64,000 nt of DNA, taken from NCBI GenBank assembly GCA_016926475.1, contig JAFGON010000057.1, positions 1-64,000 of the forward strand. Reading direction: 5' to 3'. Positions 1 through 64,000 of this stretch are shown here, in pieces. A program made the translations under genes and the position numbers. How positions within the stretch are numbered: position 1 is the first letter of the stretch; each line of letters starts with the position of its first letter. The stretch comes from a candidate division WOR-3 bacterium. Its GTDB lineage: Bacteria; SDB-A. The notes under the pieces were generated by a model. It did no database searches, had not been told where the DNA came from, and saw only the letters and a program-made list of their open reading frames with translations.

Positions 1-89
1 ACCGTCGGCGACATCGTATACAAATATATTATCCCGCTGACTAACGTCACGACCGTGAATACAATCATTCGAACCTTGTTCATCGACAT
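1..89 (-). CDS. N-terminus of a membrane protein, possibly DUF2723 family (partial)
   Basis: The gene runs off the left edge, leaving 29 codons. An AAGGAG ribosome binding site lies about 6 nt before the ATG at 89. The protein opens with Met-Ser-Met-Asn-Lys, then one hydrophobic helix, then Leu-Tyr-Thr-Met-Ser-Pro-Thr. A first helix followed by a T-x-S-P-T motif is typical of DUF2723 proteins, large multi-helix membrane proteins related to protein O-mannosyltransferases. It follows cdaA by 36 nt on the same strand and is probably the next gene of the ftsH-folP-cdaA operon. CdaR, the usual partner downstream of cdaA, is the alternative, but the SPT motif argues against it. The family call is tentative. 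Confidence 0.45.
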   Translation of the reverse strand, partial: MSMNKVRMIVFTVVTLVSGIIYLYTMSPT

Positions 90-125
90 TTTAATTTTCT
101 CCTTGCCCTTTTTATCTCTGACAGA

Positions 126-950
126 TCATTTTATCTTTTCAAAAACAGTACGCAATTCTTCTAACCACTTTCTTTTAGGTTTGCGCCTATCCATGAGATT
201 CTGCGATAGATTGACCCTCAAGGTGTCCGGATCAACTTTTCTTATTAGTTTTTTACCTGTCGCTATTGATATATCGCCGGTCTGCTCCGACACCACTATG
301 CTTATTGCGTCTGTTTCCTCAGCGATACCCATGGCTGCTCTGTGCCTCATTCCAAGTTGGCTCGATTCTTTCCCTAGGTACCTGTTTGTCCATGGAAGAC
401 GGGTTTTAGCAGCGATAATTTTCGTGTCTTTTATTATCACCGCACCATCATGTAGAGGAGATCCTTTGGTGAATATAGTTTCGAGAAGAAAACTCGATAC
501 AGTGGCGTCCAAACTGACACCGTCCTCTCTGAGAAGGTGCTTCAGTCCGACATACCTTTCAATGACTATCAATGCGCCAATATACTGATCTGACAGCCAT
601 TGGCATGCTTCCACGATTTCTTCGATGTTTTTCTGAGTGTGTTCTTCTCTGTCCCTTCTCAAGAAGTTGAAAAACTGCTTTTTGCCGATAGTCGAGAGGA
701 TGGACCTTATTTCCGGCTGGAACAGTATGACAAAAGCTATTAGCCATACTGTTTCCAGTCCTTTTAAAAGCCATGAAAGAGCACGCAATTGAAGAATATT
801 CGCCATGAAACCGAGAATGAAAACAACTACAAGCCCGGTCAGCATCGAAATGGCTTTCGTCCCTCGGAAAAATATCAGCACAAAATAAATTATCAGTGCT
901 ACGAGGAATATGTCTATAAAGTCAAGAGTTATGAATTGAATTAAATTCAT
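126..950 (-). CDS. cdaA: Diadenylate cyclase CdaA (c-di-AMP synthase)
   Basis: Membrane-bound enzyme that condenses two ATP into cyclic di-AMP. The 274-residue protein has three N-terminal hydrophobic segments (about 10-28, 33-52, 62-79) and then a DisA_N/DAC domain. Its signature motifs are visible: Asp-Gly-Ala at 168-170 and Gly-Met-Arg-His-Arg-Ala-Ala at 200-206, plus the S-E-x-T-G segment near 221. Length and order match CdaA rather than DisA or CdaS. The ATG overlaps the folP stop by 4 nt, so translation is probably coupled. A PgpH-type c-di-AMP phosphodiesterase lies in the same window at 37739-40075, so synthesis and breakdown are both encoded. Confidence 0.94.
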   Translation of the reverse strand: MNLIQFITLDFIDIFLVALIIYFVLIFFRGTKAISMLTGLVVVFILGFMANILQLRALSWLLKGLETVWLIAFVILFQPEIRSILSTIGKKQFFNFLRRDREEHTQKNIEEIVEACQWLSDQYIGALIVIERYVGLKHLLREDGVSLDATVSSFLLETIFTKGSPLHDGAVIIKDTKIIAAKTRLPWTNRYLGKESSQLGMRHRAAMGIAEETDAISIVVSEQTGDISIATGKKLIRKVDPDTLRVNLSQNLMDRRKPKRKWLEELRTVFEKIK

Positions 951-2155
951 CTTCCTTCCTTTATCGCCCCGTATGCCACATCGAGAGCCTTCTTCGTCTG
1001 TTCGACATCGTGAGTTCTGAAAAGCCTCACGCCTTGCATCAAAGCGAGAGTTGACAGAGAAAGGGTTCCGGAAAGCCTTTCAGCAGGGGTCTGCCCCCCC
1101 CCGAGAGCGCCTATGAGCGATTTTCTCGATAGCCCTATGTAAACAGGTCTTTCCAAATATTCACCCAAATCTTTCAAACTTTTCAACAAAGACAAATTGT
1201 GCTTGAAGGTCTTTCCAAATCCAATACCGGGATCAAAAACGATTTTCTCTTTCATAATTCCAAAAGATAATGCTTTCTCCTGCTGGCGATCAAGGTAGTC
1301 CCTAACTTCTTCAAAAACGTTTTCGTAATGAGGGTTTTCCTGCATGGTGTAAGGATCACCTTTTTTGTGCATTAAAACTACTCCGCATGAATTTTCAAGA
1401 ACAGTCCTCATCATTTCTTCGTTTTCAAGACCTGATACATCGTTGACCGCATCGCAGCCCTCTTTCAGGGCTTTTTGGGCTGTCGAAGGATGGACGGTGT
1501 CAATCGAAATCGGAAGGTCGGTTATTTTTCTCAAAGCAGAAATAACCGGAAAAACTCTCGCAAATTCCTGTTCGGGACTGACTCTCTCGCTTCCGGGTCT
1601 GGTGGATTCACCCCCTACGTCGAGCATATCCGCTCCCTGATCGATCATTTCCAGAGCTAGCTCTACGGCTTTTTCCGACTCGAATTTTCTCGACTGTTCG
1701 TAAAAACTGTCCGGGGTGACGTTTATGATTCCAATGATTCTAGGTTTGTCCAGAACTATCTCCTTCTCACTCATCTTCCATACAAAATCAGATACAAGCC
1801 TGTCGTGGCTTGAGAGGATTTTTCGAATCTTTTCTGACAGCTCGCTCAGGTGAAACTGCTGTATTTTTATCTTTTCAGCGATGACGTGAAGCTGAGACCT
1901 GGTGCCCATGATGAGGACCTTTGTCCTCAAAGAAGTACCGTTGATCACGCCTCCCGCTACAGCGGCTTCGGCTCCAGACGAAAGAGCCGCCTGCTTGAGG
2001 ACGTTGCCACCCGCCATAGAAAGGTCGTCGATGAAAATACAAACAATCTCGGATTTTCTCCACATCAGGTCCCATGCTTCCCTGTCGACTCCAATCCTCT
2101 CAAAAACACCGTAGACCTCGTCTCTGTTGTCCAGAGAAATGACGCAGGCTTTCAT
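947..2155 (-). CDS. folP: Dihydropteroate synthase (long form)
   Basis: Condenses 6-hydroxymethyl-dihydropterin diphosphate with p-aminobenzoate in folate synthesis. The catalytic TIM barrel starts near residue 140 with the INVTPDSF motif, followed by GADMLDVGGESTRPGS (about 174-189), the PISIDT strand, an NDVSG strand and a C-terminal R-T-H-D-V motif. Residues 1-130 form an extension not needed for catalysis; this long form occurs in several bacterial lineages in place of the usual protein of about 280 residues. It sits between ftsH and cdaA with 4-nt ATGA overlaps on both sides, so the three genes are very likely one transcript. Confidence 0.93.
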   Translation of the reverse strand: MKACVISLDNRDEVYGVFERIGVDREAWDLMWRKSEIVCIFIDDLSMAGGNVLKQAALSSGAEAAVAGGVINGTSLRTKVLIMGTRSQLHVIAEKIKIQQFHLSELSEKIRKILSSHDRLVSDFVWKMSEKEIVLDKPRIIGIINVTPDSFYEQSRKFESEKAVELALEMIDQGADMLDVGGESTRPGSERVSPEQEFARVFPVISALRKITDLPISIDTVHPSTAQKALKEGCDAVNDVSGLENEEMMRTVLENSCGVVLMHKKGDPYTMQENPHYENVFEEVRDYLDRQQEKALSFGIMKEKIVFDPGIGFGKTFKHNLSLLKSLKDLGEYLERPVYIGLSRKSLIGALGGGQTPAERLSGTLSLSTLALMQGVRLFRTHDVEQTKKALDVAYGAIKEGR

Positions 2156-4020
2156 TCAGAATCCTCGCTTAAAGGTGTCTTGCCGCATTCTTTTATGATT
2201 TCATCTATTTCAGCTCCGGTGACGACTTCTTTCTCGAGGAGTTTCTTCACTGTCTTTTCAAAGACTTCGAGGTTGTCTTTTAAAATCTTGACGGCTTTTT
2301 CGTAAGAAATTTCGAGTATTTTCTTGACCTCCTGGTCTATTATTTCAGCCGTGACCTCCGAGTACTCTTTACCGTAAGAAAATTCTTTTCCGCCTATCGA
2401 AAACCTCTCGTCAGATTTACCGTAATTAACCGGACCGACTTTATCGCTCATGCCCCACTCGACAACGAGTGTTCTCGCTATCAGAGAAGCTCTTTCAAGG
2501 TCGTTCGCCGCGCCTGACGTAGGTTCACCAAAGACCATCATCTCGGCGGCTCTTCCGCCCAACAGCTGACATAGTATGCTCTCAATGTATTTTTTTCTGT
2601 AAATCCTCTTGTCGTCTATAGGAAGGGATTGAGTAACGCCGAGAGCTCTTCCCCTGGGTATGATCGAAACTTTGTGAATGGGGTCGGATTCGGGTGTGAA
2701 CTTCGCCACAATCGCGTGTCCCGCTTCGTGGTTCGCCGTGATTACCTTTTCTTTTTCGTTTATCAGAAGGGATTTGCGTTCCACCCCCATAAGTATCTTG
2801 TCTTTAGCCCACTCGAAATCGACCATCTCTATATAGTCTTTGCCCTTTTTCGCCGCCTGAAGAGCCGCTTCGTTCGCCATGTTGGCAAGGTCGGCGCCTA
2901 CAAAACCCGGGCTTTGCTTGGCTATAACGCTCAGATCCACATCGGGCGAGAGAGGAAGGTCTCTTGTGTGAACTTCGAGTATTCCTTTTCTGCCTTTGAC
3001 GTCGGGGACATCGACTATTACCCTTCTGTCGAATCTTCCCGGCCTGAGCAGGGCGTTGTCGAGTATCTCCGGTCTGTTGGTGGCTGCTACGACTATTATT
3101 CCCTGGTTTTGTTCAAACCCGTCCATTTCCGAAAGAAGCGCGTTAAGTGTCTGTTCCCTTTCTTCGTGCGCTCCGGATAACGTGTTGCCTCTGTGCCTTC
3201 CGACCGCGTCAATTTCGTCAATGAAAATTATACAAGGAGTGTTCTCTTTGGCGTTCTTGAAAAGATCACGTACTCTGCTTGCCCCGACTCCGACGAAAAT
3301 TTCTACGAAATCCGACCCTGTGATGGAGAAAAAGGGGACATCAGCTTCACCGGCGACCGCTCTTGCCAACAAAGTCTTTCCTGTTCCGGGAGCGCCTATG
3401 AGCAGGACTCCTTTAGGAACCTTAGCCCCGAGTCTGGTGAATTTTTTGGGATCTTTAAGAAATTCTATCACTTCCTTGAGTTCATCTTTGGCTTCGTCGC
3501 CTCCCGCAACATCTTTGAAAGTGACCTTGTTTTTTGTCGCGATAAACCTTTTAGCTCTGGATTTGGCAAAAGAAAAAGCCTTTCCGGATCCTTGGCTGTC
3601 CATCATGTATCTCCATATAAAAATCCACGCGACAAAAATGACTACTATCGGTATCCAGGGCAGAATATACTGCCAGAAATTTGAAGGGCTTTTTGAAGAG
3701 ACGACTACAGAGCTGTCGGACAGTATTTCTCTAATTAGGTCGGGGTCAGGATACGGAATCCTCGTCTTGAAAAGTTTAAATTCGTCCTTCTCAGGGTCGA
3801 TCCTGACGCGCTCGTTCAACTCACCCTCGATTTCCTGTTCCACTACCACGAGAGATTTGACTTTACCTTCTTTCAACAATCCATAAAAATAAGAAAAATC
3901 GACGGTCTCCCTTTTTTCTCTCTTCATACCCCAGATTTCAGATATGACAAGACCTACCAAAATTATGGCTACCCAGAATAGCATTCCTTTTAAAAACGAA
4001 AATTTTTTATTGTTAGGCAA
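2152..4020 (-). CDS. ftsH: ATP-dependent zinc metalloprotease FtsH
   Basis: Membrane-anchored AAA+ protease that degrades misassembled membrane proteins and regulatory proteins. One N-terminal helix (about 10-27), a short periplasmic domain, a second helix (about 118-137), the AAA module with Walker A GAPGTGKT and Walker [12 protein letters not shown], the second region of homology ([20 protein letters not shown]), and the M41 zinc site HEAGH. The start is TTG at 4020, supported by an AGGAGG about 10 nt upstream. At 622 residues it has the usual length. It lies between hpt and folP in the same orientation. Confidence 0.97.
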
Positions 4021-4064
4021 TTTTTTTCAACCTCCTGAGATCATTCCAAGATCAATTGTTCATA

Positions 4065-4583
4065 TCAACCCAAAACCGCAACATAGGGAAGGTTGCGATA
4101 TTTTTCGTTCCAGTCCAAACCGTAACCTACAACGAATTTATCCGGAATTCTCACACCCGTGAAATCAATGGTGAGTTCCGTCTGTCTTCTCGTAGGTTTG
4201 TCAAGAAATGCGCATATCTTCAAAGTTTTCGGAGACCTCGAAGCGAGAAGATTTCTTATGTACGAAATAGTCAGACCTGTGTCAACTATGTCTTCGATGA
4301 GCAAGACGTTTTTCCCAGCAATAGGCTGGTCGAGATCTTTGTTTATCTTCACGACGCCGCTTGTCCTGGTCGAATCCCCGTAAGAAGAAGCCGCCATAAA
4401 ATCGAGGCCGACCGGGAATTTCAATTTTCTCATCAAATCAGAAGTGAAGACTATCGACCCTTTGAGAATCGAAACGAGAACCACCTCTTGGTAACCGGAG
4501 TAGAAGCCGTTCAACTCCGACGCAATTTTCTCTATCGCGTTGCTTATCTCGTTTTCGTCGAGTAGTATCTGTTTTATCTCCAC
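4065..4583 (-). CDS. hpt: Hypoxanthine phosphoribosyltransferase
   Basis: Purine salvage enzyme converting hypoxanthine or guanine plus PRPP to IMP or GMP. The 172-residue protein carries the PRPP loop LLIEDIVDTGLT and the expected upstream LKGSIVF segment. The start is GTG at 4583, 5 nt after the tilS stop. The tilS-hpt-ftsH order is a widespread bacterial arrangement (known in Bacillus and many others), which supports all three calls. Confidence 0.94.
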   Translation of the reverse strand: MEIKQILLDENEISNAIEKIASELNGFYSGYQEVVLVSILKGSIVFTSDLMRKLKFPVGLDFMAASSYGDSTRTSGVVKINKDLDQPIAGKNVLLIEDIVDTGLTISYIRNLLASRSPKTLKICAFLDKPTRRQTELTIDFTGVRIPDKFVVGYGLDWNEKYRNLPYVAVLG

Positions 4584-4588
4584 CTTGT

Positions 4589-5593
4589 TTACCGCCTTTT
4601 GAAAATCAGAAGCCTGCCCCTTGAAATCTTTGCTTTGACATCTCCGCTGTCAAGGCGCGTCCCGGCAAGACCGGAAGCCAAAGCGTAAAGCCTTTCAGTC
4701 TGGTTGCTGTCTATGGATAGATGCCCGGCTTTCAACGCCGCTTTCCTGAGCATTCTCCTTTTTAAATGGCAGGGCAATTTTCTTAATTCTTTCAAGTTTA
4801 TAGTATAACCTTCAGGGTTTAGCCAGGCAACATCATTTAACAGCCTTTCCTCAATCTGTTCGAGGGTCTTTTCGTCCTGTTCAAGAAACGCGAACAGCCT
4901 TTCAAAATAAACCCGGTAATCTCTGCCGGAAATCTCTCCGAAAACCGGCATAAGGGATTTTCTTATTCTGTTCCTCTTGAAATCCATCAGTTCATTTGTG
5001 GAATCCTCTGAAAACTCAATTGAATTATCAGTTAAAAAAGCTCTTATCGCGGATCTCGTCACAGACAAAAGAGGTCTGAAATAAAAACTTCTACGTTCCC
5101 TTATGGATATAAGACCGTTCAAACCTGTTCCTCTCATCAAGTTGAAAAAGAAAGTCTCAATTCTGTCGTCGAGATTGTGCCCGAGCAGGATAAGTGCTTT
5201 ATTGTCCTTCGCGAATCGTTCAAAAAAACCGTACCTTTTCTCTCTCAAACTGTTTTCCGACGCCCCCCTTTGGGGATTTGGGATCTCTCCCTTGAAAAAC
5301 ATCACATGGAGTTTAACCGCCGTGGATTCTACAAGCGATACCTCCCTTTGAACTTCTTCCCTTGGTCTCTGTCCATGGTCGAAGTAGATTAGACCTTTGA
5401 AGTTCATACCGAGAAAATAACTTGAAAGATAAGTTAAAGCGATTGAATCACCGCCTCCGCTGCAGGCTACAAAGACCCTATTCTGCTTTTGAATCCGTTC
5501 AAAAGCTTTTTTTGATTTTTCCCTTAAACCGTTTCTGAAAACCAGTTCGAAATTATCATCTTGAGGTGTGTTCATAAACTCTGTAAAATTCAT
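4589..5593 (-). CDS. tilS: tRNA(Ile)-lysidine synthase TilS
   Basis: Modifies C34 of the CAU-anticodon tRNA-Ile to lysidine so that it reads AUA codons. The PP-loop ATPase signature SGGGDS is near residue 46, followed by the LGHNLDDRIETFFFNLMRGTG segment region and R-P-L, as in the TilS/TtcA N-domain; about 100 further residues form the TilS substrate-binding part. The start at 5593 overlaps the upstream glycosyltransferase gene by 38 nt; an internal ATG at 5575 would shorten the overlap to 20 nt. It is transcribed with hpt and ftsH. Confidence 0.93.
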   Translation of the reverse strand: MNFTEFMNTPQDDNFELVFRNGLREKSKKAFERIQKQNRVFVACSGGGDSIALTYLSSYFLGMNFKGLIYFDHGQRPREEVQREVSLVESTAVKLHVMFFKGEIPNPQRGASENSLREKRYGFFERFAKDNKALILLGHNLDDRIETFFFNLMRGTGLNGLISIRERRSFYFRPLLSVTRSAIRAFLTDNSIEFSEDSTNELMDFKRNRIRKSLMPVFGEISGRDYRVYFERLFAFLEQDEKTLEQIEERLLNDVAWLNPEGYTINLKELRKLPCHLKRRMLRKAALKAGHLSIDSNQTERLYALASGLAGTRLDSGDVKAKISRGRLLIFKRR

Positions 5594-7166
5594 TGCCTCC
5601 GATAAACCGAAGGTCTTTCTCTCCTTTAAGCAAATTTTCGATTTCTCTTATTTCCGCGTTTTCATGCCACGCGTTCACGAAAACCATCATTTTATCACTG
5701 TTTTCTATCTCAGAGAAACCGAGCGGAGGTCTTCTGAAAATTCTGACGAATTTAACCGAAGTGTCGGATCCCCTGTCCGCGCTGTTAAAATAATACGTCA
5801 TCTGGGGGTTGGTCAAGTGAAGTGTGTCGTCGATGTAGACGACAGCATTGTAATTTTCTTTGAAAAACTTTTCCGAGTATAAGTCAATCCCGGTTTCGTA
5901 GTAGAGTCTTGTTTGCGTGAAAACTCCCGATACAATTGACACAAGAAAAAGAGAATACGCAGATAGCCTGCCGGCAGTTTTTTTGTAAAAAAAACCCATA
6001 AGGACTAAAAAAAGCGAAAAAACTGCCGCCGACAAGACCAAGTCTTCGGTTCCGGGTCTTGAAAATTCTCTCAAAAATGGAAACAGCGACCACAGGACAA
6101 AAAATGCGGAAAAAAGCCATAAAAAGACGCTTTTCTCGTTTTTTCTACAGATATCCGACAACAATATACCCGTCACTGCCGCCAAAGAAGGGATGAAAAG
6201 CAGGGAATATGTCCTAAGTTGTGTTCTTGAAAAGCTGAAAATGGCAAAAGAAATCAGAAAATTGAAAAAAAACATTCTCAATTCCGGCCTATGGTCTCTG
6301 GCGATTTTAAAAAATTTTGTCAGTATCAAAGCCAAACTCACCGGCATCAGCACGGCCAATTGATTGACGTAAAAAAGCGCTCCAAGTCTTTGAACGTTTG
6401 ACTCAACTCCCAAAAAAGCCCTTTTAACCAGATGGAAAAGAAAAAAATTGTCAAAAAAATCTGGTCCATATTTAACCGCCATGAATACATGCCAGGGCAA
6501 AGACAAGGAAAATCCTGCCAGGGCGAAGACGAAAAATACCCTCAGGGCTGATCTCCAGTCAATTTTTTTGTCTAAAACTTCAAAAAACAAAAACATTCCA
6601 ACCGAAAACAGCAAGAGGTTTCCCACCAGAATCTTGCTCATCAGGGAAAATCCAAAAAACATCCCGGCGAGCATGAGATAAACTCTTTTCTTTTCCTTGT
6701 AGTATTTTAAAAAAACTAAAATCCCTGTTAATATCATAAAAGAAGTGAAGACATCGAGCTGACCCTGTCTTGAATATGAAAAGAAAAAGGCGTTAGCGCC
6801 AAGAATCAAAGCTGAAAAAAAACCCGCAAGCTTGTCATCAAAAAACAAAAAAAACGTTATGACGGCAAGAGAGCCTGCAATCGCAGACCATAATCTGACG
6901 GCGAAAGCGGTTACCCCGAAGGCTTTCATCGCCATTGCGGTCAGCCATATATAAAGTGGAGGATGCGAAGACGAATACAACCCGCCCACCGAATGGTCGG
7001 TCTGGTCGAGCCAAACTCCATGCATCAAAACACTTTTGGCTCTGACCCCATACATACCCTCGTCCCATGGCTGTATCTCGAGAGAATCGAGAAAGAAAAA
7101 CCTTGACAGCGCCACAGCGACAACCACCAGCAATCCTGTGGCAAAAACCGTTCTTTTTTTGATCAA
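5556..7166 (-). CDS. ArnT/PMT-like membrane glycosyltransferase
   Basis: A 536-residue polytopic protein with about 11-12 hydrophobic helices. The first extracytoplasmic loop has a W-D-E-G-M-Y motif near residue 38, matching the catalytic acidic residue of GT-C fold enzymes of the ArnT/dolichyl-phosphate-mannose mannosyltransferase superfamily, followed by the usual H-P-P-L-Y motif. Such enzymes move a sugar from a polyprenyl-phosphate carrier to lipid A, glycan or protein on the periplasmic side; the acceptor cannot be told here. It is the first gene of the minus-strand operon leading to tilS-hpt-ftsH-folP-cdaA. The soluble C-terminal part is short. Confidence 0.85.
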   Translation of the reverse strand: MIKKRTVFATGLLVVVAVALSRFFFLDSLEIQPWDEGMYGVRAKSVLMHGVWLDQTDHSVGGLYSSSHPPLYIWLTAMAMKAFGVTAFAVRLWSAIAGSLAVITFFLFFDDKLAGFFSALILGANAFFFSYSRQGQLDVFTSFMILTGILVFLKYYKEKKRVYLMLAGMFFGFSLMSKILVGNLLLFSVGMFLFFEVLDKKIDWRSALRVFFVFALAGFSLSLPWHVFMAVKYGPDFFDNFFLFHLVKRAFLGVESNVQRLGALFYVNQLAVLMPVSLALILTKFFKIARDHRPELRMFFFNFLISFAIFSFSRTQLRTYSLLFIPSLAAVTGILLSDICRKNEKSVFLWLFSAFFVLWSLFPFLREFSRPGTEDLVLSAAVFSLFLVLMGFFYKKTAGRLSAYSLFLVSIVSGVFTQTRLYYETGIDLYSEKFFKENYNAVVYIDDTLHLTNPQMTYYFNSADRGSDTSVKFVRIFRRPPLGFSEIENSDKMMVFVNAWHENAEIREIENLLKGEKDLRFIGGNEFYRVYEHTSR

Positions 7167-7259
7167 ATGAAAGCCGCCTTTTGCTCTTTAAGCCTTCAAA
7201 GGAAAAATCGCTGAGTTAATTTAAAAACAAAACACATCGAAAATCCAGTTTATTATGTC

Positions 7260-7288
7260 TTGACTTAGAGAAAATGTTTTAATTAAAT
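7260..7288 (+). promoter_or_regulatory. Candidate sigma-70 promoter for the 7329-11344 operon
   Basis: TTGACT at 7260-7265 and TTAAAT at 7283-7288 with 17-nt spacing, about 40 nt before the first start codon. A small imperfect hairpin (AAAGGCA/TGCC-TTT) follows in the leader. Identified by eye only. Confidence 0.4.
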
Positions 7289-7328
7289 CTTTTAAAGGCA
7301 AAAATGCCCTTTACGGGGAAGATTAATT

Positions 7329-7853
7329 ATGACAGTTATATTTTTCATCTTACTTTCTTTCACGGACTTTGAAAGACACCTAATCGTCAGGGAGATGGCT
7401 ATATCAGTAGAAACCAACGAAGTTTTCAGTGCCGACAGATGTTTTTTTTTCAAACCTTTTTCGCAGACGGAAAACGACACCCTCGCTTCAGCCTCTATGA
7501 ACCTTGCCCAGAGAAAGACCAGCAATGACTCTGTCTATGAAGAAGAAACATTATTCGTGTCGGTTGAAAAACTTAATCTGTCTTGGGAACTCTTGAATCC
7601 AACGCTTTTCACTCCGGAAAACGCCAGATGGAAGATGGATTTTTTACTCTCATATTTAGATGAAGGCGCTCTGTTCGGTTTTCACGAAGATATCATTACG
7701 GGAACGGTTCAAACCTCTGCTCTCAGCCAGGAAGATTTAGCTCCAGGCACTTTAACCGCCCCTGATAATTTTTTAAAAACCAATTTGCTTGAACTGGCGG
7801 CTGTCAGTTTTTTGTGCGCTGGTCTGGTATTTGCTTTTTATTTTATAAGATAG
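7329..7853 (+). CDS. Unknown membrane-anchored protein
   Basis: I do not recognise this 174-residue protein. It begins with a short hydrophobic stretch that could be a weak signal peptide and ends with a clear transmembrane helix (about 153-171) followed by Tyr-Phe-Ile-Arg, so most of the chain (about 20-150) is probably extracytoplasmic and tethered by its C-terminus. No cysteine pairs or catalytic motifs stand out. A purine-rich GGGGAAG stretch precedes the ATG, and the stop is followed after 10 nt by the TPR gene, so the two are probably co-transcribed and may act together. Codon use looks like that of its neighbours. Confidence 0.7.
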   Translation: MTVIFFILLSFTDFERHLIVREMAISVETNEVFSADRCFFFKPFSQTENDTLASASMNLAQRKTSNDSVYEEETLFVSVEKLNLSWELLNPTLFTPENARWKMDFLLSYLDEGALFGFHEDIITGTVQTSALSQEDLAPGTLTAPDNFLKTNLLELAAVSFLCAGLVFAFYFIR

Positions 7854-7863
7854 GGAGGCTTAA

Positions 7864-8604
7864 TTGAGTGACGAAAAATTTTATGGAAATAAACAGGCGG
7901 ACATATTGCTGCACATCGAGATGGGAAAGGCTTATCTCCGCCGGGGCAGAAGAGAAGACGCTTTAAGAGAATTGAAAACCGCTCTCGCGCTCGCACCAGA
8001 CTATCCCGACCTTCACTACGAAATCGGAGTCGTATACGCTTTGATGGGAAACTATGAAAAAGCAATTGAATTTTTTCAAAAAGCTATCGAGCTGAATCCA
8101 AATTACTTGGAACCAAGGCTCAACCTCGCAATAACACTGGCAGACGCCGGCTACGAATCAGAGGCTATCAAGCACTTCAAAAAAGTAAAAGAACTCGAGT
8201 TCAGAAGTCAATTTCTGTTCGGAGCCGCAGGACCGAGAATAGCAAACGCGCACGCTTACACAGGGGATTTGTACTTCGATGTAGAAGCTTTTGAGGGTGC
8301 TGCCGAGGAGTATAAAAAGGGGACCGAAATCGCACCGGACTTTCTCGATATCGCCCTCAAGCTCGCCAAAACATATATTGCTTTGGGGGATTTTCCCGCG
8401 GCAGAGCAGAGACTTTTGGCAATATTGAAAAGGGATCCAAACTACAGGGACGCACTCAGAATGCTTGGCTCAATCAACCTGAAAATGGGAAAAAAAGATA
8501 AAGCTAAAGCCATCTGGACAAAAATTCTCATGGAGAATCCTGATGACACCGAAGCTCAAGTGCTTTTAAACACCTTAAACGAATACGAAACCAATGCTGA
8601 TTGA
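7864..8604 (+). CDS. Tetratricopeptide repeat protein
   Basis: A soluble 246-residue protein made almost entirely of TPR units: the 34-residue pattern with small residues at positions 8 and 20 and a terminal D/N-P recurs about six times (for example LNPNYLEPRLNLAITLADAG and DPNYRDALRMLGSINLKMGK). It has no signal peptide or membrane helix, so it is a cytoplasmic scaffold of unknown partner. The start is TTG at 7864 with GGGAGG 5-10 nt upstream. The 3' end overlaps upp by 11 nt. Confidence 0.86.
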   Translation: MSDEKFYGNKQADILLHIEMGKAYLRRGRREDALRELKTALALAPDYPDLHYEIGVVYALMGNYEKAIEFFQKAIELNPNYLEPRLNLAITLADAGYESEAIKHFKKVKELEFRSQFLFGAAGPRIANAHAYTGDLYFDVEAFEGAAEEYKKGTEIAPDFLDIALKLAKTYIALGDFPAAEQRLLAILKRDPNYRDALRMLGSINLKMGKKDKAKAIWTKILMENPDDTEAQVLLNTLNEYETNAD

Positions 8605-9211
8605 AATTCAAAATCCCCTTGCCAAAAGCGAATTGTCCGCAGCGAGGGATATAAAAACAGGCAAAGGTGGTTTCAGGTCGTCAGTCTGGAGGATGACGAC
8701 TTGTCTTTTTTTGGAGGCGTCAAAAGATATCCGCACAAAAAGCCGAATGGTAATCACCCCTCTGGAGAAGACCAGAGGCCTATCAATCGACCAATCAGAG
8801 ATAGTATTGACACCCATATTGAGAGCGGGTATGGGCATGGTCAATCCGATCCTCGAGTTTTTACCCGAAGTCCGTGTTTATCCAGTCGGCATAAAAAGGA
8901 ACGAAAAAACCCTGAAACCATCGACTTATTACAACAGCCTGCCCAATGATTTAGGCGGGAAATACGTCTTCGTCCTCGACCCCATGCTGGCTACAGGAGG
9001 ATCCGTCATCTCTTTGCTCTCGGAATTGAAAAAAAAAGGAACTGCTTTAATAAGCATAATTACGATAATTTGCGCCCCGGAAGGCGTCGGGAAAATAGAA
9101 AGAAAATATCCCTCTGTCAAAATATACACAGTTTCTCTCGACAGAGAACTCGACGACCACGGATACATCCTTCCCGGGCTTGGAGACGCCGGAGATAGGA
9201 TTTTCGGCTAA
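8594..9211 (+). CDS. upp: Uracil phosphoribosyltransferase
   Basis: Pyrimidine salvage enzyme making UMP from uracil and PRPP. The 205-residue protein has the hallmarks of bacterial Upp: ILRAGMGMV, the PRPP-binding LDPMLATGGS, and the uracil-binding C-terminal YILPGLGDAGDRIFG. It starts inside the end of the TPR gene (11-nt overlap), and its own 3' end contains the ribosome-binding region of lspA only after the stop, so all are in one transcript. Confidence 0.94.
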   Translation: MLIEIQNPLAKSELSAARDIKTGKGGFRSSVWRMTTCLFLEASKDIRTKSRMVITPLEKTRGLSIDQSEIVLTPILRAGMGMVNPILEFLPEVRVYPVGIKRNEKTLKPSTYYNSLPNDLGGKYVFVLDPMLATGGSVISLLSELKKKGTALISIITIICAPEGVGKIERKYPSVKIYTVSLDRELDDHGYILPGLGDAGDRIFG

Positions 9212-9230
9212 ACTATTTCAGGAGGTCAAA

Positions 9231-9722
9231 ATCAATAAAGAAAACAGAAAAAAAACGTTCATACTGTTGGTTTTCGCGCTTGTCATTCTTGCCGATCAGT
9301 TTTCAAAAGAAATAATACAGAGAAGGTTCGCCCAAAATCCAGAACCTATTCATGTCATAGGAACCTACTTCAACATAGTCTACGTAGAAAATCCTTACGG
9401 AGCAATGGGGCTGAGATTCGGCCCTTCATGGCTTCACGCGCTGACCTCTTCCCTCGCGACCCTGCTCGTCGGTTTTTACTGTTTTTTCAACCTTTTCAGA
9501 AAATCGTCTTTTTTTAAAAATTTGGGGCTTTTCATGGTTTTCGCAGGAGCTCTAGGCAACCTTGCAGACAAAATATTGAGAACAGGCGGCGTGATAGATT
9601 TTATAGATATTGGAATCGGGACAAAAAGATTTTGGGCGTTCAACATTGCCGATGCTTCAATCACGATAGGAGCCGTTCTTTGGATTCTTTTTTCTTCAAT
9701 GAAATCCAAGGAAGTGGAATAA
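9231..9722 (+). CDS. lspA: Lipoprotein signal peptidase (signal peptidase II)
   Basis: Aspartyl protease of the inner membrane that cleaves prolipoproteins after lipidation. Four hydrophobic helices and the family motifs are present: ADQFSK, the V-E-N-P-x-G-A loop, GNLADK and FNIADASI, the last two holding the catalytic Asp pair. The frame is open back to a TTG at 9180 inside upp, but the only good ribosome binding site (AGGAGG, 9220-9225) sits 5 nt before an in-frame ATC at 9231, which I take as the likely start; the next TTG at about 9267 lies within the first membrane helix. Either way the catalytic part is intact. Confidence 0.92.
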   Translation: MNKENRKKTFILLVFALVILADQFSKEIIQRRFAQNPEPIHVIGTYFNIVYVENPYGAMGLRFGPSWLHALTSSLATLLVGFYCFFNLFRKSSFFKNLGLFMVFAGALGNLADKILRTGGVIDFIDIGIGTKRFWAFNIADASITIGAVLWILFSSMKSKEVE

Positions 9723-9728
9723 AAAAGG

Positions 9729-10295
9729 ATGACAACGGGTATAGATCTAGTAGAAGAATTAGAAGACGACAGGATAATAGAAAAGGTTTTACAAGGAGAC
9801 AGGGAGTGTTTCAGGGTTCTCGTCGAAAGATACCAAAAGAAAATATACGCGCAGATAAAGCGGAAGTATTACATCGATGATGACAATATGGATGACATAA
9901 TGCAAGATACGTTTATTAAATGCTACAAAAACCTGCACTCTTTCAAAATAGGTAAGGATTTCTATCCGTGGCTCTTAACCATCGCCTTAAATATCACAAA
10001 GGATTTCCTCAGAAAAATCATCACAAGTAAATCACGATTAAAAGAAACATACGAAGACCTCAAACACAAGCCGGAGAAAAGGGACAAAATATACGAAATA
10101 AGCGAACTCGACAGTATCAGGGAGACTATCTCGGACCTTTCCCAAGATTACAAGGAAGTGTTGGTCCTCAGAGCAGAAGGTTTAAGCTATCAGGAAATAT
10201 CGGAAAAAATTTCGGTTCCCATAGGGACTGTGATGTCAAGGCTGAACAGAGCGAGGAAAGTCATACTTGAGAAATACTCTAAGAGGGACAGATGA
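9729..10295 (+). CDS. ECF-type RNA polymerase sigma factor (RpoE-like)
   Basis: A 188-residue sigma-70 family protein with only regions 2 and 4. Region 2 spans about 20-90 (RECFRVLVERYQKKIY; MDDIMQDTFIKCYK; FYPWLLTIALNITKDFLRK) and region 4 about 125-180, ending in a helix-turn-helix (YQEISEKISVPIGTVMSRLNRARK). The two are joined by a short charged linker. The stop overlaps the start of the anti-sigma gene by 4 nt, the standard sigma/anti-sigma arrangement. Such factors usually direct envelope-stress regulons; the convergent Spy/CpxP-like gene at 11380 is a plausible target. Confidence 0.93.
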   Translation: MTTGIDLVEELEDDRIIEKVLQGDRECFRVLVERYQKKIYAQIKRKYYIDDDNMDDIMQDTFIKCYKNLHSFKIGKDFYPWLLTIALNITKDFLRKIITSKSRLKETYEDLKHKPEKRDKIYEISELDSIRETISDLSQDYKEVLVLRAEGLSYQEISEKISVPIGTVMSRLNRARKVILEKYSKRDR

Positions 10296-11344
10296 ATCAC
10301 GACGAAATAAAAGATTTGATCGGCCCTTTCATCGACAAAGAATTGAATATTGAAGATTCATATAGAGTCAGAGAGCACCTCAAAGTATGCACTGAATGCC
10401 AGAAATATTATGAGGAATTGAAATCTCTCGAAGGTAAAATTAAAAAGGTCGTCGAGAGCGAATCGATACCTTCGGACGCGTATTTTAAATCTCTTTCTTC
10501 CGCTGTCATGGCTCAGCTGCCAAGAAAAACCGAATCGAGATTTGGGGCTGTTCTTTCTTTTTTCTCAAGAAGAGAAATGAAAGCAGTGGGAGTTATGGGT
10601 TTTGTACTCGTCTTCGCGGTCTTGTTTCAACTTCTTTTTGTAGACAACTATCGAAAAATCCAGAGGCTAAACCAAACGATAACAGAAAAACCAGAGGAGA
10701 TTCCTGCTTCTCCCTCCTCCTATTCTACCTCCCAGACGTTTGCAGGTGGATCGCCTGAAGAAAGATTTGCCATTTCTTCCCTTTCTACAGGAGATTCGAT
10801 AAAAGATGTTCAGCAGGAAGGTTTAATCGAGCATTCTTCTGGCGAGATTCAAGTCGCCGATATTTCAACAACCGACAACCGCGATTACGATGAGTTAAAC
10901 CTTGAAAAATCAACTGTCGGTTTTTTTGGGGGCATACAGGACAGGGGTGAAATTCAGACCATCACCCTTGACGGCACCGAAGAAGAGCTTTCTCTGTCCC
11001 TCACTCGTTCGGTCCACGACAGCCAGGAAACAGGTTCGACTGACGCTACAATTGCCGGTTCTGCATTTTATCCGGCGGAAACTGCGGGTTGTGCCATTGT
11101 TTCAGAGGAAATCTCTGAAACAGACGATTCTCTGTTGAAGGAATTTAAAACGCCGGTCAAGATCCGTTTTGACATCGACTCAGGAGGACTTATATACAGA
11201 ATCCAGATGCCTGAAGACCTCGACACGGCGATCAAAAGTTATGTTCTAAACAAAAACTACCTTCGCCGTTCAAATTTTCACGATACAACAATAATCCTGG
11301 AGATTCCATCCGAAAAAATAATTGAATTTGATTTCAATTTTTAA
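10292..11344 (+). CDS. Zinc-finger anti-sigma factor with long periplasmic C-terminus
   Basis: A 350-residue membrane protein. Residues 1-50 form a ZAS/zf-HC2 domain with the H-x3-C-x2-C signature (HLKVCTEC, about 30-37) that binds the ECF factor encoded upstream. One transmembrane helix follows at about 103-121, then a Ser/Thr/Glu-rich low-complexity stretch, then a folded C-terminal part (about 290-350). That end has the pattern VKIRFDIDSGGLIYRI followed by a helix and a strand, resembling a TonB C-terminal domain; this is a sequence impression, not a search result. Translation is coupled to the sigma gene by an ATGA overlap. The long periplasmic part is presumably the signal sensor. Confidence 0.85.
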   Translation: MNHDEIKDLIGPFIDKELNIEDSYRVREHLKVCTECQKYYEELKSLEGKIKKVVESESIPSDAYFKSLSSAVMAQLPRKTESRFGAVLSFFSRREMKAVGVMGFVLVFAVLFQLLFVDNYRKIQRLNQTITEKPEEIPASPSSYSTSQTFAGGSPEERFAISSLSTGDSIKDVQQEGLIEHSSGEIQVADISTTDNRDYDELNLEKSTVGFFGGIQDRGEIQTITLDGTEEELSLSLTRSVHDSQETGSTDATIAGSAFYPAETAGCAIVSEEISETDDSLLKEFKTPVKIRFDIDSGGLIYRIQMPEDLDTAIKSYVLNKNYLRRSNFHDTTIILEIPSEKIIEFDFNF

Positions 11345-11347
11345 AAA

Positions 11348-11373
11348 AAAACGGGCTGAAAATCAGCCCGTTT
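11348..11373. terminator. Bidirectional intrinsic terminator
   Basis: A 9-bp GC-rich stem (ACGGGCTGA, 11351-11359, with 11363-11371) and AAA loop, flanked by an A-run on the left and T residues on the right. It ends the sigma/anti-sigma operon on the plus strand and, with a longer U-tract, the convergent gene at 11380 on the minus strand. Confidence 0.82.
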
Positions 11374-11379
11374 AGCAAC

Positions 11380-11904
11380 TTAACGGTCTTGAAAACGAGG
11401 AGGCCGCTGGTTGTTTCTCTCGTCGCGGTTTCCTGGCGAGGGAAGGAGCATTCTGGCAAAAAAACCTTCCGGCAATTTTTCAAGCTGTTCGTCAGTCAGT
11501 TCGGTTCTGAAAGAATAATACAAATCAACGCGGTCAAAGGCTATTTGCCTTTCGATATCCATGACCTGACCTACAAGAGTTTCTACCGTGTTCCGGCTTC
11601 CGTCTTCCTGGACTGTTTCTTTGATTTGGTCGAAGATTTCGCGCATTTTTTCGCGTGATTCTCTTGTCTTATTTCTGTTTTCTTCGAACAAGGACTTGAT
11701 CCTATCTACCTGATCTTCAGACATTTCAAGTTCTTCGAAAATTCTTCCCATGAATCCAGGGCCGTTTTCCTGTTCTCTGAACTCCTGCCTCTCAGGTCTT
11801 CTTTCGTTTTCAAATCCGAATTGTTTTAGAGTTTCAAAAGCCCCGCCGAACGCGCTCTGAGAAATCAAAGCAAGAGCTATAAGAGTTGCTGTCACAAATT
11901 TCAT
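11380..11904 (-). CDS. Spy/CpxP-like periplasmic protein
   Basis: A 174-residue secreted protein: signal peptide (about 1-20, ending Ser-Ala-Phe-Gly-Gly), then a charged, all-helical, Glu/Arg/Gln-rich body. The segment EMSEDQVDRIKSLFEE and the later ELTDEQLEKL fit the LTxxQ-type repeats of Spy/CpxP/Zra periplasmic chaperone and metal-stress proteins. It is transcribed towards the ECF sigma/anti-sigma operon and shares its terminator. A role in envelope stress under that sigma factor is inference. A good AAGGAGG lies just before the ATG. The C-terminal tail is Arg/Pro/Asn-rich and probably disordered. Confidence 0.72.
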   Translation of the reverse strand: MKFVTATLIALALISQSAFGGAFETLKQFGFENERRPERQEFREQENGPGFMGRIFEELEMSEDQVDRIKSLFEENRNKTRESREKMREIFDQIKETVQEDGSRNTVETLVGQVMDIERQIAFDRVDLYYSFRTELTDEQLEKLPEGFFARMLLPSPGNRDERNNQRPPRFQDR

Positions 11905-11962
11905 TTTTCCTCCTTTTTTGCATTTAGACAGAAATTTTCAAAAAAAAGTTTAATCATAATTG

Positions 11963-11990
11963 TTGACTTACATTTTTGAATTGATATACT
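11963..11990 (+). promoter_or_regulatory. Promoter of tRNA-Lys
   Basis: TTGACT at 11963-11968 and TATACT at 11985-11990, spacing 16 nt (an alternative TACTAT gives 18). The tRNA begins 12 nt after the -10 element, the right place for its start of transcription. Confidence 0.55.
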
Positions 11991-12001
11991 ATTTGTCTAA
12001 T

Positions 12002-12074
12002 GAGTCGCTAGCTCAGTCGGTAGAGCACCTGCCTTTTAAGCAGGGGGCCGTGGGTTCAAATCCCACGCGACTCA
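12002..12074 (+). tRNA. tRNA-Lys (anticodon TTT)
   Basis: Full cloverleaf: 7-bp acceptor stem (GAGTCGC with GCGACTC), D-stem GCTC/GAGC, anticodon stem CCTGC/GCAGG with loop CTTTTAA (anticodon TTT), T-stem GTGGG/CCCAC with TTCAAAT loop, discriminator A. The 3' CCA is not encoded. The next gene's ribosome binding site begins only about 10 nt after the tRNA, so the tRNA is probably released from a tRNA-mRNA precursor. Confidence 0.98.
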
Positions 12075-12098
12075 ATTAATTAGGAGGAGAAAGAAAAA

Positions 12099-12629
12099 AT
12101 GAAATATGATATATTGAGAAAAATAACAATTTTTAAATATCTATCCGATTCAGAGATAGATGTTTTGGCAAACCAACTCACCGAAAAGAATTTCGACGAA
12201 GCCGAAGTCGTGGTTCAGGAAAAGAACAACGGTCACGAAATGTACATAATAATAGAGGGCGAAGCTCAAGTTCTCCTTCACAGGGAAGATACGCTTCTCG
12301 TTTTAGCCAAACTTTCACCCGGAGGTTTTTTCGGAGACATGTCTTTGCTCACCGACCTGCCGAGAAGCGCCACGGTTAAAACTTTGACAAAATCCAAAAT
12401 GCTCGTGTTTAAAAAGGAACTCCTTGAAGAAATTATGGAAAAATTCCCTTCTACAGCGGCAAAATTCCTGAAAGCCATATCGGAAGAACTCTGCGAAAGA
12501 ATTCAAAGCACCAACGAAAACGTCGAAACTCTTTTTCTGATAAACAAAGCAATTGTGGACAATGAGCAGTTCAGGAGGCTGTATATAGGCGCTCATAAAC
12601 AAACGCCTTTTGGCTCATCTTCCTCTTGA
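12099..12629 (+). CDS. Cyclic-nucleotide-binding domain protein
   Basis: A 176-residue protein with a single cNMP-binding (CAP_ED) domain at about 10-130 and no helix-turn-helix or kinase part. The phosphate-binding cassette FGDMSLLTDLPRSATV is clear and holds the conserved Arg; the ribose-contacting Glu of Crp is Asp here. The last 45 residues are helical with a Ser-rich tail. Such stand-alone domains usually regulate a partner protein; which one is unknown. An AGGAGG precedes the ATG, and the gene lies directly behind tRNA-Lys, probably on the same transcript. It overlaps the next gene by 1 nt. Confidence 0.86.
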   Translation: MKYDILRKITIFKYLSDSEIDVLANQLTEKNFDEAEVVVQEKNNGHEMYIIIEGEAQVLLHREDTLLVLAKLSPGGFFGDMSLLTDLPRSATVKTLTKSKMLVFKKELLEEIMEKFPSTAAKFLKAISEELCERIQSTNENVETLFLINKAIVDNEQFRRLYIGAHKQTPFGSSSS

Positions 12630-14038
12630 TGTTTTTAATTCTCCTCGTCTTATCCCAATACACTTCTTTTCACCCTCACGCCGATTTTCTCAGCCCGGAT
12701 ATCGGGAAAAGATGGCGTATAGGAGTTAACGCGCTTTCTTTTTACAGCCAAAACGAAATCGACGATTCACTGGACTATTTTTTCTCAGGCGGCCTTCTTC
12801 TGGAATGGAAATTGAGTTCGTTCGTCAAAACTTCTGGTGGAGCTTTCATTGAAAACGCTGATGAAAAGGAAGTTTCCCCTTTGTTTTATTTGACATTGGG
12901 AGGACCGGGAGGGGCTTTTATAGATCTCGGTGGAAACTTTTCTGCGTCAGACCGCCATGTTTCAGCGTCCGTTCTCGCCGACATTCAGAAAAACAGAGTA
13001 TTAGGAATCAATTCCTCGATAGGATACAACTGGAGAGATTCATCGTCTTTTCCGTTTATCTCCTCGAGGTTCTACTTCACAAAAAACTTCAACAAGACCT
13101 ACTTTGAAATTGAAAAACAGTTCCATGGAGGTGCTCCGTTTTTTTCTTACGAAAACACATGGGCAAAACTCGGCGTTCTCGCCGATTTTTTTGGAAATTT
13201 CTCCCTGGAAATCCTCACTACCGTGCGGCTCGGCGCAAACTCACCTCCTGGAGTCCCGGACTGGACTCTCGGGGCAAAAATATTTTCAGGTTTATTTAGA
13301 GACCAGTCTTCAGTCAGAGGATCTGGTTCACTCGCCGGAAACGTGAGATCTCAAGAAGGACAGCCTGTGGCAAACGCCTCGATCATCATGTTCTCCGACT
13401 TCAGGGACCAGATTTCAAGCGACAGCTCTGGTTATTTTCAATTCTCCGAAATACCCTCGGGTTTCATCACAATAGATGTCGCGACAGAAGGTTTCAAGTC
13501 GGTCAGCATGCCTGTATCAATCAGGAAAAATCAAAATACATACTTAGAGATAATGCTGGAACCATCCTCTAAAAACGTCACTTACGATCTCTCAACTTTC
13601 GACTGCCTCACGGGACAACCGGTGTTTTCGAGAATCAGAGGTTTTGACAATCTATTCACCGACACACTTCTTACAGTAGATGAAAACGAAACGCTGTTTA
13701 TTGAAAGCGAAAATCGTGTTACAGCAGTCGTTGTCCCTCAAAAGAACCTCGTCGTCAAAGTGCCCATGATAAGCGAACAAACTCCTTTTATATTTGAAAA
13801 AACCGACTTCGAAGATTCGTCTCTTTCGTCATCCGGTATGATAAAATTAATGGATCTGAAATACATCCTCGAGTACTACCCTGAAATCATTCTCGCTTTC
13901 GAAGGTTCTGCGGATTTTTCGGAAACCGTGAGAAACTCGCTTTTTGCTTTTTTCTCTCTCAACAACCCCACGAAATTTAACCAAACTCAAGAAGACTCAA
14001 TCCTAAAAATCTACCTCCAGACATCAGGGCAAAGATAA
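12629..14038 (+). CDS. Outer-membrane-type protein with carboxypeptidase-regulatory-like domain
   Basis: I do not recognise the full architecture. A signal-like hydrophobic N-terminus (about 1-17) is followed by about 215 residues with alternating aromatic/hydrophobic strands that look like a small beta barrel or beta-rich domain. Residues about 230-310 form a CarboxypepD_reg-like domain (LAGNVRSQEGQPVANASIIM, then SDSSGYFQFSEIPSGFITIDV). The last 70 residues (MDLKYILEYYPEIILAFEGSADF) faintly recall an OmpA-type peptidoglycan-binding domain. The ATG at 12629 overlaps the previous stop as TGATG; a TTG one codon upstream is possible. It is co-transcribed with the cNMP-binding protein. Confidence 0.76.
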   Translation: MFLILLVLSQYTSFHPHADFLSPDIGKRWRIGVNALSFYSQNEIDDSLDYFFSGGLLLEWKLSSFVKTSGGAFIENADEKEVSPLFYLTLGGPGGAFIDLGGNFSASDRHVSASVLADIQKNRVLGINSSIGYNWRDSSSFPFISSRFYFTKNFNKTYFEIEKQFHGGAPFFSYENTWAKLGVLADFFGNFSLEILTTVRLGANSPPGVPDWTLGAKIFSGLFRDQSSVRGSGSLAGNVRSQEGQPVANASIIMFSDFRDQISSDSSGYFQFSEIPSGFITIDVATEGFKSVSMPVSIRKNQNTYLEIMLEPSSKNVTYDLSTFDCLTGQPVFSRIRGFDNLFTDTLLTVDENETLFIESENRVTAVVVPQKNLVVKVPMISEQTPFIFEKTDFEDSSLSSSGMIKLMDLKYILEYYPEIILAFEGSADFSETVRNSLFAFFSLNNPTKFNQTQEDSILKIYLQTSGQR

Positions 14039-14101
14039 ACCGGAAAAAAACCGGCGGAACACCCTATATTTAAAAGCGTTTAAACAAAGTCAGAGATATT
14101 C

Positions 14102-14130
14102 TTGTATATTTTTTAACCTTGTGATATATA
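14102..14130 (+). promoter_or_regulatory. Candidate promoter for the REC-DUF4388 operon
   Basis: TTGTAT at 14102-14107 and TATATA at 14125-14130, spacing 17 nt. It leaves a leader of about 100 nt before the ATG at 14238, in which I see no known riboswitch; there is a weak pairing possibility around 14150-14185 only. The rest of 14039-14101 shows nothing beyond a 4-bp CCGG hairpin. Confidence 0.35.
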
Positions 14131-14237
14131 TTTAATTGTTAAAGCTCGTTGGTGTTTTAGAAACCCGCGAACAATCGAAGAGAGGGTCAGGATATTTTGA
14201 GTATTTTTTTTTCTGAGAAAACGGCGGTCTATTAGAA

Positions 14238-15311
14238 ATGAAAGGTTTTCCTTTCTCGGAGAAAAACAAACGGGTCATGGTTGTAGACGATGAACAAGAT
14301 ATCGCCAACATCGTCGGAGAAAAATTATCTGAATCAGGTTTCGATATAACAACCGAATGGGACCCTCGGATAGCAATAAAAAAACTGTCCGAAACTTCTT
14401 ACGACTTGGTAATAACAGACCTTAAAATGCCTCATTTGGATGGTTTCCAACTCATGGGTTGGATTAGAGACTACTCTCCCCTCACAAAAGTCGCAATGAT
14501 AACTGCATACGGCTCTCCTTACGCCCATAAAACCGCTGTTCAAAAAGGCGCTGTTTTTTACATCGAAAAACCTTTCGACCTCGATGATCTGGCTAAAAAA
14601 GTCGAAGAAATACTCAAACCTCCACGTGAATTTGAGGCTAAAATTGAATCGATATCGTCGTTTGATTTAATCCAGATCATAGCTCTTACAGGCGGAAAGA
14701 GGAGGGTGTCTGTCTCTTCATCCGACAAGACCGGTGAAATGTACATAAAAAACGGAAAACTGGTATACGCCCACGCAGAAGGCAAATTCATGAAAGAAGC
14801 TTTCAACCGGATGATCTTCTGGGATAGCGGCGTCTTTAACGTATTGAGCTGGCTTGAACCGCCGGAGGAAGGAGAATACCTCGACGTAAACCTGCTGTTG
14901 CTGGAAGCGACGAAAATTTTAGATGAGAAAAAAGAAGGTATAAATCCATTAGACGATTTAGAACCTGAACCCATTCAAGAACAGAACAACAGGGACAAAA
15001 ACTGCTATGAAAACATCAAAAAATCCCCAGATATCGAAGTTTACGCCAGGCTTGACAAAAACTGGAAAATGATAGAATCCAACAACGAAGCTGTAATCCA
15101 AAATACGGTGAAAGTGGCTTTTTTTCTCAATGAATGGGGAGATAGAGCACAGAAATCTCTATGCCTCGGAAGTCTTGAGGAAATTGTCCTTCACGTCTCT
15201 GGAAGAGAGCTTTGGATCAGAATTTGCTACAGAGAAAACCACATTTTTCTTTTAACTCAAAATAAAAGCCATAAAAATACACCTGGATACAACAATGGAA
15301 TCGATTGCTGA
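14238..15311 (+). CDS. Response regulator: REC + DUF4388 (PATAN-like) protein
   Basis: A 357-residue signalling protein. The receiver domain (about 10-125) has all phosphorylation residues: Asp17-Asp18, phospho-acceptor Asp61 (ITDLKMP), Thr89 and Lys111 (EKPF). A DUF4388 domain follows at about 135-235 (FDLIQIIALTGGKRRVSV; GEMYIKNGKLVYAHAEG), a module tied to receiver domains in deltaproteobacteria and cyanobacteria. After an acidic linker, the last 90 residues (from about 265) look alpha/beta, possibly roadblock-like. There is no DNA-binding domain, so output is probably by protein contact. It overlaps the next gene by 17 nt; no cognate kinase is adjacent. Confidence 0.88.
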   Translation: MKGFPFSEKNKRVMVVDDEQDIANIVGEKLSESGFDITTEWDPRIAIKKLSETSYDLVITDLKMPHLDGFQLMGWIRDYSPLTKVAMITAYGSPYAHKTAVQKGAVFYIEKPFDLDDLAKKVEEILKPPREFEAKIESISSFDLIQIIALTGGKRRVSVSSSDKTGEMYIKNGKLVYAHAEGKFMKEAFNRMIFWDSGVFNVLSWLEPPEEGEYLDVNLLLLEATKILDEKKEGINPLDDLEPEPIQEQNNRDKNCYENIKKSPDIEVYARLDKNWKMIESNNEAVIQNTVKVAFFLNEWGDRAQKSLCLGSLEEIVLHVSGRELWIRICYRENHIFLLTQNKSHKNTPGYNNGIDC

Positions 15312-15894
15312 TATTGAAAAATCACTTGGCCAGATTAAGAGTATAAAAGGTTTTTCAATATTCGATCTGACCGGAAAGCCCATCCATTCGAATTCCCCGA
15401 TCAAAAACGGCTCTGATCTGGGGAGATCGATAGTAATCCTCTGTGACGCTCTTAAAAAACAAGAAGCGAAGAATGATTTGATAACCTGGAAATACTCAGA
15501 CGGTATGATTTACCTAAAAGGCTTTCGAAACGGTTTTTTCATGGCAGTCACAAGCGAAAAATTCGAGGAGGATGCCACCATTAGATTAATTCACGATTCA
15601 GCAAAAAAAATTGAATCATACATCACAAGTACCTCCGAAAAAAAACCCCCCGAATCTTTGTTGACAGAGAGTGAGCTTAATGAGATAGTCAGAAAGTTGA
15701 GAAAATGCGCGGTTGAAATTGAAGGACAATGGATCGGATGGTATTTCGACCAGCTCGTTCTGGATTTGATTGACATCGATCAAGCTGGAAAATACGATCT
15801 CAAGAATTTGATCAAATATGTATCGGAACATTTAAGCGGCAGCGAAAAGAAAAAAACTTTCATAGAAAAAGCACTTAATATCATAGGAGAGTGA
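15295..15894 (+). CDS. Roadblock/LC7-like protein, unknown role
   Basis: A 199-residue soluble protein. Residues 1-110 have the helix-strand-strand-helix pattern of roadblock/LC7 proteins (KGFSIFDLTGKPIHSNSPI, ITWKYSDGMIYLKGF, FFMAVTSEKF), the fold of MglB-type GTPase regulators and dynein light-chain homologues. The remaining 90 residues are helical and of unknown type. The family call rests on pattern only. It overlaps the REC-DUF4388 gene by 17 nt and is followed after 6 nt by the PorV-like gene. No Ras-like GTPase (MglA type) is in the window. Its partner is more likely the DUF4388 proteins; that is inference. Confidence 0.7.
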   Translation: MESIADIEKSLGQIKSIKGFSIFDLTGKPIHSNSPIKNGSDLGRSIVILCDALKKQEAKNDLITWKYSDGMIYLKGFRNGFFMAVTSEKFEEDATIRLIHDSAKKIESYITSTSEKKPPESLLTESELNEIVRKLRKCAVEIEGQWIGWYFDQLVLDLIDIDQAGKYDLKNLIKYVSEHLSGSEKKKTFIEKALNIIGE

Positions 15895-15900
15895 TAAAAA

Positions 15901-16848
15901 ATGAAGTTCAAAGGCATCTTGGCTTTTATAATACTGATTTTTATTTTCCAATCTTTACTTTTTGCGGGGATCACCGATTGGTATGAAAAGACTTTCGAGA
16001 AGGAAGAATCCGGTATCGGAATGGCTTTTTTAAAACTGCCCATATCTGCAAAACAAATTGCCATGGGCGGAGTAAGCACTTCTGTTTTTGAGGGAGAAGG
16101 AGGAATTTACGGCAATCCCGCAACTTTACTGACAAAAGATCCTGAAAAGAAGATAGTATTTACGCATCAAAATCTTTTCCAGGGAATACACAATGAATTC
16201 GCCGGCATTCTCATTCCAGGAAAAAAAATGGCTATGGCATTTTCAACCAGCGGCCTTTTCATAGACGGTATAGAATACAGAACTGGTCCGGGAGAATCCG
16301 AGGGCGATTTCAGCGCGTACGATTTTTCTGCCTCCATGTCAGCGGCTTACAATCTTTACAGAGACATGTCAGTTGGAGTGAGGACCAAGATCATTCATGA
16401 AAGAATATTCGAGAGCACGACGACGGTATACGCTTTCGATTTCGGGGTTTTCTATTTTCCTTTTGAAAGGTTGAAGTTCGGAGCGACGATTGAGAATTTG
16501 GGTCCGAAGTATTCCCTGAAAAAAGATTCCGAAACCCTTTCAAGACTCCCTACGTCTTGGAGAGTAGGCTTATCGGCGGATATGCCTTCTTTTTGGAATC
16601 TGCGTGAGATAATAGCTGTTGACGCATGGAAATCTCCAGACGTCAGGATGAGATTTGACGTTGGAGCGCAGATAACTCACCCCAGCAGGTTTTCATTGAG
16701 ATTAGGAGGAAAATTCAACTACGACAGTCAATCCTTTACCGCAGGTTTCGGTTACGTATGGAAGAGCATTTCGCTTGACTACGCTTTTGCGCCATACTCA
16801 TCGGACCTCGGTCAGGCTCACGTCGTGACATTGACGCTTTCGATATAG
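15901..16848 (+). CDS. PorV/PorQ-family outer-membrane beta-barrel protein
   Basis: A 315-residue protein with a signal peptide (about 1-21) and amphipathic strands throughout, ending in a strand with terminal Ile. The N-terminal AFLKLPISAKQIAMGGVSTS and GIYGNPATL segments are the recurring signature of PorV/UPF0164 proteins of the FadL-like barrel fold. In Bacteroidetes PorV delivers type IX secretion cargo to the attachment complex. A protein with a type IX-like sorting domain is encoded at 23067, so secretion by such a system is plausible. It lies between the roadblock-like gene and a DUF4388 gene, with AGGAGG for the latter following its stop. Confidence 0.82.
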   Translation: MKFKGILAFIILIFIFQSLLFAGITDWYEKTFEKEESGIGMAFLKLPISAKQIAMGGVSTSVFEGEGGIYGNPATLLTKDPEKKIVFTHQNLFQGIHNEFAGILIPGKKMAMAFSTSGLFIDGIEYRTGPGESEGDFSAYDFSASMSAAYNLYRDMSVGVRTKIIHERIFESTTTVYAFDFGVFYFPFERLKFGATIENLGPKYSLKKDSETLSRLPTSWRVGLSADMPSFWNLREIIAVDAWKSPDVRMRFDVGAQITHPSRFSLRLGGKFNYDSQSFTAGFGYVWKSISLDYAFAPYSSDLGQAHVVTLTLSI

Positions 16849-16861
16849 TAAAGGAGGTCAA

Positions 16862-17569
16862 ATGGCTGCTTTGAGCGGTAAACTCACGGATTTTGAAATA
16901 CCCACTATTCTACAATTCATCAAAATGAGCAACAAAAACGGTATTTTAAAAATTTCCTCAGCCAAAACCAACGGAGAAATTCATTTCAAGGATTCTTCCA
17001 TCGTCTACGCGATTGACGGAGACGAAAACAGCGGGGAAGTCGCTTTGTTCAACCTATTCCAGCTGAAAGACGGAGCTTTTGAATTTGTCCCTTCCGAAAA
17101 CATTCTCAACAGTCACTTCGACCTTCCAATAGATAACGCATACCAATCGCTCCAGTCGCAGTTAAAAGAATGGGAAGAAATTACCAGAGCGATACCTGAC
17201 TTAAATCTGTCTGTTGGATTGATTTCAGATCCAGCGGTTAAAGAAGTAAAAATAACTCCGCCCCAATGGATCATAGCAGCTCAAGTCGACAACTTGAAAA
17301 GTCTTAAAGACCTTTCCGCATCCACCGGTTTTTCACAGCTCGAAACAGCAAAAATAGTATATTCGCTTATTCAGAACGGGCTTGTAGAAGTTTCGAAAAA
17401 AACCGTAAAAGAAGATAGTTCCTCAGAAATTCCAAGAATGGAAGATCAAGTAGATGAAGATTTCGAAGAAGAAGATGACGAAGAAGCAAAACCCATTGGA
17501 AAAGAGACGGATGAAGAAAGATCAAGAAGAATATCGAGAAGAAAACATAAAAAAGGATTTTTCAGATAA
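16862..17569 (+). CDS. DUF4388 (PATAN-like) domain protein
   Basis: A 235-residue soluble protein. The N-terminal 95 residues are a DUF4388 domain (GKLTDFEIPTILQFIKMSNK; GEIHFKDSSIVYAIDGDENSGEVALFNLF). The middle (about 130-185) looks like a winged helix (LKDLSASTGFSQLETAKIVYSLIQNGLVEV), as in some Deinococcus-Thermus and cyanobacterial relatives. The end is very acidic and then Arg/Lys-rich, probably disordered. A strong AGGAGG precedes the ATG. It shares its domain with the REC-DUF4388 gene two genes upstream, suggesting that both belong to one signalling pathway. Confidence 0.86.
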   Translation: MAALSGKLTDFEIPTILQFIKMSNKNGILKISSAKTNGEIHFKDSSIVYAIDGDENSGEVALFNLFQLKDGAFEFVPSENILNSHFDLPIDNAYQSLQSQLKEWEEITRAIPDLNLSVGLISDPAVKEVKITPPQWIIAAQVDNLKSLKDLSASTGFSQLETAKIVYSLIQNGLVEVSKKTVKEDSSSEIPRMEDQVDEDFEEEDDEEAKPIGKETDEERSRRISRRKHKKGFFR

Positions 17570-17626
17570 GTTTGCAATTAATTTAACCGATAGTTTTTAA
17601 GCTCAATAATTCACCAGGAGATAATA

Positions 17627-18883
17627 ATGGCTGAAGTCAGACCTTTTAAAGCCCTTAGACCAATTTTGGATTTGGTAAATAAAATTGCCGCTCCGCCCTA
17701 CGACGTGGTATCCTCCAATGAAGCAAGAATTTTAGCCAAAGACGACAAATATTCCTTTCTTCACGTCACTAAACCCGAAATAGATCTAGACCCTTCGATA
17801 GACCTCTACGATGAAAAGGTTTATATAAAAGGATCTGAAAACATGAAACTATTCATTGAAAATGGATGGCTTGTACAGGACAATACCCAGAACTATTATA
17901 TATACAGACAGATCATGGGAACTCACAGCCAGGTGGGAATAGTCGCTTGCGCCAGCGCGGATGACTACGAATCAGATATTATAAAAAAACACGAATTTAC
18001 GAGAAAAGACAAAGAAGACGACAGGCTCAAACACATTCTTTCATTAAACGCCAACACCGGTCCTGTTTTTTTGACATACCGAGCAAAAAAGAAAATAGAC
18101 GATTTCGTCGACAGTTTCATAAAAAACAATTCTCCGGTTTATGATTTTAAGACCTCAGACGGAATATCTCACACTTTTTGGGTTGTTTCCGGAAAAGACG
18201 AAATCGAGTTTATGAAAAAAAGCTTCAATGAGATTGACGTCCTCTATGTGGCAGACGGGCACCACCGAAGCGCTTCAGCCGTCCGAGCGAGAGAAGTTTA
18301 CAGTCAGAAAAATCCTAACCACACAGGCGAAGAAGAATACAACTTTTTTCTTTCGGTTATCTTTCCAGACGAGCAGATGAACATCATAGATTACAACAGG
18401 GTGGTCAAAGACCTGAACTGCTACAGCAAGGATATGTTTTTGGTAAAAGTCGGTGAAATTTTCGAAGTGAACAAAATACAATGCTCTGACCCGGAAAATT
18501 GCAAACCTTCTGAAAAGCACAGGTTTTTGATGTATATTGACGGAGTGTTTTATTCTTTAAAAGCCAGAGAAAAATTGCTGAATTCCGAAGATACCCTGGA
18601 ACTTCTCGATGTGAATATACTCCAAAAAAATTTACTCGCCCCCATTCTCGGAATCCAGGACCCTCGTACAGACAAAAGAATTGATTTTATAGGCGGAATA
18701 AGAGGAATAAAGGAATTAAAAAATCTAGTCGACAGCGGGAAATTTCAAATCGCCTTTTCTCTCTACCCCGTCGGAATTGACGAATTGATCAAAATAGCCG
18801 ACAGCGGAAAAACCATGCCGCCTAAATCAACTTGGTTTGAGCCAAAACTTCGGAGCGGACTCGCGGTACACATGCTGTCTTAA
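17627..18883 (+). CDS. DUF1015 family protein
   Basis: A 418-residue soluble protein that matches DUF1015 from end to end: N-terminal RPFKALRP and AAPPYDVVSSNEA, and the central VADGHHRSASA motif. The D-G-H-H-R core resembles the D-G-x-x-R motif of ParB/sulfiredoxin-like nucleotide-using proteins, some of which act as free-serine kinases; that relation is inference. It begins 57 nt after the DUF4388 gene with an AGGAG site, and may be transcribed with it or alone. Its function is unknown. Confidence 0.88.
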   Translation: MAEVRPFKALRPILDLVNKIAAPPYDVVSSNEARILAKDDKYSFLHVTKPEIDLDPSIDLYDEKVYIKGSENMKLFIENGWLVQDNTQNYYIYRQIMGTHSQVGIVACASADDYESDIIKKHEFTRKDKEDDRLKHILSLNANTGPVFLTYRAKKKIDDFVDSFIKNNSPVYDFKTSDGISHTFWVVSGKDEIEFMKKSFNEIDVLYVADGHHRSASAVRAREVYSQKNPNHTGEEEYNFFLSVIFPDEQMNIIDYNRVVKDLNCYSKDMFLVKVGEIFEVNKIQCSDPENCKPSEKHRFLMYIDGVFYSLKAREKLLNSEDTLELLDVNILQKNLLAPILGIQDPRTDKRIDFIGGIRGIKELKNLVDSGKFQIAFSLYPVGIDELIKIADSGKTMPPKSTWFEPKLRSGLAVHMLS

Positions 18884-18891
18884 TAGGGTCT

Positions 18892-19626
18892 CTAAAAGAT
18901 TATTTCGTGAAACAGTCTTCCTTTTTTATATTGTAAAACTGTTCCATGTTTCATCCAGTCCCCTATGACGCCGAGTTCTTTCCCTTTTTCTCTGTATATG
19001 AACGGACTGTGAAGGTGCCCTATAATCACATAGTCAAATCCATCTTTCCAGGTATTTTTGGAAAATTTTATGTATCTGTCGTAGGTGAAATTGAGTTTTT
19101 TCGATCTGCCTCTGCTCATTCTCGATACGGCTTTTGCGATGTTAAATCCCATTTTTGGGGGAATTTTCTTGAAAAGACACACGCTGAACCCGTTTCTAAG
19201 AATAAAACGTGATACTCTGTCGAGGATTGAATTTTTGTTTAAATTATCTCCGTGTGAAATCCAAAACCTCTTGCCGTTGAAGTCGAGTTCAAGTTTCTCA
19301 CAGCATTGAACTCCAGCGTATTCTTCAATGAGCCTCTTCCCCCAAAGATCGTGGTTGCCTAAAAGATAAACCACAAACGGGCTTTTTTTCGACAACTGAA
19401 AAATTTCAATCAATACGTTCAGATTTTTCGGGTCTATCAGCTTTCCGTAGTCAAAAAGAAAATCAAAAATATCACCGTTGAAGATCACGGGTATTTTTTT
19501 TTCAGCCAACCACTTTAGCAGTTTAGAAAAATTTCTCTTTTTTCGAGCTTCTTTCTCCGGATTCTCAGAGCCAAAATGAGAATCGGATATAAAGCAAATC
19601 TCATTTAGAGGAGAGGTAAATTTCAA
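18892..19626 (-). CDS. LpxH-like metallophosphoesterase (UDP-2,3-diacylglucosamine hydrolase type)
   Basis: Calcineurin-like phosphoesterase with the full metal-binding set: ISDSHFG, GDIFDF, GNHD, SHGD and GHLHSP. The spacing and the GDIFDFLFDYG segment fit the Bacteroidetes-style LpxH group, which releases UMP to give lipid X in lipid A synthesis. The frame stays open upstream to TTG at 19695, but that would overlap the preceding gene by 95 nt. TTG at 19626 (26-nt overlap) keeps the whole enzyme domain and is used here; no clear ribosome binding site settles the matter. It is the last gene of the hflX-led operon. Confidence 0.8.
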   Translation of the reverse strand: MKFTSPLNEICFISDSHFGSENPEKEARKKRNFSKLLKWLAEKKIPVIFNGDIFDFLFDYGKLIDPKNLNVLIEIFQLSKKSPFVVYLLGNHDLWGKRLIEEYAGVQCCEKLELDFNGKRFWISHGDNLNKNSILDRVSRFILRNGFSVCLFKKIPPKMGFNIAKAVSRMSRGRSKKLNFTYDRYIKFSKNTWKDGFDYVIIGHLHSPFIYREKGKELGVIGDWMKHGTVLQYKKGRLFHEIIF

Positions 19627-20080
19627 GGACAGTTCTAACGAATTTTTTCGCTTCAAAGTAAATTCCCGGTGAATTGGATTCCCTTGGTCCAGCAATATTT
19701 AAAATTGAAGGGTTGGTTCTTTGCAACCATTTGACGGCTTCCTTTATTTGGGCATCGACAGTTTTAAATATTTTACATGGTTTTTTATATTTCTTCGCGT
19801 ATTTTACTGTCAGGTCTGTGCCTCTCCCGTTCCTTTCGTTTATGACTATAAGAGTCGCGTCTGATTCTATGACGTTCATGCGGGTTCTCTCCCAGTAATG
19901 CGCGCTGGGAGTTTCAATCATTTTATACTTTTCGGGAATTTTCCCGTCTTCTGATCTCCTGCCGAAAGGGCAGTACCCACCAAAAGGCAAGCCAAGTTCA
20001 TCGGCGGCGTCAAGCGCTGCACGATCGACCCCGGTCTGACCTCCCGAACAAATGGAAATTTTATTTTTTCCGATATTCAT
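19601..20080 (-). CDS. SLOG-superfamily protein (putative molybdenum carrier family)
   Basis: A 159-residue Rossmann-like protein. The N-terminal SGGQTGVDRAALDAADELG, then GGYCPFGRRSEDGKIPEKY, then NV-x2-SDATL and RGTDLT are the conserved parts of the YpsA-related family often labelled putative molybdenum carrier (SLOG/LOG-like fold). Such domains bind nucleotides or nucleotide-like ligands; the metal-carrier name is weakly founded. Its 3' end overlaps the start region of the LpxH-like gene. A 45-nt gap separates it from the lytic transglycosylase stop. Confidence 0.8.
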   Translation of the reverse strand: MNIGKNKISICSGGQTGVDRAALDAADELGLPFGGYCPFGRRSEDGKIPEKYKMIETPSAHYWERTRMNVIESDATLIVINERNGRGTDLTVKYAKKYKKPCKIFKTVDAQIKEAVKWLQRTNPSILNIAGPRESNSPGIYFEAKKFVRTVLEIYLSSK

Positions 20081-20124
20081 AGTTTCTCATTTCCTGAAAT
20101 TATCGCCATTATATCACATACCGG

Positions 20125-20778
20125 TTAATCTATCATACAGCCATTCTTCCTGTAGTTCATCTCGTCAAACAAAATTATATTTCTTAAAGGCATTCCCGCT
20201 TCTTCAGCTTTTTCGATAACTCTAAAAGCGTATCTTTCTCCAGCTCCTTCCCAATTCCCTCCTTGGTTGTATAGCCCAAGCGTTTTTATCCAGTTTCCAC
20301 CGTATCCTCTTTTCAACGCGGACAAATACCAACAACCGAATTTCACGTTTGTTCTAATCTCCTTTAGGTCAAAACTTTCTTGAGAGACGGCTCCGGCGAT
20401 GAGTTTTGCGGTCGAAGGGATTATCTGCATAAGTCCAGCATCGCCCGATAATCCCACTGCATCGTATTGAAACCTGCTTTCTGAGTAAATAACAGCAGCT
20501 ACAACATAGGGGTTTATGTTATATTTCATTGAGTATTCGACAATCGCTTCAACTATCAGTTCAACCGTGTCTTCTACAATCCCCGATCCGCAGTTTAAAA
20601 CGAAAGAATATACCTCTTCCTCCGCAATTTCCCAATAGTCTCCTCTCGAACAATTTTCTTGAGGTACTTGGATTACATTCCTGTCCTGACTTTTGGGAAA
20701 AACAGTCCAAGTCTGAAAAAAGATCGCCGCTACAGAAATTAAAGCAAATGCAAACTGAAGGACAATTTTCAAATTCAT
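20125..20778 (-). CDS. Lytic transglycosylase (SLT domain)
   Basis: A 217-residue exported enzyme: signal anchor (about 6-24), then a lysozyme-like SLT domain starting near residue 85. The catalytic Glu lies in VIYSESRF, followed by the family motifs GDAGLMQIIPSTA and, further on, FGCWYLSALKRGY and LGLYNQGGNW. It cleaves peptidoglycan with formation of 1,6-anhydro-MurNAc ends. The ATG overlaps the DUF89 stop by 4 nt. The arrangement of hflX, DUF89 protein and transglycosylase gives no obvious pathway link. Confidence 0.87.
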   Translation of the reverse strand: MNLKIVLQFAFALISVAAIFFQTWTVFPKSQDRNVIQVPQENCSRGDYWEIAEEEVYSFVLNCGSGIVEDTVELIVEAIVEYSMKYNINPYVVAAVIYSESRFQYDAVGLSGDAGLMQIIPSTAKLIAGAVSQESFDLKEIRTNVKFGCWYLSALKRGYGGNWIKTLGLYNQGGNWEGAGERYAFRVIEKAEEAGMPLRNIILFDEMNYRKNGCMID

Positions 20779-21767
20779 CTAAACTCAATTATGCTTTCAA
20801 ACTGTCTTTTACCCAAAAATGAAGCCACCATTCTGTCCTTCACTCTTGCCAACCTAACCGTTGGTTTGGATATACAAGCAGAATAAGTCGTCTCGATAGC
20901 CCTGCCCTGCCCTGTTAATACTAACAAACCAGCACGGGTGACTGCAGAATCAAATTCATCTTCGACAGACAAAAGATCTATGCCTGGAGTCCTGCAGCCT
21001 GTCTTGACAAATACAACTTTTCCCGATGAAACATCCTCTTTCCACTCATGATCGAACCGAGAGATTTCATCAGAGATTTCCATACACTCATCGTAAGTGA
21101 TGTCGTTAAGAGCGGGTTCCGAATTCGCACCGATAGTAGTAGTTTCAAAACCCATTCTCAAAAGCGCTTTGATAAAGCACACCGCTCCGTTTACGAAGTC
21201 CCTGCCGGCGTTGTCGACGAGAATTACCGCAGATTTTTCTACGATTGAAGATACATTTTCGAAAAGAGATCCTGCTTCCTTTAAATCCAAACACCCCCCG
21301 TAATCGAGTTCGCCCTTCCTCCACATAAGAGCTGTCTCGTAATTTCCCATGTCAAAGAGGTTTCCTCTCAGTAGGCTTTCAACGGCAAAATAAAAGTATT
21401 CTCTAATTCTCTTGTCTCTTTCACCAAGTTCTCTCATGTTTCTCAAGGCTTCATCATTTTCCTTTTTTTTAATCTCTCTGAAAGGATCTGCGATTTTCAA
21501 ATCTTTTAAAACATCCTGCCTTTTTACGGTCACTTCGTGGACGGTTGAATAAAAACCGGCGGAGATTTTCTCGATTTCCCTAAACATCACCTCTCTGTAT
21601 AAAACAGCGGTCTTATCATGGCCGAGTCCATGGATAAGTTCGGATATCAAACCCGTGTTGAACCTGAAAACATCCGCCCAGTATTTCGCCTGTTGATTAT
21701 CCTTTCTCAAGTCCCAAAGTCCCGGTCTGTAATCAGCGGGGTTTTCCAAACATGTCAGCGCTTTCAA
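20775..21767 (-). CDS. DUF89 (ARMT1-like) metal-dependent phosphatase
   Basis: A 330-residue protein with the DUF89 core: GNLFDMG (residues near 140), LVDNAGRDFV with the metal-binding Asp, a later VKTGCRTPG region and LTGQGRAIETTY at the C-terminal side. DUF89 enzymes are Mn/Ni-dependent damage-control phosphatases acting on sugar phosphates or phospho-metabolites. The exact substrate is unknown. The ATG at 21767 overlaps hflX by 35 nt; an internal TTG six codons later is an alternative. The stop overlaps the next start as ATGA. Confidence 0.82.
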   Translation of the reverse strand: MKALTCLENPADYRPGLWDLRKDNQQAKYWADVFRFNTGLISELIHGLGHDKTAVLYREVMFREIEKISAGFYSTVHEVTVKRQDVLKDLKIADPFREIKKKENDEALRNMRELGERDKRIREYFYFAVESLLRGNLFDMGNYETALMWRKGELDYGGCLDLKEAGSLFENVSSIVEKSAVILVDNAGRDFVNGAVCFIKALLRMGFETTTIGANSEPALNDITYDECMEISDEISRFDHEWKEDVSSGKVVFVKTGCRTPGIDLLSVEDEFDSAVTRAGLLVLTGQGRAIETTYSACISKPTVRLARVKDRMVASFLGKRQFESIIEFR

Positions 21768-22824
21768 TTTTCCTCTTCGCTCTTTTTAAAATCTCTCTTT
21801 TGAGGTCTTCTATTCCTTCTCCTGTCTTTCCTGACACGATCAAAAGGTTTTCGTCCTGGGGATAGACTTCTGTGGGAGCTGCGTCTTTTTTGTTTAGAAG
21901 GATTATCTTTTCTCCTTCGACACAACCGAGATTTTCCAGAACTTTTTCAACCGATTTAATCTTTGATGAGTAATTCTCTTCGGAAAAATCTGCGACGAGA
22001 AGTCTAAGGTCTGCTTCTGAAACTTCTTCAAGGGTGCTCTTGAAAGATTCGATAAGTTCAAAAGGCAGTTCTTCGACAAAACCTACTGTGTCTGAAACCA
22101 GAATTTTTTCTGTCCAATCCGAATGCTTCATCTGCCTTGTAGTGGTGTCTATAGTTGAGAACATCTGGCTGGAAGTCTTCGAAGAAGAGCCTGTCAAGGC
22201 GTTTAAAAGGGTCGTCTTCCCCGAGTTTGTGTAACCGACAAGAGAAACGCGAAATTTATCTCTTCTCCTCTCTTTCTGCATTTTGAGAGATATTGAGTTC
22301 TTTTCGATGAAATTTTCTATCATAGAAATTTTTCTCTTGATAGCCCTTTTCTCGGTTTCAAGTTTGGTCTCACCCGGCCCTTTGGTTCCGATACCTCCGG
22401 CCTGCCTGGACATGTAGTCGAAACCGCCTACAATTCTGCTCAGCCTGTGTTTCAATTGAGCCATCTCTACTTCGGCCATTGCTATCTTGCTTCTCGCGTG
22501 ACGGCTGAATATTTCGAGTATTATGTCCTTTCTCGTGTAAACTGACAGGCCTGTAGCTTTCTCGACGCTTTTTATCTGGGATCCTGAAAGTTCATTGACA
22601 AAAACGACATAAGCCGCTTCGGTCTTTTCCGCGCAATCCTTTATTTCATCAATTTTCCCTTTTCCGGCGTAAAACTTGCTGTCGGGTTTTTCCCTGGTCT
22701 GGAAAAAATTTTCCGTAGACTCGTATCCCAGGGTTCTCAAAAGCCCGTCCATTTCGTGGAGTAAAACCAGATTTCTCTCTTTGTCCCTTTTGCCGCTTAC
22801 TGCAACTGATATGAAAAATTTCAT
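21733..22824 (-). CDS. hflX: GTPase HflX
   Basis: Ribosome-associated GTPase that splits stalled or hibernating ribosomes. An N-terminal nucleotide-binding-like domain (about 1-170) with the conserved GGIGTKGPGETKLE linker is followed by the G domain: G1 GYTNSGKTTLLNAL, G3 DTVGFVEELP, G4 NKKD, G5 VSGKTG. The frame extends ten codons further to an ATG at 22854, but only the ATG at 22824 has a purine-rich AAGGGCAG just upstream. A promoter-like sequence at 22910-22939 lies in the right place to drive the hflX-DUF89-transglycosylase-SLOG-LpxH set. Confidence 0.95.
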   Translation of the reverse strand: MKFFISVAVSGKRDKERNLVLLHEMDGLLRTLGYESTENFFQTREKPDSKFYAGKGKIDEIKDCAEKTEAAYVVFVNELSGSQIKSVEKATGLSVYTRKDIILEIFSRHARSKIAMAEVEMAQLKHRLSRIVGGFDYMSRQAGGIGTKGPGETKLETEKRAIKRKISMIENFIEKNSISLKMQKERRRDKFRVSLVGYTNSGKTTLLNALTGSSSKTSSQMFSTIDTTTRQMKHSDWTEKILVSDTVGFVEELPFELIESFKSTLEEVSEADLRLLVADFSEENYSSKIKSVEKVLENLGCVEGEKIILLNKKDAAPTEVYPQDENLLIVSGKTGEGIEDLKREILKRAKRKIESADMFGKPR

Positions 22825-22909
22825 TTTCTGCCCTTTTTTGCCAAAATATGTCATGAAAGTTTAAACAATCGCCTCTCAGAAAACAACGGGATCAACATCG
22901 AAAACTGTG

Positions 22910-22939
22910 AATTTACAATGGACGAGCTTTTTTTGTCAA
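22910..22939 (-). promoter_or_regulatory. Candidate promoter of the hflX operon
   Basis: On the minus strand TTGACA (22934-22939) and TAAATT (22910-22915) are separated by 18 nt, with the predicted start of transcription about 50-80 nt before hflX. Confidence 0.45.
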
Positions 22940-23014
22940 CTCTAATTGTCGCCCCATGATTTATTGTTAGAAAATAAAGGTGGATTTTAACTTTAAATCA
23001 GTCCATAATTGATC

Positions 23015-23035
23015 CGCCAAAAACAAGTTTTGGCG
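23015..23035 (+). promoter_or_regulatory. Leader hairpin before the secreted-protein gene
   Basis: A perfect 8-bp inverted repeat, CGCCAAAA (23015-23022) and TTTTGGCG (23028-23035), with a 5-nt loop, about 30 nt before the start codon at 23067. There is no T-run after it, so it is not a terminator for the plus strand. It may stabilise the mRNA 5' end or bind a protein. Confidence 0.45.
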
Positions 23036-23066
23036 AAAGCACCGAACAACAGAAAAGGAGGTAAGA

Positions 23067-24863
23067 ATGAAAATGCTGTGTGTTTTATTTTCTTTGGTAT
23101 TGGCAGCATCCATGCTATTGGCAGTTCCAGCCGGACTCTCTGATGGAGTTGGATACACTCAGACAATCTATGAGTCTCCCTCTATCTCTCTTCCTCCCGA
23201 CTTAAACGTAGAAAACGCGACATCTGAACTTGTGCAGGCAAAAGAATGCGGAGACTTAGAGAGAGCCAACGAACTTTCGCTTTTGATCAACGCTTGGTGG
23301 AAACAAAACAGGGTTCAGGAATTCGACCCTTCTGAGACAGGTTCTGCAGCGGAGAACACAAGGCTTACAACTGAAGAATTGGATGATCATATCAGCCCGA
23401 CTTATTACGCGCCTTTATGGGGAACAGACGTCAGAATAGACCCTCGCGATGATTGCTACGGCGGCAACATAGTCTCTCTGAGCAACGGCGACCTCTACTC
23501 CATTTTTGTCTATTACTCATCCCCGAATTACTACAGAGTGACAAGAAGGTCAACAAACGGAGGGCAGACCTGGTCAACCTGCAACGAGATTAGCTTTACT
23601 AATGATATTACTTACCCTCGGCTGAGCGTAGCCGACGACACCTTGGTAATGTCCTACGCAATGGAAAACTCCTCAAGCGAGTGGCAGCTCTGGGTCAAAA
23701 CGACTTTACCTGGAGCTAGTTTGAATGACCTCACCTGGGGATCTCCCTCGAACGGATATACCAGCGACTACATCAGATATGCTGTCGTCACAAACGACGG
23801 ACCAAACTACAACTCCAAATGGATATACGCAACTTGGACACAGGGACACACGACCGGAACAGACCATACTTACATTAGATTCGCCCGTTCCAGCGATATG
23901 GACGTCTCTACCTGGGAAATCAATGACACCCTCGGAAGCAGTTCGGGAGATAATATTTTCTACTACGGGACAGACATTGAAAACGGCGATGGGACAAGAT
24001 TGGTCCTCGTAGTTGCCCTGCACCCGAGCGGCTGGCCTCAGTCTTTCGACGAGTATGTAAGGTCGTTAGCTTCTTCAAACGGAGGCTCCAGTTGGTCTTC
24101 GTTCGTCAACATTACCGACGGTCACAACAACCTCGACGAGAACCAGCCCTCCATTGCCGGTTCGCACGTCGACAGCACATGGTTCTGCATACTGAGGGTC
24201 GCAGACACTACATATTCAACACAGCACCTCTACAACTATTACTCGATAAACCATGGCGCGGCCTGGACCGAAGACGCATGGGTCACGGCGTTTGATGACT
24301 GTTTCCTGCCTCACGTCTATATCGACTACAACACCTCCGATGTCTTTGCGGTTTTCAGGGTTGATAACGGATCATCAGAAGAAGTAAGGTACAAAGAAGG
24401 TAGAATATCAGCCCCGACTTTATGGTCGACTTCAGTCGTCATAAACGACAACACTAACGACCTCAGTTCTGTTTACGGGCCGAAAGTCTGTTTTGACTAC
24501 GCAAGGACAAACGCCTGTGTCATGTGGACGGACTACAGCTCGAACTACAGCGTTTGGTTCGACAGGACTGACGTGACAGGAGTCGAAGAAGAACCAGTGA
24601 CCGGCGACATCGAAGGGGAGGCTTTTGCAGTTTCCCAGACCGGAAAGAATTTCAGGATAACATACTCCGTTGCGTCAGCTCAAAACGTCTCCATAGACGT
24701 CTTCGACGTCACCGGAAGAAATGTAGCCCAAGTATTCAACGGAACGAGACAGCCTGGGACATACACGGTTGACTTCACACCCGATTTCGCTCAGGGCTCG
24801 TATTTCTTCACTTTGAGCACCCCGCAAGGAATTCAGACCCGCAGAGTTTTCCTGGCTGAATAG
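23067..24863 (+). CDS. Secreted sialidase-fold (BNR-like) protein with type IX-style sorting domain
   Basis: A 598-residue exported protein: signal peptide (about 1-20, ending near Val-Pro-Ala), an 80-residue linker, then a beta-rich domain with BNR/Asp-box-like segments (STNGGQTWS near 168, SNGGSSWS near 337), as in sialidase-like propellers. The sialidase catalytic residues cannot be confirmed. The last 75 residues (NFRITYSVASAQNVSIDVFD, VTGRNVAQVF, GTYTVDF, QGSYFFTL, RRVFLAE) form a type A C-terminal sorting domain of type IX secretion cargo. Strong AAGGAGG before the ATG, and a terminator right after the stop: a single-gene unit, probably highly expressed. Confidence 0.87.
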   Translation: MKMLCVLFSLVLAASMLLAVPAGLSDGVGYTQTIYESPSISLPPDLNVENATSELVQAKECGDLERANELSLLINAWWKQNRVQEFDPSETGSAAENTRLTTEELDDHISPTYYAPLWGTDVRIDPRDDCYGGNIVSLSNGDLYSIFVYYSSPNYYRVTRRSTNGGQTWSTCNEISFTNDITYPRLSVADDTLVMSYAMENSSSEWQLWVKTTLPGASLNDLTWGSPSNGYTSDYIRYAVVTNDGPNYNSKWIYATWTQGHTTGTDHTYIRFARSSDMDVSTWEINDTLGSSSGDNIFYYGTDIENGDGTRLVLVVALHPSGWPQSFDEYVRSLASSNGGSSWSSFVNITDGHNNLDENQPSIAGSHVDSTWFCILRVADTTYSTQHLYNYYSINHGAAWTEDAWVTAFDDCFLPHVYIDYNTSDVFAVFRVDNGSSEEVRYKEGRISAPTLWSTSVVINDNTNDLSSVYGPKVCFDYARTNACVMWTDYSSNYSVWFDRTDVTGVEEEPVTGDIEGEAFAVSQTGKNFRITYSVASAQNVSIDVFDVTGRNVAQVFNGTRQPGTYTVDFTPDFAQGSYFFTLSTPQGIQTRRVFLAE

Positions 24864-24885
24864 ATTCTTTTACATCGATTTAGCG

Positions 24886-24918
24886 AAAAAGGAGAGGTTA
24901 TAAACCTCTCCTTTTTTT
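24886..24918 (+). terminator. Intrinsic terminator after the secreted-protein gene
   Basis: A 9-bp stem GGAGAGGTT/AACCTCTCC (24891-24899 with 24903-24911), 3-nt loop, extended by A/T pairs and followed by seven T (24912-24918). Confidence 0.87.
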
Positions 24919-24919
24919 A

Positions 24920-24948
24920 TTGACCCGCCGGTATAAAATCCATAAAAT
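24920..24948 (+). promoter_or_regulatory. Candidate promoter before the 16-codon ORF and rsgA
   Basis: TTGACC (24920-24925) and TAAAAT (24943-24948) with 17-nt spacing, immediately after the preceding terminator. Transcription would start about 35 nt before the small ORF at 24991 and about 185 nt before rsgA. Confidence 0.42.
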
Positions 24949-24990
24949 CTCTTTGTATAAATAAACCCGTGCCTAAGGAGGTGTTGAAGT

Positions 24991-25041
24991 ATGAAAATAT
25001 CAGGAATACTCGGCTCCGAATGGCATTTCGGCCTTAACTGA
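24991..25041 (+). CDS. Possible 16-residue peptide in the rsgA leader
   Basis: An ATG codon preceded by AAGGAGGTG, one of the best ribosome binding sites in the window (8-9 nt spacing), opens a 16-codon frame: Met-Lys-Ile-Ser-Gly-Ile-Leu-Gly-Ser-Glu-Trp-His-Phe-Gly-Leu-Asn, then TGA. It lies 98 nt before rsgA, behind a candidate promoter, in a region otherwise free of genes (24864-25139). It could be a small protein or a leader peptide. An imperfect hairpin (arms AATTCA/TGAATT, 25100-25117) lies between it and rsgA. No homology can be judged from so short a chain. Confidence 0.38.
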   Translation: MKISGILGSEWHFGLN

Positions 25042-25139
25042 AATCCTGTTCGGCCGTTCATCACTAAAAAAACGTAATTAAGATCAAATTTCGTTAAGCA
25101 ATTCACATTGTTGAATTCGATTTAACACAGGAGAATGCA

Positions 25140-26228
25140 ATGCATTTTTGGGACTACGTTTTAGAAACTAAATTCAAGGACGCAGAGTCGTACTGCAGAG
25201 AAAAAAACACAGAAATTGGACTCGTGGTTTCGCAGGAAAGAGACAGGTACAAAGTTTTTACAAAAAAAAATAAAATTCTCGCCGAAGTTTCCGGCAAAAT
25301 GGAATATTTTGCCGTGTCCCCTCTTGATTTTCCGGCCGTCGGCGATATCGTCGTGGTTAAAACCTGCAACGGAGAAAGCAAGGGCATAATTGAAGAAATC
25401 CTGCCGAGGAAAAATTACATCTCCCGAAAAGAAGTGACAGGCAGGAAAAAAGATGAAAATATATTAAATTTCCAGGTCATTGCCTCGAATGTAGATTCAG
25501 TTTTCATCGTTCAGAGCCTGGACAGCAACTTCAGCCCGAGAAGGGTTGAGAGGTATCTCGTCGTAATAAAGGAAAGCAAAGCCAGACCAATAATCCTTTT
25601 AAGCAAAAGGGATCTTTTAAGCGAAAAAGAGGCGGAGGAGAAAATTGGTTTAATAATCAAGGAGTCTCCTGAAGTCAAAGTTTTAGCATACAGCGCTGTC
25701 GAAAACACAGGCATCAATGAAATTAAAAGCGAGATTTCGGCAGGAGATGTATTTTGCATGCTCGGCTCTTCGGGTGCGGGTAAGTCGACACTCATAAACA
25801 CGCTTCTTGGACAAGACCTCCTCGAAGTGTCCGAAGTCAGATCCTACGATTCTAAGGGCAGGCACACCACTTCGAGAAGGCAGATGATGTTTATTGATGG
25901 TGGAAGCGCTCTCATCGACACCCCGGGTATGAGAGAAATTGGAATATGCGACGGCGAGTCCAGCCCTGACGAAATATTTCAGGAAATACAAAAAATTGCG
26001 GGGCAGTGTAGATTTGCCGACTGCACTCACAGGTCTGAACCAGGCTGTATGGTCAGGGCGGCTCTTGAAAACGGTTTAATAGAAAAGAAACGGTACGACA
26101 GCTATTTAAAGCTGAACAGAGAAAAGAATTTCCTCGCTAAAACGAAACCATCTGCAAGAGGGTACAAAAATGAACGGGAAAAGAAAATAGCAAAGATTTC
26201 CCGCCAGAGGAAAGATTTCTTTGGATGA
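25140..26228 (+). CDS. rsgA: Ribosome small-subunit biogenesis GTPase RsgA
   Basis: Circularly permuted GTPase that checks maturation of the 30S subunit. An OB-fold (about 40-120), then permuted G motifs: G4-like LLSKRDL, G1 GSSGAGKSTLINTL, G3 DTPGMRE, and a C-terminal zinc knuckle CRFADCTHRSEPGC (C-x4-C-x1-H-x5-C). The 362-residue length is usual, with a basic tail after the zinc knuckle. GGAG lies 6 nt before the ATG. Confidence 0.95.
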   Translation: MHFWDYVLETKFKDAESYCREKNTEIGLVVSQERDRYKVFTKKNKILAEVSGKMEYFAVSPLDFPAVGDIVVVKTCNGESKGIIEEILPRKNYISRKEVTGRKKDENILNFQVIASNVDSVFIVQSLDSNFSPRRVERYLVVIKESKARPIILLSKRDLLSEKEAEEKIGLIIKESPEVKVLAYSAVENTGINEIKSEISAGDVFCMLGSSGAGKSTLINTLLGQDLLEVSEVRSYDSKGRHTTSRRQMMFIDGGSALIDTPGMREIGICDGESSPDEIFQEIQKIAGQCRFADCTHRSEPGCMVRAALENGLIEKKRYDSYLKLNREKNFLAKTKPSARGYKNEREKKIAKISRQRKDFFG

Positions 26229-26308
26229 AGATTAGTTTTTTTACATTTGAGCATATTTATTATAGAATTTAGTGATATATGTCACCAATTCTAACCAAAG
26301 GAGGTCCT

Positions 26309-27568
26309 GTGTCTCTCCAATATGATCTTTTATATTCTGAAAACGCCAAAGCTTTCAAGAAATCCGCCATCAGAGAACTTCTGAAGCTGACAGCAAAACC
26401 GAATATAATTTCTTTCGCGGGTGGGCTTCCCCACCACGACACTTTTCCGATACCTCATATTAAGGAAATCGTGACAGGCATATTGGAAAAAGAGGGAAAA
26501 AAAATCCTTCAGTATTCTACGACAGAGGGAGACCAGGGCTTGAAAGAAGAGCTTTGCAAGTGGCTGGCAAAAGACGGTGTCCAAACAACCCCTGACAAGA
26601 TGTTGATAGTCAGCGCTTCACAGCAGGCTCTTGACCTTATCGCGAGAATTTTCCTCAACCCTGGAGACACTTGTATAGTGGGACTTCCAACATACCTGGG
26701 CTTCATCCAGTCCGCGGCGGCAGTCAGAGGCACCATGATAGGAATCCCTCTCGACGACGACGGAATGAAAACCGACTTTGTAGAGGAAACAATAAAAAAA
26801 CTGATAAACGAAGGAAAAAAACCTAAGTTTATATACGTAATACCGGATTTTCAAAATCCTGCCGGCGTCACAATGTCACTGGAAAGGAGAAAAAAACTTC
26901 TCGAAATAGCCGAAGAATTCGAAATGATAATAATCGAAGATTCACCCTACAGAAAACTGAGATACAGTGGAAAAGCCTTGCCGTCAATTTTCGAACTGGA
27001 CAACGGTAGGGGCTACGTCGTAACGCTCTACACCTTTTCCAAAATATTTCTTCCGGGGTTCAGACTCGGATGGATCATCGGTCCCAAACACGTCATAGAG
27101 AAGATGGTTTTGGCAAAGCAGGGAATGGACCTTTGCACTTCACTTTTCACACAGGCGATATCCAGAGAATACATCCGGGCTGACCTCCTTGATGAGAGAA
27201 TTGAAAAGAACATAGTCCTTTACAGTAAAAAAAGAAAAAAAATGCTCGAAGCCCTTGAAAAATACATGCCGAAAATGGAAGGACTGAAATGGACAAAACC
27301 AGAGGGGGGGCTTTTCCTCTGGTTGTCACTGCCGCAGAATATCAACACCGACAGGATGTTCTACAAAGCAGTAGAAGAAAACGTAGCCTACGTGATTGGA
27401 AGCGCTTTTTACTGCGACGGAGGCGGACAAAACACCATGAGGCTGAACTTTTCATATCCTTCGGAAGAAGAAATCGATATAGGAATTCAAAGGCTGGCAA
27501 AGGTTATTGAAAAAGAAAAAGAGACGATAGACAAGGGGCTCAACAATATCTTCCCCCAGTCTCCATAA
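26309..27568 (+). CDS. PLP-dependent aminotransferase (class I/II, LysN/2-aminoadipate type)
   Basis: Fold-type I aminotransferase of about 419 residues. Typical features are FAGGLP near the N-terminus, STTEGDQGLKEEL, the PDFQNPAG motif, DSPYRKLRY, and the PLP-binding lysine in TFSKIFLPGFRLGW, with the substrate-binding Arg in MRLNFS. This is the group that includes 2-aminoadipate, aromatic and branched-chain aminotransferases without the GntR domain; the substrate is not settled. The frame opens at an ATG at 26279, but AAAGGAGG at 26297-26304 directly precedes GTG at 26309, which I take as the start. Confidence 0.9.
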   Translation: MSLQYDLLYSENAKAFKKSAIRELLKLTAKPNIISFAGGLPHHDTFPIPHIKEIVTGILEKEGKKILQYSTTEGDQGLKEELCKWLAKDGVQTTPDKMLIVSASQQALDLIARIFLNPGDTCIVGLPTYLGFIQSAAAVRGTMIGIPLDDDGMKTDFVEETIKKLINEGKKPKFIYVIPDFQNPAGVTMSLERRKKLLEIAEEFEMIIIEDSPYRKLRYSGKALPSIFELDNGRGYVVTLYTFSKIFLPGFRLGWIIGPKHVIEKMVLAKQGMDLCTSLFTQAISREYIRADLLDERIEKNIVLYSKKRKKMLEALEKYMPKMEGLKWTKPEGGLFLWLSLPQNINTDRMFYKAVEENVAYVIGSAFYCDGGGQNTMRLNFSYPSEEEIDIGIQRLAKVIEKEKETIDKGLNNIFPQSP

Positions 27569-27570
27569 AA

Positions 27571-27951
27571 TTATTCCAAGGGAATGACCATTCGGGAGCT
27601 CGGAATAAGTTCCCTTTTTTCTACTTGTTCGCCTTTAATGGAAATTATTATTGTTATTTTTTTTTCGTCTCTCAGAAAATTTTCATAATTCACCACGAGG
27701 GTTCCGGGGACGAAATTTCTCAAGTCTACCGACAAACTCGGCGGTGGAACCGAAGACCTTAAGACGGCGGCGTCGAAATAATTGGATTTTATGTTTATGG
27801 AAATTCTGTCGGAAGAATCAACGTTTTCAAAACGGCATGTTAAAAAACCCGGATCACTGTGGGAATTTCTGTATTTAATAGCGAAAACAAACAAAACGAG
27901 AGGCAGAATCAAGACTAAAACGCTTATAAAAATTTCTTTTTTTTTGCTCAT
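27571..27951 (-). CDS. Unknown small membrane-anchored protein
   Basis: A 126-residue protein with a Lys-rich N-terminus and one transmembrane helix (about 7-26), followed by a beta-rich extracytoplasmic domain of about 95 residues (strands such as SLSVDLRNF, GTLVVNY, KITIIISIKG). It has one Cys just after the helix but no lipobox. It is convergent with the aminotransferase gene (2-nt gap) and divergent from archease. I recognise no family. The hydrophobic start and coherent beta pattern support a real gene. Confidence 0.62.
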   Translation of the reverse strand: MSKKKEIFISVLVLILPLVLFVFAIKYRNSHSDPGFLTCRFENVDSSDRISINIKSNYFDAAVLRSSVPPPSLSVDLRNFVPGTLVVNYENFLRDEKKITIIISIKGEQVEKRELIPSSRMVIPLE

Positions 27952-27996
27952 GGTTGTTTTATATTTAACAACCTGAAAGGCAATAAATCAACTCTT

Positions 27997-28405
27997 ATGA
28001 GTCATAAATTTTTCGACCACACCTCCGATATCGGGGTGGAATTGTTTTCAGACACTGATGAAGGATTATTTAAAGAATTAGCTCTCGTTTTGAAAGAAGT
28101 GGTTATCGGTAAAAAGAGAAATAAAACGAAGCTCGTACGCTTAGTTCACCTCGAATCATTTTCTATTGAAAACCTTTTTTTTGATTTTGCTTCAGACCTA
28201 GTATACACTGCCGACACCGAATTTTTGTTACCAGACAGATTGGGGTCTATTTCAGTCACAAAAAAATTACAAGTGTTTTGCGCTTCATGCGGAAATTGAG
28301 TTTTTTGAAATCGGACTTGATGATAAAATAAGACACTATGTCAAAGGATCAACCCCGGAAAGTCTTACTTTTAAAAAAAAACTATCACGCGAGGATAATA
28401 CTTGA
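27997..28405 (+). CDS. Archease, interrupted by a frameshift in an A7 run
   Basis: Archease activates the RtcB RNA ligase, whose gene follows. Frame 1 encodes the N-terminal half (FFDHTSDIGVELF is the family's H-T-x-D-x-G motif) but stops at 28299 after running into unrelated sequence. From the run of seven A at 28260-28266 the +1 frame continues with HAEIEFFEIGLDD, HYVKGSTPESLTFKKKL and ends at TGA 28403-28405, overlapping the rtcB TTG start as TTGA. Joined at the A-run, the product is about 135 residues, the normal archease length. Removing one A would restore the frame. Causes could be mutation, sequencing error, or polymerase/ribosome slippage. Confidence 0.8.
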
Positions 28406-29814
28406 CGTCTGACCTGGGTTTAAAACCTGTTTCTGAAAATTTGTGGGAGCTTAAAAAATCCCACGACATGAAAGTTCCTGGAAGAATTTACGCTAACAAG
28501 CGAATCATCGAAAACCTCGACGCCAATGTTCTCTTGCAGTTGGAAAACGTGTCCTGTCTTCCCGAGATTCTATTGTATTCTGTAGCTATGCCTGACGCCC
28601 ACTTGGGATACGGATTCCCGATAGGAGGTGTCGCGGCTTTCCCTATGAGCGACGGCATAATATCCCCGGGAGGCATCGGATTTGACATAAACTGCGGCGT
28701 CCGGCTTTTAAAGACAGGAATATCTTCAAAAGGAATGTCTGCGAAAGTCAAAAAATTGACAGATACAATTTTTCAGAACATCCCACTCGGTCTGGGTCAT
28801 GGGGCGATATACAAGCCTGATAAATCAGAGATAAAGCAAGTGCTCTCAAAAGGCGCTCGGTTCATAGTCGATTCAGGCATGGGAGAAGAACACGATCTCG
28901 CCAGATGCGAGTCAGAAGGTTTTTTTCATGAAGCCGATACTGAAGGAGTTTCTAAGAGAGCTGTCGAAAGAGGATCCTCACAGCTTGGTAGCCTCGGAGC
29001 GGGAAACCACTTTATCGAAATTGACTCCATAGAAGAAATTCAAGATCAACCCTTCGCAGATTCAGCGGGTCTTTTCCCCGGTGAAATTGTCATTCTAATC
29101 CATTCCGGCTCAAGAGGGTTGGGGCATCAGATAACGACGGAGTGGATTCAAGTTCTGGAGAAAGAAAGGCAAAAAAAGAACATCCTTCTCAAAGACAGGC
29201 AATTGTCCTACACGGAGATAAACTCAGAAAAAGGGATAAGATACATGGGAGCGATGAAGGCGGCGGGTAATTTCGCTTTCGCTAACAGGCAGTTGATGAC
29301 CCACAGAATAAGGGGGATAATAAAAAAAATCTTTTCACCTTCCTGTGAAGTTGAACTTGTATACGACTGCAGCCACAACATAGCCATGGAGGAAGTATGG
29401 CGCGGCAGAAATGTTTTGGTGCACAGAAAAGGCGCCACAAGAGCCAACCCTATGCACAAAATAAAATATGGAGAAAAATATTTTCCTGCGCCTGTAATAG
29501 TGCCAGGGTCAATGGGAACTGGTTTCACCCTTTTTTCGCCGAAAGATAAATGCGAAGAAACTTTTTTTTCTCTTCCTCACGGGTCGGGAAGGCTGATGAG
29601 CCGAAAACAAGCTTGCAAAAAATTCAGGGAAAAAGAAGTCAAAAAAGAGTTGATGAAAAAGGGAATTTATGTTAAAAATAACACTTATGAAGGCGTTTCT
29701 GAAGAAGCGCCCGATGTGTATAAAGGACTTGAAGACATCGAGGAAACAGTGACAAAAGCTGGGCTAGCATCAAAAATGTTAAATGCGAACCCAATGGGAA
29801 ACATCAAAGGATAA
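28402..29814 (+). CDS. rtcB: RNA-splicing/repair ligase RtcB
   Basis: GTP- and Mn-dependent ligase joining 2',3'-cyclic phosphate or 3'-phosphate ends to 5'-OH ends of RNA. The 470-residue protein shows the RtcB metal and guanylate motifs: MPDAHLGYGFPIGGVAAF, GGIGFDINCGVRL, LGAGNHFIEI, HSGSRGLGHQ, DCSHNIAMEE, HRKGATRA (the histidine-containing guanylylation region) and PGSMGTGFTL. The start is TTG at 28402 with GAGG 7 nt upstream. It is coupled to archease by a 4-nt overlap, the common two-gene arrangement. Confidence 0.96.
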   Translation: MTSDLGLKPVSENLWELKKSHDMKVPGRIYANKRIIENLDANVLLQLENVSCLPEILLYSVAMPDAHLGYGFPIGGVAAFPMSDGIISPGGIGFDINCGVRLLKTGISSKGMSAKVKKLTDTIFQNIPLGLGHGAIYKPDKSEIKQVLSKGARFIVDSGMGEEHDLARCESEGFFHEADTEGVSKRAVERGSSQLGSLGAGNHFIEIDSIEEIQDQPFADSAGLFPGEIVILIHSGSRGLGHQITTEWIQVLEKERQKKNILLKDRQLSYTEINSEKGIRYMGAMKAAGNFAFANRQLMTHRIRGIIKKIFSPSCEVELVYDCSHNIAMEEVWRGRNVLVHRKGATRANPMHKIKYGEKYFPAPVIVPGSMGTGFTLFSPKDKCEETFFSLPHGSGRLMSRKQACKKFREKEVKKELMKKGIYVKNNTYEGVSEEAPDVYKGLEDIEETVTKAGLASKMLNANPMGNIKG

Positions 29815-29829
29815 AATGGGAGGTAACAA

Positions 29830-30126
29830 ATGAAAGAACGTAATCCAATTATGGTTCTGATTCTCGGATGCGTGACTCTCGGAATATATAACCTGATATG
29901 GTTCTGGCAGACCACTTCAGAATTAAACAGCAAAGGTGCAACAGTTCCTAATCCGATACTCATGATAATACCCATCGTCGGAATATTCTATCTTTGGAAA
30001 TACTCTGAAGGTGTCGAGAAGGTGACATCGGGTGGAATGACCGGCATTGTGTCTTTTCTTCTTTTCTGGTTCGTCAACCCTGTAGGCATGTTCCTCGCCC
30101 AGCAGAAATTCAATGAGATAAAGTAA
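29830..30126 (+). CDS. DUF4234 small membrane protein
   Basis: A 98-residue protein with three hydrophobic segments (about 7-24, 43-57, 70-88). The N-terminal MVLILGCVTLGIYNLIWFWQ followed by a short hydrophilic helix is the DUF4234 signature. It has a GGGAGG site 5 nt before the ATG and follows rtcB by 15 nt. Function unknown; in many genomes this domain appears in small proteins beside other short membrane proteins, as here. Confidence 0.82.
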   Translation: MKERNPIMVLILGCVTLGIYNLIWFWQTTSELNSKGATVPNPILMIIPIVGIFYLWKYSEGVEKVTSGGMTGIVSFLLFWFVNPVGMFLAQQKFNEIK

Positions 30127-30139
30127 ACTGGAAACAAAA

Positions 30140-30559
30140 ATGTTTCAATATCTTTACATACTGGCCCAATCTTCAAGAAGCGATGCTCCTGAAGCGGCTG
30201 GAGCTTTTGGCGCTATGGGCATGGTATGCTGCTTTTGGATTTTCTACTTTCTGCTGATAGTCGGCTCTTACGTCTACATGTCTATGGCTCTTATGACAAT
30301 AGCCAAAAAATTAGGATACACAGACAAAGCCTGGTGGGCTTGGGTCCCGATTTTGAACGTCCTTCTAATGCTCGAAATGGCTCAACAGCCGACATGGTGG
30401 ATAGTCCTCATGTTTATACCATTTGTCAATATTGTGATATCGATAATGGTGTGGATGGCTATCGCTGAAGCCCGCGGAAAGCCCAGTTGGTGGGGTATTA
30501 TGCTAATAGTCCCGGTCATGAATATCATTGCTCCGGGTTACATTGCTTGGTCTGAATAA
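30140..30559 (+). CDS. DUF5684-type small membrane protein
   Basis: A 139-residue protein with about four helices. The segment YTDKAWWAWVPILNVLLML followed by QPTWWIVLMFIPFVNIVISI and KPSWWGIMLIVPVMNIIAPGY is the Trp/Pro/Asn-rich repeat pattern of DUF5684 and related signal-peptidase-adjacent proteins. It starts 13 nt after the DUF4234 gene and is followed by a strong terminator, so archease-rtcB-DUF4234-DUF5684 may be one transcript. Function unknown. Confidence 0.76.
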   Translation: MFQYLYILAQSSRSDAPEAAGAFGAMGMVCCFWIFYFLLIVGSYVYMSMALMTIAKKLGYTDKAWWAWVPILNVLLMLEMAQQPTWWIVLMFIPFVNIVISIMVWMAIAEARGKPSWWGIMLIVPVMNIIAPGYIAWSE

Positions 30560-30567
30560 AAAATCTG

Positions 30568-30597
30568 GAAGAGGGCGTTCTCCGCCCTCTTCTTTTT
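30568..30597 (+). terminator. Intrinsic terminator
   Basis: A 10-bp stem GAAGAGGGCG/CGCCCTCTTC (30568-30577 with 30583-30592), 5-nt loop, followed by five T. It closes the rtcB-DUF4234-DUF5684 unit ahead of nadA. Confidence 0.88.
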
Positions 30598-30622
30598 CTC
30601 AAATACAAGGAATTAAAAAGGT

Positions 30623-31537
30623 TTGAATGAGTTTTCGATAACAGAGAAAATTGAAAATCTTAAAAAAGAAAAGAATTTCCTCGTTCTCGCCCACAACTAC
30701 CAGACCTTGGAAGTTCAAAAAGCCGCCGACTTCGTCGGAGACTCTTTTGAGCTGTGCAAAAAAGCCCAATCATCAAAAAAAGAAAATATCGCATTCTGCG
30801 GAGTCAACTTCATGGCTGAAACCGCCTCCCTGCTCAACCCCGACAAAAATGTTTTTATAAGCGAGAAGAACGCCTACTGCACAATGGCACAAATGCTAAG
30901 TGAAGAAGAACTGGTATCTATAAAAGAAAAACACCCCCGAGTTCCTGTAGTCTGCTACATAAACTCAACAGTCGGTGTAAAAGCATTAAGTGATGTGGTC
31001 TGCACAAGTTCAAACGCGGTAAAAATAGTCAGAAAATTAGGGGCAAAACAGATAATATTTGTTCCGGATAAGAATCTTGGCAGCTATGTCGCGGGCATTT
31101 TAAAAGATATCCATGTTTTTACCCTCAACGCTTTCTGTTATGTCCATCATGAAATCTATCCAGAAGACATACAAAAAGAAAAAAAACGGCACCCCGCAGC
31201 CCTATCCCTTTGTCATCCGGAATGCCAGAAAGAATTGCTCTCAAACTGCGATTTTGTGGGATCAACCTCTCAAATAATCGATTATGTATCCAAAAGCGAA
31301 AAAAAAGAATTTATTGTTTCTACAGAAGAAGGCCTTTTGGACAGGCTGAGAAATGATTATCCGGAAAAGCTGATTTTCTCAGCTTCATTGCCCAGGGTTT
31401 GCTACGGAATGAAAAAAACAGATCTACAATCGCTTTTAGCCCTGCTTGAAAATCCTGCCGAACCTCTGAAAATTCCTCTGCAAATCGCGGAGAAAGCAAG
31501 AAAATCTGTTCAGAGAATGATGGAATTGTCTCAATAA
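30623..31537 (+). CDS. nadA: Quinolinate synthase NadA
   Basis: [4Fe-4S] enzyme that condenses iminoaspartate with dihydroxyacetone phosphate in de novo NAD synthesis. The 304-residue protein has LAHNYQTLEVQKAADFVGDS, the first cluster Cys in YCTMAQM (the A-x-C-x-M region), CYINSTVGVKALSDVVCTSSNA, FVPDKNLGSYVA, CHPEC and the C-terminal Cys region. The start is TTG at 30623. A nadB gene is not in the window. The rseC-like gene follows directly. Confidence 0.96.
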   Translation: MNEFSITEKIENLKKEKNFLVLAHNYQTLEVQKAADFVGDSFELCKKAQSSKKENIAFCGVNFMAETASLLNPDKNVFISEKNAYCTMAQMLSEEELVSIKEKHPRVPVVCYINSTVGVKALSDVVCTSSNAVKIVRKLGAKQIIFVPDKNLGSYVAGILKDIHVFTLNAFCYVHHEIYPEDIQKEKKRHPAALSLCHPECQKELLSNCDFVGSTSQIIDYVSKSEKKEFIVSTEEGLLDRLRNDYPEKLIFSASLPRVCYGMKKTDLQSLLALLENPAEPLKIPLQIAEKARKSVQRMMELSQ

Positions 31538-31945
31538 ATGGAAGAAAAAGGAGTTATAAGACAGGTGCTCGGAGACAGGTTGTATTATGTCACCCTTTAC
31601 ATAAACCCTGAAAATTGCAGGCACTGTTCAGCTCATTCATCTTGCATGATAAGCAAAACTCAGGATTTAAAGCTCCCGGGACCTCCCGGCCTTAAAGAAG
31701 GGCAGCAAGTGACGGTTTATTTTCCTTCTCTGTCCAAAGCCCTAAAATATTTCATACTGTTCGGTTCTCCACTCACGATTTTCTTTATCGCTTTTTTCTT
31801 TTTAAGCAATTTTCATTTCACCGAATTAACGGCTTTAGCATTTTCATCTTCTTTCGCGGCGGTTGATTTCATCTCAATGCTTTTCCTGTTAAAGAAAATT
31901 GAAAAAAACTATACTGATAGAATTGAAATTAAACCCGAGAAATGA
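31538..31945 (+). CDS. RseC/SoxR-reducing-system-like membrane protein
   Basis: A 135-residue protein with an N-terminal region rich in Cys (CRHCSAHSSC, near residues 28-37), a beta-rich GLKEGQQVTVYF segment and two transmembrane helices (about 71-91 and 96-116). This is the RseC/MucC plan, linked elsewhere to the Rnf complex, SoxR reduction and sigma-E control. The Cys set may bind an iron-sulfur cluster. The ATG follows the nadA stop with no gap, so the two are co-transcribed. Confidence 0.77.
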   Translation: MEEKGVIRQVLGDRLYYVTLYINPENCRHCSAHSSCMISKTQDLKLPGPPGLKEGQQVTVYFPSLSKALKYFILFGSPLTIFFIAFFFLSNFHFTELTALAFSSSFAAVDFISMLFLLKKIEKNYTDRIEIKPEK

Positions 31946-31960
31946 AAGGACAACGCTGGA

Positions 31961-32341
31961 ATGTCGATGACAATAGAGGTTCCTTCAGCCGGTGAATTGA
32001 CCCTGCTTGAAAACCCTGTCCGGAAAAGAGATTATCTCGTAGAAATTGAAGCTTTAGAATTTACGTCTCTTTGCCCGATGACAGGTCAACCAGATTACGC
32101 AGCTATCATCATATCCTATATACCCGATAAGCTGATTTTTGAACTAAAATCCCTAAAACTCTATCTTCAAACTTTTCGAAACAAACTTTTAACCCACGAA
32201 GAAGCCATCAACGAAATTTTCGATAAAATCGAAGAATCCGTTAAACCTAAAAAGATTTCTGTCAAAGGACAATTTTCTGTCAGAGGCGGAATCAAAACAA
32301 CAGTGATTGCTGAATCTCCAGATTCAAGGAGGAACTTGTGA
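31961..32341 (+). CDS. queF: NADPH-dependent 7-cyano-7-deazaguanine reductase QueF
   Basis: Reduces preQ0 to preQ1 in queuosine synthesis. At 126 residues this is the short, unimodular QueF. It carries the catalytic Cys in SLCPMTGQPD with the Asp of the same motif, the E-L-K-S-L-K-L-Y-L substrate/NADPH motif and a conserved NEIFDKI helix. An AAAGGA site precedes the ATG. queG, the last step of the pathway, is at 33949 on the other strand. Confidence 0.93.
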   Translation: MSMTIEVPSAGELTLLENPVRKRDYLVEIEALEFTSLCPMTGQPDYAAIIISYIPDKLIFELKSLKLYLQTFRNKLLTHEEAINEIFDKIEESVKPKKISVKGQFSVRGGIKTTVIAESPDSRRNL

Positions 32342-32766
32342 CAGAGCGAATATATCCTAAACATAGAATGTTCAAAACCACGCCATGGCAGATATGGGCT
32401 TTGGGATGGCGTTTTGTGTTTTTTTGTTATTTTTTCGCCACTGCATCTTTGTTTCTGGGGTTAGGGGTTTCTTCGATATGGCTTGCCATACTTTTGCCGG
32501 CTGCTGCCTTTTACCACGTCCTGGGTTCAAGCCTTTGGAATGGAAAAAAATGGACGAGGAAAACAGCCTTAGCCGAACATGTAATTGTCGGATCATCGGA
32601 AATTGCCCTGGTGGTAATTCTCTTCCTAAAAACACCCCACACACCTGGTTGGAAAAATTTTTCATTTCTTGCGTTGAAAATAGCCGCTGTAGATATTTTG
32701 ATTAGAGTCGTTTCTTTCAGCTATCTAATCAAAAACAAAAATTTTCCGAATTTAAAAACTACCTGA
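32338..32766 (+). CDS. Unknown four-helix membrane protein
   Basis: A 142-residue integral membrane protein with about four helices (about 22-42, 45-63, 83-99, 108-127). I recognise no family. The GTG start overlaps the queF stop as GTGA, so translation is probably coupled. Its 3' end overlaps the convergent gene at 32759 by 8 nt. A role in transport of queuosine precursors would be guesswork. Confidence 0.7.
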   Translation: MTERIYPKHRMFKTTPWQIWALGWRFVFFCYFFATASLFLGLGVSSIWLAILLPAAAFYHVLGSSLWNGKKWTRKTALAEHVIVGSSEIALVVILFLKTPHTPGWKNFSFLALKIAAVDILIRVVSFSYLIKNKNFPNLKTT

Positions 32767-33454
32767 TCCTCAGACATGTATGAAGGATATCCGCCTCATC
32801 CTTAAAAGTCAGAGTGTCTGAGAATATTCTGATATCGTGTATCCTGATAATTTCATCGTCTGTCTTAATCGTCATCGTATTGCCATAATTTAGCGTGAAT
32901 ACCCCCTGTATTGTGTCATGCTCGTTTCGTGATATAAGCTTAACCGAATCGTCATCTGAAAACTGGAGGTATATCTGATCCTCCGCCCAAAGACCGTACA
33001 ATGCGTCGTTGGAAAGCGTGCTGTCAGGTTCAATTTTTTCCGTGCCCACTACAACCAGAGTTCTCAGATTGCTGTCGCAGAGATGAACTTCAACCGGACT
33101 GCCGAAAAATACGTAGGATGATATTTCTTCAGCCATAAGCCTGCATGTTTCAATGTATTCTGAGTCTTCGTCGTATCCTTGCTTGACTGGAAACCTGACC
33201 TGGTATATTCCCGCTATTTTCAATACCTGAACTGTTTTTTCGTTTGTATTCTTGTCGAACCAACCCGCTTCTTGAAAATACTTGCCTATGGAGTGCGCTT
33301 CCTCTTCAGTTACAGGAGATTTGTAGTATAGCGCACTGCCGTTTTCATATGTGATTTTTGTGCCCCATGAGTTTTCAAAACTGCCGAGAGCCAGTAGAAA
33401 GAAAACAACAATTCCTACAACAGAAAATATTATTTTACGGAAATTTCTTTTCAT
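32759..33454 (-). CDS. Unknown membrane-anchored protein
   Basis: A 231-residue protein with a basic N-terminus and one helix (about 8-25), then an extracytoplasmic part in two pieces. Residues about 35-135 (SALYYKSPVTEEEAHSIGKY, FQEAGWFDKN, YQVRFPVKQG, SPVEVHLCD) look like a conserved alpha/beta domain with a single Cys; residues about 150-231 are beta-rich (YGLWAEDQIYLQFSDDDSVK) and lipocalin-like in pattern. Function unknown. It overlaps the stop of the VanZ-like gene by 4 nt and is the last gene of the phoH-led run. Confidence 0.7.
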   Translation of the reverse strand: MKRNFRKIIFSVVGIVVFFLLALGSFENSWGTKITYENGSALYYKSPVTEEEAHSIGKYFQEAGWFDKNTNEKTVQVLKIAGIYQVRFPVKQGYDEDSEYIETCRLMAEEISSYVFFGSPVEVHLCDSNLRTLVVVGTEKIEPDSTLSNDALYGLWAEDQIYLQFSDDDSVKLISRNEHDTIQGVFTLNYGNTMTIKTDDEIIRIHDIRIFSDTLTFKDEADILHTCLRIR

Positions 33455-33900
33455 TGTCGTTTTTCCTTTCTGAAAGGGTAAATTGTTATAAGAGGAAAGG
33501 CGGAAAAGACCGCTGTGAAAGCGAGATCAGCACCGTCGAATGTCCCGGGAAAAGCTCCGGTCAACTGAAGCAGTTCTGAAGATAAACCTATGGCAGGTCC
33601 TAAAAGAAACCAGAAAATCGCTCCTCTTGAATTCTTCCATACGAGCAAGAGATAAGCTGTAAGAGAATAAATCCAAAGTGCGTTAGGAAGGCAAAACACG
33701 ACCCAGTAAGGGCATTCATAACTTTGTAAAGGAGAAAACGTTCTCATGTTTTTGACGAATAATCCCAGATTCATGCTCTCAAACCATTGAAACATCTTCA
33801 AATTCTCAGTTCTGAATAAGATGTATATTGCGCCGCCTATAAACAGGGGGATAATGATATGCCCGGAGAATAGAATCAATTTATGTAGTGTATTTTTCAT
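33451..33900 (-). CDS. VanZ-like small membrane protein
   Basis: A 149-residue protein with about four helices. The C-terminal IGLSSELLQLTGAFPGTFDGADLAF matches the E-L-x-Q...F-P-G...D-x-x-D pattern of VanZ-like proteins. The frame runs eleven codons further to 33933, but GAAAGGTG just before ATG 33900 marks the start. Function unknown; related domains are linked to glycopeptide resistance, but most are uncharacterised. It follows queG by 48 nt. Confidence 0.66.
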   Translation of the reverse strand: MKNTLHKLILFSGHIIIPLFIGGAIYILFRTENLKMFQWFESMNLGLFVKNMRTFSPLQSYECPYWVVFCLPNALWIYSLTAYLLLVWKNSRGAIFWFLLGPAIGLSSELLQLTGAFPGTFDGADLAFTAVFSAFPLITIYPFRKEKRQ

Positions 33901-33948
33901 AGCGCACCTTTCAAACAATATAATTCTAAACATTTCCAGTCAATCAAA

Positions 33949-34974
33949 TCAAACAAAACTTAAAAAATATTTTACGGCGTCCCTCACTCCTTCGCTGGAA
34001 GAATTTTCGTATTTTTTTGCCAGAGGAACGCCTCTTTTTTCCTTCTGATAGGCCAGGACCAAAAATGCGTTTCTGACAAGAGCGTTTTCTCTCAACCAAC
34101 GAGCGTTTAGCTGGGAACCAGAGAAGCAAAGCTTTCTATATTCAACTGGATTTTCAAGAAAATCGAGTACTTTTACCTTTCCACCAATCCAGCCCTTTGA
34201 AGGTCTGTGGATGGAAGGCGGAGCTTTAATGTTTAAAACACAACTATCCTGACAGTCATCGCATCCGTAAAACCTGTCCTTCCACACTTTCTTTATATTT
34301 TCCGGAATTACCGTGTCTCTCTGTGAAAGTTCTTGAATGCATTTTGTTCTGTCCAGGTTCACAGCGCCCTCCGTTCCTTGGCTTTTAATACATTTTGTGG
34401 GGCATTTTTGCAGGCAATTATCGCAGTCCAGGCAGAGGTTTTCGGGTATTACCGATAGCGGCAGTTCGGATTCAGTTAAAAACAATCCGATTACGACTCG
34501 CGTTCCATAAACCCCGTTGACCAGAAGGCCATTTTTCCCCTTAAATCCGAGTCCCGCTCTGTAGGCGTAAAGCTTTTCATCGAGAGGTCCGTTGCTGAAA
34601 GATTTTGAAACTCTATCTCCTGTCACTCGCGAATAAATCTCCGATATCATCCTCAATTTTTGTTTTAAAAGGTCGTAATAATTTCCCCAGGCGTATTTGG
34701 CGATTCTGCCTTCTCCGCCTATTAATTCAATTTTCTCTTTTGTGTCGTAGGACAGGATTCCCACCACCAAGCTTTTTGCCCATTCCTTGACTAGAAGAGG
34801 ATTGTGAAACTTATCACTTGGCAGATATTGGCCGTCGTACAAAATTTTTGCACAGAAACCCTCCTCTACAGGGTCAGCGCCGGTAAAACCAATCCCGTCG
34901 AGATTTACGTCTTGGGCGAGTTTTTTTAGAAAATCGGCTTTGCTGTCTTTTGTTAGACATTTATTTTGGGTCAT
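33949..34974 (-). CDS. queG: Epoxyqueuosine reductase QueG
   Basis: Cobalamin- and iron-sulfur-dependent enzyme converting epoxyqueuosine to queuosine in tRNA. An N-terminal DUF1730 domain carries the catalytic Asp region (PLDEKLYAYRAGLGFKGKNG), followed by two [4Fe-4S] motifs, CLDCDNCLQKCP and GCDDCQDSC, and a HEAT-like tail. The 341-residue length is usual. Its ATG overlaps the upstream CNNM-type gene stop as ATGA. With queF nearby, the cell evidently makes or completes queuosine. Confidence 0.96.
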   Translation of the reverse strand: MTQNKCLTKDSKADFLKKLAQDVNLDGIGFTGADPVEEGFCAKILYDGQYLPSDKFHNPLLVKEWAKSLVVGILSYDTKEKIELIGGEGRIAKYAWGNYYDLLKQKLRMISEIYSRVTGDRVSKSFSNGPLDEKLYAYRAGLGFKGKNGLLVNGVYGTRVVIGLFLTESELPLSVIPENLCLDCDNCLQKCPTKCIKSQGTEGAVNLDRTKCIQELSQRDTVIPENIKKVWKDRFYGCDDCQDSCVLNIKAPPSIHRPSKGWIGGKVKVLDFLENPVEYRKLCFSGSQLNARWLRENALVRNAFLVLAYQKEKRGVPLAKKYENSSSEGVRDAVKYFLSFV

Positions 34975-36176
34975 AGGCTTGTCTTTACCGATACCGTCTT
35001 TATTCCCTTTATCGAGCTCTCTTCGACCGTCATGGTCAAATCACCTAACTTGAAGACTTCTCCGGGGGAAGGGATATTCCTGTTGACATCGAGAATAAAA
35101 CTCGCGATCGTATAATCACCAATGTAGTAATTTGACGGTATTTCCACACCGTACAGGTCCGAAATAAGCCTAAGCCTTGTATCCGCTTTGAATATGAAGT
35201 TGCCCCATTCGTCTCGGTCCGTCACGAAAGGATTTTTTTCGTTGAGGTAAAAAATATTCGCAAACCTGACTATTATGTCAATTCTTGTCAGTATTCCAGT
35301 AACCTGTCCGTACTCGTCAACACAAACAGTTAAATCATCCGCCATTTCTGAGAAAATCTCCAGGGCTTTGATAAAAGAAGCTCTGTCGTAAATGAAAACA
35401 GGTTCTCTCGGTTTTCGGGACTTCTTTTTTATCGTATCTCTTATGTAATAAACTCCTTTGACATCGTCGACACTCTCGCCAATGGCAACTATTTTTGAAT
35501 GTCCCGTTTTCCTGAAAGCCTCAAGAGCTCCTTCAAAGCCGTTTTCCACTTTGCAGAAAACTGTTTCTTTTCTCGGCCGCATCACCGAAAAGACTTTCAG
35601 TCTTTCCAAAGACCCGACTCCCTCTTCGAGAATTCTCGCATGGGGCGTAAGCATGCCTCCTTTTGAAAAATCTTTCAGGGCGTCGTCCAAATCCGAAATC
35701 CTGGTGTCTTGAGCTTCCTTTATTCCGATGGTGTTTAAAATCGCTGAAGAGACTCTCTGAAAAGACATCGACAACGGTTTAAATAAAAAAGACGATAATC
35801 CTATGAAGGGAGACAAAAACAAAAATGAGGAATTCGCGTTCAATTTACTTATTGCTTTGGGGATTATCTCGCCAATGAGCAAAATCAAGACAAAATCTGT
35901 TATCACTGAATAAAAAGCGTTGTGATTTTCAAAAAACGAGTCGAATAGATTTTCAGTCAAAGTGCTCATCGCAACAACGCAGATGTTTGTTCCGACCAAA
36001 ATTACGGAGAGATTTTCTTCTATTCTCGACATCAGTTTCATGGCAATTTTTTTGTTTCTTGATTTGCATCCCGCTATTTTCTCCGGTCTCGCTCCAACAA
36101 GCGCCAGCTCTGAGGAGGTGTAAGACGCCAAGAGAAGCAGAAAAAACGAAATGATAAGGATATACACGGCAAACAT
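34971..36176 (-). CDS. CNNM/CorC-family (DUF21-CBS) membrane protein, copy 2
   Basis: A 401-residue protein: DUF21 transmembrane domain (about 1-180, three to four helices, with the S-S-E-L-A-L start and GEIIPKAISKLNA motif), a CBS pair (about 205-320, VMRPRKE and VDEYGQVTGILTRIDI) and a C-terminal CorC_HlyC domain (from about 330). Such proteins export or sense Mg/Co or other divalent cations; some carry the older name hemolysin. It follows a paralogue by 2 nt, and the pair resembles the tandem arrangement seen next to ybeY/phoH in other bacteria. Confidence 0.89.
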   Translation of the reverse strand: MFAVYILIISFFLLLLASYTSSELALVGARPEKIAGCKSRNKKIAMKLMSRIEENLSVILVGTNICVVAMSTLTENLFDSFFENHNAFYSVITDFVLILLIGEIIPKAISKLNANSSFLFLSPFIGLSSFLFKPLSMSFQRVSSAILNTIGIKEAQDTRISDLDDALKDFSKGGMLTPHARILEEGVGSLERLKVFSVMRPRKETVFCKVENGFEGALEAFRKTGHSKIVAIGESVDDVKGVYYIRDTIKKKSRKPREPVFIYDRASFIKALEIFSEMADDLTVCVDEYGQVTGILTRIDIIVRFANIFYLNEKNPFVTDRDEWGNFIFKADTRLRLISDLYGVEIPSNYYIGDYTIASFILDVNRNIPSPGEVFKLGDLTMTVEESSIKGIKTVSVKTSL

Positions 36177-36178
36177 TA

Positions 36179-37390
36179 TTATTTGTCCTTGAAAACCGAA
36201 ACTTTTAATACTTTGTTTTTTTTCACCTCTTCAACCCTGATAATCCAATCTCCTAGCCTGACCCTATCTTTTTTGCTTGGCATTGTCTTTATGTTCTCGA
36301 GGATGTATTTTCCAACAGTCATATCGGAAATTTCCGGGTCCAGGTAAAAACCAAGAGACTCCGACAGTTCTCTCAGAGTGCATTCTGCGTCGATTCCAGA
36401 TCCTCTTTGGTGAGGTTTACTATTTTTCCTCTTGTGGCTCTTATCACCCAAAAGGTATCCGAGTATGTCATCTTCTGTCACTATGCCCGCAGTCTGTCCG
36501 TATTCATCTTTGACAACCAAAAAAACATCGCCAACATTTTTCAAATCGTCAATTATCTTGGTAAGTTTTGCGGATTTCGGCACGAAAACAACTGAATCGA
36601 GATATTTATCCATTCGATCAGAGTCTTTCAACCCTTGAGCTATGCATTTGGACAAACTGAGGGTTCCGGCAATATCGTCGAAATTTTTATCGAATACCAG
36701 AGCTGTTTTCACTGTCGTTTCTTCAAAAAGCGCTTTCGCTTCCTTCCAGGTTGAAAATTTCTCGAGAAAAGGGATCTGATGCCTGGTCCGCATTATGTCT
36801 TTTGCTTCTGTCTGACCGAGAGCTATCAGCGAATAAGTCAGTTTCCATTTAACCGAATTCCTTTCAGAATTCCTTACTTTATGGAGTAAATACATTACTT
36901 CTGACGGCGCGAGAATTTCATTTTGCCGGTTTTTCAAAACCATCAACAGGAAAAGTTCCAGGGGCTTGATGAAAGGATAAAGAGTGAAGCTGAGAAAATA
37001 TATGTAAGGACTAATGGCTAGTGCAATGGGCAGTGTCCTTCTGATGGCTAAAAGCTTAGGCCCAAATTCACCGAAAATCAGAAGAAGGGAGGTCACCACG
37101 GTAATGTTTATCAGCACCGCGATAGCGTCTCCAGCAGTTTTACCCATAAGAGAGAGAAGTATTTTAAAAGCCAGTACTGATAAAATTACATTGACGACAG
37201 TGTTGCTGAAAAGCAGGAGCGGGAGCGTGAAGTTGGGTTTGTTGTAGAGCTTTTGGAGAGCTTTTCCTCTGAAACCCGAATTCCGGCAGGAATTAACTGC
37301 ATAAGAGGGAAGTGAAAATATTGCGGTTTCAGACGCGGAAAACGAAGCGGATAAAAATAAAAGTATCGCGCAAAATATCAAATAGAGCAA
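36179..37390 (-). CDS. CNNM/CorC-family (DUF21-CBS) membrane protein, copy 1
   Basis: A 403-residue paralogue of the gene at 34971 with the same order: DUF21 helices (SASETAIFSLP start; FGEFGPKLLAI in place of the usual GE-x-x-PK), CBS pair (IMRTRHQIPF; VVKDEYGQTAGIVTEDDILG) and a CorC_HlyC end. The two proteins differ in sequence throughout, so the duplication is old and they may form a heteromer. The start at 37390 overlaps ybeY by 13 nt. Confidence 0.89.
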   Translation of the reverse strand: MLYLIFCAILLFLSASFSASETAIFSLPSYAVNSCRNSGFRGKALQKLYNKPNFTLPLLLFSNTVVNVILSVLAFKILLSLMGKTAGDAIAVLINITVVTSLLLIFGEFGPKLLAIRRTLPIALAISPYIYFLSFTLYPFIKPLELFLLMVLKNRQNEILAPSEVMYLLHKVRNSERNSVKWKLTYSLIALGQTEAKDIMRTRHQIPFLEKFSTWKEAKALFEETTVKTALVFDKNFDDIAGTLSLSKCIAQGLKDSDRMDKYLDSVVFVPKSAKLTKIIDDLKNVGDVFLVVKDEYGQTAGIVTEDDILGYLLGDKSHKRKNSKPHQRGSGIDAECTLRELSESLGFYLDPEISDMTVGKYILENIKTMPSKKDRVRLGDWIIRVEEVKKNKVLKVSVFKDK

Positions 37391-37809
37391 AGTCGGTTTT
37401 CCGTTTTAAGCTTTCTCAGAATTTCTTCCTGAACTGTCCACATTTTGACCTTTTTTTGGCTTGTGTGATCTTCAAAACCCAAAAGGTGCAGAAAACCATG
37501 GATTATCACCCTCGTCAATTCTTCTTCAAAACGGATCCTGAGCAGATTAGCGTTTTCCATGACTTTTTCAGGGCATATTATCATGTCGCCGAGATAATCC
37601 CGGTCGGAACCCGGGAATGAAATCACATCCGTGACGTATCTTTTCTTCCTGTACTTCGAATTGTAGTCTCTTATCTCATTTTTGCCGACGAAAACTATGC
37701 TCAGGGCAGGATTTTTTATGGACAATAATGAAGATATATCAAGTATTGTCTTCTTGACAGGATTCGTTTTCTTTTGGTTCTTCGTGATTATTTTTATTGA
37801 GTTCTTCAT
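37378..37809 (-). CDS. ybeY: Endoribonuclease YbeY
   Basis: Zinc-dependent RNase needed for 16S rRNA 3' maturation and ribosome quality control. The 143-residue protein has the zinc site H-G-x2-H-x5-D-H (HGFLHLLGFEDH) and the family segment KRYVTDVISFPG, followed by LGDMIICPE. The start at 37809 lies 71 nt inside pgpH; the YbeY N-terminal strand (IKIITKNQKK) requires most of that overlap. phoH-pgpH-ybeY is a widely conserved order. Confidence 0.93.
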   Translation of the reverse strand: MKNSIKIITKNQKKTNPVKKTILDISSLLSIKNPALSIVFVGKNEIRDYNSKYRKKRYVTDVISFPGSDRDYLGDMIICPEKVMENANLLRIRFEEELTRVIIHGFLHLLGFEDHTSQKKVKMWTVQEEILRKLKTENRLCSI

Positions 37810-40075
37810 CGTTTTTTTGATCAGATGGGTATTGAACCCTCCTGTGATATATGCTTGTCATGTGTTTCAAAAAAACTTCTTCAATCTGATATATCTCACG
37901 CAACGACATTTCAGACTCTTTCAGTTGACCATCTGTTATTCTGCGTTCGAATATGGATCTTATTTTATCCCTCAGTTCTTCTTCCGATGGATTTTTAAGG
38001 CTTCTGCAAGAAGCTTCGATGCTGTCTGCGAGCATGACAATTGAAGCTTCTTTGCTTTTCGGCAGAGGACCTCTGTACCTGAATTCATTTTCATCTATTT
38101 CAGGTCCCCCCATTGTTTTTGCCATTTCAGCCTTGTGCAAAAAAACCTCCATAATATTTGTTCCGTGGTGAGTCTGAATGAACTCGATTATTTCCATGGG
38201 CAATTTGTGTTTTTTTGCGAGAACTATTCCATCGTCGACATGGTTTCTCAGCAACCTCGCGCTTTCCTTGGGCGAAATGCTGTCGTGAATGTTTTTGCCC
38301 TCCATGGGCTGATTTTCTATGAAATTTTCCGGATGCTCTATTTTACCAATATCATGATAAAGAGAGCCCACTTTGGCCAGAACAGGATTTGCGCCTATAG
38401 CTTTTGCCGCTGCTTCAGCTATGTCGCCGACGATAATTGAATGATACTTTGTACCCTGTGCTTCTCTTGCCATCTTATACAGTAGAGGTTGACTGTCGAG
38501 AGCGAGTTCCAGAAGTTTCATGTCCGTGACGACATTGAATATCCTCTCAAAAAGTGAAATAAGCCCCAGGGCGAAAAACACCGATATAATGGAGTTGATG
38601 AAAGAGACCAACAGCAAATTCATCAAAACCCTGGCAGGAAAGTTTCCTGACATGTAAAGGGAAATTGAGATAATTGACAAACTGGTGAACATCGCCATCA
38701 AAACAGTATAGAAATTCGCCCTTCTGTGGATTTTTCTCGATACCGCTATAGCAGCAGCGCTGCCGGTGAAAAGGAACAAAAACAGGTTTAGGGAATAATT
38801 CCAGTAAACCGCTGCGACTGAAGATAAAATCAATACTGCGATGACTCCTTCGGTTGGACCCACCAAAAGCACGAGTAACAATCCGCCTAAAGCGACTGGA
38901 GAAAGGGCGATTAGGTTTTCCACAAAACTTTCTGAAGGAAAATTTAACGGAGATCCAGCCCCGGAAGAGCTCAAATACCTTATGAGAACACACGTCGCAA
39001 TTGAAGTTAACAATACAATCAGCAAAAACAAAAGCATTTTCGATTTGGTCTTCCATGTTCTTAGGCACAAGAAAGAAAGGAAAATAAACGAAAGAAAAAA
39101 TATCATCCCGACAGCGGTCATTCTTCCCAAAAATTCTTTAATGCTGTGTTTGGTTTTACCCAAAAGGTTTATTATTTGCGGGTCTTCCTCGCCGACAAAT
39201 TTTATCAACGAAACTATTTTTATGGAATCTTCTATTGTAATCTGCTGGTTCTGTCTCAATATTTCAGCACCTTTGCTCACTTTTTCATCAGTGTATGGGT
39301 CTATAGACCTTAGGGCAGAATCTGTTTTGGCGTTTGTCCAATTTCTGTCGAAGAATAAATTCACTTCTGCGATCTTTCTGAGCGCGTTCCTCAGCAAAAG
39401 AGTGTCTTCTTTTCTGTAAGCGGAATAGGTCAATATCGCGTCACTTAATTGGTCTACACTGTAAAGAATCGAAGACTGAGGTCGTTGAATCTGGTTTAAA
39501 CCGTCGAGGTCTATAATTATGGCTGTCTTTTGACGGTTTTGGGTGAAAGGTTCTGAAATTCCGATAGACACTATCGTGTCTATCAATTCGTTCAAGGATT
39601 TTGAAATGTCGAGAATATTTTTTGAGTCAAGCGTCCAGAGAATGCTGTCCAACTGGTTTTTCGTGATTTCTCGGGGTTGAAGCCATTCATAAAGAGACGA
39701 CAACACCCTTTCACGGAAATAAGGCGGCTGGAAGTTTCCAAACGAATCCAACTCAAAGTACTTATTGCTGCAAGAGTCGAGAAAAGTCATGAAAGAGTCT
39801 TTTCTCGACAGGCAGTTCCTGTATATGTCGGTTTTTTTCAAAACCGGCGTGATCGAATCCCTGACAAAAATCGATTCAGCAGAAAGGCTTTCCGAAGATT
39901 TGAGTATTTTAAAATCCACCGGAGACAATATAGTCCTGTCGGACACCTCTCCGGGAATGAAAGTCAGGGATTTACGGGAAGGCGGGTGCGAAACAAGTTC
40001 CGCAACGATGATGACGAAAACAATCGACAGAAACCTCCATGCCAAGCCAACTATGTCGCCTTTATTGATTTTCAT
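37739..40075 (-). CDS. pgpH: 7TM-HD cyclic-di-AMP phosphodiesterase PgpH
   Basis: A 778-residue membrane enzyme that hydrolyses c-di-AMP. One N-terminal helix (about 9-26), a large extracytoplasmic 7TMR-HDED domain (about 45-310), seven helices (about 315-515) and a cytoplasmic HD domain with the metal motif SLYHDIGKIEHPENF and a later IQTHHG. The hydrophilic C-terminal tail (Lys/Asn/Glu-rich, last 30 residues) is the part that overlaps ybeY. The ATG overlaps phoH by 14 nt with AAGGA just upstream. It is the natural counterpart of CdaA at 126-950. Confidence 0.94.
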   Translation of the reverse strand: MKINKGDIVGLAWRFLSIVFVIIVAELVSHPPSRKSLTFIPGEVSDRTILSPVDFKILKSSESLSAESIFVRDSITPVLKKTDIYRNCLSRKDSFMTFLDSCSNKYFELDSFGNFQPPYFRERVLSSLYEWLQPREITKNQLDSILWTLDSKNILDISKSLNELIDTIVSIGISEPFTQNRQKTAIIIDLDGLNQIQRPQSSILYSVDQLSDAILTYSAYRKEDTLLLRNALRKIAEVNLFFDRNWTNAKTDSALRSIDPYTDEKVSKGAEILRQNQQITIEDSIKIVSLIKFVGEEDPQIINLLGKTKHSIKEFLGRMTAVGMIFFLSFIFLSFLCLRTWKTKSKMLLFLLIVLLTSIATCVLIRYLSSSGAGSPLNFPSESFVENLIALSPVALGGLLLVLLVGPTEGVIAVLILSSVAAVYWNYSLNLFLFLFTGSAAAIAVSRKIHRRANFYTVLMAMFTSLSIISISLYMSGNFPARVLMNLLLVSFINSIISVFFALGLISLFERIFNVVTDMKLLELALDSQPLLYKMAREAQGTKYHSIIVGDIAEAAAKAIGANPVLAKVGSLYHDIGKIEHPENFIENQPMEGKNIHDSISPKESARLLRNHVDDGIVLAKKHKLPMEIIEFIQTHHGTNIMEVFLHKAEMAKTMGGPEIDENEFRYRGPLPKSKEASIVMLADSIEASCRSLKNPSEEELRDKIRSIFERRITDGQLKESEMSLREIYQIEEVFLKHMTSIYHRRVQYPSDQKNDEELNKNNHEEPKENESCQEDNT

Positions 40076-40991
40076 TGAATCCTTCGTATGCTTTGATGAT
40101 CTCCTTGACCAACCTGTGTCTCACGACGTCCTTACTCGTCAATTGGATAATCCCGATTCCGTCAATGTTGCCCAAAAGCTTCCTGATTTCTACAAGGCCA
40201 GGTTTTCCGGTTATCAAATCGCTCTGAGTTATATCTCCACAGACGACCGTTTTAGAGCTTCTTCCCAGCCTGGTCAAAAACATCTTCAGCTGGGGGTGCG
40301 TGGTGTTTTGAGCTTCGTCGAGAATTATAAAGGCTTCGTTCAAAGTCCTGCCCCTCATGAAAGCGAGCGGAGCGACTTCAATTATTCCGAAATCAATGTA
40401 TTTTTTCATTTTTTCTTTAGAAAGAGTCATCTCAAGAGAATCGTACAACGGTCTTAAATAGGGTTGAACCTTTTCAATTAAATCACCCGGGAGGTACCCT
40501 AAATTTTCTCCCGCTTCAACTGCCGGTCGAGTGAGAATTATTTTTTTTATCTTGTTTTCAACCATCATCTCAACCGCTTTTGCGACAGCGAGAAATGTTT
40601 TCCCTGTCCCTGCAGGTCCAATGCAAATCGTCAATTCATTTTTTTCTATCTCGCCAATATACAGTTTTTGCCCGTTGCTTCGGGGGAAAATTTTCATACA
40701 GGGAGTGTTTATGACGGTTTTTTGCTGACCGTCGGAGAAACCTCCGTTCTCAACAAAATCCAAAAAATCTTTTTCGTCCTTCAAAAAACCTTCTTCAATT
40801 AAATTTATCAACTCTTTGACAGCTTTGGATGCGTGCTCAAGAGTCTTTTCTTCCCCTCTGATGATTACCTTTTCACCTTTCAAGAAAAATTTACAGTCGA
40901 ACTTCGACCTTAAAATTCTAAGATGGTCGTCTCTTGGTCCGACAAAATTCAAGACCCATTCATTTGGGAGATATATTGAAGTCTCTGCCAT
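40062..40991 (-). CDS. phoH: PhoH-family ATPase
   Basis: A 309-residue PhoH-type P-loop protein: KH-like N-terminal domain (about 10-75, NFVGPRDDHLRILRSKF), then Walker A IGPAGTGKTFLAVAKA and Walker B FIILDEAQNTT, with the conserved LTRLGRSSKTVVCGD and GLxEI segments. PhoH proteins bind RNA and in Corynebacterium relatives unwind or cleave it. The start ATG sits directly against the T-tract of a terminator hairpin on the same strand, leaving no room for an ordinary promoter or a free ribosome binding site. It opens the pgpH-ybeY-CNNM-queG run. Confidence 0.95.
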   Translation of the reverse strand: MAETSIYLPNEWVLNFVGPRDDHLRILRSKFDCKFFLKGEKVIIRGEEKTLEHASKAVKELINLIEEGFLKDEKDFLDFVENGGFSDGQQKTVINTPCMKIFPRSNGQKLYIGEIEKNELTICIGPAGTGKTFLAVAKAVEMMVENKIKKIILTRPAVEAGENLGYLPGDLIEKVQPYLRPLYDSLEMTLSKEKMKKYIDFGIIEVAPLAFMRGRTLNEAFIILDEAQNTTHPQLKMFLTRLGRSSKTVVCGDITQSDLITGKPGLVEIRKLLGNIDGIGIIQLTSKDVVRHRLVKEIIKAYEGFNENQ

Positions 40992-40994
40992 ATC

Positions 40995-41020
40995 AAAAAA
41001 GGGGAGATCGCTCTCCCCTT
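40995..41020 (-). terminator. Intrinsic terminator directly before phoH
   Basis: On the minus strand a 9-bp stem AAGGGGAGA/TCTCCCCTT (41012-41020 with 40999-41007), 4-nt loop and six T (40995-41000) end the LysM-protein gene. The phoH start codon follows 4 nt after the last T. The 5' arm is purine-rich and could also act as a hidden ribosome binding site. Confidence 0.8.
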
Positions 41021-41045
41021 TATAGTATCCAACTCAGAAAAACGA

Positions 41046-41519
41046 TTACTGACCGACCTGAGTCCTGTACCTTTCCCAAACTGTGGGATCTTGGTTGAGT
41101 TTGAACTGCTGCTTGGGAAGGATGAGATCAGGATTAGGACCTATGACGGTTTTGTTGTCGTCATAGATCATTTTCCAGAGATACCATCTCTGACCCCTGG
41201 GCTCATACTGCCTTTTAGCAATCCACCACAGACAGTCGCCTTCTTTTACTATGTATGTGACGTAATCAGGCGTTCTCGTGAGTTCCGCGATCTGCCTGTT
41301 AAGTTCACTTTTTCTCGCCAGAAGTTGATCGACCTCAGCCTGAAGCTGATCGACTTCCGCTTTAAGATTGTCGACTATCGGACGGTTGTCGGTTACACAC
41401 TGTTCGTACTCTTTGATCTTTGCCAGAGCCTGTTCTTCTGTCAGCGTCTCTTCCGCGAACATTGCTGAAACAGCGAAAAGGCCGATAAAGAGAGCGAGGA
41501 TTAGTTTCGTATATTTCAT
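41046..41519 (-). CDS. Secreted coiled-coil protein with LysM-like domain
   Basis: A 157-residue exported protein: signal peptide (about 1-22, Ala-Met-Phe-Ala), a coiled coil (about 25-85; VDNLKAEVDQLQAEVDQLLA) and a LysM-like domain (about 88-145; TYIVKEGDCLWWIAKRQYEP...WYLWKMIYDDNKTVIGPNPDLILPKQ). The LysM part should bind peptidoglycan, placing it in the periplasm. It follows the lipoprotein gene by 13 nt, and both have coiled coils, so they may form one envelope assembly. It is followed by a terminator. Confidence 0.87.
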   Translation of the reverse strand: MKYTKLILALFIGLFAVSAMFAEETLTEEQALAKIKEYEQCVTDNRPIVDNLKAEVDQLQAEVDQLLARKSELNRQIAELTRTPDYVTYIVKEGDCLWWIAKRQYEPRGQRWYLWKMIYDDNKTVIGPNPDLILPKQQFKLNQDPTVWERYRTQVGQ

Positions 41520-41532
41520 CTCTTACCTCCCC

Positions 41533-41793
41533 TTACATTCCGCGTTCAGCTTTGAGTTCCTGCAGCCTCTGCTCAAGCCTTTGAATCTCAGCCTGCAAAT
41601 CGGCTTTTTGCTGCATCAAACTCTGTTTGCGATTCTCAAGTCTCGTGCGTTCCGCTCTGAGGCTTTCGCATTCAGATTGAACCTGCCTAAGCCTTGCGAG
41701 TGTTTCCTGGGACGCACCCTTTGGTCCGCAGCCAACTGCCAGCAAAGACAGAAGAGCAGTTCCCGCAAAGACAGCCATTAAACGCTTCTTCAT
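41533..41793 (-). CDS. Small coiled-coil lipoprotein
   Basis: An 86-residue protein with a lipoprotein signal (LLSLLAVGC, lipobox Leu-Ala-Val-Gly-Cys near residue 22) and then one continuous heptad-repeat helix rich in Glu, Gln, Arg and Leu (ESLRAERTRLENRKQSLMQQ and onward). It resembles Braun lipoprotein in plan but lacks the C-terminal Lys. AAGGAGG precedes the ATG. It is processed by the LspA encoded at 9231. Co-transcribed with the LysM protein. Confidence 0.87.
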   Translation of the reverse strand: MKKRLMAVFAGTALLSLLAVGCGPKGASQETLARLRQVQSECESLRAERTRLENRKQSLMQQKADLQAEIQRLEQRLQELKAERGM

Positions 41794-41824
41794 TTAACAA
41801 ACCTCCTTTCTATCATTAGACAAT

Positions 41825-41840
41825 GTTATCACAAGATAAC
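41825..41840 (-). promoter_or_regulatory. Operator-like inverted repeat in the lipoprotein leader
   Basis: GTTATC and GATAAC (6-bp arms, 4-nt centre) lie just downstream of the predicted transcription start, with no T-run after them. This placing suits a repressor site or a leader hairpin. Confidence 0.3.
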
Positions 41841-41849
41841 AGCTCTATT

Positions 41850-41878
41850 TTTTTAACAGAATTTGTGTCTTGTGTCAA
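41850..41878 (-). promoter_or_regulatory. Candidate promoter of the lipoprotein-LysM operon
   Basis: TTGACA (41873-41878) and TAAAAA (41850-41855) on the minus strand, spacing 17 nt, about 55 nt before the lipoprotein start codon. Confidence 0.45.
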
Positions 41879-41917
41879 CAGATTTCAAAATGACGAATTG
41901 CCACTGCCTCTAAATTT

Positions 41918-43645
41918 TCATTGAATTGTCAACGCGATATTCTTGTTCAAAAGAAACACTAATCTGGAAGTCGAATCGCTCCAGACATAAAAATCATCTC
42001 TCAACCCCATGGCGTGAGCCAATGATTTCGCAAGTCTCAGATTTTGGGGATTGGATAGTATTCTGCTCTGGTCCTTGTCTGAAGTGTCGGGAGGTTCGAT
42101 TACAGCGACAACCCTTACAGGTATTGAGTTTATTTCTGATTTGTTCAGGGAATTGAATATCCTCGAAGCGATAGAATCGTCTGAAAATCTCGAAATCACA
42201 CAGACATTCAGCGTATCTACATCAAAATTTTCTAGCGGCGCGCTGTCAGGAAGAAAATTTCCTGTGTTCAAAAGATCGTCTCCAACTTCAATGATGATGT
42301 GAAGAGGTCTGACGACAGGTGCAAATGAATCAGGGAAAATTGAGCTAAAAAGGTCAATTATTTTTTTTGAATTTTCCGAATTTTCTCCAACAGAAAACAG
42401 GTTTAGAGAACTTTGGAAATTTTCGGAAGCGTAGCCGTTGAGAATTGAATAGCTGAAACCTGGACCCAGGCTGTCAAAAATAGAATCAACTCCCTGAGCT
42501 ATTATTATTTGCGCTTTTGTCGCAACTCCAGGTATATTTGAAACGTTTACTATTTCAATTTTGAAAAGGGAATCATCGGAGTATCCGCTGTTCGTATCCA
42601 CTTGAGGCTCATTTGCTCCGACAGCTGAAATCGTGTCGCTTGAGATAATTCTGTTTTCCCTTTGCAGAAAATTAAACGGGTTTATGATAAAAGCCAACAA
42701 AAGAATTACGAATGGAATCAACGCTAAAAGAATTTTCCAGTTAAAAGTCTTTTGTCTTTTTTCATTCTTGGTTTCTGAATTCGCAAGGTCTTCGGCGTTT
42801 TGATTTCCAACATTTTCGGTCTGACCCAAGGGTTCGCTTTGTATCTCCTCAAAGTAACTTTTCTGCGTTGAAATCGACAGCCTCTTTTCGGGTATATCTT
42901 TGTATTCGACCGGGACTTTGTGTATTTTTATCAAAGCGACCGTAGCGTCGTCATCGGAACCGGATTTGACTGCACTTGAAAGTATGATTCCCGGAAGTTC
43001 ATCGGAAAACCTGTAAAGGCAAGTCTCCCTTATCTCTCCGTCATCGATAAAATCCGTAACACCGTCTGTCGTCATGAGAAAAATATCATCTTGTTTTATG
43101 TTGAGGGAAACCACTTCGGGTTCCAGCACGGGTCTCGACCCAAGCGAGCTCATGAGAATATTTCTCATCGATCTGTCCCTTGGAGTCTTTTCTCCTTCCG
43201 CGGCTTGCCAGCTATAATCTTTAGAAACTGTTTTCAGAGCTCTGTTCCTGAGAAGGTATACTTTTGAATCCCCTATGTTTGCGACAAAAACCGAGTGACT
43301 TTTCACCACAAGGACAGAAACTGAAGCTCCCACGCCCCTTTTATCGTTTCTTTCTTTCCAATCCCTGTAAAACTTTCCGTTTGACTCTTTTAATGCCTGG
43401 GTCAACCTCTCTTTGGTGGTTCTACTCGTCTCGTCGGTGTAATATCTCTCGGAAATTTCTCTCGCGATGTATTCGGAGGAGACAGCCGCTTCGCTTCTTC
43501 CTCCAAATCCATCTACAATAACAAATAGCGCGCCTTTCTTTTCGAGTTCTTCCTGATTTTCAATAGAGACCCAAGTGAAAAAATCTTCATTCCTCGAAGT
43601 CTTGGAACCTTTTGAGGTCTTGTGGATTAATGTAATATAACTCAT
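41918..43645 (-). CDS. PP2C-type phosphatase with transmembrane helix and LytR_C-like C-terminus
   Basis: A 575-residue protein. Residues about 1-245 form a PP2C/SpoIIE-like phosphatase with metal Asp residues in VIVDGFGG, FVANIGDSKVYLL, LMTTDGVTDF and SGSDDDATVALI. One transmembrane helix follows at about 310-330, then an extracytoplasmic part with a LytR_C-like segment (FKIEIVNVSNIPGVATKAQIII near 370) and a second, weaker repeat towards the end. ATG 43645 lies 1 nt after the rpoD stop; an in-frame ATG at 43675 would overlap rpoD and is less likely. No Ser/Thr kinase is adjacent. The phosphatase side faces the cytoplasm. Confidence 0.88.
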   Translation of the reverse strand: MSYITLIHKTSKGSKTSRNEDFFTWVSIENQEELEKKGALFVIVDGFGGRSEAAVSSEYIAREISERYYTDETSRTTKERLTQALKESNGKFYRDWKERNDKRGVGASVSVLVVKSHSVFVANIGDSKVYLLRNRALKTVSKDYSWQAAEGEKTPRDRSMRNILMSSLGSRPVLEPEVVSLNIKQDDIFLMTTDGVTDFIDDGEIRETCLYRFSDELPGIILSSAVKSGSDDDATVALIKIHKVPVEYKDIPEKRLSISTQKSYFEEIQSEPLGQTENVGNQNAEDLANSETKNEKRQKTFNWKILLALIPFVILLLAFIINPFNFLQRENRIISSDTISAVGANEPQVDTNSGYSDDSLFKIEIVNVSNIPGVATKAQIIIAQGVDSIFDSLGPGFSYSILNGYASENFQSSLNLFSVGENSENSKKIIDLFSSIFPDSFAPVVRPLHIIIEVGDDLLNTGNFLPDSAPLENFDVDTLNVCVISRFSDDSIASRIFNSLNKSEINSIPVRVVAVIEPPDTSDKDQSRILSNPQNLRLAKSLAHAMGLRDDFYVWSDSTSRLVFLLNKNIALTIQ

Positions 43646-43646
43646 T

Positions 43647-45560
43647 CTATTCCGACATTTCTCTGAATTGTTCAAGTTGTCTGGACCTTGCTTTCAATCT
43701 CAATTTTTTAAGAGCCTTTGTCTCAATCTGCCTTATCCTCTCTCTTGTCACGCCAAATATCATTCCAACTTCTTCAAGGGTCTTAGGACAACCGTCTTCT
43801 ATTCCAAACCTGTATATAAGAACTTTTTTCTCCCTTTCGGTGAGGGTATTTAAGACTCCTCTTAGCCTCTCGTCAAGCATTGCGTTGGCAGCGACTTGCA
43901 AGGGAGACGCTTCTTTAATATCTTCAATAAAGTCCCCGAAGAAAGCGTCGTCGCTGTCTCCGATAGGCCTGTCAAGCGAAACAGTGTCCTGTCCAACATT
44001 GAAAACAGCATAAATTTTTTCGATGGGCACGTCAAGTTTTTCAGCTATCTCTTCAGGTGTAGGTTCCTGTCCTGTTTTTTGTTTATAAATCGATATTTCC
44101 TTTAGAACCTTGTGCATAACTTCAATCATGTGAACGGGCACTCTGACTGTTCTACCCTGGTCCGCCAGAGCCCTGCTTATCGCCTGTCTTATCCACCACG
44201 TAGCGTATGTGCTGAATTTATAACCTTTTCTCCAGTCGAATTTGTCGACAGCTCTCATCAACCCCATGTTGCCCTCTTGTATCAAATCCAAAAAATCGAG
44301 ACCTTGATGGCTCGATTTTCTGGCGATTGAAATCACAAGCCTTACATTCGCTTCGATCATTTTCTTTTTCGCATGGTTGACTCTGGTGTTGGCATCCGAT
44401 ATCCTTCTTAGGATTTCTTTGATTTTATACAGAGGCAGCAAAGCTTCTTCCTCGAGATGTTTCTGTTGGTTTACGAGGTCCCTGAGTTCATTGATCTCGT
44501 GTTTTATGTTTTCATTTTTCCTTTTTGCAGAAGCTATCGAAGAAGAGCTTATCGAATTTATCGTTCTGCTCATTCTGTCGGTCTCTTCTGGAAGATCGTC
44601 TGCCGCCGTTTTAAAACAACCCCTGATATTTCTCCACAATTTTTCCTGCTTTACGCGAAGGTCGCTGAACACGGCAAAATGATTTTTAAGAGAATCGACG
44701 CATTTGTCGACGATTTTAATATGCAATCTGTCGTAAAAATCCCATGAATCCGCGTTTTGTTTCGTAGGAGGGTTGACGAGATTCATTATCGATTTGGACA
44801 TATCCGCGATTATTTTTTCTTTAGCAGTTCTGTTGTTTTTTTTCTTCAGAAGCCTGTATTTTCTCTCAATTGTTTCAATTTTACCCAAAAGAAACTGTTT
44901 TTTCTTCCACGTCACGTATCTCATCGGAAAAATAACGTCTTTTTCGTCTTCAGGATAAAAAAAGAGTTTTAAAAATTCCCCGATATTCTGGCTTTTAGAC
45001 CTTTCAACTTCCTCTTTGATCACAAGAAAATTCTCAACTCCGAGAAGGCACGAAAAGGCTAAATCTGCTATCTCGATTTCTGCCTGTTCCTTTTCTTTTG
45101 CTACAATTATCTCGTCTTCCCTCTCCATGAGTTTTGTGTTTTTCAACTCCTGCATATAAAGTTTTGTAGGATCATCAAAAGCTTTTATATTATGAATTTT
45201 CAAAGCTTTTTGCTTCTTTAGAGTTTCAAGGTGTTCGTTTTTTATCGAGATATTATGTTTTTTAAGATGAGAGCAAATTTCTTCGAAGACATCCTCGGCT
45301 GTCAGGTGCTTGGGTATCAAATTGTTAATATCTTCATAAGTTACGGTATTGCGTTGATTTTTTGCCTTTTTTTCAATTTTGTTTAAAACTGAGACAAGGT
45401 CTATCTTTTTATCCTTGATTGTCTGTTCCTTTTTTACCGGTTTTTCAGTTTTTTTCTTTTGAGGTTTTAACTCCTTTATTGTTTTCACTTTGGCTCTTGA
45501 ATTATTTTTTTTGACACTCAAGATTTTTTTGGCCTTCCTCGAAGTTTTAGACACGCTCAT
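43647..45560 (-). CDS. rpoD: Primary sigma factor RpoD (sigma-70)
   Basis: A 637-residue housekeeping sigma factor. A Lys-rich, probably disordered N-terminus (1-50) precedes region 1.1 (about 50-105), region 1.2 ([20 protein letters not shown]), a non-conserved insert of about 230 residues, region 2 ([37 protein letters not shown]), region 3 and region 4 with the recognition helix [18 protein letters not shown]. Its ATG overlaps the dnaG stop by 4 nt. The consensus-like promoters seen in the window fit this factor. Confidence 0.97.
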
Positions 45561-47197
45561 CTTTTCCTGCCCTCCCTTACCAATTGCTCCAGCTCAAACG
45601 CCAAATCCCTTGTATCTTCCCCTTTTTGCTGTGCTGTTTTTATATTATTTATCAATTCGTCTCTTTTTTCTCTTAACACCAGATTATCCAGCATGCTTTT
45701 CAAGTTCTCCAATATTTGCAGCGCTTCTTCCTGCTTGTTGAAACGAATTTTGAAATATTCCTTTTTGAGGCTTGAATTCTCAATTTTGTTTTCGATCTGT
45801 TTTGCCAAATCTACTAAAATGTCCTGTTTCTCTTTATTAAGATAATGACTTAACATGTTTTTCGCAAGCTTTGCTGTCGAATCTTCTCTAAGGGAAGTGG
45901 AATAAATCATAAGCAAAATATGTTCCTTTTTGGAAATTTCTCTATCTTCATTGCTTTTCAACTTGTCTGTCGTCTTAGAAAAATAACCGTCTATTTCCGG
46001 TATGCCCAGTGATGTTGATGCTTTTCTTTTCCATTCTTCCCTTAGTATGGGATCTGGAATTTTTTGAATTATTTCAATCACCCTTTTTGAAAGCTTGGAT
46101 TTTTCCGCCGGGGTATTATAATTTTTCACGTCGATCATGTAATCCAGCCAATTCTTTTTTGATTCTTCGATCTCTTTTCTCGGATCATTGGATTTTTGAA
46201 CAAGTTCGTCCGGGTCTTTAAAAGTTTTCAAGTCTATTACATCGACATCGAGTCCAGCCGCAATTAAGATTTCAATACCTCTTGACGTCGCTCTCTTCCC
46301 GGATTCGTCAGAATCATAAAAAATTGAGACTCTATCTGAATATTTTTTTATGGTTTTAGCCTGTTCAAAGGTCAGAGATGTCCCGCAGGAAGCGATTGCA
46401 TTCTCAAAACCAGCTCTAAACATTGAAATTGCATCCATGTATCCTTCGACGAGTATGAAGCCCGAAGCCTTTTGGGCGGCTTTTTTCGCGTTGTGCAATG
46501 AGTAGAGCACGGAACTTTTGTCGTATATATCTATTTGCCGGGAGTTCAGGTATTTCGGTTCTCTGGAGTCCAAACTCCTCCCTCCAAAGGCAATAATTCT
46601 TCCTGAGGCATCTGATATTGGAAACATCAGTCTGTTGAAAAATACTTCGCTGACCACGTTTTTTTTTATGTTTATAAGCCCTGCTTTTTCGAGGGTCTTC
46701 ACTGAAAACCCTGCCTTTTTTGCCTCAGGATAAAGACCTCTTTCAGAATACCCGATCCTGAACTTCGACGTTATCTCGGCGTCGAGCCCTCTGAACGACA
46801 AATATTTTTTCAAGTTTTCACCGGCACTTTTTTTCAGGCATTTCTGATAATACGAACAGGCAAATTCCATGACTTTGTAAAGTTCGTTTTCCGCACCGCT
46901 TGAATCCGAAAGAGAAACTCCGGCTCTTTTGGCGAGCCTTCTCAAGGCCTCTGGGAAATCTATGTTTTCTATCCTCATCAGAAAGTTATAAGCATTTCCG
47001 CCTGCTCCGCATCCGAAACAGTAAAAAAGATTTTTCTGAGGAGAAACCGTGAAAGAAGGTGTTTTTTCCGTATGAAACGGACAGAGGCCTTTCAGGTCTT
47101 TTCCTGAAGGGGTGAGTTTGACGTATTCAGCAATAACATCTGCAATTTGGATTTTCTCAAGAATTTCTTCGGCTTTTGAGCGGTCTTTCAATTTCAC
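45557..47197 (-). CDS. dnaG: DNA primase DnaG
   Basis: Makes RNA primers at the replication fork. The 546-residue protein has the CHC2 zinc finger [11 protein letters not shown]...[13 protein letters not shown] near 35-60, the RNA-polymerase core, the TOPRIM motifs ILVEGYMD and [12 protein letters not shown], and a helical C-terminal part. The frame stays open upstream into mutS2 (to 47341), but the family N-terminus ([20 protein letters not shown]) begins at GTG 47197, which overlaps the mutS2 stop as GTGA. It lies between mutS2 and rpoD. Confidence 0.96.
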
Positions 47198-49491
47198 CTC
47201 AACAACAAGACAGTGACTCCGTCTCCACCTTCTCCCGGCTGACCGGGTCTGGAGCAAATCTTGTTTTTTTGCAGATAACCAGTTATTTTCTTTTTTAGTT
47301 TGCCTGTCCCTATTCCGTGAATCACGGTCACGAAAGGGCATTCGTTCAGAAGAGAATCGTCGATGAAAACTTCAAGCTGTTCAAGGGCAGTGTCTGAATC
47401 AAGCCCTCTGAGGTCGATGCTGGTTTTGAATTCCCTGTCCCTTGAAAGTATAACTCTTGTTTTTTTGTCTGTTTCCGGTTTGTCGTTCGGTGGTGCCAGG
47501 TCATCAGGAGATAAAAAAATCTTCACTTTACCGGTTTTGACGAGATACTTGTTCTTATCTTTAAGGACGATTTCACCATGACAATTCAATTTTTTTATGA
47601 AGACTTTTTCGCCTTCGCCGTATTTTAATTCCCGATCCCTTTTATTCCTTTCCGAAGTCGTCTTCTCCACAAATTCTTTTCGATAATTTTCAATACTTTT
47701 TTTGGAAGCTTTGGATTCTTTGATTTCCTTTATGATTTCTTCGGCTTTTTTTCTGGTCTGAGAGATTATAGCAGATTCTTCTTTTATCAAATTGTCCCTG
47801 AAATGTTTTTTTTCATTCTCAAGGTCGCTTTCGAGTTTCCTTAAATTACTGAGCTTTGTCTCTATCTCTTCCATTTTTTTTTCACTCATCTCTTCGAGAT
47901 ACTTTCTGTTTTGCAAAGTTTTTTTCAACTCTTCAACCGTACTTTCGTATGATATTTGATCCTGCGGCATCATATCTATCGCCCTTTGAGTGACGCGACG
48001 GGGAAAACCGAATTTATCGGCAATTTCGAAAGTGTAAGAAGAACCGGGAACTCCCATGGTCAACTTGTATTTAGGCTCAAAACTCACCGTATCGATATCC
48101 ATCGAGGCGTTTATAATGTCCGGAAGACTCTCAGCTACTACTTTTAACTGGACTATGTTTGTTGTCGCAAGGGCTTTGCACCCTTTCTTCACGAGTGATT
48201 CGACGAATGCAGCAGCTAAAGCCGCTCCTTTCGCAGGATCCGTCGAAGCGCCAATTTCGTCTATCAGGACAAGGGTTTTTTGCCCTGACCTGCTCCAGAT
48301 CATATTCCATCTTTTAAGCCTGGCGGTGAAAGTCGAGATATCTTCCTCAATGGATTGTCTATCCCCTCCATCGCAGAAAACATGAAGATCATAAGGGATT
48401 GTCGTCAGACCTGAAACAGGTGGATGGACACCGATATACGAAAGCAGAAGTGTTATTCCAACTGTTTTCATGGCAATTGTCTTCCCCCCGGCATTTGGTC
48501 CGCTGATTATGATAGCTTTCTTATTTTTGGGAAATTCTATATCGAGAGGGACTGTCTTTTCCGCTCCTTTTATTATGCACAACAGAGGGTGTTTTGCTTT
48601 TACCAGACTTAATTCGCCTTCTTCTGGATACTCTCCTCCAAGTTTTTCGGAGAACCTCGCCTTCGCAAGAGCAAAATCCAAATAGCATGATACGTCAAAT
48701 ATTTCCGTCAAAACATCTCTGGCTTCCAAAATTTCCTCGGTGAGAGCTCTGATAATCCTTTTTATCTCCCAAACTTCATCTCTTTGAAGCTTTTGCAGGC
48801 TGTTGTTTTCCTGGACAAGCTCAAAAGGTTCCATGAAAACAGTGGAGCCGCTTTCGGAAGTGTCGTGGACCAATCCTCCGATATATTTTTGTTTTTCAGT
48901 TTTTACAGCTATGACATACCTTTCGGACCTTTGAGTTATGAAATTCTCTTGGAGTGAGTCCTTGTATTTTTCGCACATGTCCTTTGTTTTCTGAGACAAA
49001 TGCCTTCTTTGAGACGTAATTGCTTTTCTTATTCTCGCAAGTTCCGAACTTGCGGAGTCTTTTATAGACCCGTCTCTTTCCACTGTTTTTTTGATTTTTT
49101 TCCCGAGGTCTTCACGGCATTCAACACCCGAAACAATACTCCATGTCACCGGATAATCAGATTCATGACGAGATAATTGGGTTTTTGTCTCGTGAAACAT
49201 TTCTATCATTTGTCCGATGAACAGGAGGTCTAAAGGGGTTATGCCCTGTGCTTTCTCAAAAGCTGTGTCGAAAATGCTCTCTATGTCTGCGATTCTGTCA
49301 AAAGTTAATTTCAAATTTCCGGAGATAGATCTCCATTCTGAAGTCAAATTCAGCAGATCGCGGACAAGTTTTCTCTCCGCGATTGGTTTTGAAATTTTCA
49401 GTTTTTTCGCGCTGTGAGGGCTCGAACATTCATCGGATACTTTTTCAAGGATAGAAAAATAATCGAGAATCCTTAAAGATTCTGTATCCAT
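47194..49491 (-). CDS. mutS2: MutS2 endonuclease/ribosome-collision factor
   Basis: A 765-residue MutS2: core/clamp region, ATPase with Walker A ISGPNAGGKTIAMKTVG and Walker B VLIDEIGASTDP, a long coiled coil (about 510-620), a KOW-like segment and a C-terminal Smr domain (IDLRGLDSDTALEQLEVFID; VIHGIGTGKLKK). MutS2 proteins limit recombination and, in Bacillus, split collided ribosomes. Its place between rpsU and dnaG is unusual compared with the Escherichia rpsU-dnaG-rpoD operon. The start codon follows rpsU after 34 nt. Confidence 0.96.
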   Translation of the reverse strand: MDTESLRILDYFSILEKVSDECSSPHSAKKLKISKPIAERKLVRDLLNLTSEWRSISGNLKLTFDRIADIESIFDTAFEKAQGITPLDLLFIGQMIEMFHETKTQLSRHESDYPVTWSIVSGVECREDLGKKIKKTVERDGSIKDSASSELARIRKAITSQRRHLSQKTKDMCEKYKDSLQENFITQRSERYVIAVKTEKQKYIGGLVHDTSESGSTVFMEPFELVQENNSLQKLQRDEVWEIKRIIRALTEEILEARDVLTEIFDVSCYLDFALAKARFSEKLGGEYPEEGELSLVKAKHPLLCIIKGAEKTVPLDIEFPKNKKAIIISGPNAGGKTIAMKTVGITLLLSYIGVHPPVSGLTTIPYDLHVFCDGGDRQSIEEDISTFTARLKRWNMIWSRSGQKTLVLIDEIGASTDPAKGAALAAAFVESLVKKGCKALATTNIVQLKVVAESLPDIINASMDIDTVSFEPKYKLTMGVPGSSYTFEIADKFGFPRRVTQRAIDMMPQDQISYESTVEELKKTLQNRKYLEEMSEKKMEEIETKLSNLRKLESDLENEKKHFRDNLIKEESAIISQTRKKAEEIIKEIKESKASKKSIENYRKEFVEKTTSERNKRDRELKYGEGEKVFIKKLNCHGEIVLKDKNKYLVKTGKVKIFLSPDDLAPPNDKPETDKKTRVILSRDREFKTSIDLRGLDSDTALEQLEVFIDDSLLNECPFVTVIHGIGTGKLKKKITGYLQKNKICSRPGQPGEGGDGVTVLLLR

Positions 49492-49525
49492 CCGTTATTT
49501 TTTATCGTTTTAAGAAACGATGAGC

Positions 49526-49708
49526 TTATCTGTGGATCACCCTGCGTCTGTTCGACAAACTCTTTTTTTTCCTCTCCTCGCTCGGTTTTTCGTATCTCTC
49601 ATTTTTCTTGAAATCGCTCAAAATCCTCTCCTGTTCGCAGACTCTTTTGAACCTTTTGAGCGCCGATTCAAAGGATTCATTATCTCTGACCTTAACACCT
49701 ACTGACAT
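49526..49708 (-). CDS. rpsU: Small ribosomal subunit protein bS21
   Basis: A 60-residue basic protein matching bS21: VGVKVRDNESFESALKRFKR, a CEQERIL helix and the basic tail KKKSLSNRRRVIHR. AAGGAGG precedes the ATG. It is the first gene of the rpsU-mutS2-dnaG-rpoD-PP2C operon, behind a near-consensus promoter. Confidence 0.94.
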   Translation of the reverse strand: MSVGVKVRDNESFESALKRFKRVCEQERILSDFKKNERYEKPSEERKKKSLSNRRRVIHR

Positions 49709-49798
49709 ACTCTATCCCAACCTCCTTTACGAAATGCTCTGAAAGGGAGAAAACACGGAATCCCTTCTGAACAAAGGTTTGAAAATTTGACGTTTTGG

Positions 49799-49827
49799 AC
49801 TATAACAGCATTTTATTTTTTTGTCAA
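49799..49827 (-). promoter_or_regulatory. Sigma-70 promoter of the rpsU-mutS2-dnaG-rpoD operon
   Basis: TTGACA (49822-49827) and TATAGT (49799-49804) on the minus strand with ideal 17-nt spacing; the leader to rpsU is about 85 nt. This is the best promoter match in the window. Confidence 0.72.
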
Positions 49828-49879
49828 TCGCAAACTGGCATAAAAAAGCCCGATCTGATGCAAATTGTGAATTTTGCTA

Positions 49880-49908
49880 TTGTAAACTTCAGCTATCTCT
49901 TATATAAT
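49880..49908 (+). promoter_or_regulatory. Candidate promoter for the foldase/O-acylation operon
   Basis: TTGTAA (49880-49885) and a perfect TATAAT (49903-49908) with 17-nt spacing, about 55 nt before the start at 49967. It diverges from the rpsU promoter. Confidence 0.55.
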
Positions 49909-49966
49909 TTGCCATTAAAATTCCAAATTATCCGATAGAAAAGACTGACATACGGAGGTTTAAACA

Positions 49967-51595
49967 ATGAAAGTAAAATTTTTTGCTCTTATTCTGATTA
50001 TGTCCATTGGAAATTTGGCTTCGATTTCCGCTCCGGATTATTTTCTTTCAGGTTCCGATGACACGGTTTTGACGTATTGGGATATAATGGCATACAGAAA
50101 ATTTTCCCCTGGGTCGGGGCTTGAGAATCTGCTCATGCAGAAATTATTCTCTCTTGAAGCTTATGAAAAGAGTTTGGCCATGGAAGACTCGCTGATTCTC
50201 AAGGCTATAGCTCTGGAAAATCTTTATATACACGCGTACGCAAAATTCGGAAAATACGATTTTTCACCTTCTCCCGAATATTTAGACAGTATCAGGGACA
50301 TGAGTTCCATTCTGGTTAATGCCGCTTTTATCTGCACTAAAGATTCTCTCGCCGCTACGAAGGTTTGGACTGAGTTAAAGGGATACGAAGAGGTCCCAGA
50401 AAGCATTTTTACATCGAAAACAGAATCTCTGTTTTACGAATACTCTGATCCGAATATTTCAGGCATCGCACAGGTTTCCTGGGAAAATGTCATATATCCT
50501 CTGCGTGACAGGTTGTTTTCTCTCGACGATTTCTCCGTCAGCGAAGTAATCCGTTTTCCCACTTTCTATGTCGTCATAGTCAGACTTAAAAGCTCTGAAA
50601 AAGAACCGCTCCTTCCGGACACCATGAACGCAGACTGGTACAATTATATCACTTCGATATCCGTGACTAACTTCAAAATCAAAAGTATTTTAGACGCTAT
50701 TGAATTTGCCCGACCCGCATACGACAGTTCAACAATGGATTTTTTTGTTTCAGCAGACAGTGCGAAGTTCGATTCCATTCCTTTTCCAATTTTTCCTGAA
50801 TTGTCTGAAAACGATTCCAAGAGAATCGTCTGCCGATACCTCGACAATGAAATGACGGTAGGAGAAATGATCTTGAGGTTTAAGAGAAAAGGCCAGTTCC
50901 CGAGGTTGGGCGACACAGCAAATCTCAGGTTTGAGATTGAGAGACACTTGATACTTGAAGACGCATTCACAATGCCCCACATGGAAAAACTTCTCACCGA
51001 TAATTCCGTAATTTCTGAAATTGAGTTCCTTCAAAACGAGCACCTTTACACAACTTTGAAAAAGAGACTCGAAGACACGATTTACGTGGACATAGACGAA
51101 ATGAGGGCTTTTTACGAAAGGAACATTGCGGATTATCTTTACCCTGAAAGACTGAAGTATTCGATGTTTCTTGTAAAAGACAGCGTTCTTGCCGACTCAA
51201 TGCGGATTTTGGTTCAAACAGGCTCTTCTTTCGACTCTCTCTCCCGCCTTCACTCGATATACGTGACAGCTGATAAAGGAGGCGACGCCGGGTACAGAAC
51301 CAGGGAGCAATACGGGACTCTGCAGCCGATCATGCAGGAAATGGATTCAGGAGAGACATCGGAGCTGTTCAAAACAATCGACGGATGGGCTTTCGTTGAA
51401 GTCACACAGGTTCTCCCTCCGGAGCCAGTGCCGTTTGACAGCATCCAAATTCGACTCAAAAATGACACAAGAAACGAAAAAATCGCGAAATTCTATGAAG
51501 CGTACATCAGCTACATCAAAGAAAAATTCCACATTACTCTTGACGTAGATGAAATTGTGACGGCTTTTATGGAGCACATCTTCTTTAATTTTTAA
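49967..51595 (+). CDS. SurA-like PpiC-type peptidyl-prolyl isomerase/chaperone
   Basis: A 542-residue exported protein: signal peptide (about 1-22), a long helical region, then a parvulin/PpiC-type domain at about 385-485 (ERLKYSMFLVKDSVLADSMR; SSFDSLSRLHS; KGGDAGYRTREQYGTLQP; GWAFVEVTQVLPPEPVP). The DYLYPERL segment before it is the usual entry to SurA/PrsA isomerase domains. It should assist folding of outer-membrane or secreted proteins in the periplasm. AGGAGG lies before the ATG. It heads an operon of surface-modifying enzymes, so it may serve them, or act generally. Confidence 0.83.
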   Translation: MKVKFFALILIMSIGNLASISAPDYFLSGSDDTVLTYWDIMAYRKFSPGSGLENLLMQKLFSLEAYEKSLAMEDSLILKAIALENLYIHAYAKFGKYDFSPSPEYLDSIRDMSSILVNAAFICTKDSLAATKVWTELKGYEEVPESIFTSKTESLFYEYSDPNISGIAQVSWENVIYPLRDRLFSLDDFSVSEVIRFPTFYVVIVRLKSSEKEPLLPDTMNADWYNYITSISVTNFKIKSILDAIEFARPAYDSSTMDFFVSADSAKFDSIPFPIFPELSENDSKRIVCRYLDNEMTVGEMILRFKRKGQFPRLGDTANLRFEIERHLILEDAFTMPHMEKLLTDNSVISEIEFLQNEHLYTTLKKRLEDTIYVDIDEMRAFYERNIADYLYPERLKYSMFLVKDSVLADSMRILVQTGSSFDSLSRLHSIYVTADKGGDAGYRTREQYGTLQPIMQEMDSGETSELFKTIDGWAFVEVTQVLPPEPVPFDSIQIRLKNDTRNEKIAKFYEAYISYIKEKFHITLDVDEIVTAFMEHIFFNF

Positions 51596-51602
51596 CCCAA
51601 AT

Positions 51603-52565
51603 ATGTTTTTTTTTGTTTTGTTACACGTGTCGATCGCTGTTATGCCTAAAGCGCAAATCGCTGAAATCTCGATGTCGCCTGAATTCTCCGCCTACGGAGT
51701 AGAAAGGCTTTCCGTCACTGCAATCTACCCCGAGTTACGCCCTGAGAAAATGCCGGTTGTGGTAATCCTTCCCGGTTTTGACGGAAACGCACAATGGTAT
51801 CTCCAATACTTAAACATCGAAAAAATACTCGTTCAAAGCTGGCTTGTAGAACCATTTATTACGGTCATAGTGGATCCGATTTCCGAACCCTATTCGTGCT
51901 GCTACGTAAATTCAGAACTATCCGGAAAATGGGAAGACATAATATCGGAATACCTTCCGGCAAGAATCGATGAATGGGCCCGAGACAGTCTATCCATCGA
52001 AACCGGTCAATACTGCCTTGTCGGACATTCCCTCGGAGGATTCGGCGCCCTGTACATTGGATCGAGGCACCCTGATATCTTTAAGTGCGTCGGCTCCATA
52101 TCAGGCATTCTCACTTTAGAATCAATTCATGCCTGGACTGAATACATCAAAAGGGAAGGTGTTTGGAGGAATATCGATCTATGGACCCAAGAGCATTTTT
52201 TCACAAGGTTGTCCTACCAGCTTTGCGCGAATTTTCTGTCTATGCCGAATCCTCAACTTTTCGTCAACGACGGAGGAAATCTACAGATTGACGGGAGTCT
52301 CATCGCCCTTATGAAAGATAGGGGTTTTGACGTTCTTTCTTGGTTCAAAGAAGGTTCTGCTGCGTTTTCAGATCAGAAAGTTTTTATAGCATCAGCAAAA
52401 GGAGATATTGTCTGCCCGGTCAGATACCATCAGGATCTGAAAAACAATTTACCATCTGCTGACAGCTTTATTTTGAAAATCGAAACTTATGAAGGGGATC
52501 ATATCAGCATCCTCGGCGAGTCAATTCTGGACTGCTTTATTTTTTTCTTTGAAGGAGAAGACTGA
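51603..52565 (+). CDS. Secreted alpha/beta-hydrolase esterase
   Basis: A 320-residue protein with a short hydrophobic signal (about 1-18) and the putative-esterase (esterase D/feruloyl-esterase-like) fold. The nucleophile elbow is GHSLGG in CLVGHSLGGFGALYIGSRHP, the oxyanion region is VVILPGFDGNAQWY, and a C-terminal GDHISI supplies the His. It starts 7 nt after the foldase gene and ends with a 1-nt overlap with the MBOAT gene. Deacylation of a surface glycan is a reasonable inference from the neighbours. Confidence 0.83.
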   Translation: MFFFVLLHVSIAVMPKAQIAEISMSPEFSAYGVERLSVTAIYPELRPEKMPVVVILPGFDGNAQWYLQYLNIEKILVQSWLVEPFITVIVDPISEPYSCCYVNSELSGKWEDIISEYLPARIDEWARDSLSIETGQYCLVGHSLGGFGALYIGSRHPDIFKCVGSISGILTLESIHAWTEYIKREGVWRNIDLWTQEHFFTRLSYQLCANFLSMPNPQLFVNDGGNLQIDGSLIALMKDRGFDVLSWFKEGSAAFSDQKVFIASAKGDIVCPVRYHQDLKNNLPSADSFILKIETYEGDHISILGESILDCFIFFFEGED

Positions 52566-53977
52566 TGCTTTTTCCGACAGTTGAGTTTGGAATATTTTTC
52601 TTCATTGTCTTCGCGCTGAGCTGGCTGCTAAAAGACAAGTTCAAGTCGAGAAAAGTAATTCTTTTAATCGCGAGCTACATTTTTTACGGCTGGTGGGACT
52701 GGCGTTTCACCTTCCTCCTCTTTTTGTGTTCTTTCGGGAACTACCTTTTCGGCTTGGCGATGTCGGATTCGAAAGAGTCTTATCACAGAAAAGTCATAGT
52801 GGCTATATCGGTGGTCTGGAACCTGACAATTCTCGGCTTCTTCAAGTACTACGGATTCTTCGTCTCTTCTTTCAACAATTTGATGTCCTTTATAAATTTG
52901 GGTTCAAGCCTTCCAGTTTTGAACATAATCCTGCCGGTTGGAATATCTTTTTTCACTTTTCAAGCCATGAGCTACGTCATAGACGTCTATAGAAAAGAAA
53001 TCCCACCGTCTAAATCACTTGTCGACGTAATGCTGTTTGTATCATTTTTCCCCCAGCTTGTAGCAGGTCCTATAGTCAGGGCTAAAGATTTCATACCCCA
53101 GTTGTCCAAAAAACCGGATCCAAAAAATATTCCCGCGGCGAGAGCTTTTGTTTTGATTTCAGCCGGTCTTTTCAAGAAAGTTATAATCGCCAACTACCTG
53201 GCGACCGAAATCGTCGACCCTGTTTTTGAAACACCTTCTTCCTACTCCGCTCTCGACGCTCTTTTTGCGGTCTATGGATACGCCGTTCAAATATACTGCG
53301 ATTTCAGCGCATACAGTGAAATTGCGATCGGCATAGCTGCTCTTCTCGGGTATTATTTTCAAGACAATTTCAACTATCCCTACAGAGCTCAGTCGATAAA
53401 AGATTTTTGGAGAAGATGGCATATTTCTCTTTCCACTTGGCTCAGAGACTACCTCTATATACCTCTGGGCGGTTCAAAAAAGGGCAGGTTCAGAACATAC
53501 GTCAACCTCGCCATCACAATGCTTTTAGGCGGTCTTTGGCACGGTGCCGCGTGGAATTTCGTCTTCTGGGGAGCTCTTCACGGTTTCGGACTGGGAATTG
53601 AAAGATTTTTCATCGACAAATTTGGCGAGAGAAAACACAACGTCTTATGGCAAATATTATCCACTGCCTTTGTGTTCCACTTTGTCTGCCTGAGCTGGAT
53701 ATTTTTCAGGTCGAGATCTTTTTCCCTGTCCATGGAATATTTTCGGGCGTTCGGAAATATTTCTCGCGAAGTTTCATTTGTCACTCCATTCGTTTTTCTG
53801 CTCGTGCTTGTTGGAATCGCCATGCATTTCACGCCATCGGCTCCCGGAAGATGGGTCCGTCTCAATTTCAATAGACTGCCGACAGTCGTGCAGGGTATAA
53901 TTCTCGGTATTTTGCTTCTTATGATAAGCGCTTTCGGACCTGAAGGCGTAGCGCCATTTATATATTTCAGGTTTTAG
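52565..53977 (+). CDS. MBOAT-family O-acyltransferase (AlgI/DltB-like)
   Basis: A 470-residue polytopic enzyme with about ten helices. The family hallmarks are the YVIDVYRKE segment, FPQLVAGPIVRAKDFIPQL, QIYCDFSAYSEIAIGIAALLGY, FWRRWHISLSTWLRDYLYIPLGGSKKG and the catalytic His in LGGLWHGAAWNF. AlgI-type proteins move acyl groups (often acetyl) across the membrane to alginate or other glycans with an SGNH partner; two such partners follow directly. Confidence 0.94.
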   Translation: MLFPTVEFGIFFFIVFALSWLLKDKFKSRKVILLIASYIFYGWWDWRFTFLLFLCSFGNYLFGLAMSDSKESYHRKVIVAISVVWNLTILGFFKYYGFFVSSFNNLMSFINLGSSLPVLNIILPVGISFFTFQAMSYVIDVYRKEIPPSKSLVDVMLFVSFFPQLVAGPIVRAKDFIPQLSKKPDPKNIPAARAFVLISAGLFKKVIIANYLATEIVDPVFETPSSYSALDALFAVYGYAVQIYCDFSAYSEIAIGIAALLGYYFQDNFNYPYRAQSIKDFWRRWHISLSTWLRDYLYIPLGGSKKGRFRTYVNLAITMLLGGLWHGAAWNFVFWGALHGFGLGIERFFIDKFGERKHNVLWQILSTAFVFHFVCLSWIFFRSRSFSLSMEYFRAFGNISREVSFVTPFVFLLVLVGIAMHFTPSAPGRWVRLNFNRLPTVVQGIILGILLLMISAFGPEGVAPFIYFRF

Positions 53978-53987
53978 GGAGGAATTC

Positions 53988-54995
53988 ATGGATTTCATGG
54001 AAAAGTTTAGATATGAAAAATCATACACCCTCGCAACTGTGACCAAAATCCTTTTGGTTTGCCTTCTCTTTGTCGTAATCTTTGATTCCACAGGCCTCAA
54101 CAATTGGGCGAAAAAACTCAGAGTCGGCCCTGTCAGAAGTTTTTTTCTGACTTTCACCGAGCCTCTCGCTTTCGGGACTTCAAGTCTGAACCTCGACTTT
54201 CCGAGAAAATCACTGAAAAACATTTTCTTGTTCTCCATGGGGAAACAGAGGGAAGCCGGTTTCATCGGGGCGGAAGACCCCGCGCTGACAGTTGTAGAAA
54301 TTCCGATTGAAAATACCGCGCCGCAAGACAACACCAACGTCGTCGTATATTCTTCTTCTTCTCCTGTTTCGATACTTCTTTTAGGGGATTCGATGATGGG
54401 AGACGGGCTCGGGACAATGCTGATAAGAGACATAAACGAAAGTCCAGACATGACACAGAAAAGATATTTCAAAGTTTCATCAGGCATGACCAGACCGGAC
54501 TTTTACAACTGGCCCGCACAGGTCGGGCAGATATTTTCAACCGAAAATTACGACATCGTCATCATTATGATGGGGACAAACGACGCTCAAAATTTCGAGA
54601 TGGACGGAAAGATATATACTTATGGGACAGAAGAATGGTTTGAAGTCTACAGACAGAGGGTCACGTCTTTCGTGGCTTATCTGACCCAGCATACTTCAAG
54701 GGTCTACTGGATAGGAATGCCTCCCATGAGAAGTTCCGGTTACAATTCGAGGATGAAGTCTCTCAACGTGATATTCGAAGAAGTCTGCGGGCAAAACACA
54801 AAAGCCACTTACTTTTCCACAGTTCCAATTCTCGGCGACGCTTCAGGGAATTACTCTACATATATCACGTCCGGTAGCAGACAGATTCAAGCAAGGGATG
54901 AGAAAGATGGAATACACATGACAAGAGCCGGAGGACAGCTTGTCAGCGACAGCTTGCTGACGAAAATCAGACAGGATTTCACTTTTGAAGATTAG
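53988..54995 (+). CDS. Membrane-anchored SGNH hydrolase/acyltransferase (DUF459/AlgJ-like)
   Basis: A 335-residue protein: one N-terminal helix (about 18-36), an ordered linker, then an SGNH domain from about 125 with block I LLLGDSMMGDGLG, block III MMGTNDAQ and block V DGIHMTRAGG holding the catalytic Ser, Gly/Asn and Asp-His. The DUF459 group and AlgJ/AlgX/PatB proteins work with MBOAT proteins to attach acetyl groups to exopolysaccharide. GGGAGG lies 7 nt before the ATG. It overlaps the next gene by 11 nt. Confidence 0.86.
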   Translation: MDFMEKFRYEKSYTLATVTKILLVCLLFVVIFDSTGLNNWAKKLRVGPVRSFFLTFTEPLAFGTSSLNLDFPRKSLKNIFLFSMGKQREAGFIGAEDPALTVVEIPIENTAPQDNTNVVVYSSSSPVSILLLGDSMMGDGLGTMLIRDINESPDMTQKRYFKVSSGMTRPDFYNWPAQVGQIFSTENYDIVIIMMGTNDAQNFEMDGKIYTYGTEEWFEVYRQRVTSFVAYLTQHTSRVYWIGMPPMRSSGYNSRMKSLNVIFEEVCGQNTKATYFSTVPILGDASGNYSTYITSGSRQIQARDEKDGIHMTRAGGQLVSDSLLTKIRQDFTFED

Positions 54996-55761
54996 CCTTT
55001 TTCTGTTTCTTTTACTCCGAATAGCAGCAACTGAAATATTCGACGACTCAGGCAACGTGTTTGTCAACCAGAATCAGAAAGAACTCTATTGGCAGAGGAT
55101 GAACAGGTTCAGAAATGAAAATGAATCCATCTCGGAAGGTAGCGTCGTTTTTTTGGGAAATTCGATTATCGAGGCTTACAGGCTTGACAAGTATTTCCCC
55201 GGAATCAAAATCTACAACCGCGGAATCACGGGAGACAGAATAGGTGTTGGAAGGGAGGGAGGGGTTCTAAAACGCCTGAGGGAATCCTGTTTCAGGCTCA
55301 AGCCTTCAAAAATATTCCTTATGATAGGTATAAACGACATAGGCGACAGGTACAAACCCGTCCAGGAAATAGCCCAGGGGTACGACCTTCTTGTCAAATC
55401 GATATTCGATTCGCTTCCCGAGGTCTCGCTTTTCGTCCACAGCGTCTTGCCCACCGGCGGAATTTATTCTGGGTTAAACCCATCCATAGATTCCCTCAAT
55501 TATTTTCTCAGGGAGATAGTCGACAGCCGCGACAGGGAGAAGAGCATTTACTACATAGACCTGCACAGCTTGTTTTCAGATTCGGCTGGAAATTTGAGAA
55601 GAGAGCTGACAATCGAGGGTCTTCATCTCAAAGAATGCGCCTACCATATCTGGACGAGCGCTATTTGGGACCTCGTCTATTCAAGACAATCCATTTCGAT
55701 TCAGATAACTATTGATGAACTGGACTCTATTTTCTCCGACACTTGCCGGTCTTCAGACTGA
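54985..55761 (+). CDS. Secreted GDSL/SGNH lipase-like protein
   Basis: A 258-residue exported protein (signal about 1-14) of the platelet-activating-factor-acetylhydrolase-like SGNH group. Block I is FLGNSIIEAY, the NRGITGDRIG segment and block III MIGINDIGD follow, then SVLPTGG. In block V, which normally reads D-G-L-H, the Asp is replaced by Glu (IEGLHLKE), so the charge relay may be altered. The start is TTG at 54985, 11 nt inside the previous gene. It is probably the last gene of the acylation cassette. Confidence 0.86.
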   Translation: MKISLFLFLLLRIAATEIFDDSGNVFVNQNQKELYWQRMNRFRNENESISEGSVVFLGNSIIEAYRLDKYFPGIKIYNRGITGDRIGVGREGGVLKRLRESCFRLKPSKIFLMIGINDIGDRYKPVQEIAQGYDLLVKSIFDSLPEVSLFVHSVLPTGGIYSGLNPSIDSLNYFLREIVDSRDREKSIYYIDLHSLFSDSAGNLRRELTIEGLHLKECAYHIWTSAIWDLVYSRQSISIQITIDELDSIFSDTCRSSD

Positions 55762-55764
55762 AAA

Positions 55765-55783
55765 TGCTTGTCTGAAACAAGCA
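55765..55783 (+). terminator. Possible weak terminator between convergent operons
   Basis: TGCTTGT and ACAAGCA form a 7-bp hairpin with a 5-nt loop just after the SGNH gene. The following T-rich stretch (from 55788) is interrupted, so termination would be weak. Confidence 0.3.
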
Positions 55784-55810
55784 AGCGTTTATTTTGTCAA
55801 AAAAATACTT

Positions 55811-56224
55811 TCATTGAAAAACTAAAATTGGTATTCCCAAACAGGAAAAGAGTCTTAATGTTTTCTTAATCTCCGTCTCCTCCGGTTCACATAAAACCAA
55901 AAGATCCGCCTTTGTTTTGCTTATTAGTGCGATTAAATCTTCATCGGTATCAATTTCCGCAACGCTCAAGTTTATAAACAATCCCTGTGATTTAAACTTC
56001 TCTTCAATTTCATAAGCTTCAAACCACCTTTTCCTTACCTGCTCCTCTTGAATTACCTCTCTTTTCCTGCCGTTTTGCTGAATTATATTTTCTATTAAAT
56101 TTTTTTCGATTACCGAAAAAACATAAGTTTCGGCTGAATTTAATTTCGAAAACCCAATCAGCCATTTTATTGTTTTTTGAGATAGTTTTTTTTCAAAGAT
56201 TGTCACGATAATTTTTGAAAACAT
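55811..56224 (-). CDS. UspA-like small protein
   Basis: A 137-residue soluble protein with the alternating strand-helix pattern of universal stress proteins: MFSKIIVTIFEKKLSQKTIK, AETYVFSVIE, a central helix (KRWFEAYEIEEKFKSQG), INLSVAEID, DLLVLCEPE, IPILVF. The ATP-binding G-x2-G-x9-G-S motif is not evident. The ATG at 56224 overlaps the transporter stop as TGATG, so the two are coupled; Usp domains often sit beside or within ion transporters, which supports a regulatory role here. The frame stays open further upstream, inside the transporter gene, but no start signal is seen there. Confidence 0.66.
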   Translation of the reverse strand: MFSKIIVTIFEKKLSQKTIKWLIGFSKLNSAETYVFSVIEKNLIENIIQQNGRKREVIQEEQVRKRWFEAYEIEEKFKSQGLFINLSVAEIDTDEDLIALISKTKADLLVLCEPEETEIKKTLRLFSCLGIPILVFQ

Positions 56225-58194
56225 CAGGGCGACATCCCTATTTGCAAAATCATCAGAAATAACACTAAAATTATGGATATCAAAACAACGGGTAAACCAA
56301 ATTTCAACCAAGAGCTGAAACTTATTATCTTGCCCTCGGATTTTTCATAAACTGATAAAGCGACCATGTTTGCGCTCGAGCCTATCATTGTCAGGTTTCC
56401 GCCTAAACAACCACCAAAAAGCAAGCCCCACCACAATATTCCTGTATGTGACAATCCGATTATTTTCAAGCCTTTTACGACAGGAACAAGAGCCGCGATG
56501 ATGGGAAGATTATCCACAAAACCCGATGCCAGAGCCGTCGATGTAGTTATAATGACAAGTGCGGTCGCTGTGACAGTGTGTTCTGGATTTAACATACCTC
56601 CAATTTGAATATTTTGGGAAAAATTTGCGATTTGATACGCAAGTTTTGTCGTAACTCCTGTGTATTCTAAGCACGCGGCTTTTGCAAAAAGAAACATAAA
56701 AAACAATATTGTCCACCAGTCTACACCTTCGGTTATTAAATTTTTTCCTCGCCTTCCTTCCATGAACACAATAACTCCGGCAAATGCCAAAGGCATTGCG
56801 ACGAGGGAGGTGTTAGGAAAAAGATTTAAAATTGCATCAACGCGTTTGGAAAAACCTATCAAGATAACTAATAAAATAAAAAGAAATCCACCAATTTTCA
56901 TTTTCTTTATATTTTCTACACTTTCCCATGGATTGATGCTTTTGTTTTCATTCGAATTCGTATCCGTCTGAAAGGCTTTTATCTTAGCCGGTATGGATTT
57001 TCTGAACAAGAATAGTAAAAACAGGGACAAAACAACTGTTGTAATAATTGATAGAGGAGAGGCCCATCTTAAAAAGTCTTCAAATGACAGATTGCCTAAA
57101 AAAGCTATATATATACCTATGGGATTCCCGATTAAAGTCAGCGCTGAACCAATATTTGTGCCGAAGATAAGGCTGATAATGAAAGGGAATGCCGGTAAAT
57201 TCATTTCGCTTGTCAACGATAAGGCAATTGAAGCTACAACCAATATACCTGTTACCTCGCCCGTCAACCCCCCCAAAATCACGGATAGAAACATGAGAAT
57301 AAAAAAAATTTTTCTTGGATAAAACCCGACTTTTTTTATTATGAATGAAACTAAAAATTTAAAAACGCCTATATAATCAAGCCAGGCAACCACTATCATC
57401 ATTGAAATAATAAAAAGGATCGTCGGAATACTCATAAACTCCACTGTCATCTTCAAATCCATGGTGCCGCTCAACAAAAGAAAGCTCAATCCGAAGGCGG
57501 CAATTGCGACCCTGTATTGCCAAAAAAGAAGAGTCCCGATGACCGTAGAAAAAAATATGCTTGAAGCCCAAATCTGCTTTGTAACCCATATAGACTCATT
57601 GAACTTTAAATCGCCCCTTGCGAGTGCTTCGTCATTGAAAGGAATTTTAACCAGCGGAAGCATTACGACAAATAATATAAAAATAGCGGCGACTGCTCCG
57701 AAGAAATAGAAAAGACGCATGTTTTTTGTGAAAAAATTCTCTTTTGGCCTGGAGGAAATTATCGAAATCACCGACGCAGGGTCTTTAGCTTTCATCAGCT
57801 TTTTAAATGTCTCTTCACGATGTAAGACACTCGCAATCCCTGAAAGAATTTTCAGATACTCTTCCGGTTTTTTTTCAGGAGAAATAATCAACACAGCAAG
57901 CTTCACGAGTTGATCTTCTATTCCGTTAAACGGGATTCCCTGTTTTAATCTGGCTATGACAATATAACTTTTTTTAAGGTCGTGCAATCTGGCATGCGGC
58001 AGGGCAATGCCTTTGCCGATTGCAGTGGATCCTTTGTTTTCCCTGCTCGTCAGTTCTTCGATGAACTTATTTTTATCCTTGAGAATATTTTTCGAGTATA
58101 GAAATCCGGAGAAATAACGGAATAATTCCTCGCGAGTTTCTACTTCCAAATCGAGTATTACAAAATTTTTATTCAATACATCTTTAAATTTCAT
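56224..58194 (-). CDS. PTS EIIA domain fused to an SLC13/ArsB-NhaD-like transporter
   Basis: A 656-residue fusion. Residues about 1-150 form a PTS EIIA type 2 domain, with the phospho-acceptor His in GIALPHARLHD and the surrounding NKGSTAIGKG loop. Then come about twelve helices of the CitMHS/ArsB/NhaD (ion transporter) superfamily, with ASIALSLTSEMNLPAFPFII and LIFGTNIGSALTLIGNPIGI in the first half and the repeat LGGNLTMIGSSANMVAL in the second. The substrate (Na+/H+, phosphate or dicarboxylate) is not clear. ATG 58194 is chosen over upstream ATG 58245 because the EIIA fold begins there. A Usp-like gene is coupled downstream. Confidence 0.88.
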   Translation of the reverse strand: MKFKDVLNKNFVILDLEVETREELFRYFSGFLYSKNILKDKNKFIEELTSRENKGSTAIGKGIALPHARLHDLKKSYIVIARLKQGIPFNGIEDQLVKLAVLIISPEKKPEEYLKILSGIASVLHREETFKKLMKAKDPASVISIISSRPKENFFTKNMRLFYFFGAVAAIFILFVVMLPLVKIPFNDEALARGDLKFNESIWVTKQIWASSIFFSTVIGTLLFWQYRVAIAAFGLSFLLLSGTMDLKMTVEFMSIPTILFIISMMIVVAWLDYIGVFKFLVSFIIKKVGFYPRKIFFILMFLSVILGGLTGEVTGILVVASIALSLTSEMNLPAFPFIISLIFGTNIGSALTLIGNPIGIYIAFLGNLSFEDFLRWASPLSIITTVVLSLFLLFLFRKSIPAKIKAFQTDTNSNENKSINPWESVENIKKMKIGGFLFILLVILIGFSKRVDAILNLFPNTSLVAMPLAFAGVIVFMEGRRGKNLITEGVDWWTILFFMFLFAKAACLEYTGVTTKLAYQIANFSQNIQIGGMLNPEHTVTATALVIITTSTALASGFVDNLPIIAALVPVVKGLKIIGLSHTGILWWGLLFGGCLGGNLTMIGSSANMVALSVYEKSEGKIISFSSWLKFGLPVVLISIILVLFLMILQIGMSP

Positions 58195-58914
58195 CTTGAT
58201 ACAGTATATTATTATTTTTTTAAAAGCAAGATCGTCGTCAATCAATTAGCTATGAACTCTCTCTATGTATTTTGTATCCTTCTCCGAAAGAAAATTCAGG
58301 AAACAATCAGACATTTAACTTCCGCTAAATAATTTAAAGCAAAACTCGCATAATAGGATAAGAGACAAGATGTGTCAAAGTACCAGATTTTTCGAACGAA
58401 AAAACTGGCCAGATGTTTTTTTACAAAAAAGTATCATTATTATTATCGAGCAAAACGCCAATAAAATCAGGAAAGAGTATCTCTGATAGAGAAAATATGA
58501 ACAATTTTATAATAAAAATTATATCAGTAGAGAATTGGCTCAACATACTATTTTTGACACTTTGACCAGAGAAGTTGTTTACTTCTCTCATCCAGCCAGT
58601 CCACTGAATCGAGGGACCAATTAAAATACGAACGGTTTGATAAGACATTATTTTTCGAAAGGAACTGATTTTAACAATGTGACAAAAAAGAAATCAAAAA
58701 CGCCCAACTGCGATGAATTATACTTCATTGGTTCTTAATGGCAGTCCTATAAAAGCGCTGGATTGGGATTGTCTTTGCAAGGCTTTTTAAAAATCGCGGG
58801 TTTTTCTTTAAAAACTTGAGACCACTAAAACAATATTTTTTGCAAATTGACAAATAAACTGGTTTAACGTCAATAATGGTTTATTTTATCAGACGCAGGA
58901 AGTTATAATAAACT
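58195..58914. other. Gene-free AT-rich region
   Basis: No convincing gene in about 720 nt. It holds many short A/T runs, a 7-bp hairpin GAGAAGT/ACTTCTC (58569-58575 with 58581-58587), and TTGACA at 58847-58852 without a good -10 partner at 17 nt; TATAAT at 58904-58909 lies too near the sirtuin start to drive it with a leader. A 75-codon minus-strand frame (58421-58648) has no recognisable pattern. It may hold the divergent promoters, or decayed sequence, but I can assign nothing firmly. Confidence 0.4.
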
Positions 58915-59661
58915 GTGAAGGAAAATGATAACATCAGGTCTGCCGCAGATATTTTGAGAACCTCAAAACGGACGACGGTCTTTACAGGCGCGGGAATATC
59001 CGTCGAAAGCGGCATCCCGCCTTTCAGGGGAAAGGGAGGACTGTGGGAAACTTACGATCCTTTTTTTTTGGACATTTCCTATTTTAAAAACAATCCGGAA
59101 AAAGCATGGAAGATGATAATCGAGGTCTTCTACGATAAAATCAACGGCAAAAAACCCAATTTCGCCCACAAAGGATTGACTCTTTTACAGCGCAAGGGTT
59201 TCATCAGGACCATAATCACACAGAACATTGACTCGCTGCATCAGGAAGCCGGCTCTGTAAACGTCTATGAGTTCCATGGAAATTCAAAAAAACTCCTGTG
59301 CCTGGATTGCTCCAAAACTTACGACATTTCCGAAGTATGTTTTGAAAAACTCCCCCCTCGTTGCAAAGAATGCGGAGGTGTACTAAAACCTGATTTTGTT
59401 TTTTTCGGAGAACCCATACCGGACATCGCCCTCAAGCAGAGTTATTTTGAGGCTCAAGAATCCGAAGTCTTCTTCGTTATCGGCACTTCAGGAGAAATTA
59501 TGCCTGCGTCGTATTTTCCTTATACCGCAAAAAACCAAGGCGCCAAGATCGTGGAACTAAACGTTGAACCCTCTAATTACACGAATTCTATATCAGATGT
59601 TTTCATCCCCTTAAAAGCCACCCAAGGGATAAAATCTCTTATCGAAGAGATCGGGATTTAG
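58915..59661 (+). CDS. Sirtuin NAD-dependent protein deacylase
   Basis: A 248-residue Sir2-family enzyme removing acyl groups from lysine with NAD. The cofactor motif is TGAGISVESGIPPFRGKGG, then TQNIDSLHQEAGS, catalytic His in EFHGN, four zinc Cys (C-L-D-C and C-K-E-C), PDFVFFGEP, and a C-terminal GTSGEIMPASYFP. It lacks the Tyr/Arg pair of the desuccinylase class in its usual place, so ordinary deacetylation is likely. The start is GTG at 58915. Targets may include acetylated metabolic enzymes; no acetyltransferase is adjacent. Confidence 0.93.
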   Translation: MKENDNIRSAADILRTSKRTTVFTGAGISVESGIPPFRGKGGLWETYDPFFLDISYFKNNPEKAWKMIIEVFYDKINGKKPNFAHKGLTLLQRKGFIRTIITQNIDSLHQEAGSVNVYEFHGNSKKLLCLDCSKTYDISEVCFEKLPPRCKECGGVLKPDFVFFGEPIPDIALKQSYFEAQESEVFFVIGTSGEIMPASYFPYTAKNQGAKIVELNVEPSNYTNSISDVFIPLKATQGIKSLIEEIGI

Positions 59662-59726
59662 TGATGGGATGAACTCCTTTCTTTGACGGTAAAAAAGGTT
59701 TATCATCTTATAAAACTGGTGCAATT

Positions 59727-62405
59727 ATGAATTCATATTTTGAAGAGCAACCTGCTTACCAATATTTATCCGAAGATGATATAAAAAGAAAAATTGACGA
59801 ACTCAACGAAGCTTCTTCAAAAACAGTCAGAGAAACCCCAAATGAATCCCTGGTCTTAGCGAACGACGCCCTTACGCTCTCGAAAGCCCATAACTATGAA
59901 AAAGGCTATATAAAAGCTTTGGTCAACGCCGCTGTCTGTTATAAGGTCTTAGGCAGGCTGGAAGAAGCAGATCCTCTGTTCTCTCAAGCTCTTGAAAGGG
60001 CTCAGATTACCGGAGACTTGAAATCTACAACTTATGTTTTAAACCAAATCGGTTTGTTGCAAAAATCAATGGGCAACTATACGGCTTCAGCCGACAGCTA
60101 TTTCAAAGCTCTCGTCACGGCTGACAACATTCAAGACCACGAACTTTCAGATAAAATAATGAACAATCTTGCGAATTTATACATCGCATGGGGTGAATTC
60201 GAAAGAGCAGAAAGATACCACTTAAAACTTTTAAAAATCCGCGAAAACGATTATTCTCAGGACAAACTTTCCCACACTTTGAACAACCTCGGAAACTTAT
60301 ATTTCAAAATGAAGGACTACGACAAAGCTCTTGACTTCACCCAAAGGTCGCTTGAAATCAAAAGAAAAATGGGAGACAAGCCGGGTATAGCCGTTTCTCT
60401 TTCCACTCTTGCGAACATCAACCTTGAGCTTTTTTCGATTACCGGCAAACAGAACTTCATCGAGCTGGCAAAAAATTATCTGACCGAAACCCTCAAAATT
60501 AGGAAAGAATCGCAAAACATTTCCGGTCTCGCATTAACCCATTTAGACATGGCGAAACTTCATTTGGCCATGAAGCAGGAAAAAGGCGCTCTTTTGAATC
60601 TCGAAATATGCGAAAAAATCGCGTCTGAAGGCAACCTTCAAGGCATTTTGCTTATGGCGTATCAGGAATTTTCAATAATATACGAATCTATCGGAGATTT
60701 ACCAAGAGCACTTAAATTTTTCAAACTCTACCAAAAACTGAACAATAAAATATTTTCAGAAGAGAGCAGAGCGAAATTGCTGGATCTTCAGGCGAAATAC
60801 GAACAGACTCGAATCGAAAAAGAAAATGAAATTTTACGTTTGAAAATCGAAGCAAAGGAAAATTTGGAAACACTGGTAAAACAGAGAACCGAAGAACTAA
60901 GGCAGGAGATTGAGAGAAGGAAAATCTCAGAATCCGAAACGCTTAAGTTCAAAACGCTCACTGATAGAGCTCCTTACGGTGCGGTTATCACCGACAGTGA
61001 AGGCGTAATTTTGTATGTCAACGAAAGCCTGCTCCAAATGACCGGATTTTCTGAAGAAGAACTTGTCGGAAAAAACCTTTCCTGTTTTCAATCTCCAGAA
61101 ACACCTTTAAAGCCTTTTGATATCATTTCAATTATTTCAAAAGAATCATCGATAAAAACCGCCGAGGTATCAGCCATAAGGAAGGACAAAACCACCTTCC
61201 CTGCTCTCATCAATTCAGGGATCATCCGAGACGACAAGGGAGAAATCATCTATCTTCAGTCTTCCGTAATTGATATCACAGAGCGGAAGAAAGCCGAAAT
61301 ACAACTCAGGCAAAACATGAAAATGCTCGCTATCGGTAATATGGCAAGCGGTATAGCTCATGATTTCAACAACATTCTGGCTTCAATATGCAATTTCGCG
61401 GAGATCGCCAAAAGTGATCTCCCCCAAGAATCACACGCATTTCAGGAAATAAACAATATTCTCTCAACTGTTATGAAAGCCCGTGAATTTGTCAAAGAAA
61501 TATTGTTCATGGGTAAAGACGAAGAAAAAAAACTCAAACCCATAAAAATTGCCGAAGCTGTCAGGGAATCCGCAGAACTTCTAAAAAAGACCATTCCCAA
61601 AAGCATACAAATCAAAATTGAAATTGAAAACACAAAAGACTTTATTTTAGGAGACCCCTCCCACGTGCACCAAATTCTTATGAACCTCATAACAAACTCA
61701 TGCCACGCTATGGCAGAAAGCGGAGGCGTCATCGAACTAACGCTGAAAAATCAAGATAACAAGATCAAACTTTCGGTTCGTGACACAGGCGAAGGAATAG
61801 AAAAAGCCGATTTAGACAGAATTTTTGAACCTTATTTCACAACGAAAGGAGAAGGTTCCGGTATCGGCTTGGCAATAGTTCATGGTCTTGTAGAAAAATC
61901 AAACGGAGAAATAAATGTTTTCAGCGAAAAAAACCAGGGGACTGCCTTCGAGATTTTATTTCCGAAAATTGAAATGGATTATACTGAAAACAGTAAGACG
62001 AATTCTTTATCGCCAGCCCATAATGAAAGCATACTCTACGTTGACGACGAACCTATTTTTATCGAGACTATGGAAGAAATATTGAAAAGAATGGGATACA
62101 AAATCAAAACAGCTTTGAATTCAAGCGAAGCTCTTGAAATATTTTACAAAAATCCGAATTCTTTTGACCTAGTGATAACCGATTTCAACTTACCTGAAAT
62201 ATCTGGACCTGACATGATTCAAAAAATGAGAGAGGTCAAACCGGACCTCCCTGTTATTTTTTGTTCAGGCTTTCTGACTTCGGACATCAAAAAACAGACA
62301 ATCGACATTGACAACGCGAAAGTGCTCACGAAACCAGTGCCCGTGGAAGAACTAACGGCGACTATCAGAGATTCATTTGCTAACAGAGGGCTTTCACAGT
62401 TTTAG
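59727..62405 (+). CDS. Soluble hybrid histidine kinase: TPR-PAS-HisKA-HATPase-REC
   Basis: An 892-residue protein with no membrane helix. About seven TPR units fill residues 30-370, then a coiled coil (about 370-405), a PAS domain (about 408-530; RAPYGAVITDSEGVILYVNE), a HisKA domain with His in GIAHDFNNIL, an HATPase domain (NLITNSCHAM; RDTGEGIEKADLDRIFEPYF; GSGIGLAIVHG) and a C-terminal receiver (YVDDEP; Asp in VITDFNLP; Lys in LTKPVP). It is a cytoplasmic sensor with its receiver in cis and no separate response regulator next to it. The REC-DUF4388 protein at 14238 is a conceivable partner, but nothing in the sequence shows it. Confidence 0.93.
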   Translation: MNSYFEEQPAYQYLSEDDIKRKIDELNEASSKTVRETPNESLVLANDALTLSKAHNYEKGYIKALVNAAVCYKVLGRLEEADPLFSQALERAQITGDLKSTTYVLNQIGLLQKSMGNYTASADSYFKALVTADNIQDHELSDKIMNNLANLYIAWGEFERAERYHLKLLKIRENDYSQDKLSHTLNNLGNLYFKMKDYDKALDFTQRSLEIKRKMGDKPGIAVSLSTLANINLELFSITGKQNFIELAKNYLTETLKIRKESQNISGLALTHLDMAKLHLAMKQEKGALLNLEICEKIASEGNLQGILLMAYQEFSIIYESIGDLPRALKFFKLYQKLNNKIFSEESRAKLLDLQAKYEQTRIEKENEILRLKIEAKENLETLVKQRTEELRQEIERRKISESETLKFKTLTDRAPYGAVITDSEGVILYVNESLLQMTGFSEEELVGKNLSCFQSPETPLKPFDIISIISKESSIKTAEVSAIRKDKTTFPALINSGIIRDDKGEIIYLQSSVIDITERKKAEIQLRQNMKMLAIGNMASGIAHDFNNILASICNFAEIAKSDLPQESHAFQEINNILSTVMKAREFVKEILFMGKDEEKKLKPIKIAEAVRESAELLKKTIPKSIQIKIEIENTKDFILGDPSHVHQILMNLITNSCHAMAESGGVIELTLKNQDNKIKLSVRDTGEGIEKADLDRIFEPYFTTKGEGSGIGLAIVHGLVEKSNGEINVFSEKNQGTAFEILFPKIEMDYTENSKTNSLSPAHNESILYVDDEPIFIETMEEILKRMGYKIKTALNSSEALEIFYKNPNSFDLVITDFNLPEISGPDMIQKMREVKPDLPVIFCSGFLTSDIKKQTIDIDNAKVLTKPVPVEELTATIRDSFANRGLSQF

Positions 62406-62411
62406 CTGATT

Positions 62412-62861
62412 TCATAAATCTCTTTCGATGTAGTCGGTGAAATCGTATATCTTTGGGTTGTAGTCTTCTGTGAAAAGAGGTGATGAAATGAGGTAGTCCG
62501 CTGTTGATCTGTTGCAGGCTGTAGGGATGTTGTAGAGGACGGAAATTCTCAGAAGAGCTTTAACGTCTACATCATGGGGTTGAGGCTGCATCGGATCCCA
62601 GAAGAAAATCAAGACATCTATTTCCCCCTGAGTTATCAAGGACCCCAACTGCTGATCGCCTCCCAACGGACCTGATTTCAATTTGATTATTTCATAAGAG
62701 CCCTTTTCCTCTTCAAGTTCCATTTCAAGCATTTTGCCTGTTGTCCCGGTGCAGACGATCGTCTGTCCCATCAACGAAGACTTGTTCCACTTGAACCATT
62801 CTATCAAATCTTTTTTCCTGTTGTCGTGAGCGACAATTGCTATTTTTTTGGTTTTCATCAT
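62412..62861 (-). CDS. mgsA: Methylglyoxal synthase
   Basis: Turns dihydroxyacetone phosphate into methylglyoxal and phosphate, a bypass that relieves phosphate-sugar build-up. The 149-residue protein has the IAIVAHDNRKKDLIEW start, CTGTTGKML, the phosphate-binding LKSGPLGGDQQLG, the catalytic Asp in FFWDPMQPQPHDVD and the final IPTACNRSTADYLI. It is convergent with the hybrid kinase gene (6-nt gap). Confidence 0.94.
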   Translation of the reverse strand: MMKTKKIAIVAHDNRKKDLIEWFKWNKSSLMGQTIVCTGTTGKMLEMELEEEKGSYEIIKLKSGPLGGDQQLGSLITQGEIDVLIFFWDPMQPQPHDVDVKALLRISVLYNIPTACNRSTADYLISSPLFTEDYNPKIYDFTDYIERDL

Positions 62862-62903
62862 GTTTCTATTTTCCTCGATGAATGTTATTCGTGTATTAAA
62901 AAA

Positions 62904-63713
62904 TTAATATTTTTCTCTTAATTTCGATATGATTATCGAAAGAAAATACAAGGATGAGGCTAAAATTGTAATAGTCGCTCCGGAAGGGGTATCGGTGTAA
63001 TAAGACAAAAAGAGACCTCCGGTCATTGTGATGACAGAAAACAACACGGAAATGAATATAACCGGCTTGTAATTTCTCGAAACGAGGACAGCAAAACTAC
63101 CCGGAAGTATTACCAGAGCTGAGACAAGGATTATTCCAATTATCTTGATTGAAAGAACAATGACAAAAGCGAGCGCCACTAAAAGGGAGTAATTCAGCAA
63201 CTCGGTTTTAACACCGCTTATTCGAGCGGATTCTTCGTCGAAAGAGAGGTATATTATTTTTTTCAGGAATAATATTGAAAAAGGGACTATGATAAGGTCA
63301 GCCAGGGCGAACGAAAAGGCGTCTTTCCAGGAAACCGACAAAATGTTTCCAAAAAGATAACCCGATAAATCGAAAGAATACCCTTTTTTCAGAGATACGA
63401 AAACAGCTCCGATCGCCATAGACAAAGAAAAAAATATACCGACACTTGTGTTGACGCTTATTTTAGCGCTTTTGGATATTTTCCCAATTATCACAGCGGT
63501 CAATAGACAAAAGACCAAAGCGGAAATAAAAGGGTCGATACCGAAAAATATACCGACAGCAACCCCTCCAAAGGCTGCGTGCGAAATTCCCACGCCGAGA
63601 AAAGAAAGTTTTTTTGAATATATAAAAAACGAAATAACGCCGAAGAGAATTCCGGACAACACTGCAGTCAAAAGAGAAATTTTAAAAAACGGGTAATTAA
63701 GAATTTCTGGCAT
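62904..63713 (-). CDS. Metal ABC transporter permease (ZnuB/MntB-type, ABC-3 family)
   Basis: A 269-residue permease with about eight helices. ABC-3 family features are the LSGILFGVISFFIYSKKLSF-type start, GVGISHAAFGGVAVGI, the central YLFGNILSVS segment and the IIGIILVSALVILPGSFA motif. It carries zinc or manganese across the inner membrane with the ATPase encoded just upstream, which it overlaps by 17 nt. The substrate-binding protein is not in the window. Confidence 0.93.
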   Translation of the reverse strand: MPEILNYPFFKISLLTAVLSGILFGVISFFIYSKKLSFLGVGISHAAFGGVAVGIFFGIDPFISALVFCLLTAVIIGKISKSAKISVNTSVGIFFSLSMAIGAVFVSLKKGYSFDLSGYLFGNILSVSWKDAFSFALADLIIVPFSILFLKKIIYLSFDEESARISGVKTELLNYSLLVALAFVIVLSIKIIGIILVSALVILPGSFAVLVSRNYKPVIFISVLFSVITMTGGLFLSYYTDTPSGATITILASSLYFLSIIISKLREKY

Positions 63714-64000
63714 TGTTCTTCCTGCATGTCAGGCACTGTTCGTCGTGTATGAGTATGCTGACCTTCGCCCCTAAAAATTTCTTTAGATTTTCATCTGCCA
63801 GACAACCTTCAAGTTTGCCGTGAAAATGCATTTTTTTGCTCAGACAAGCTATTTTATCTATGTAAAATGAAACCGCGCCAATGTCATGGCTTACTATAAA
63901 AATAGTCAATTGCCTGCTCTCTCTCAATTCTACGAGAAGCTTGTAAAAAGATTCCTGCGACACAGTGTCCAATCCAGTTGAAGGTTCATCCAGCACTAAA
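63697..64000 (-). CDS. Metal ABC transporter ATP-binding protein (ZnuC/MntA-type), partial
   Basis: Only the C-terminal 100 residues are inside the window; the gene runs off the right edge. The frame begins at Walker B (L-V-L-D-E-P) with the D-loop STGLDTVSQ and the switch His in IVSHDIGAVS. The tail carries HGKLEG then an H-x3-C-x2-C set (HDEQCLTC), an unusual possible metal site after the ATPase domain. It overlaps the permease by 17 nt. Confidence 0.9.
   Translation of the reverse strand, partial: LVLDEPSTGLDTVSQESFYKLLVELRESRQLTIFIVSHDIGAVSFYIDKIACLSKKMHFHGKLEGCLADENLKKFLGAKVSILIHDEQCLTCRKNNARNS

Follow-up and report, generated by a model that had tools for sequence, protein, structure and literature searches.

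In a handful of model bacteria, roadblock proteins and PATAN regulators determine cell polarity. The route by which kinase signals reach these circuits is, to our knowledge, poorly known. The PATAN domain is presumably the one catalogued as DUF4388, and both names are used here. In the polarity complex RomR/MglC/MglB of Myxococcus xanthus, a receiver regulator has small roadblock proteins, together with a small GTPase, as its partners (PMC10329633). According to PMC7690835 and PMC10519157, PATAN regulators of Synechocystis bind PilB, and the cyanobacterial proteins PixG, PixE and LsiR combine a PATAN domain with a receiver and exert their output by protein contact. The linkage of PATAN genes to mglA and mglB, or to MglB homologues, is itself already published (PMC4316618, citing Makarova et al. 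2006). The same source describes the Streptomyces conservons CvnA-D, in which a histidine kinase and a roadblock protein share one operon.

The locus described here lies in a window of 64,000 nucleotides, the whole stretch of DNA analysed, from a candidate division WOR-3 bacterium. As in the RomR/MglC/MglB complex with MglA, a receiver regulator (gene D) is found with a roadblock protein (gene E), while a small GTPase and an MglB-like gene are present elsewhere in the genome. The locus differs in that its regulator includes a PATAN domain and may itself contain a roadblock domain, a PATAN-histidine kinase adjoins the regulator in relatives, and a PorV-family gene (gene F) is part of the operon. 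In contrast to PixG, PixE and LsiR, the receiver precedes the PATAN domain and a further C-terminal domain follows, and no chemotaxis-like genes were seen beside the operon. The operon also departs from the published PATAN-mglA/mglB linkage, since no GTPase was found in it and its roadblock protein is recognizable only by predicted fold. A histidine kinase and a roadblock protein in one operon, found here in relatives, is a feature shared with the conservons, whereas conservons have a GTPase and no response regulator and the present operon shows the reverse. In the form seen in relatives, the operon brings kinase, receiver, PATAN and roadblock domains together. One open library was searched for DUF4388 with roadblock, PorV with MglA, and type IX secretion with WOR-3, and no paper was found for these combinations; DUF4388 occurred there in one paper, on nitrite reductase by its title.

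Gene order and conservation of the locus

The window's genome is labelled G000, three relatives of the phylum are labelled G001 to G003, and C-numbers denote contigs. Spacings of -17, +6 and +13 bases separate genes D/E, E/F and F/G, respectively, and the open reading frame coordinates together with Pfam and NCBIfam matches bear out the tightly packed four-gene arrangement, in the order first read from the sequence (Table 1). Homologues of D-E-F-G retain this order in all four phylum genomes, a conservation above chance expectation, even though genes B and D-G share just 28-58% identity with their counterparts in the most distant genome. The sequence-only reading was to be abandoned if gene order was lost in close relatives or if the 15295 product did not fold as roadblock; the order is kept in 4/4 genomes and the gene E product models as a roadblock protein, so the idea of a system survived on both counts. 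Its description of the four genes as the whole system proved too narrow, as a PATAN-histidine kinase adjoins them in three of the four genomes.

The conserved unit reaches upstream to include genes A and B (12099-14038). Gene A is 72-87% identical to its counterparts, which occupy the same position in the three relatives, and its residues 139-168 are identical across all four genomes. Gene B, overlapping gene A by 4 bases and likewise constant in position in the three relatives, encodes a probable envelope protein as judged by eye. Downstream, the gene H product, which we take to be a DUF1015-like protein, is probably functionally unrelated to the operon although its gene is a constant neighbour. 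No GTPase was found with Pfam in genes A, B and D-G or in the relatives' kinase, or by eye in gene H.

Table 1. Features of the conserved locus, in window coordinates
Feature	Coordinates	Strand	Description
Gene A	12099..12629	+	Cyclic-nucleotide-binding-domain protein, 176 aa; PF00027 7.1e-18
Gene B	12626..14038	+	470 aa; carboxypeptidase-regulatory-like domain, PF13620 1.6e-11
Gap	14039..14237		199 bases; PATAN-histidine kinase gene at this place in 3/3 relatives
Gene D	14238..15311	+	Response regulator, 357 aa; receiver 13-122, DUF4388/PATAN 135-232, possible short roadblock domain ~250-342
Gene E	15295..15894	+	Roadblock-fold protein, 199 aa (1-116; predicted model), with conserved C-terminal helical part ~124-199
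Gene F	15901..16848	+	PorV/PorQ-family protein, 315 aa; outer-membrane barrel by family
Gene G	16862..17569	+	DUF4388/PATAN protein, 235 aa; PF14332 9.1e-16
Gene H	17627..18883	+	418 aa; downstream neighbour, same position in 3 relatives

The response regulator and the roadblock-fold protein

The gene D product matches Response_reg (PF00072, 1.7e-24) and DUF4388 (PF14332, 4.4e-11; 43.3 bits against a cut-off of 25); PF14332 also matches the Synechococcus, Thermus and Deinobacterium controls. The phospho-acceptor D61 and residues D17, D18, T89 and K111 of the receiver are present and invariant in the four genomes. The C-terminus of gene D may constitute a second, shorter roadblock domain: its model, with a mean pLDDT of only 48.7, superimposes on dynein roadblock chain 3l7h with Z 10.3 over 87 residues. 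Among its best 50 structure matches, the first 18 are roadblock, dynein-chain or Ragulator/EGO-type entries, followed by profilins, which are unrelated and reach Z 8.4, and Rag GTPases. Profile comparison of this C-terminus with gene E and with a suspected roadblock protein on contig C21 gave no match.

The predicted model of the gene E product (mean pLDDT 77.3; the models of D and E were each built from three sequences) matches an Asgard roadblock protein (Z 14.9, rmsd 2.3 over 112 residues) and Thermus MglB (Z 13.9, rmsd 2.6 over 115 residues), and Foldseek places it with roadblock structures at E 7.9e-6. The assignment of a roadblock fold to this product made in the sequence-only reading is thus upheld at the level of a predicted model. 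Searches of Pfam, NCBIfam and PDB sequences gave no sequence evidence for a roadblock domain, the one Pfam match being sub-threshold and Robl_LC7 not being matched, and the predicted fold is the only means by which the roadblock identity of gene E is detectable. Profile comparison with suspected roadblock proteins of C47 and C21, so named by eye only, yielded no match, and the profiles of those proteins found no roadblock structure. Across 386 genomes the gene E profile matched five, four of them the phylum genomes and the fifth (G309) a weak match of 20.8 bits over 64 residues.

The sequence-only reading had noted the absence of an MglA-like GTPase, which holds for the operon and fails for the genome. 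At G000:C67:1150-2234, a Robl_LC7 protein (30.5 bits, cut-off 23) adjoins a small GTPase (Arf, 30.2 bits, cut-off 22.3), for which the name MglA was given by eye; its MglB-like partner scores 65.9 of the 200 bits required by the NCBIfam MglB model. T2SSE-family ATPases above cut-off, which we infer to be PilB or PilT, were found in all four phylum genomes, and no pilus gene was recognized by eye beside the operon in any of them.

Kinase loss and relative rates

In all three relatives, a PATAN-histidine kinase of 346-369 aa directly precedes gene D. The one member scanned matches HATPase (78.8 bits) and falls just below the HisKA cut-off (26.4 of 26.9 bits). Its N-terminal domain is related to the DUF4388 domains of genes D and G (hhalign probability 90%, E 1.6e-6), and PF14332 itself does not match the relatives' kinase. 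Unlike in these relatives, there is no partner kinase beside gene D in the window, and no orthologue was found in the window or its genome, where the best match scored 82.6 bits versus 626-668 for orthologues. From these comparisons the kinase gene seems to have been lost in the window's species. Its absence may instead reflect an assembly error; against this, the 199 gap bases are not kinase sequence, with tblastn and blastn giving only background scores for a remnant in 14039-14237, and the rest of the genome also lacks an orthologue. The gap contains a promoter-like 9-of-12 match at 14081 on the + strand (19 such matches in the region vs 8.6 from shuffles), and a terminator scan found no + strand terminator-like site in it.

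A species without the kinase can be regarded as a natural knock-out, in which fast-changing partners would reveal which proteins work together. Relative-rate tests with G003 as outgroup compared the window lineage with G001 and with G002 for 10 genes and 5 domains (15 in all), the kinase loss representing a single event. Gene E changed fast in the kinase-less lineage, with 38 changes vs 8 in G001 (p 9.7e-6) and 40 vs 11 in G002 (p 4.9e-5), and alone remains significant when the number of genes and domains compared is corrected for. Fast change of the gene D receiver is also suggested (19 vs 5 and 21 vs 6 for G001 and G002, p 0.004 each, lost on correction), the domains of gene D having been split off after the whole-gene result was known. 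Apart from these two, none of the 10 genes and 5 domains was significantly faster in the window lineage. This includes gene D as a whole (41 vs 29, p 0.15; 41 vs 27, p 0.09), its PATAN domain (8 vs 7; 7 vs 9) and C-terminal domain (11 vs 12; 10 vs 8), gene F (34 vs 22, p 0.11; 28 vs 26) and gene G (6 vs 8 in both comparisons). Branch ratios were 3.37 for gene E and 3.10 for the receiver, with the control gene C47_RB1 raised too at 2.10 (17 vs 8 against G002, p 0.07); the pooled rate comparison excluded the C-terminal domain and linkers of gene D. The fast change after kinase loss points to gene E, and probably the receiver, as the core of the system; nothing comparable marks out the PorV barrel. 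It could also represent adaptation to a new kinase. The rates of genes F, G and H do not track that of gene E.

The PorV-family barrel and the second DUF4388 protein

Gene F scores 120.1 bits against the PorV/PorQ family model NF033709 (cut-off 90) and falls below the curated cut-offs of the PorV equivalog (29.7 of 250) and of PorQ (79.8 of 220). These curated cut-offs are not decisive alone, because the genome's best PorV-family match, which immediately follows a C25-peptidase gene on contig C29 and is closer to PorV, also falls short (132.4 bits of 250). The genome holds six PorV/PorQ-family matches including gene F, four of them above the family cut-off, together with type-IX-like parts (10 C25-peptidase and 65 sorting-domain matches). 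Profiles of genes F and G matched 151/386 and 100/386 genomes, respectively, and in 28 regions around the top matches homologues of both occurred together in only G132 and G269. In these two, a PorV-family gene lies near a DUF4388 gene and the adjoining proteases look sorting-domain-bearing by eye; no other genome with such a pair was seen by eye among the F and G matches listed.

Gene G matches PF14332 with 58.4 bits (cut-off 25), and an acidic linker and a basic tail were noted in its product by eye. That the locus has no DNA-binding output, as first proposed, is no longer certain, because residues ~127-188 of gene G bear a weak resemblance to winged helices of the MarR type, with E 0.0086 for the best natural match and a better 2.6e-4 for a designed helical-repeat protein.

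Proposed signalling core and alternatives

We give roughly even odds (about 0.5) to a reading in which the kinase joins the receiver-PATAN-roadblock regulator and its roadblock partner in a single signalling core with output by contact, similar to RomR/MglC/MglB. The complex formed in this core would act on an NTPase encoded elsewhere. The output of this two-component unit would be a protein scaffold, not DNA, and the domain make-up suggests such output by protein contact, as the sequence-only reading had anticipated. In the ancestral state, the PATAN-histidine kinase would phosphorylate the gene D receiver, and phosphorylation would alter the binding of the roadblock and PATAN domains of D to the gene E protein. 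The likeliest target of the D-E complex would then be the GTPase resembling MglA, together with its MglB-like neighbour, with a pilus-type ATPase reached either via this GTPase or directly. Phosphotransfer, D-E contact and MglA or PilB as target are inferred. In the window's species the kinase would be gone; the receiver, its phosphorylation residues intact, may now answer to a different kinase or may be drifting. Genes F and G, which accompany D and E in all four phylum genomes, are candidate pathway members.

The original proposal, that surface secretion is controlled through the PorV-like barrel by the regulator together with the roadblock and DUF4388 proteins, appears quite improbable. The barrel gene does lie between E and G in all four phylum genomes, and the window's genome has type-IX-like parts, including the C25 gene directly before its best PorV-family gene. 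However, gene F is below the PorV and PorQ cut-offs, is one of six family matches, of which the C29 gene is closer to PorV, and shows, like gene G, no significant acceleration after kinase loss; moreover, a bridge from cytoplasmic proteins to an outer-membrane barrel would be needed and none was found. There is little evidence for the barrel as pathway output. The nearby PorV-family and DUF4388 genes of G132 and G269, outside the phylum, were set aside as support, since both genomes belong to one family (f130) with several copies of each gene per genome and chance pairs are expected by an uncomputed estimate. It is also unlikely that the kinase, D and E bypass MglA and regulate type IV pili by way of the PATAN domain and a PilB-type ATPase, albeit consistent with the PilB binding of PATAN regulators in Synechocystis (PMC7690835 and PMC10519157) and with the T2SSE-family ATPases of all four genomes. 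This route would render two roadblock domains superfluous, the PATAN domain of D is unaccelerated, and the operon has no pilus neighbour recognized by eye.

It is similarly improbable that joint expression is the sole reason for the shared transcription unit, with gene G as a DNA-binding regulator. The equal constancy of the probably unrelated gene H, the weakly winged-helix-like segment of gene G and rates of F, G and H that do not follow E are in its favour, but neighbouring genes from D to G overlap or almost touch and their order persists despite the low identity to the most distant genome. As an extension of the contact-output core, the roadblock domain of D might pair with E, as in Ragulator or MglC/MglB, giving a phospho-controlled platform that positions a GTPase of the MglA type beneath a dedicated barrel of the PorV family. 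This extension is very improbable; if true, a two-component signal would set the surface site of secretion or gliding.

Operon composition and gene order

The operon is a new arrangement of known parts, conserved in all four genomes sampled from the phylum (that of the window, G000; two more from its genus; and one from a second genus), and has at its centre a probable two-component core with output by contact. G000 is a draft genome of 2.15 Mb in 106 contigs, 100% complete, and the window's contig comprises 72,410 bases. The four open reading frames of the sequence-only reading were recovered at the positions claimed, on a single strand, with intergenic gaps of -17, 6, and 13 bases. Conservation of gene order, on which that reading rested the idea of a system, was borne out in 4/4 genomes: cNMP-binding, envelope-like, kinase (in three genomes), receiver-DUF4388, roadblock, PorV-like, DUF4388, and DUF1015-like.

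Receiver and DUF4388 (PATAN) domains were identified by Pfam in gene D, and DUF4388 in gene G. Gene F belongs to the PorV/PorQ family (NCBIfam, 120.1 bits vs a cut-off of 90), far under the curated cut-offs for PorV (29.7 of 250) and PorQ (79.8 of 220). Gene E had no credible match by sequence in Pfam or NCBIfam and was not detected beyond the phylum save for one weak match in 382 other genomes searched. Gene B probably encodes a carboxypeptidase-regulatory-like envelope protein. Residues 139-168 of the gene A product, a 30-residue stretch, are identical in 4/4 genomes, the rest being far less conserved.

By identical stretches, relative G002 is the record 'candidate division WOR-3 bacterium isolate Zod_Metabat.185' and relative G003 the record 'Desulfuromonas sp. 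SDB' (LKUE01000308.1, region L007). The latter, placed by NCBI in the Thermodesulfobacteriota, groups instead with the window's phylum, and its species label therefore looks wrong.

Features of the operon and of related loci in G000, with identity of each window protein to those of the other three genomes and relative-rate counts (changes in the window's lineage v the lineage compared; outgroup G003)
Feature	Position	Identity	v G001	v G002
A, cNMP-binding	12099-12629	72-87%	10 v 6	10 v 10
B, envelope-like	12626-14038	31-58%	33 v 29	32 v 44
Gap at kinase position	14039-14237			
D, receiver-DUF4388	14238-15311	53-59%	41 v 29 (p 0.15)	41 v 27 (p 0.09)
D, receiver			19 v 5 (p 0.004)	21 v 6 (p 0.004)
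D, PATAN			8 v 7	7 v 9
D, C-terminus			11 v 12	10 v 8
E, roadblock	15295-15894	28-45%	38 v 8 (p 9.7e-6)	40 v 11 (p 4.9e-5)
E, roadblock part			20 v 5	20 v 7
E, C-terminal part			17 v 3	19 v 4
F, PorV-like	15901-16848	51-68%	34 v 22 (p 0.11)	28 v 26
G, last DUF4388	16862-17569	58-82%	6 v 8	6 v 8
H, DUF1015-like	17627-18883		23 v 31	19 v 35 (p 0.03, opposite direction: window slower)
Unlinked C47 cluster	C47:4218-6598 (L131; also L145, L146, L147)			
C47, one gene			8 v 10	14 v 11
C47_RB1			14 v 13	17 v 8 (p 0.07)
C47, another gene			20 v 22	20 v 23
Second receiver-DUF4388	C21:45628-46725 (L132:5629-6726)			
Roadblock and small GTPase	C67:1150-2234			
133-residue protein	C105:11720-12121 (L153:3721-4122)			

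Predicted roadblock folds

The model of the gene E product (199 residues, from 3 sequences; mean pLDDT 77.3) showed helix, strand, strand, helix, three strands, and helix in residues 2-114. Its best 50 Foldseek matches (E 7.9e-6 for the top one) were roadblock/MglB entries and complexes of the dynein, axoneme, Ragulator or Rag type, and VIA-align superposed it on 9jue, an Asgard roadblock (Z 14.9, rmsd 2.3 over 112), and 1j3w, Thermus MglB (Z 13.9, rmsd 2.6 over 115); the product, called roadblock-like from sequence, is therefore predicted to fold as roadblock. Across the four genomes 22/116 positions are invariant in the roadblock part, and 18/76 in the helical C-terminal part (about 124-199). 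The gene D model was poor overall (mean pLDDT 48.7); within it residues 250-340 resemble a roadblock light chain of dynein (Z 10.3, 87 residues aligned), and the first 18 of its best 50 matches are roadblock, dynein-chain or Ragulator/EGO-type, followed by profilins from Z 8.4.

Probable kinase loss and relative rates

A protein of 346-369 residues directly precedes the receiver gene in all three relatives. It carries HATPase (78.8 bits) and a HisKA match slightly under cut-off (26.4 of 26.9 bits; one member scanned), with H131 invariant. In profile comparison its N-terminal domain, which PF14332 does not reach, matches the DUF4388 of genes D and G (90%, E 1.6e-6). The kinase profile scored 626-668 bits in G001-G003 vs at most 82.6 bits in G000, where its 21 matches are mostly ordinary kinases, and the window's 199 bases at the kinase position bear no likeness to the kinase. 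An assembly error is the alternative; the second genus has the kinase at this position too, which makes its loss in the window's lineage the most economical explanation.

Gene E evolved fast in the window's lineage, and this remains significant once 15 genes and domains and two comparisons are corrected for; the receiver's acceleration alone does not. Branch-length ratios were 3.37 for gene E, 3.10 for the receiver, 2.10 for C47_RB1 (roadblock-like by eye), 1.71 for the D C-terminus, 1.49 for gene D, 1.15 for the cNMP gene, and 0.49-0.81 for the remaining genes and domains outside E. Receiver and gene E together, in a domain split of D and E chosen after the whole-gene results were known, differed from pooled controls (57 v 13 vs 156 v 148, p 3.6e-6, against G001; 61 v 17 vs 153 v 174, p 5.4e-7, against G002). 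The window's receiver retains its phosphorylation residues. This rate pattern after the probable kinase loss suggests that kinase, receiver, and gene E work as a single functional unit, with the PorV-like barrel and gene G under some other constraint.

Relation to described systems

A passage of PMC4316618, citing Makarova et al. 2006, already notes PATAN genes in the vicinity of mglA and mglB. Portions of PMC10329633 describe RomR binding the roadblock protein MglC, and MglC binding MglB in a contact broken by MglA-GTP; this circuitry is related in kind to the operon's core. PATAN-receiver proteins of Synechocystis interact with PilB (sections of PMC7690835 and PMC10519157), and in M. xanthus two PATAN proteins figure as candidate partners of SgmX, an effector of MglA (an excerpt of PMC11580455). 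Searches of one open-access library turned up no account of either a receiver-PATAN-roadblock protein or a PATAN-kinase that has a roadblock partner.

Other DUF4388 loci and candidate targets

The second receiver-DUF4388 protein of G000, whose C-terminal stretch is roadblock-like by eye, is encoded next to genes for an NtrC-type regulator and for a kinase (both by eye). Contig C351 of G003 (region L148) holds two relatives of this protein and a stand-alone copy of its C-terminal stretch. The three-gene C47 cluster encodes a DUF4388 protein and then two roadblock-plus-helical-domain-like proteins (by eye), which have no Pfam match in G000; the cluster type is conserved in 4/4 phylum genomes, in three of them 3' of a lipoate-ligase-like gene.

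Several candidate targets are present in the genome, none of them linked to the operon. On C67 a small GTPase resembling MglA by eye (30.2 of 22.3 for Arf) adjoins a roadblock protein (30.5 bits of 23 for Robl_LC7; NCBIfam MglB model 65.9 of 200); Robl_LC7 matches above cut-off occur in 4/4 phylum genomes, the adjoining GTPase being read in G000 only. G000 also has 7 T2SSE matches (5 above cut-off), which we infer to be pilus-type ATPases, and type-IX-like parts: 6 PorV/PorQ-family matches (4 above cut-off), 65 sorting-domain matches, and 10 C25-peptidase matches, one directly 5' of the best PorV-family gene, which at 132.4 is itself under the cut-off of 250 for the PorV equivalog. A route from the operon to surface secretion by way of the PorV-like barrel, as proposed, is possible, with little support. 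On C105, the 133-residue protein, which matches Robl_LC7 below threshold, directly precedes a large peptidase/barrel-like gene (by eye). In four genomes outside the phylum (regions L232, L233, L234, and L235), relatives of gene G lie near protease genes with sorting-domain-like C-termini (by eye).
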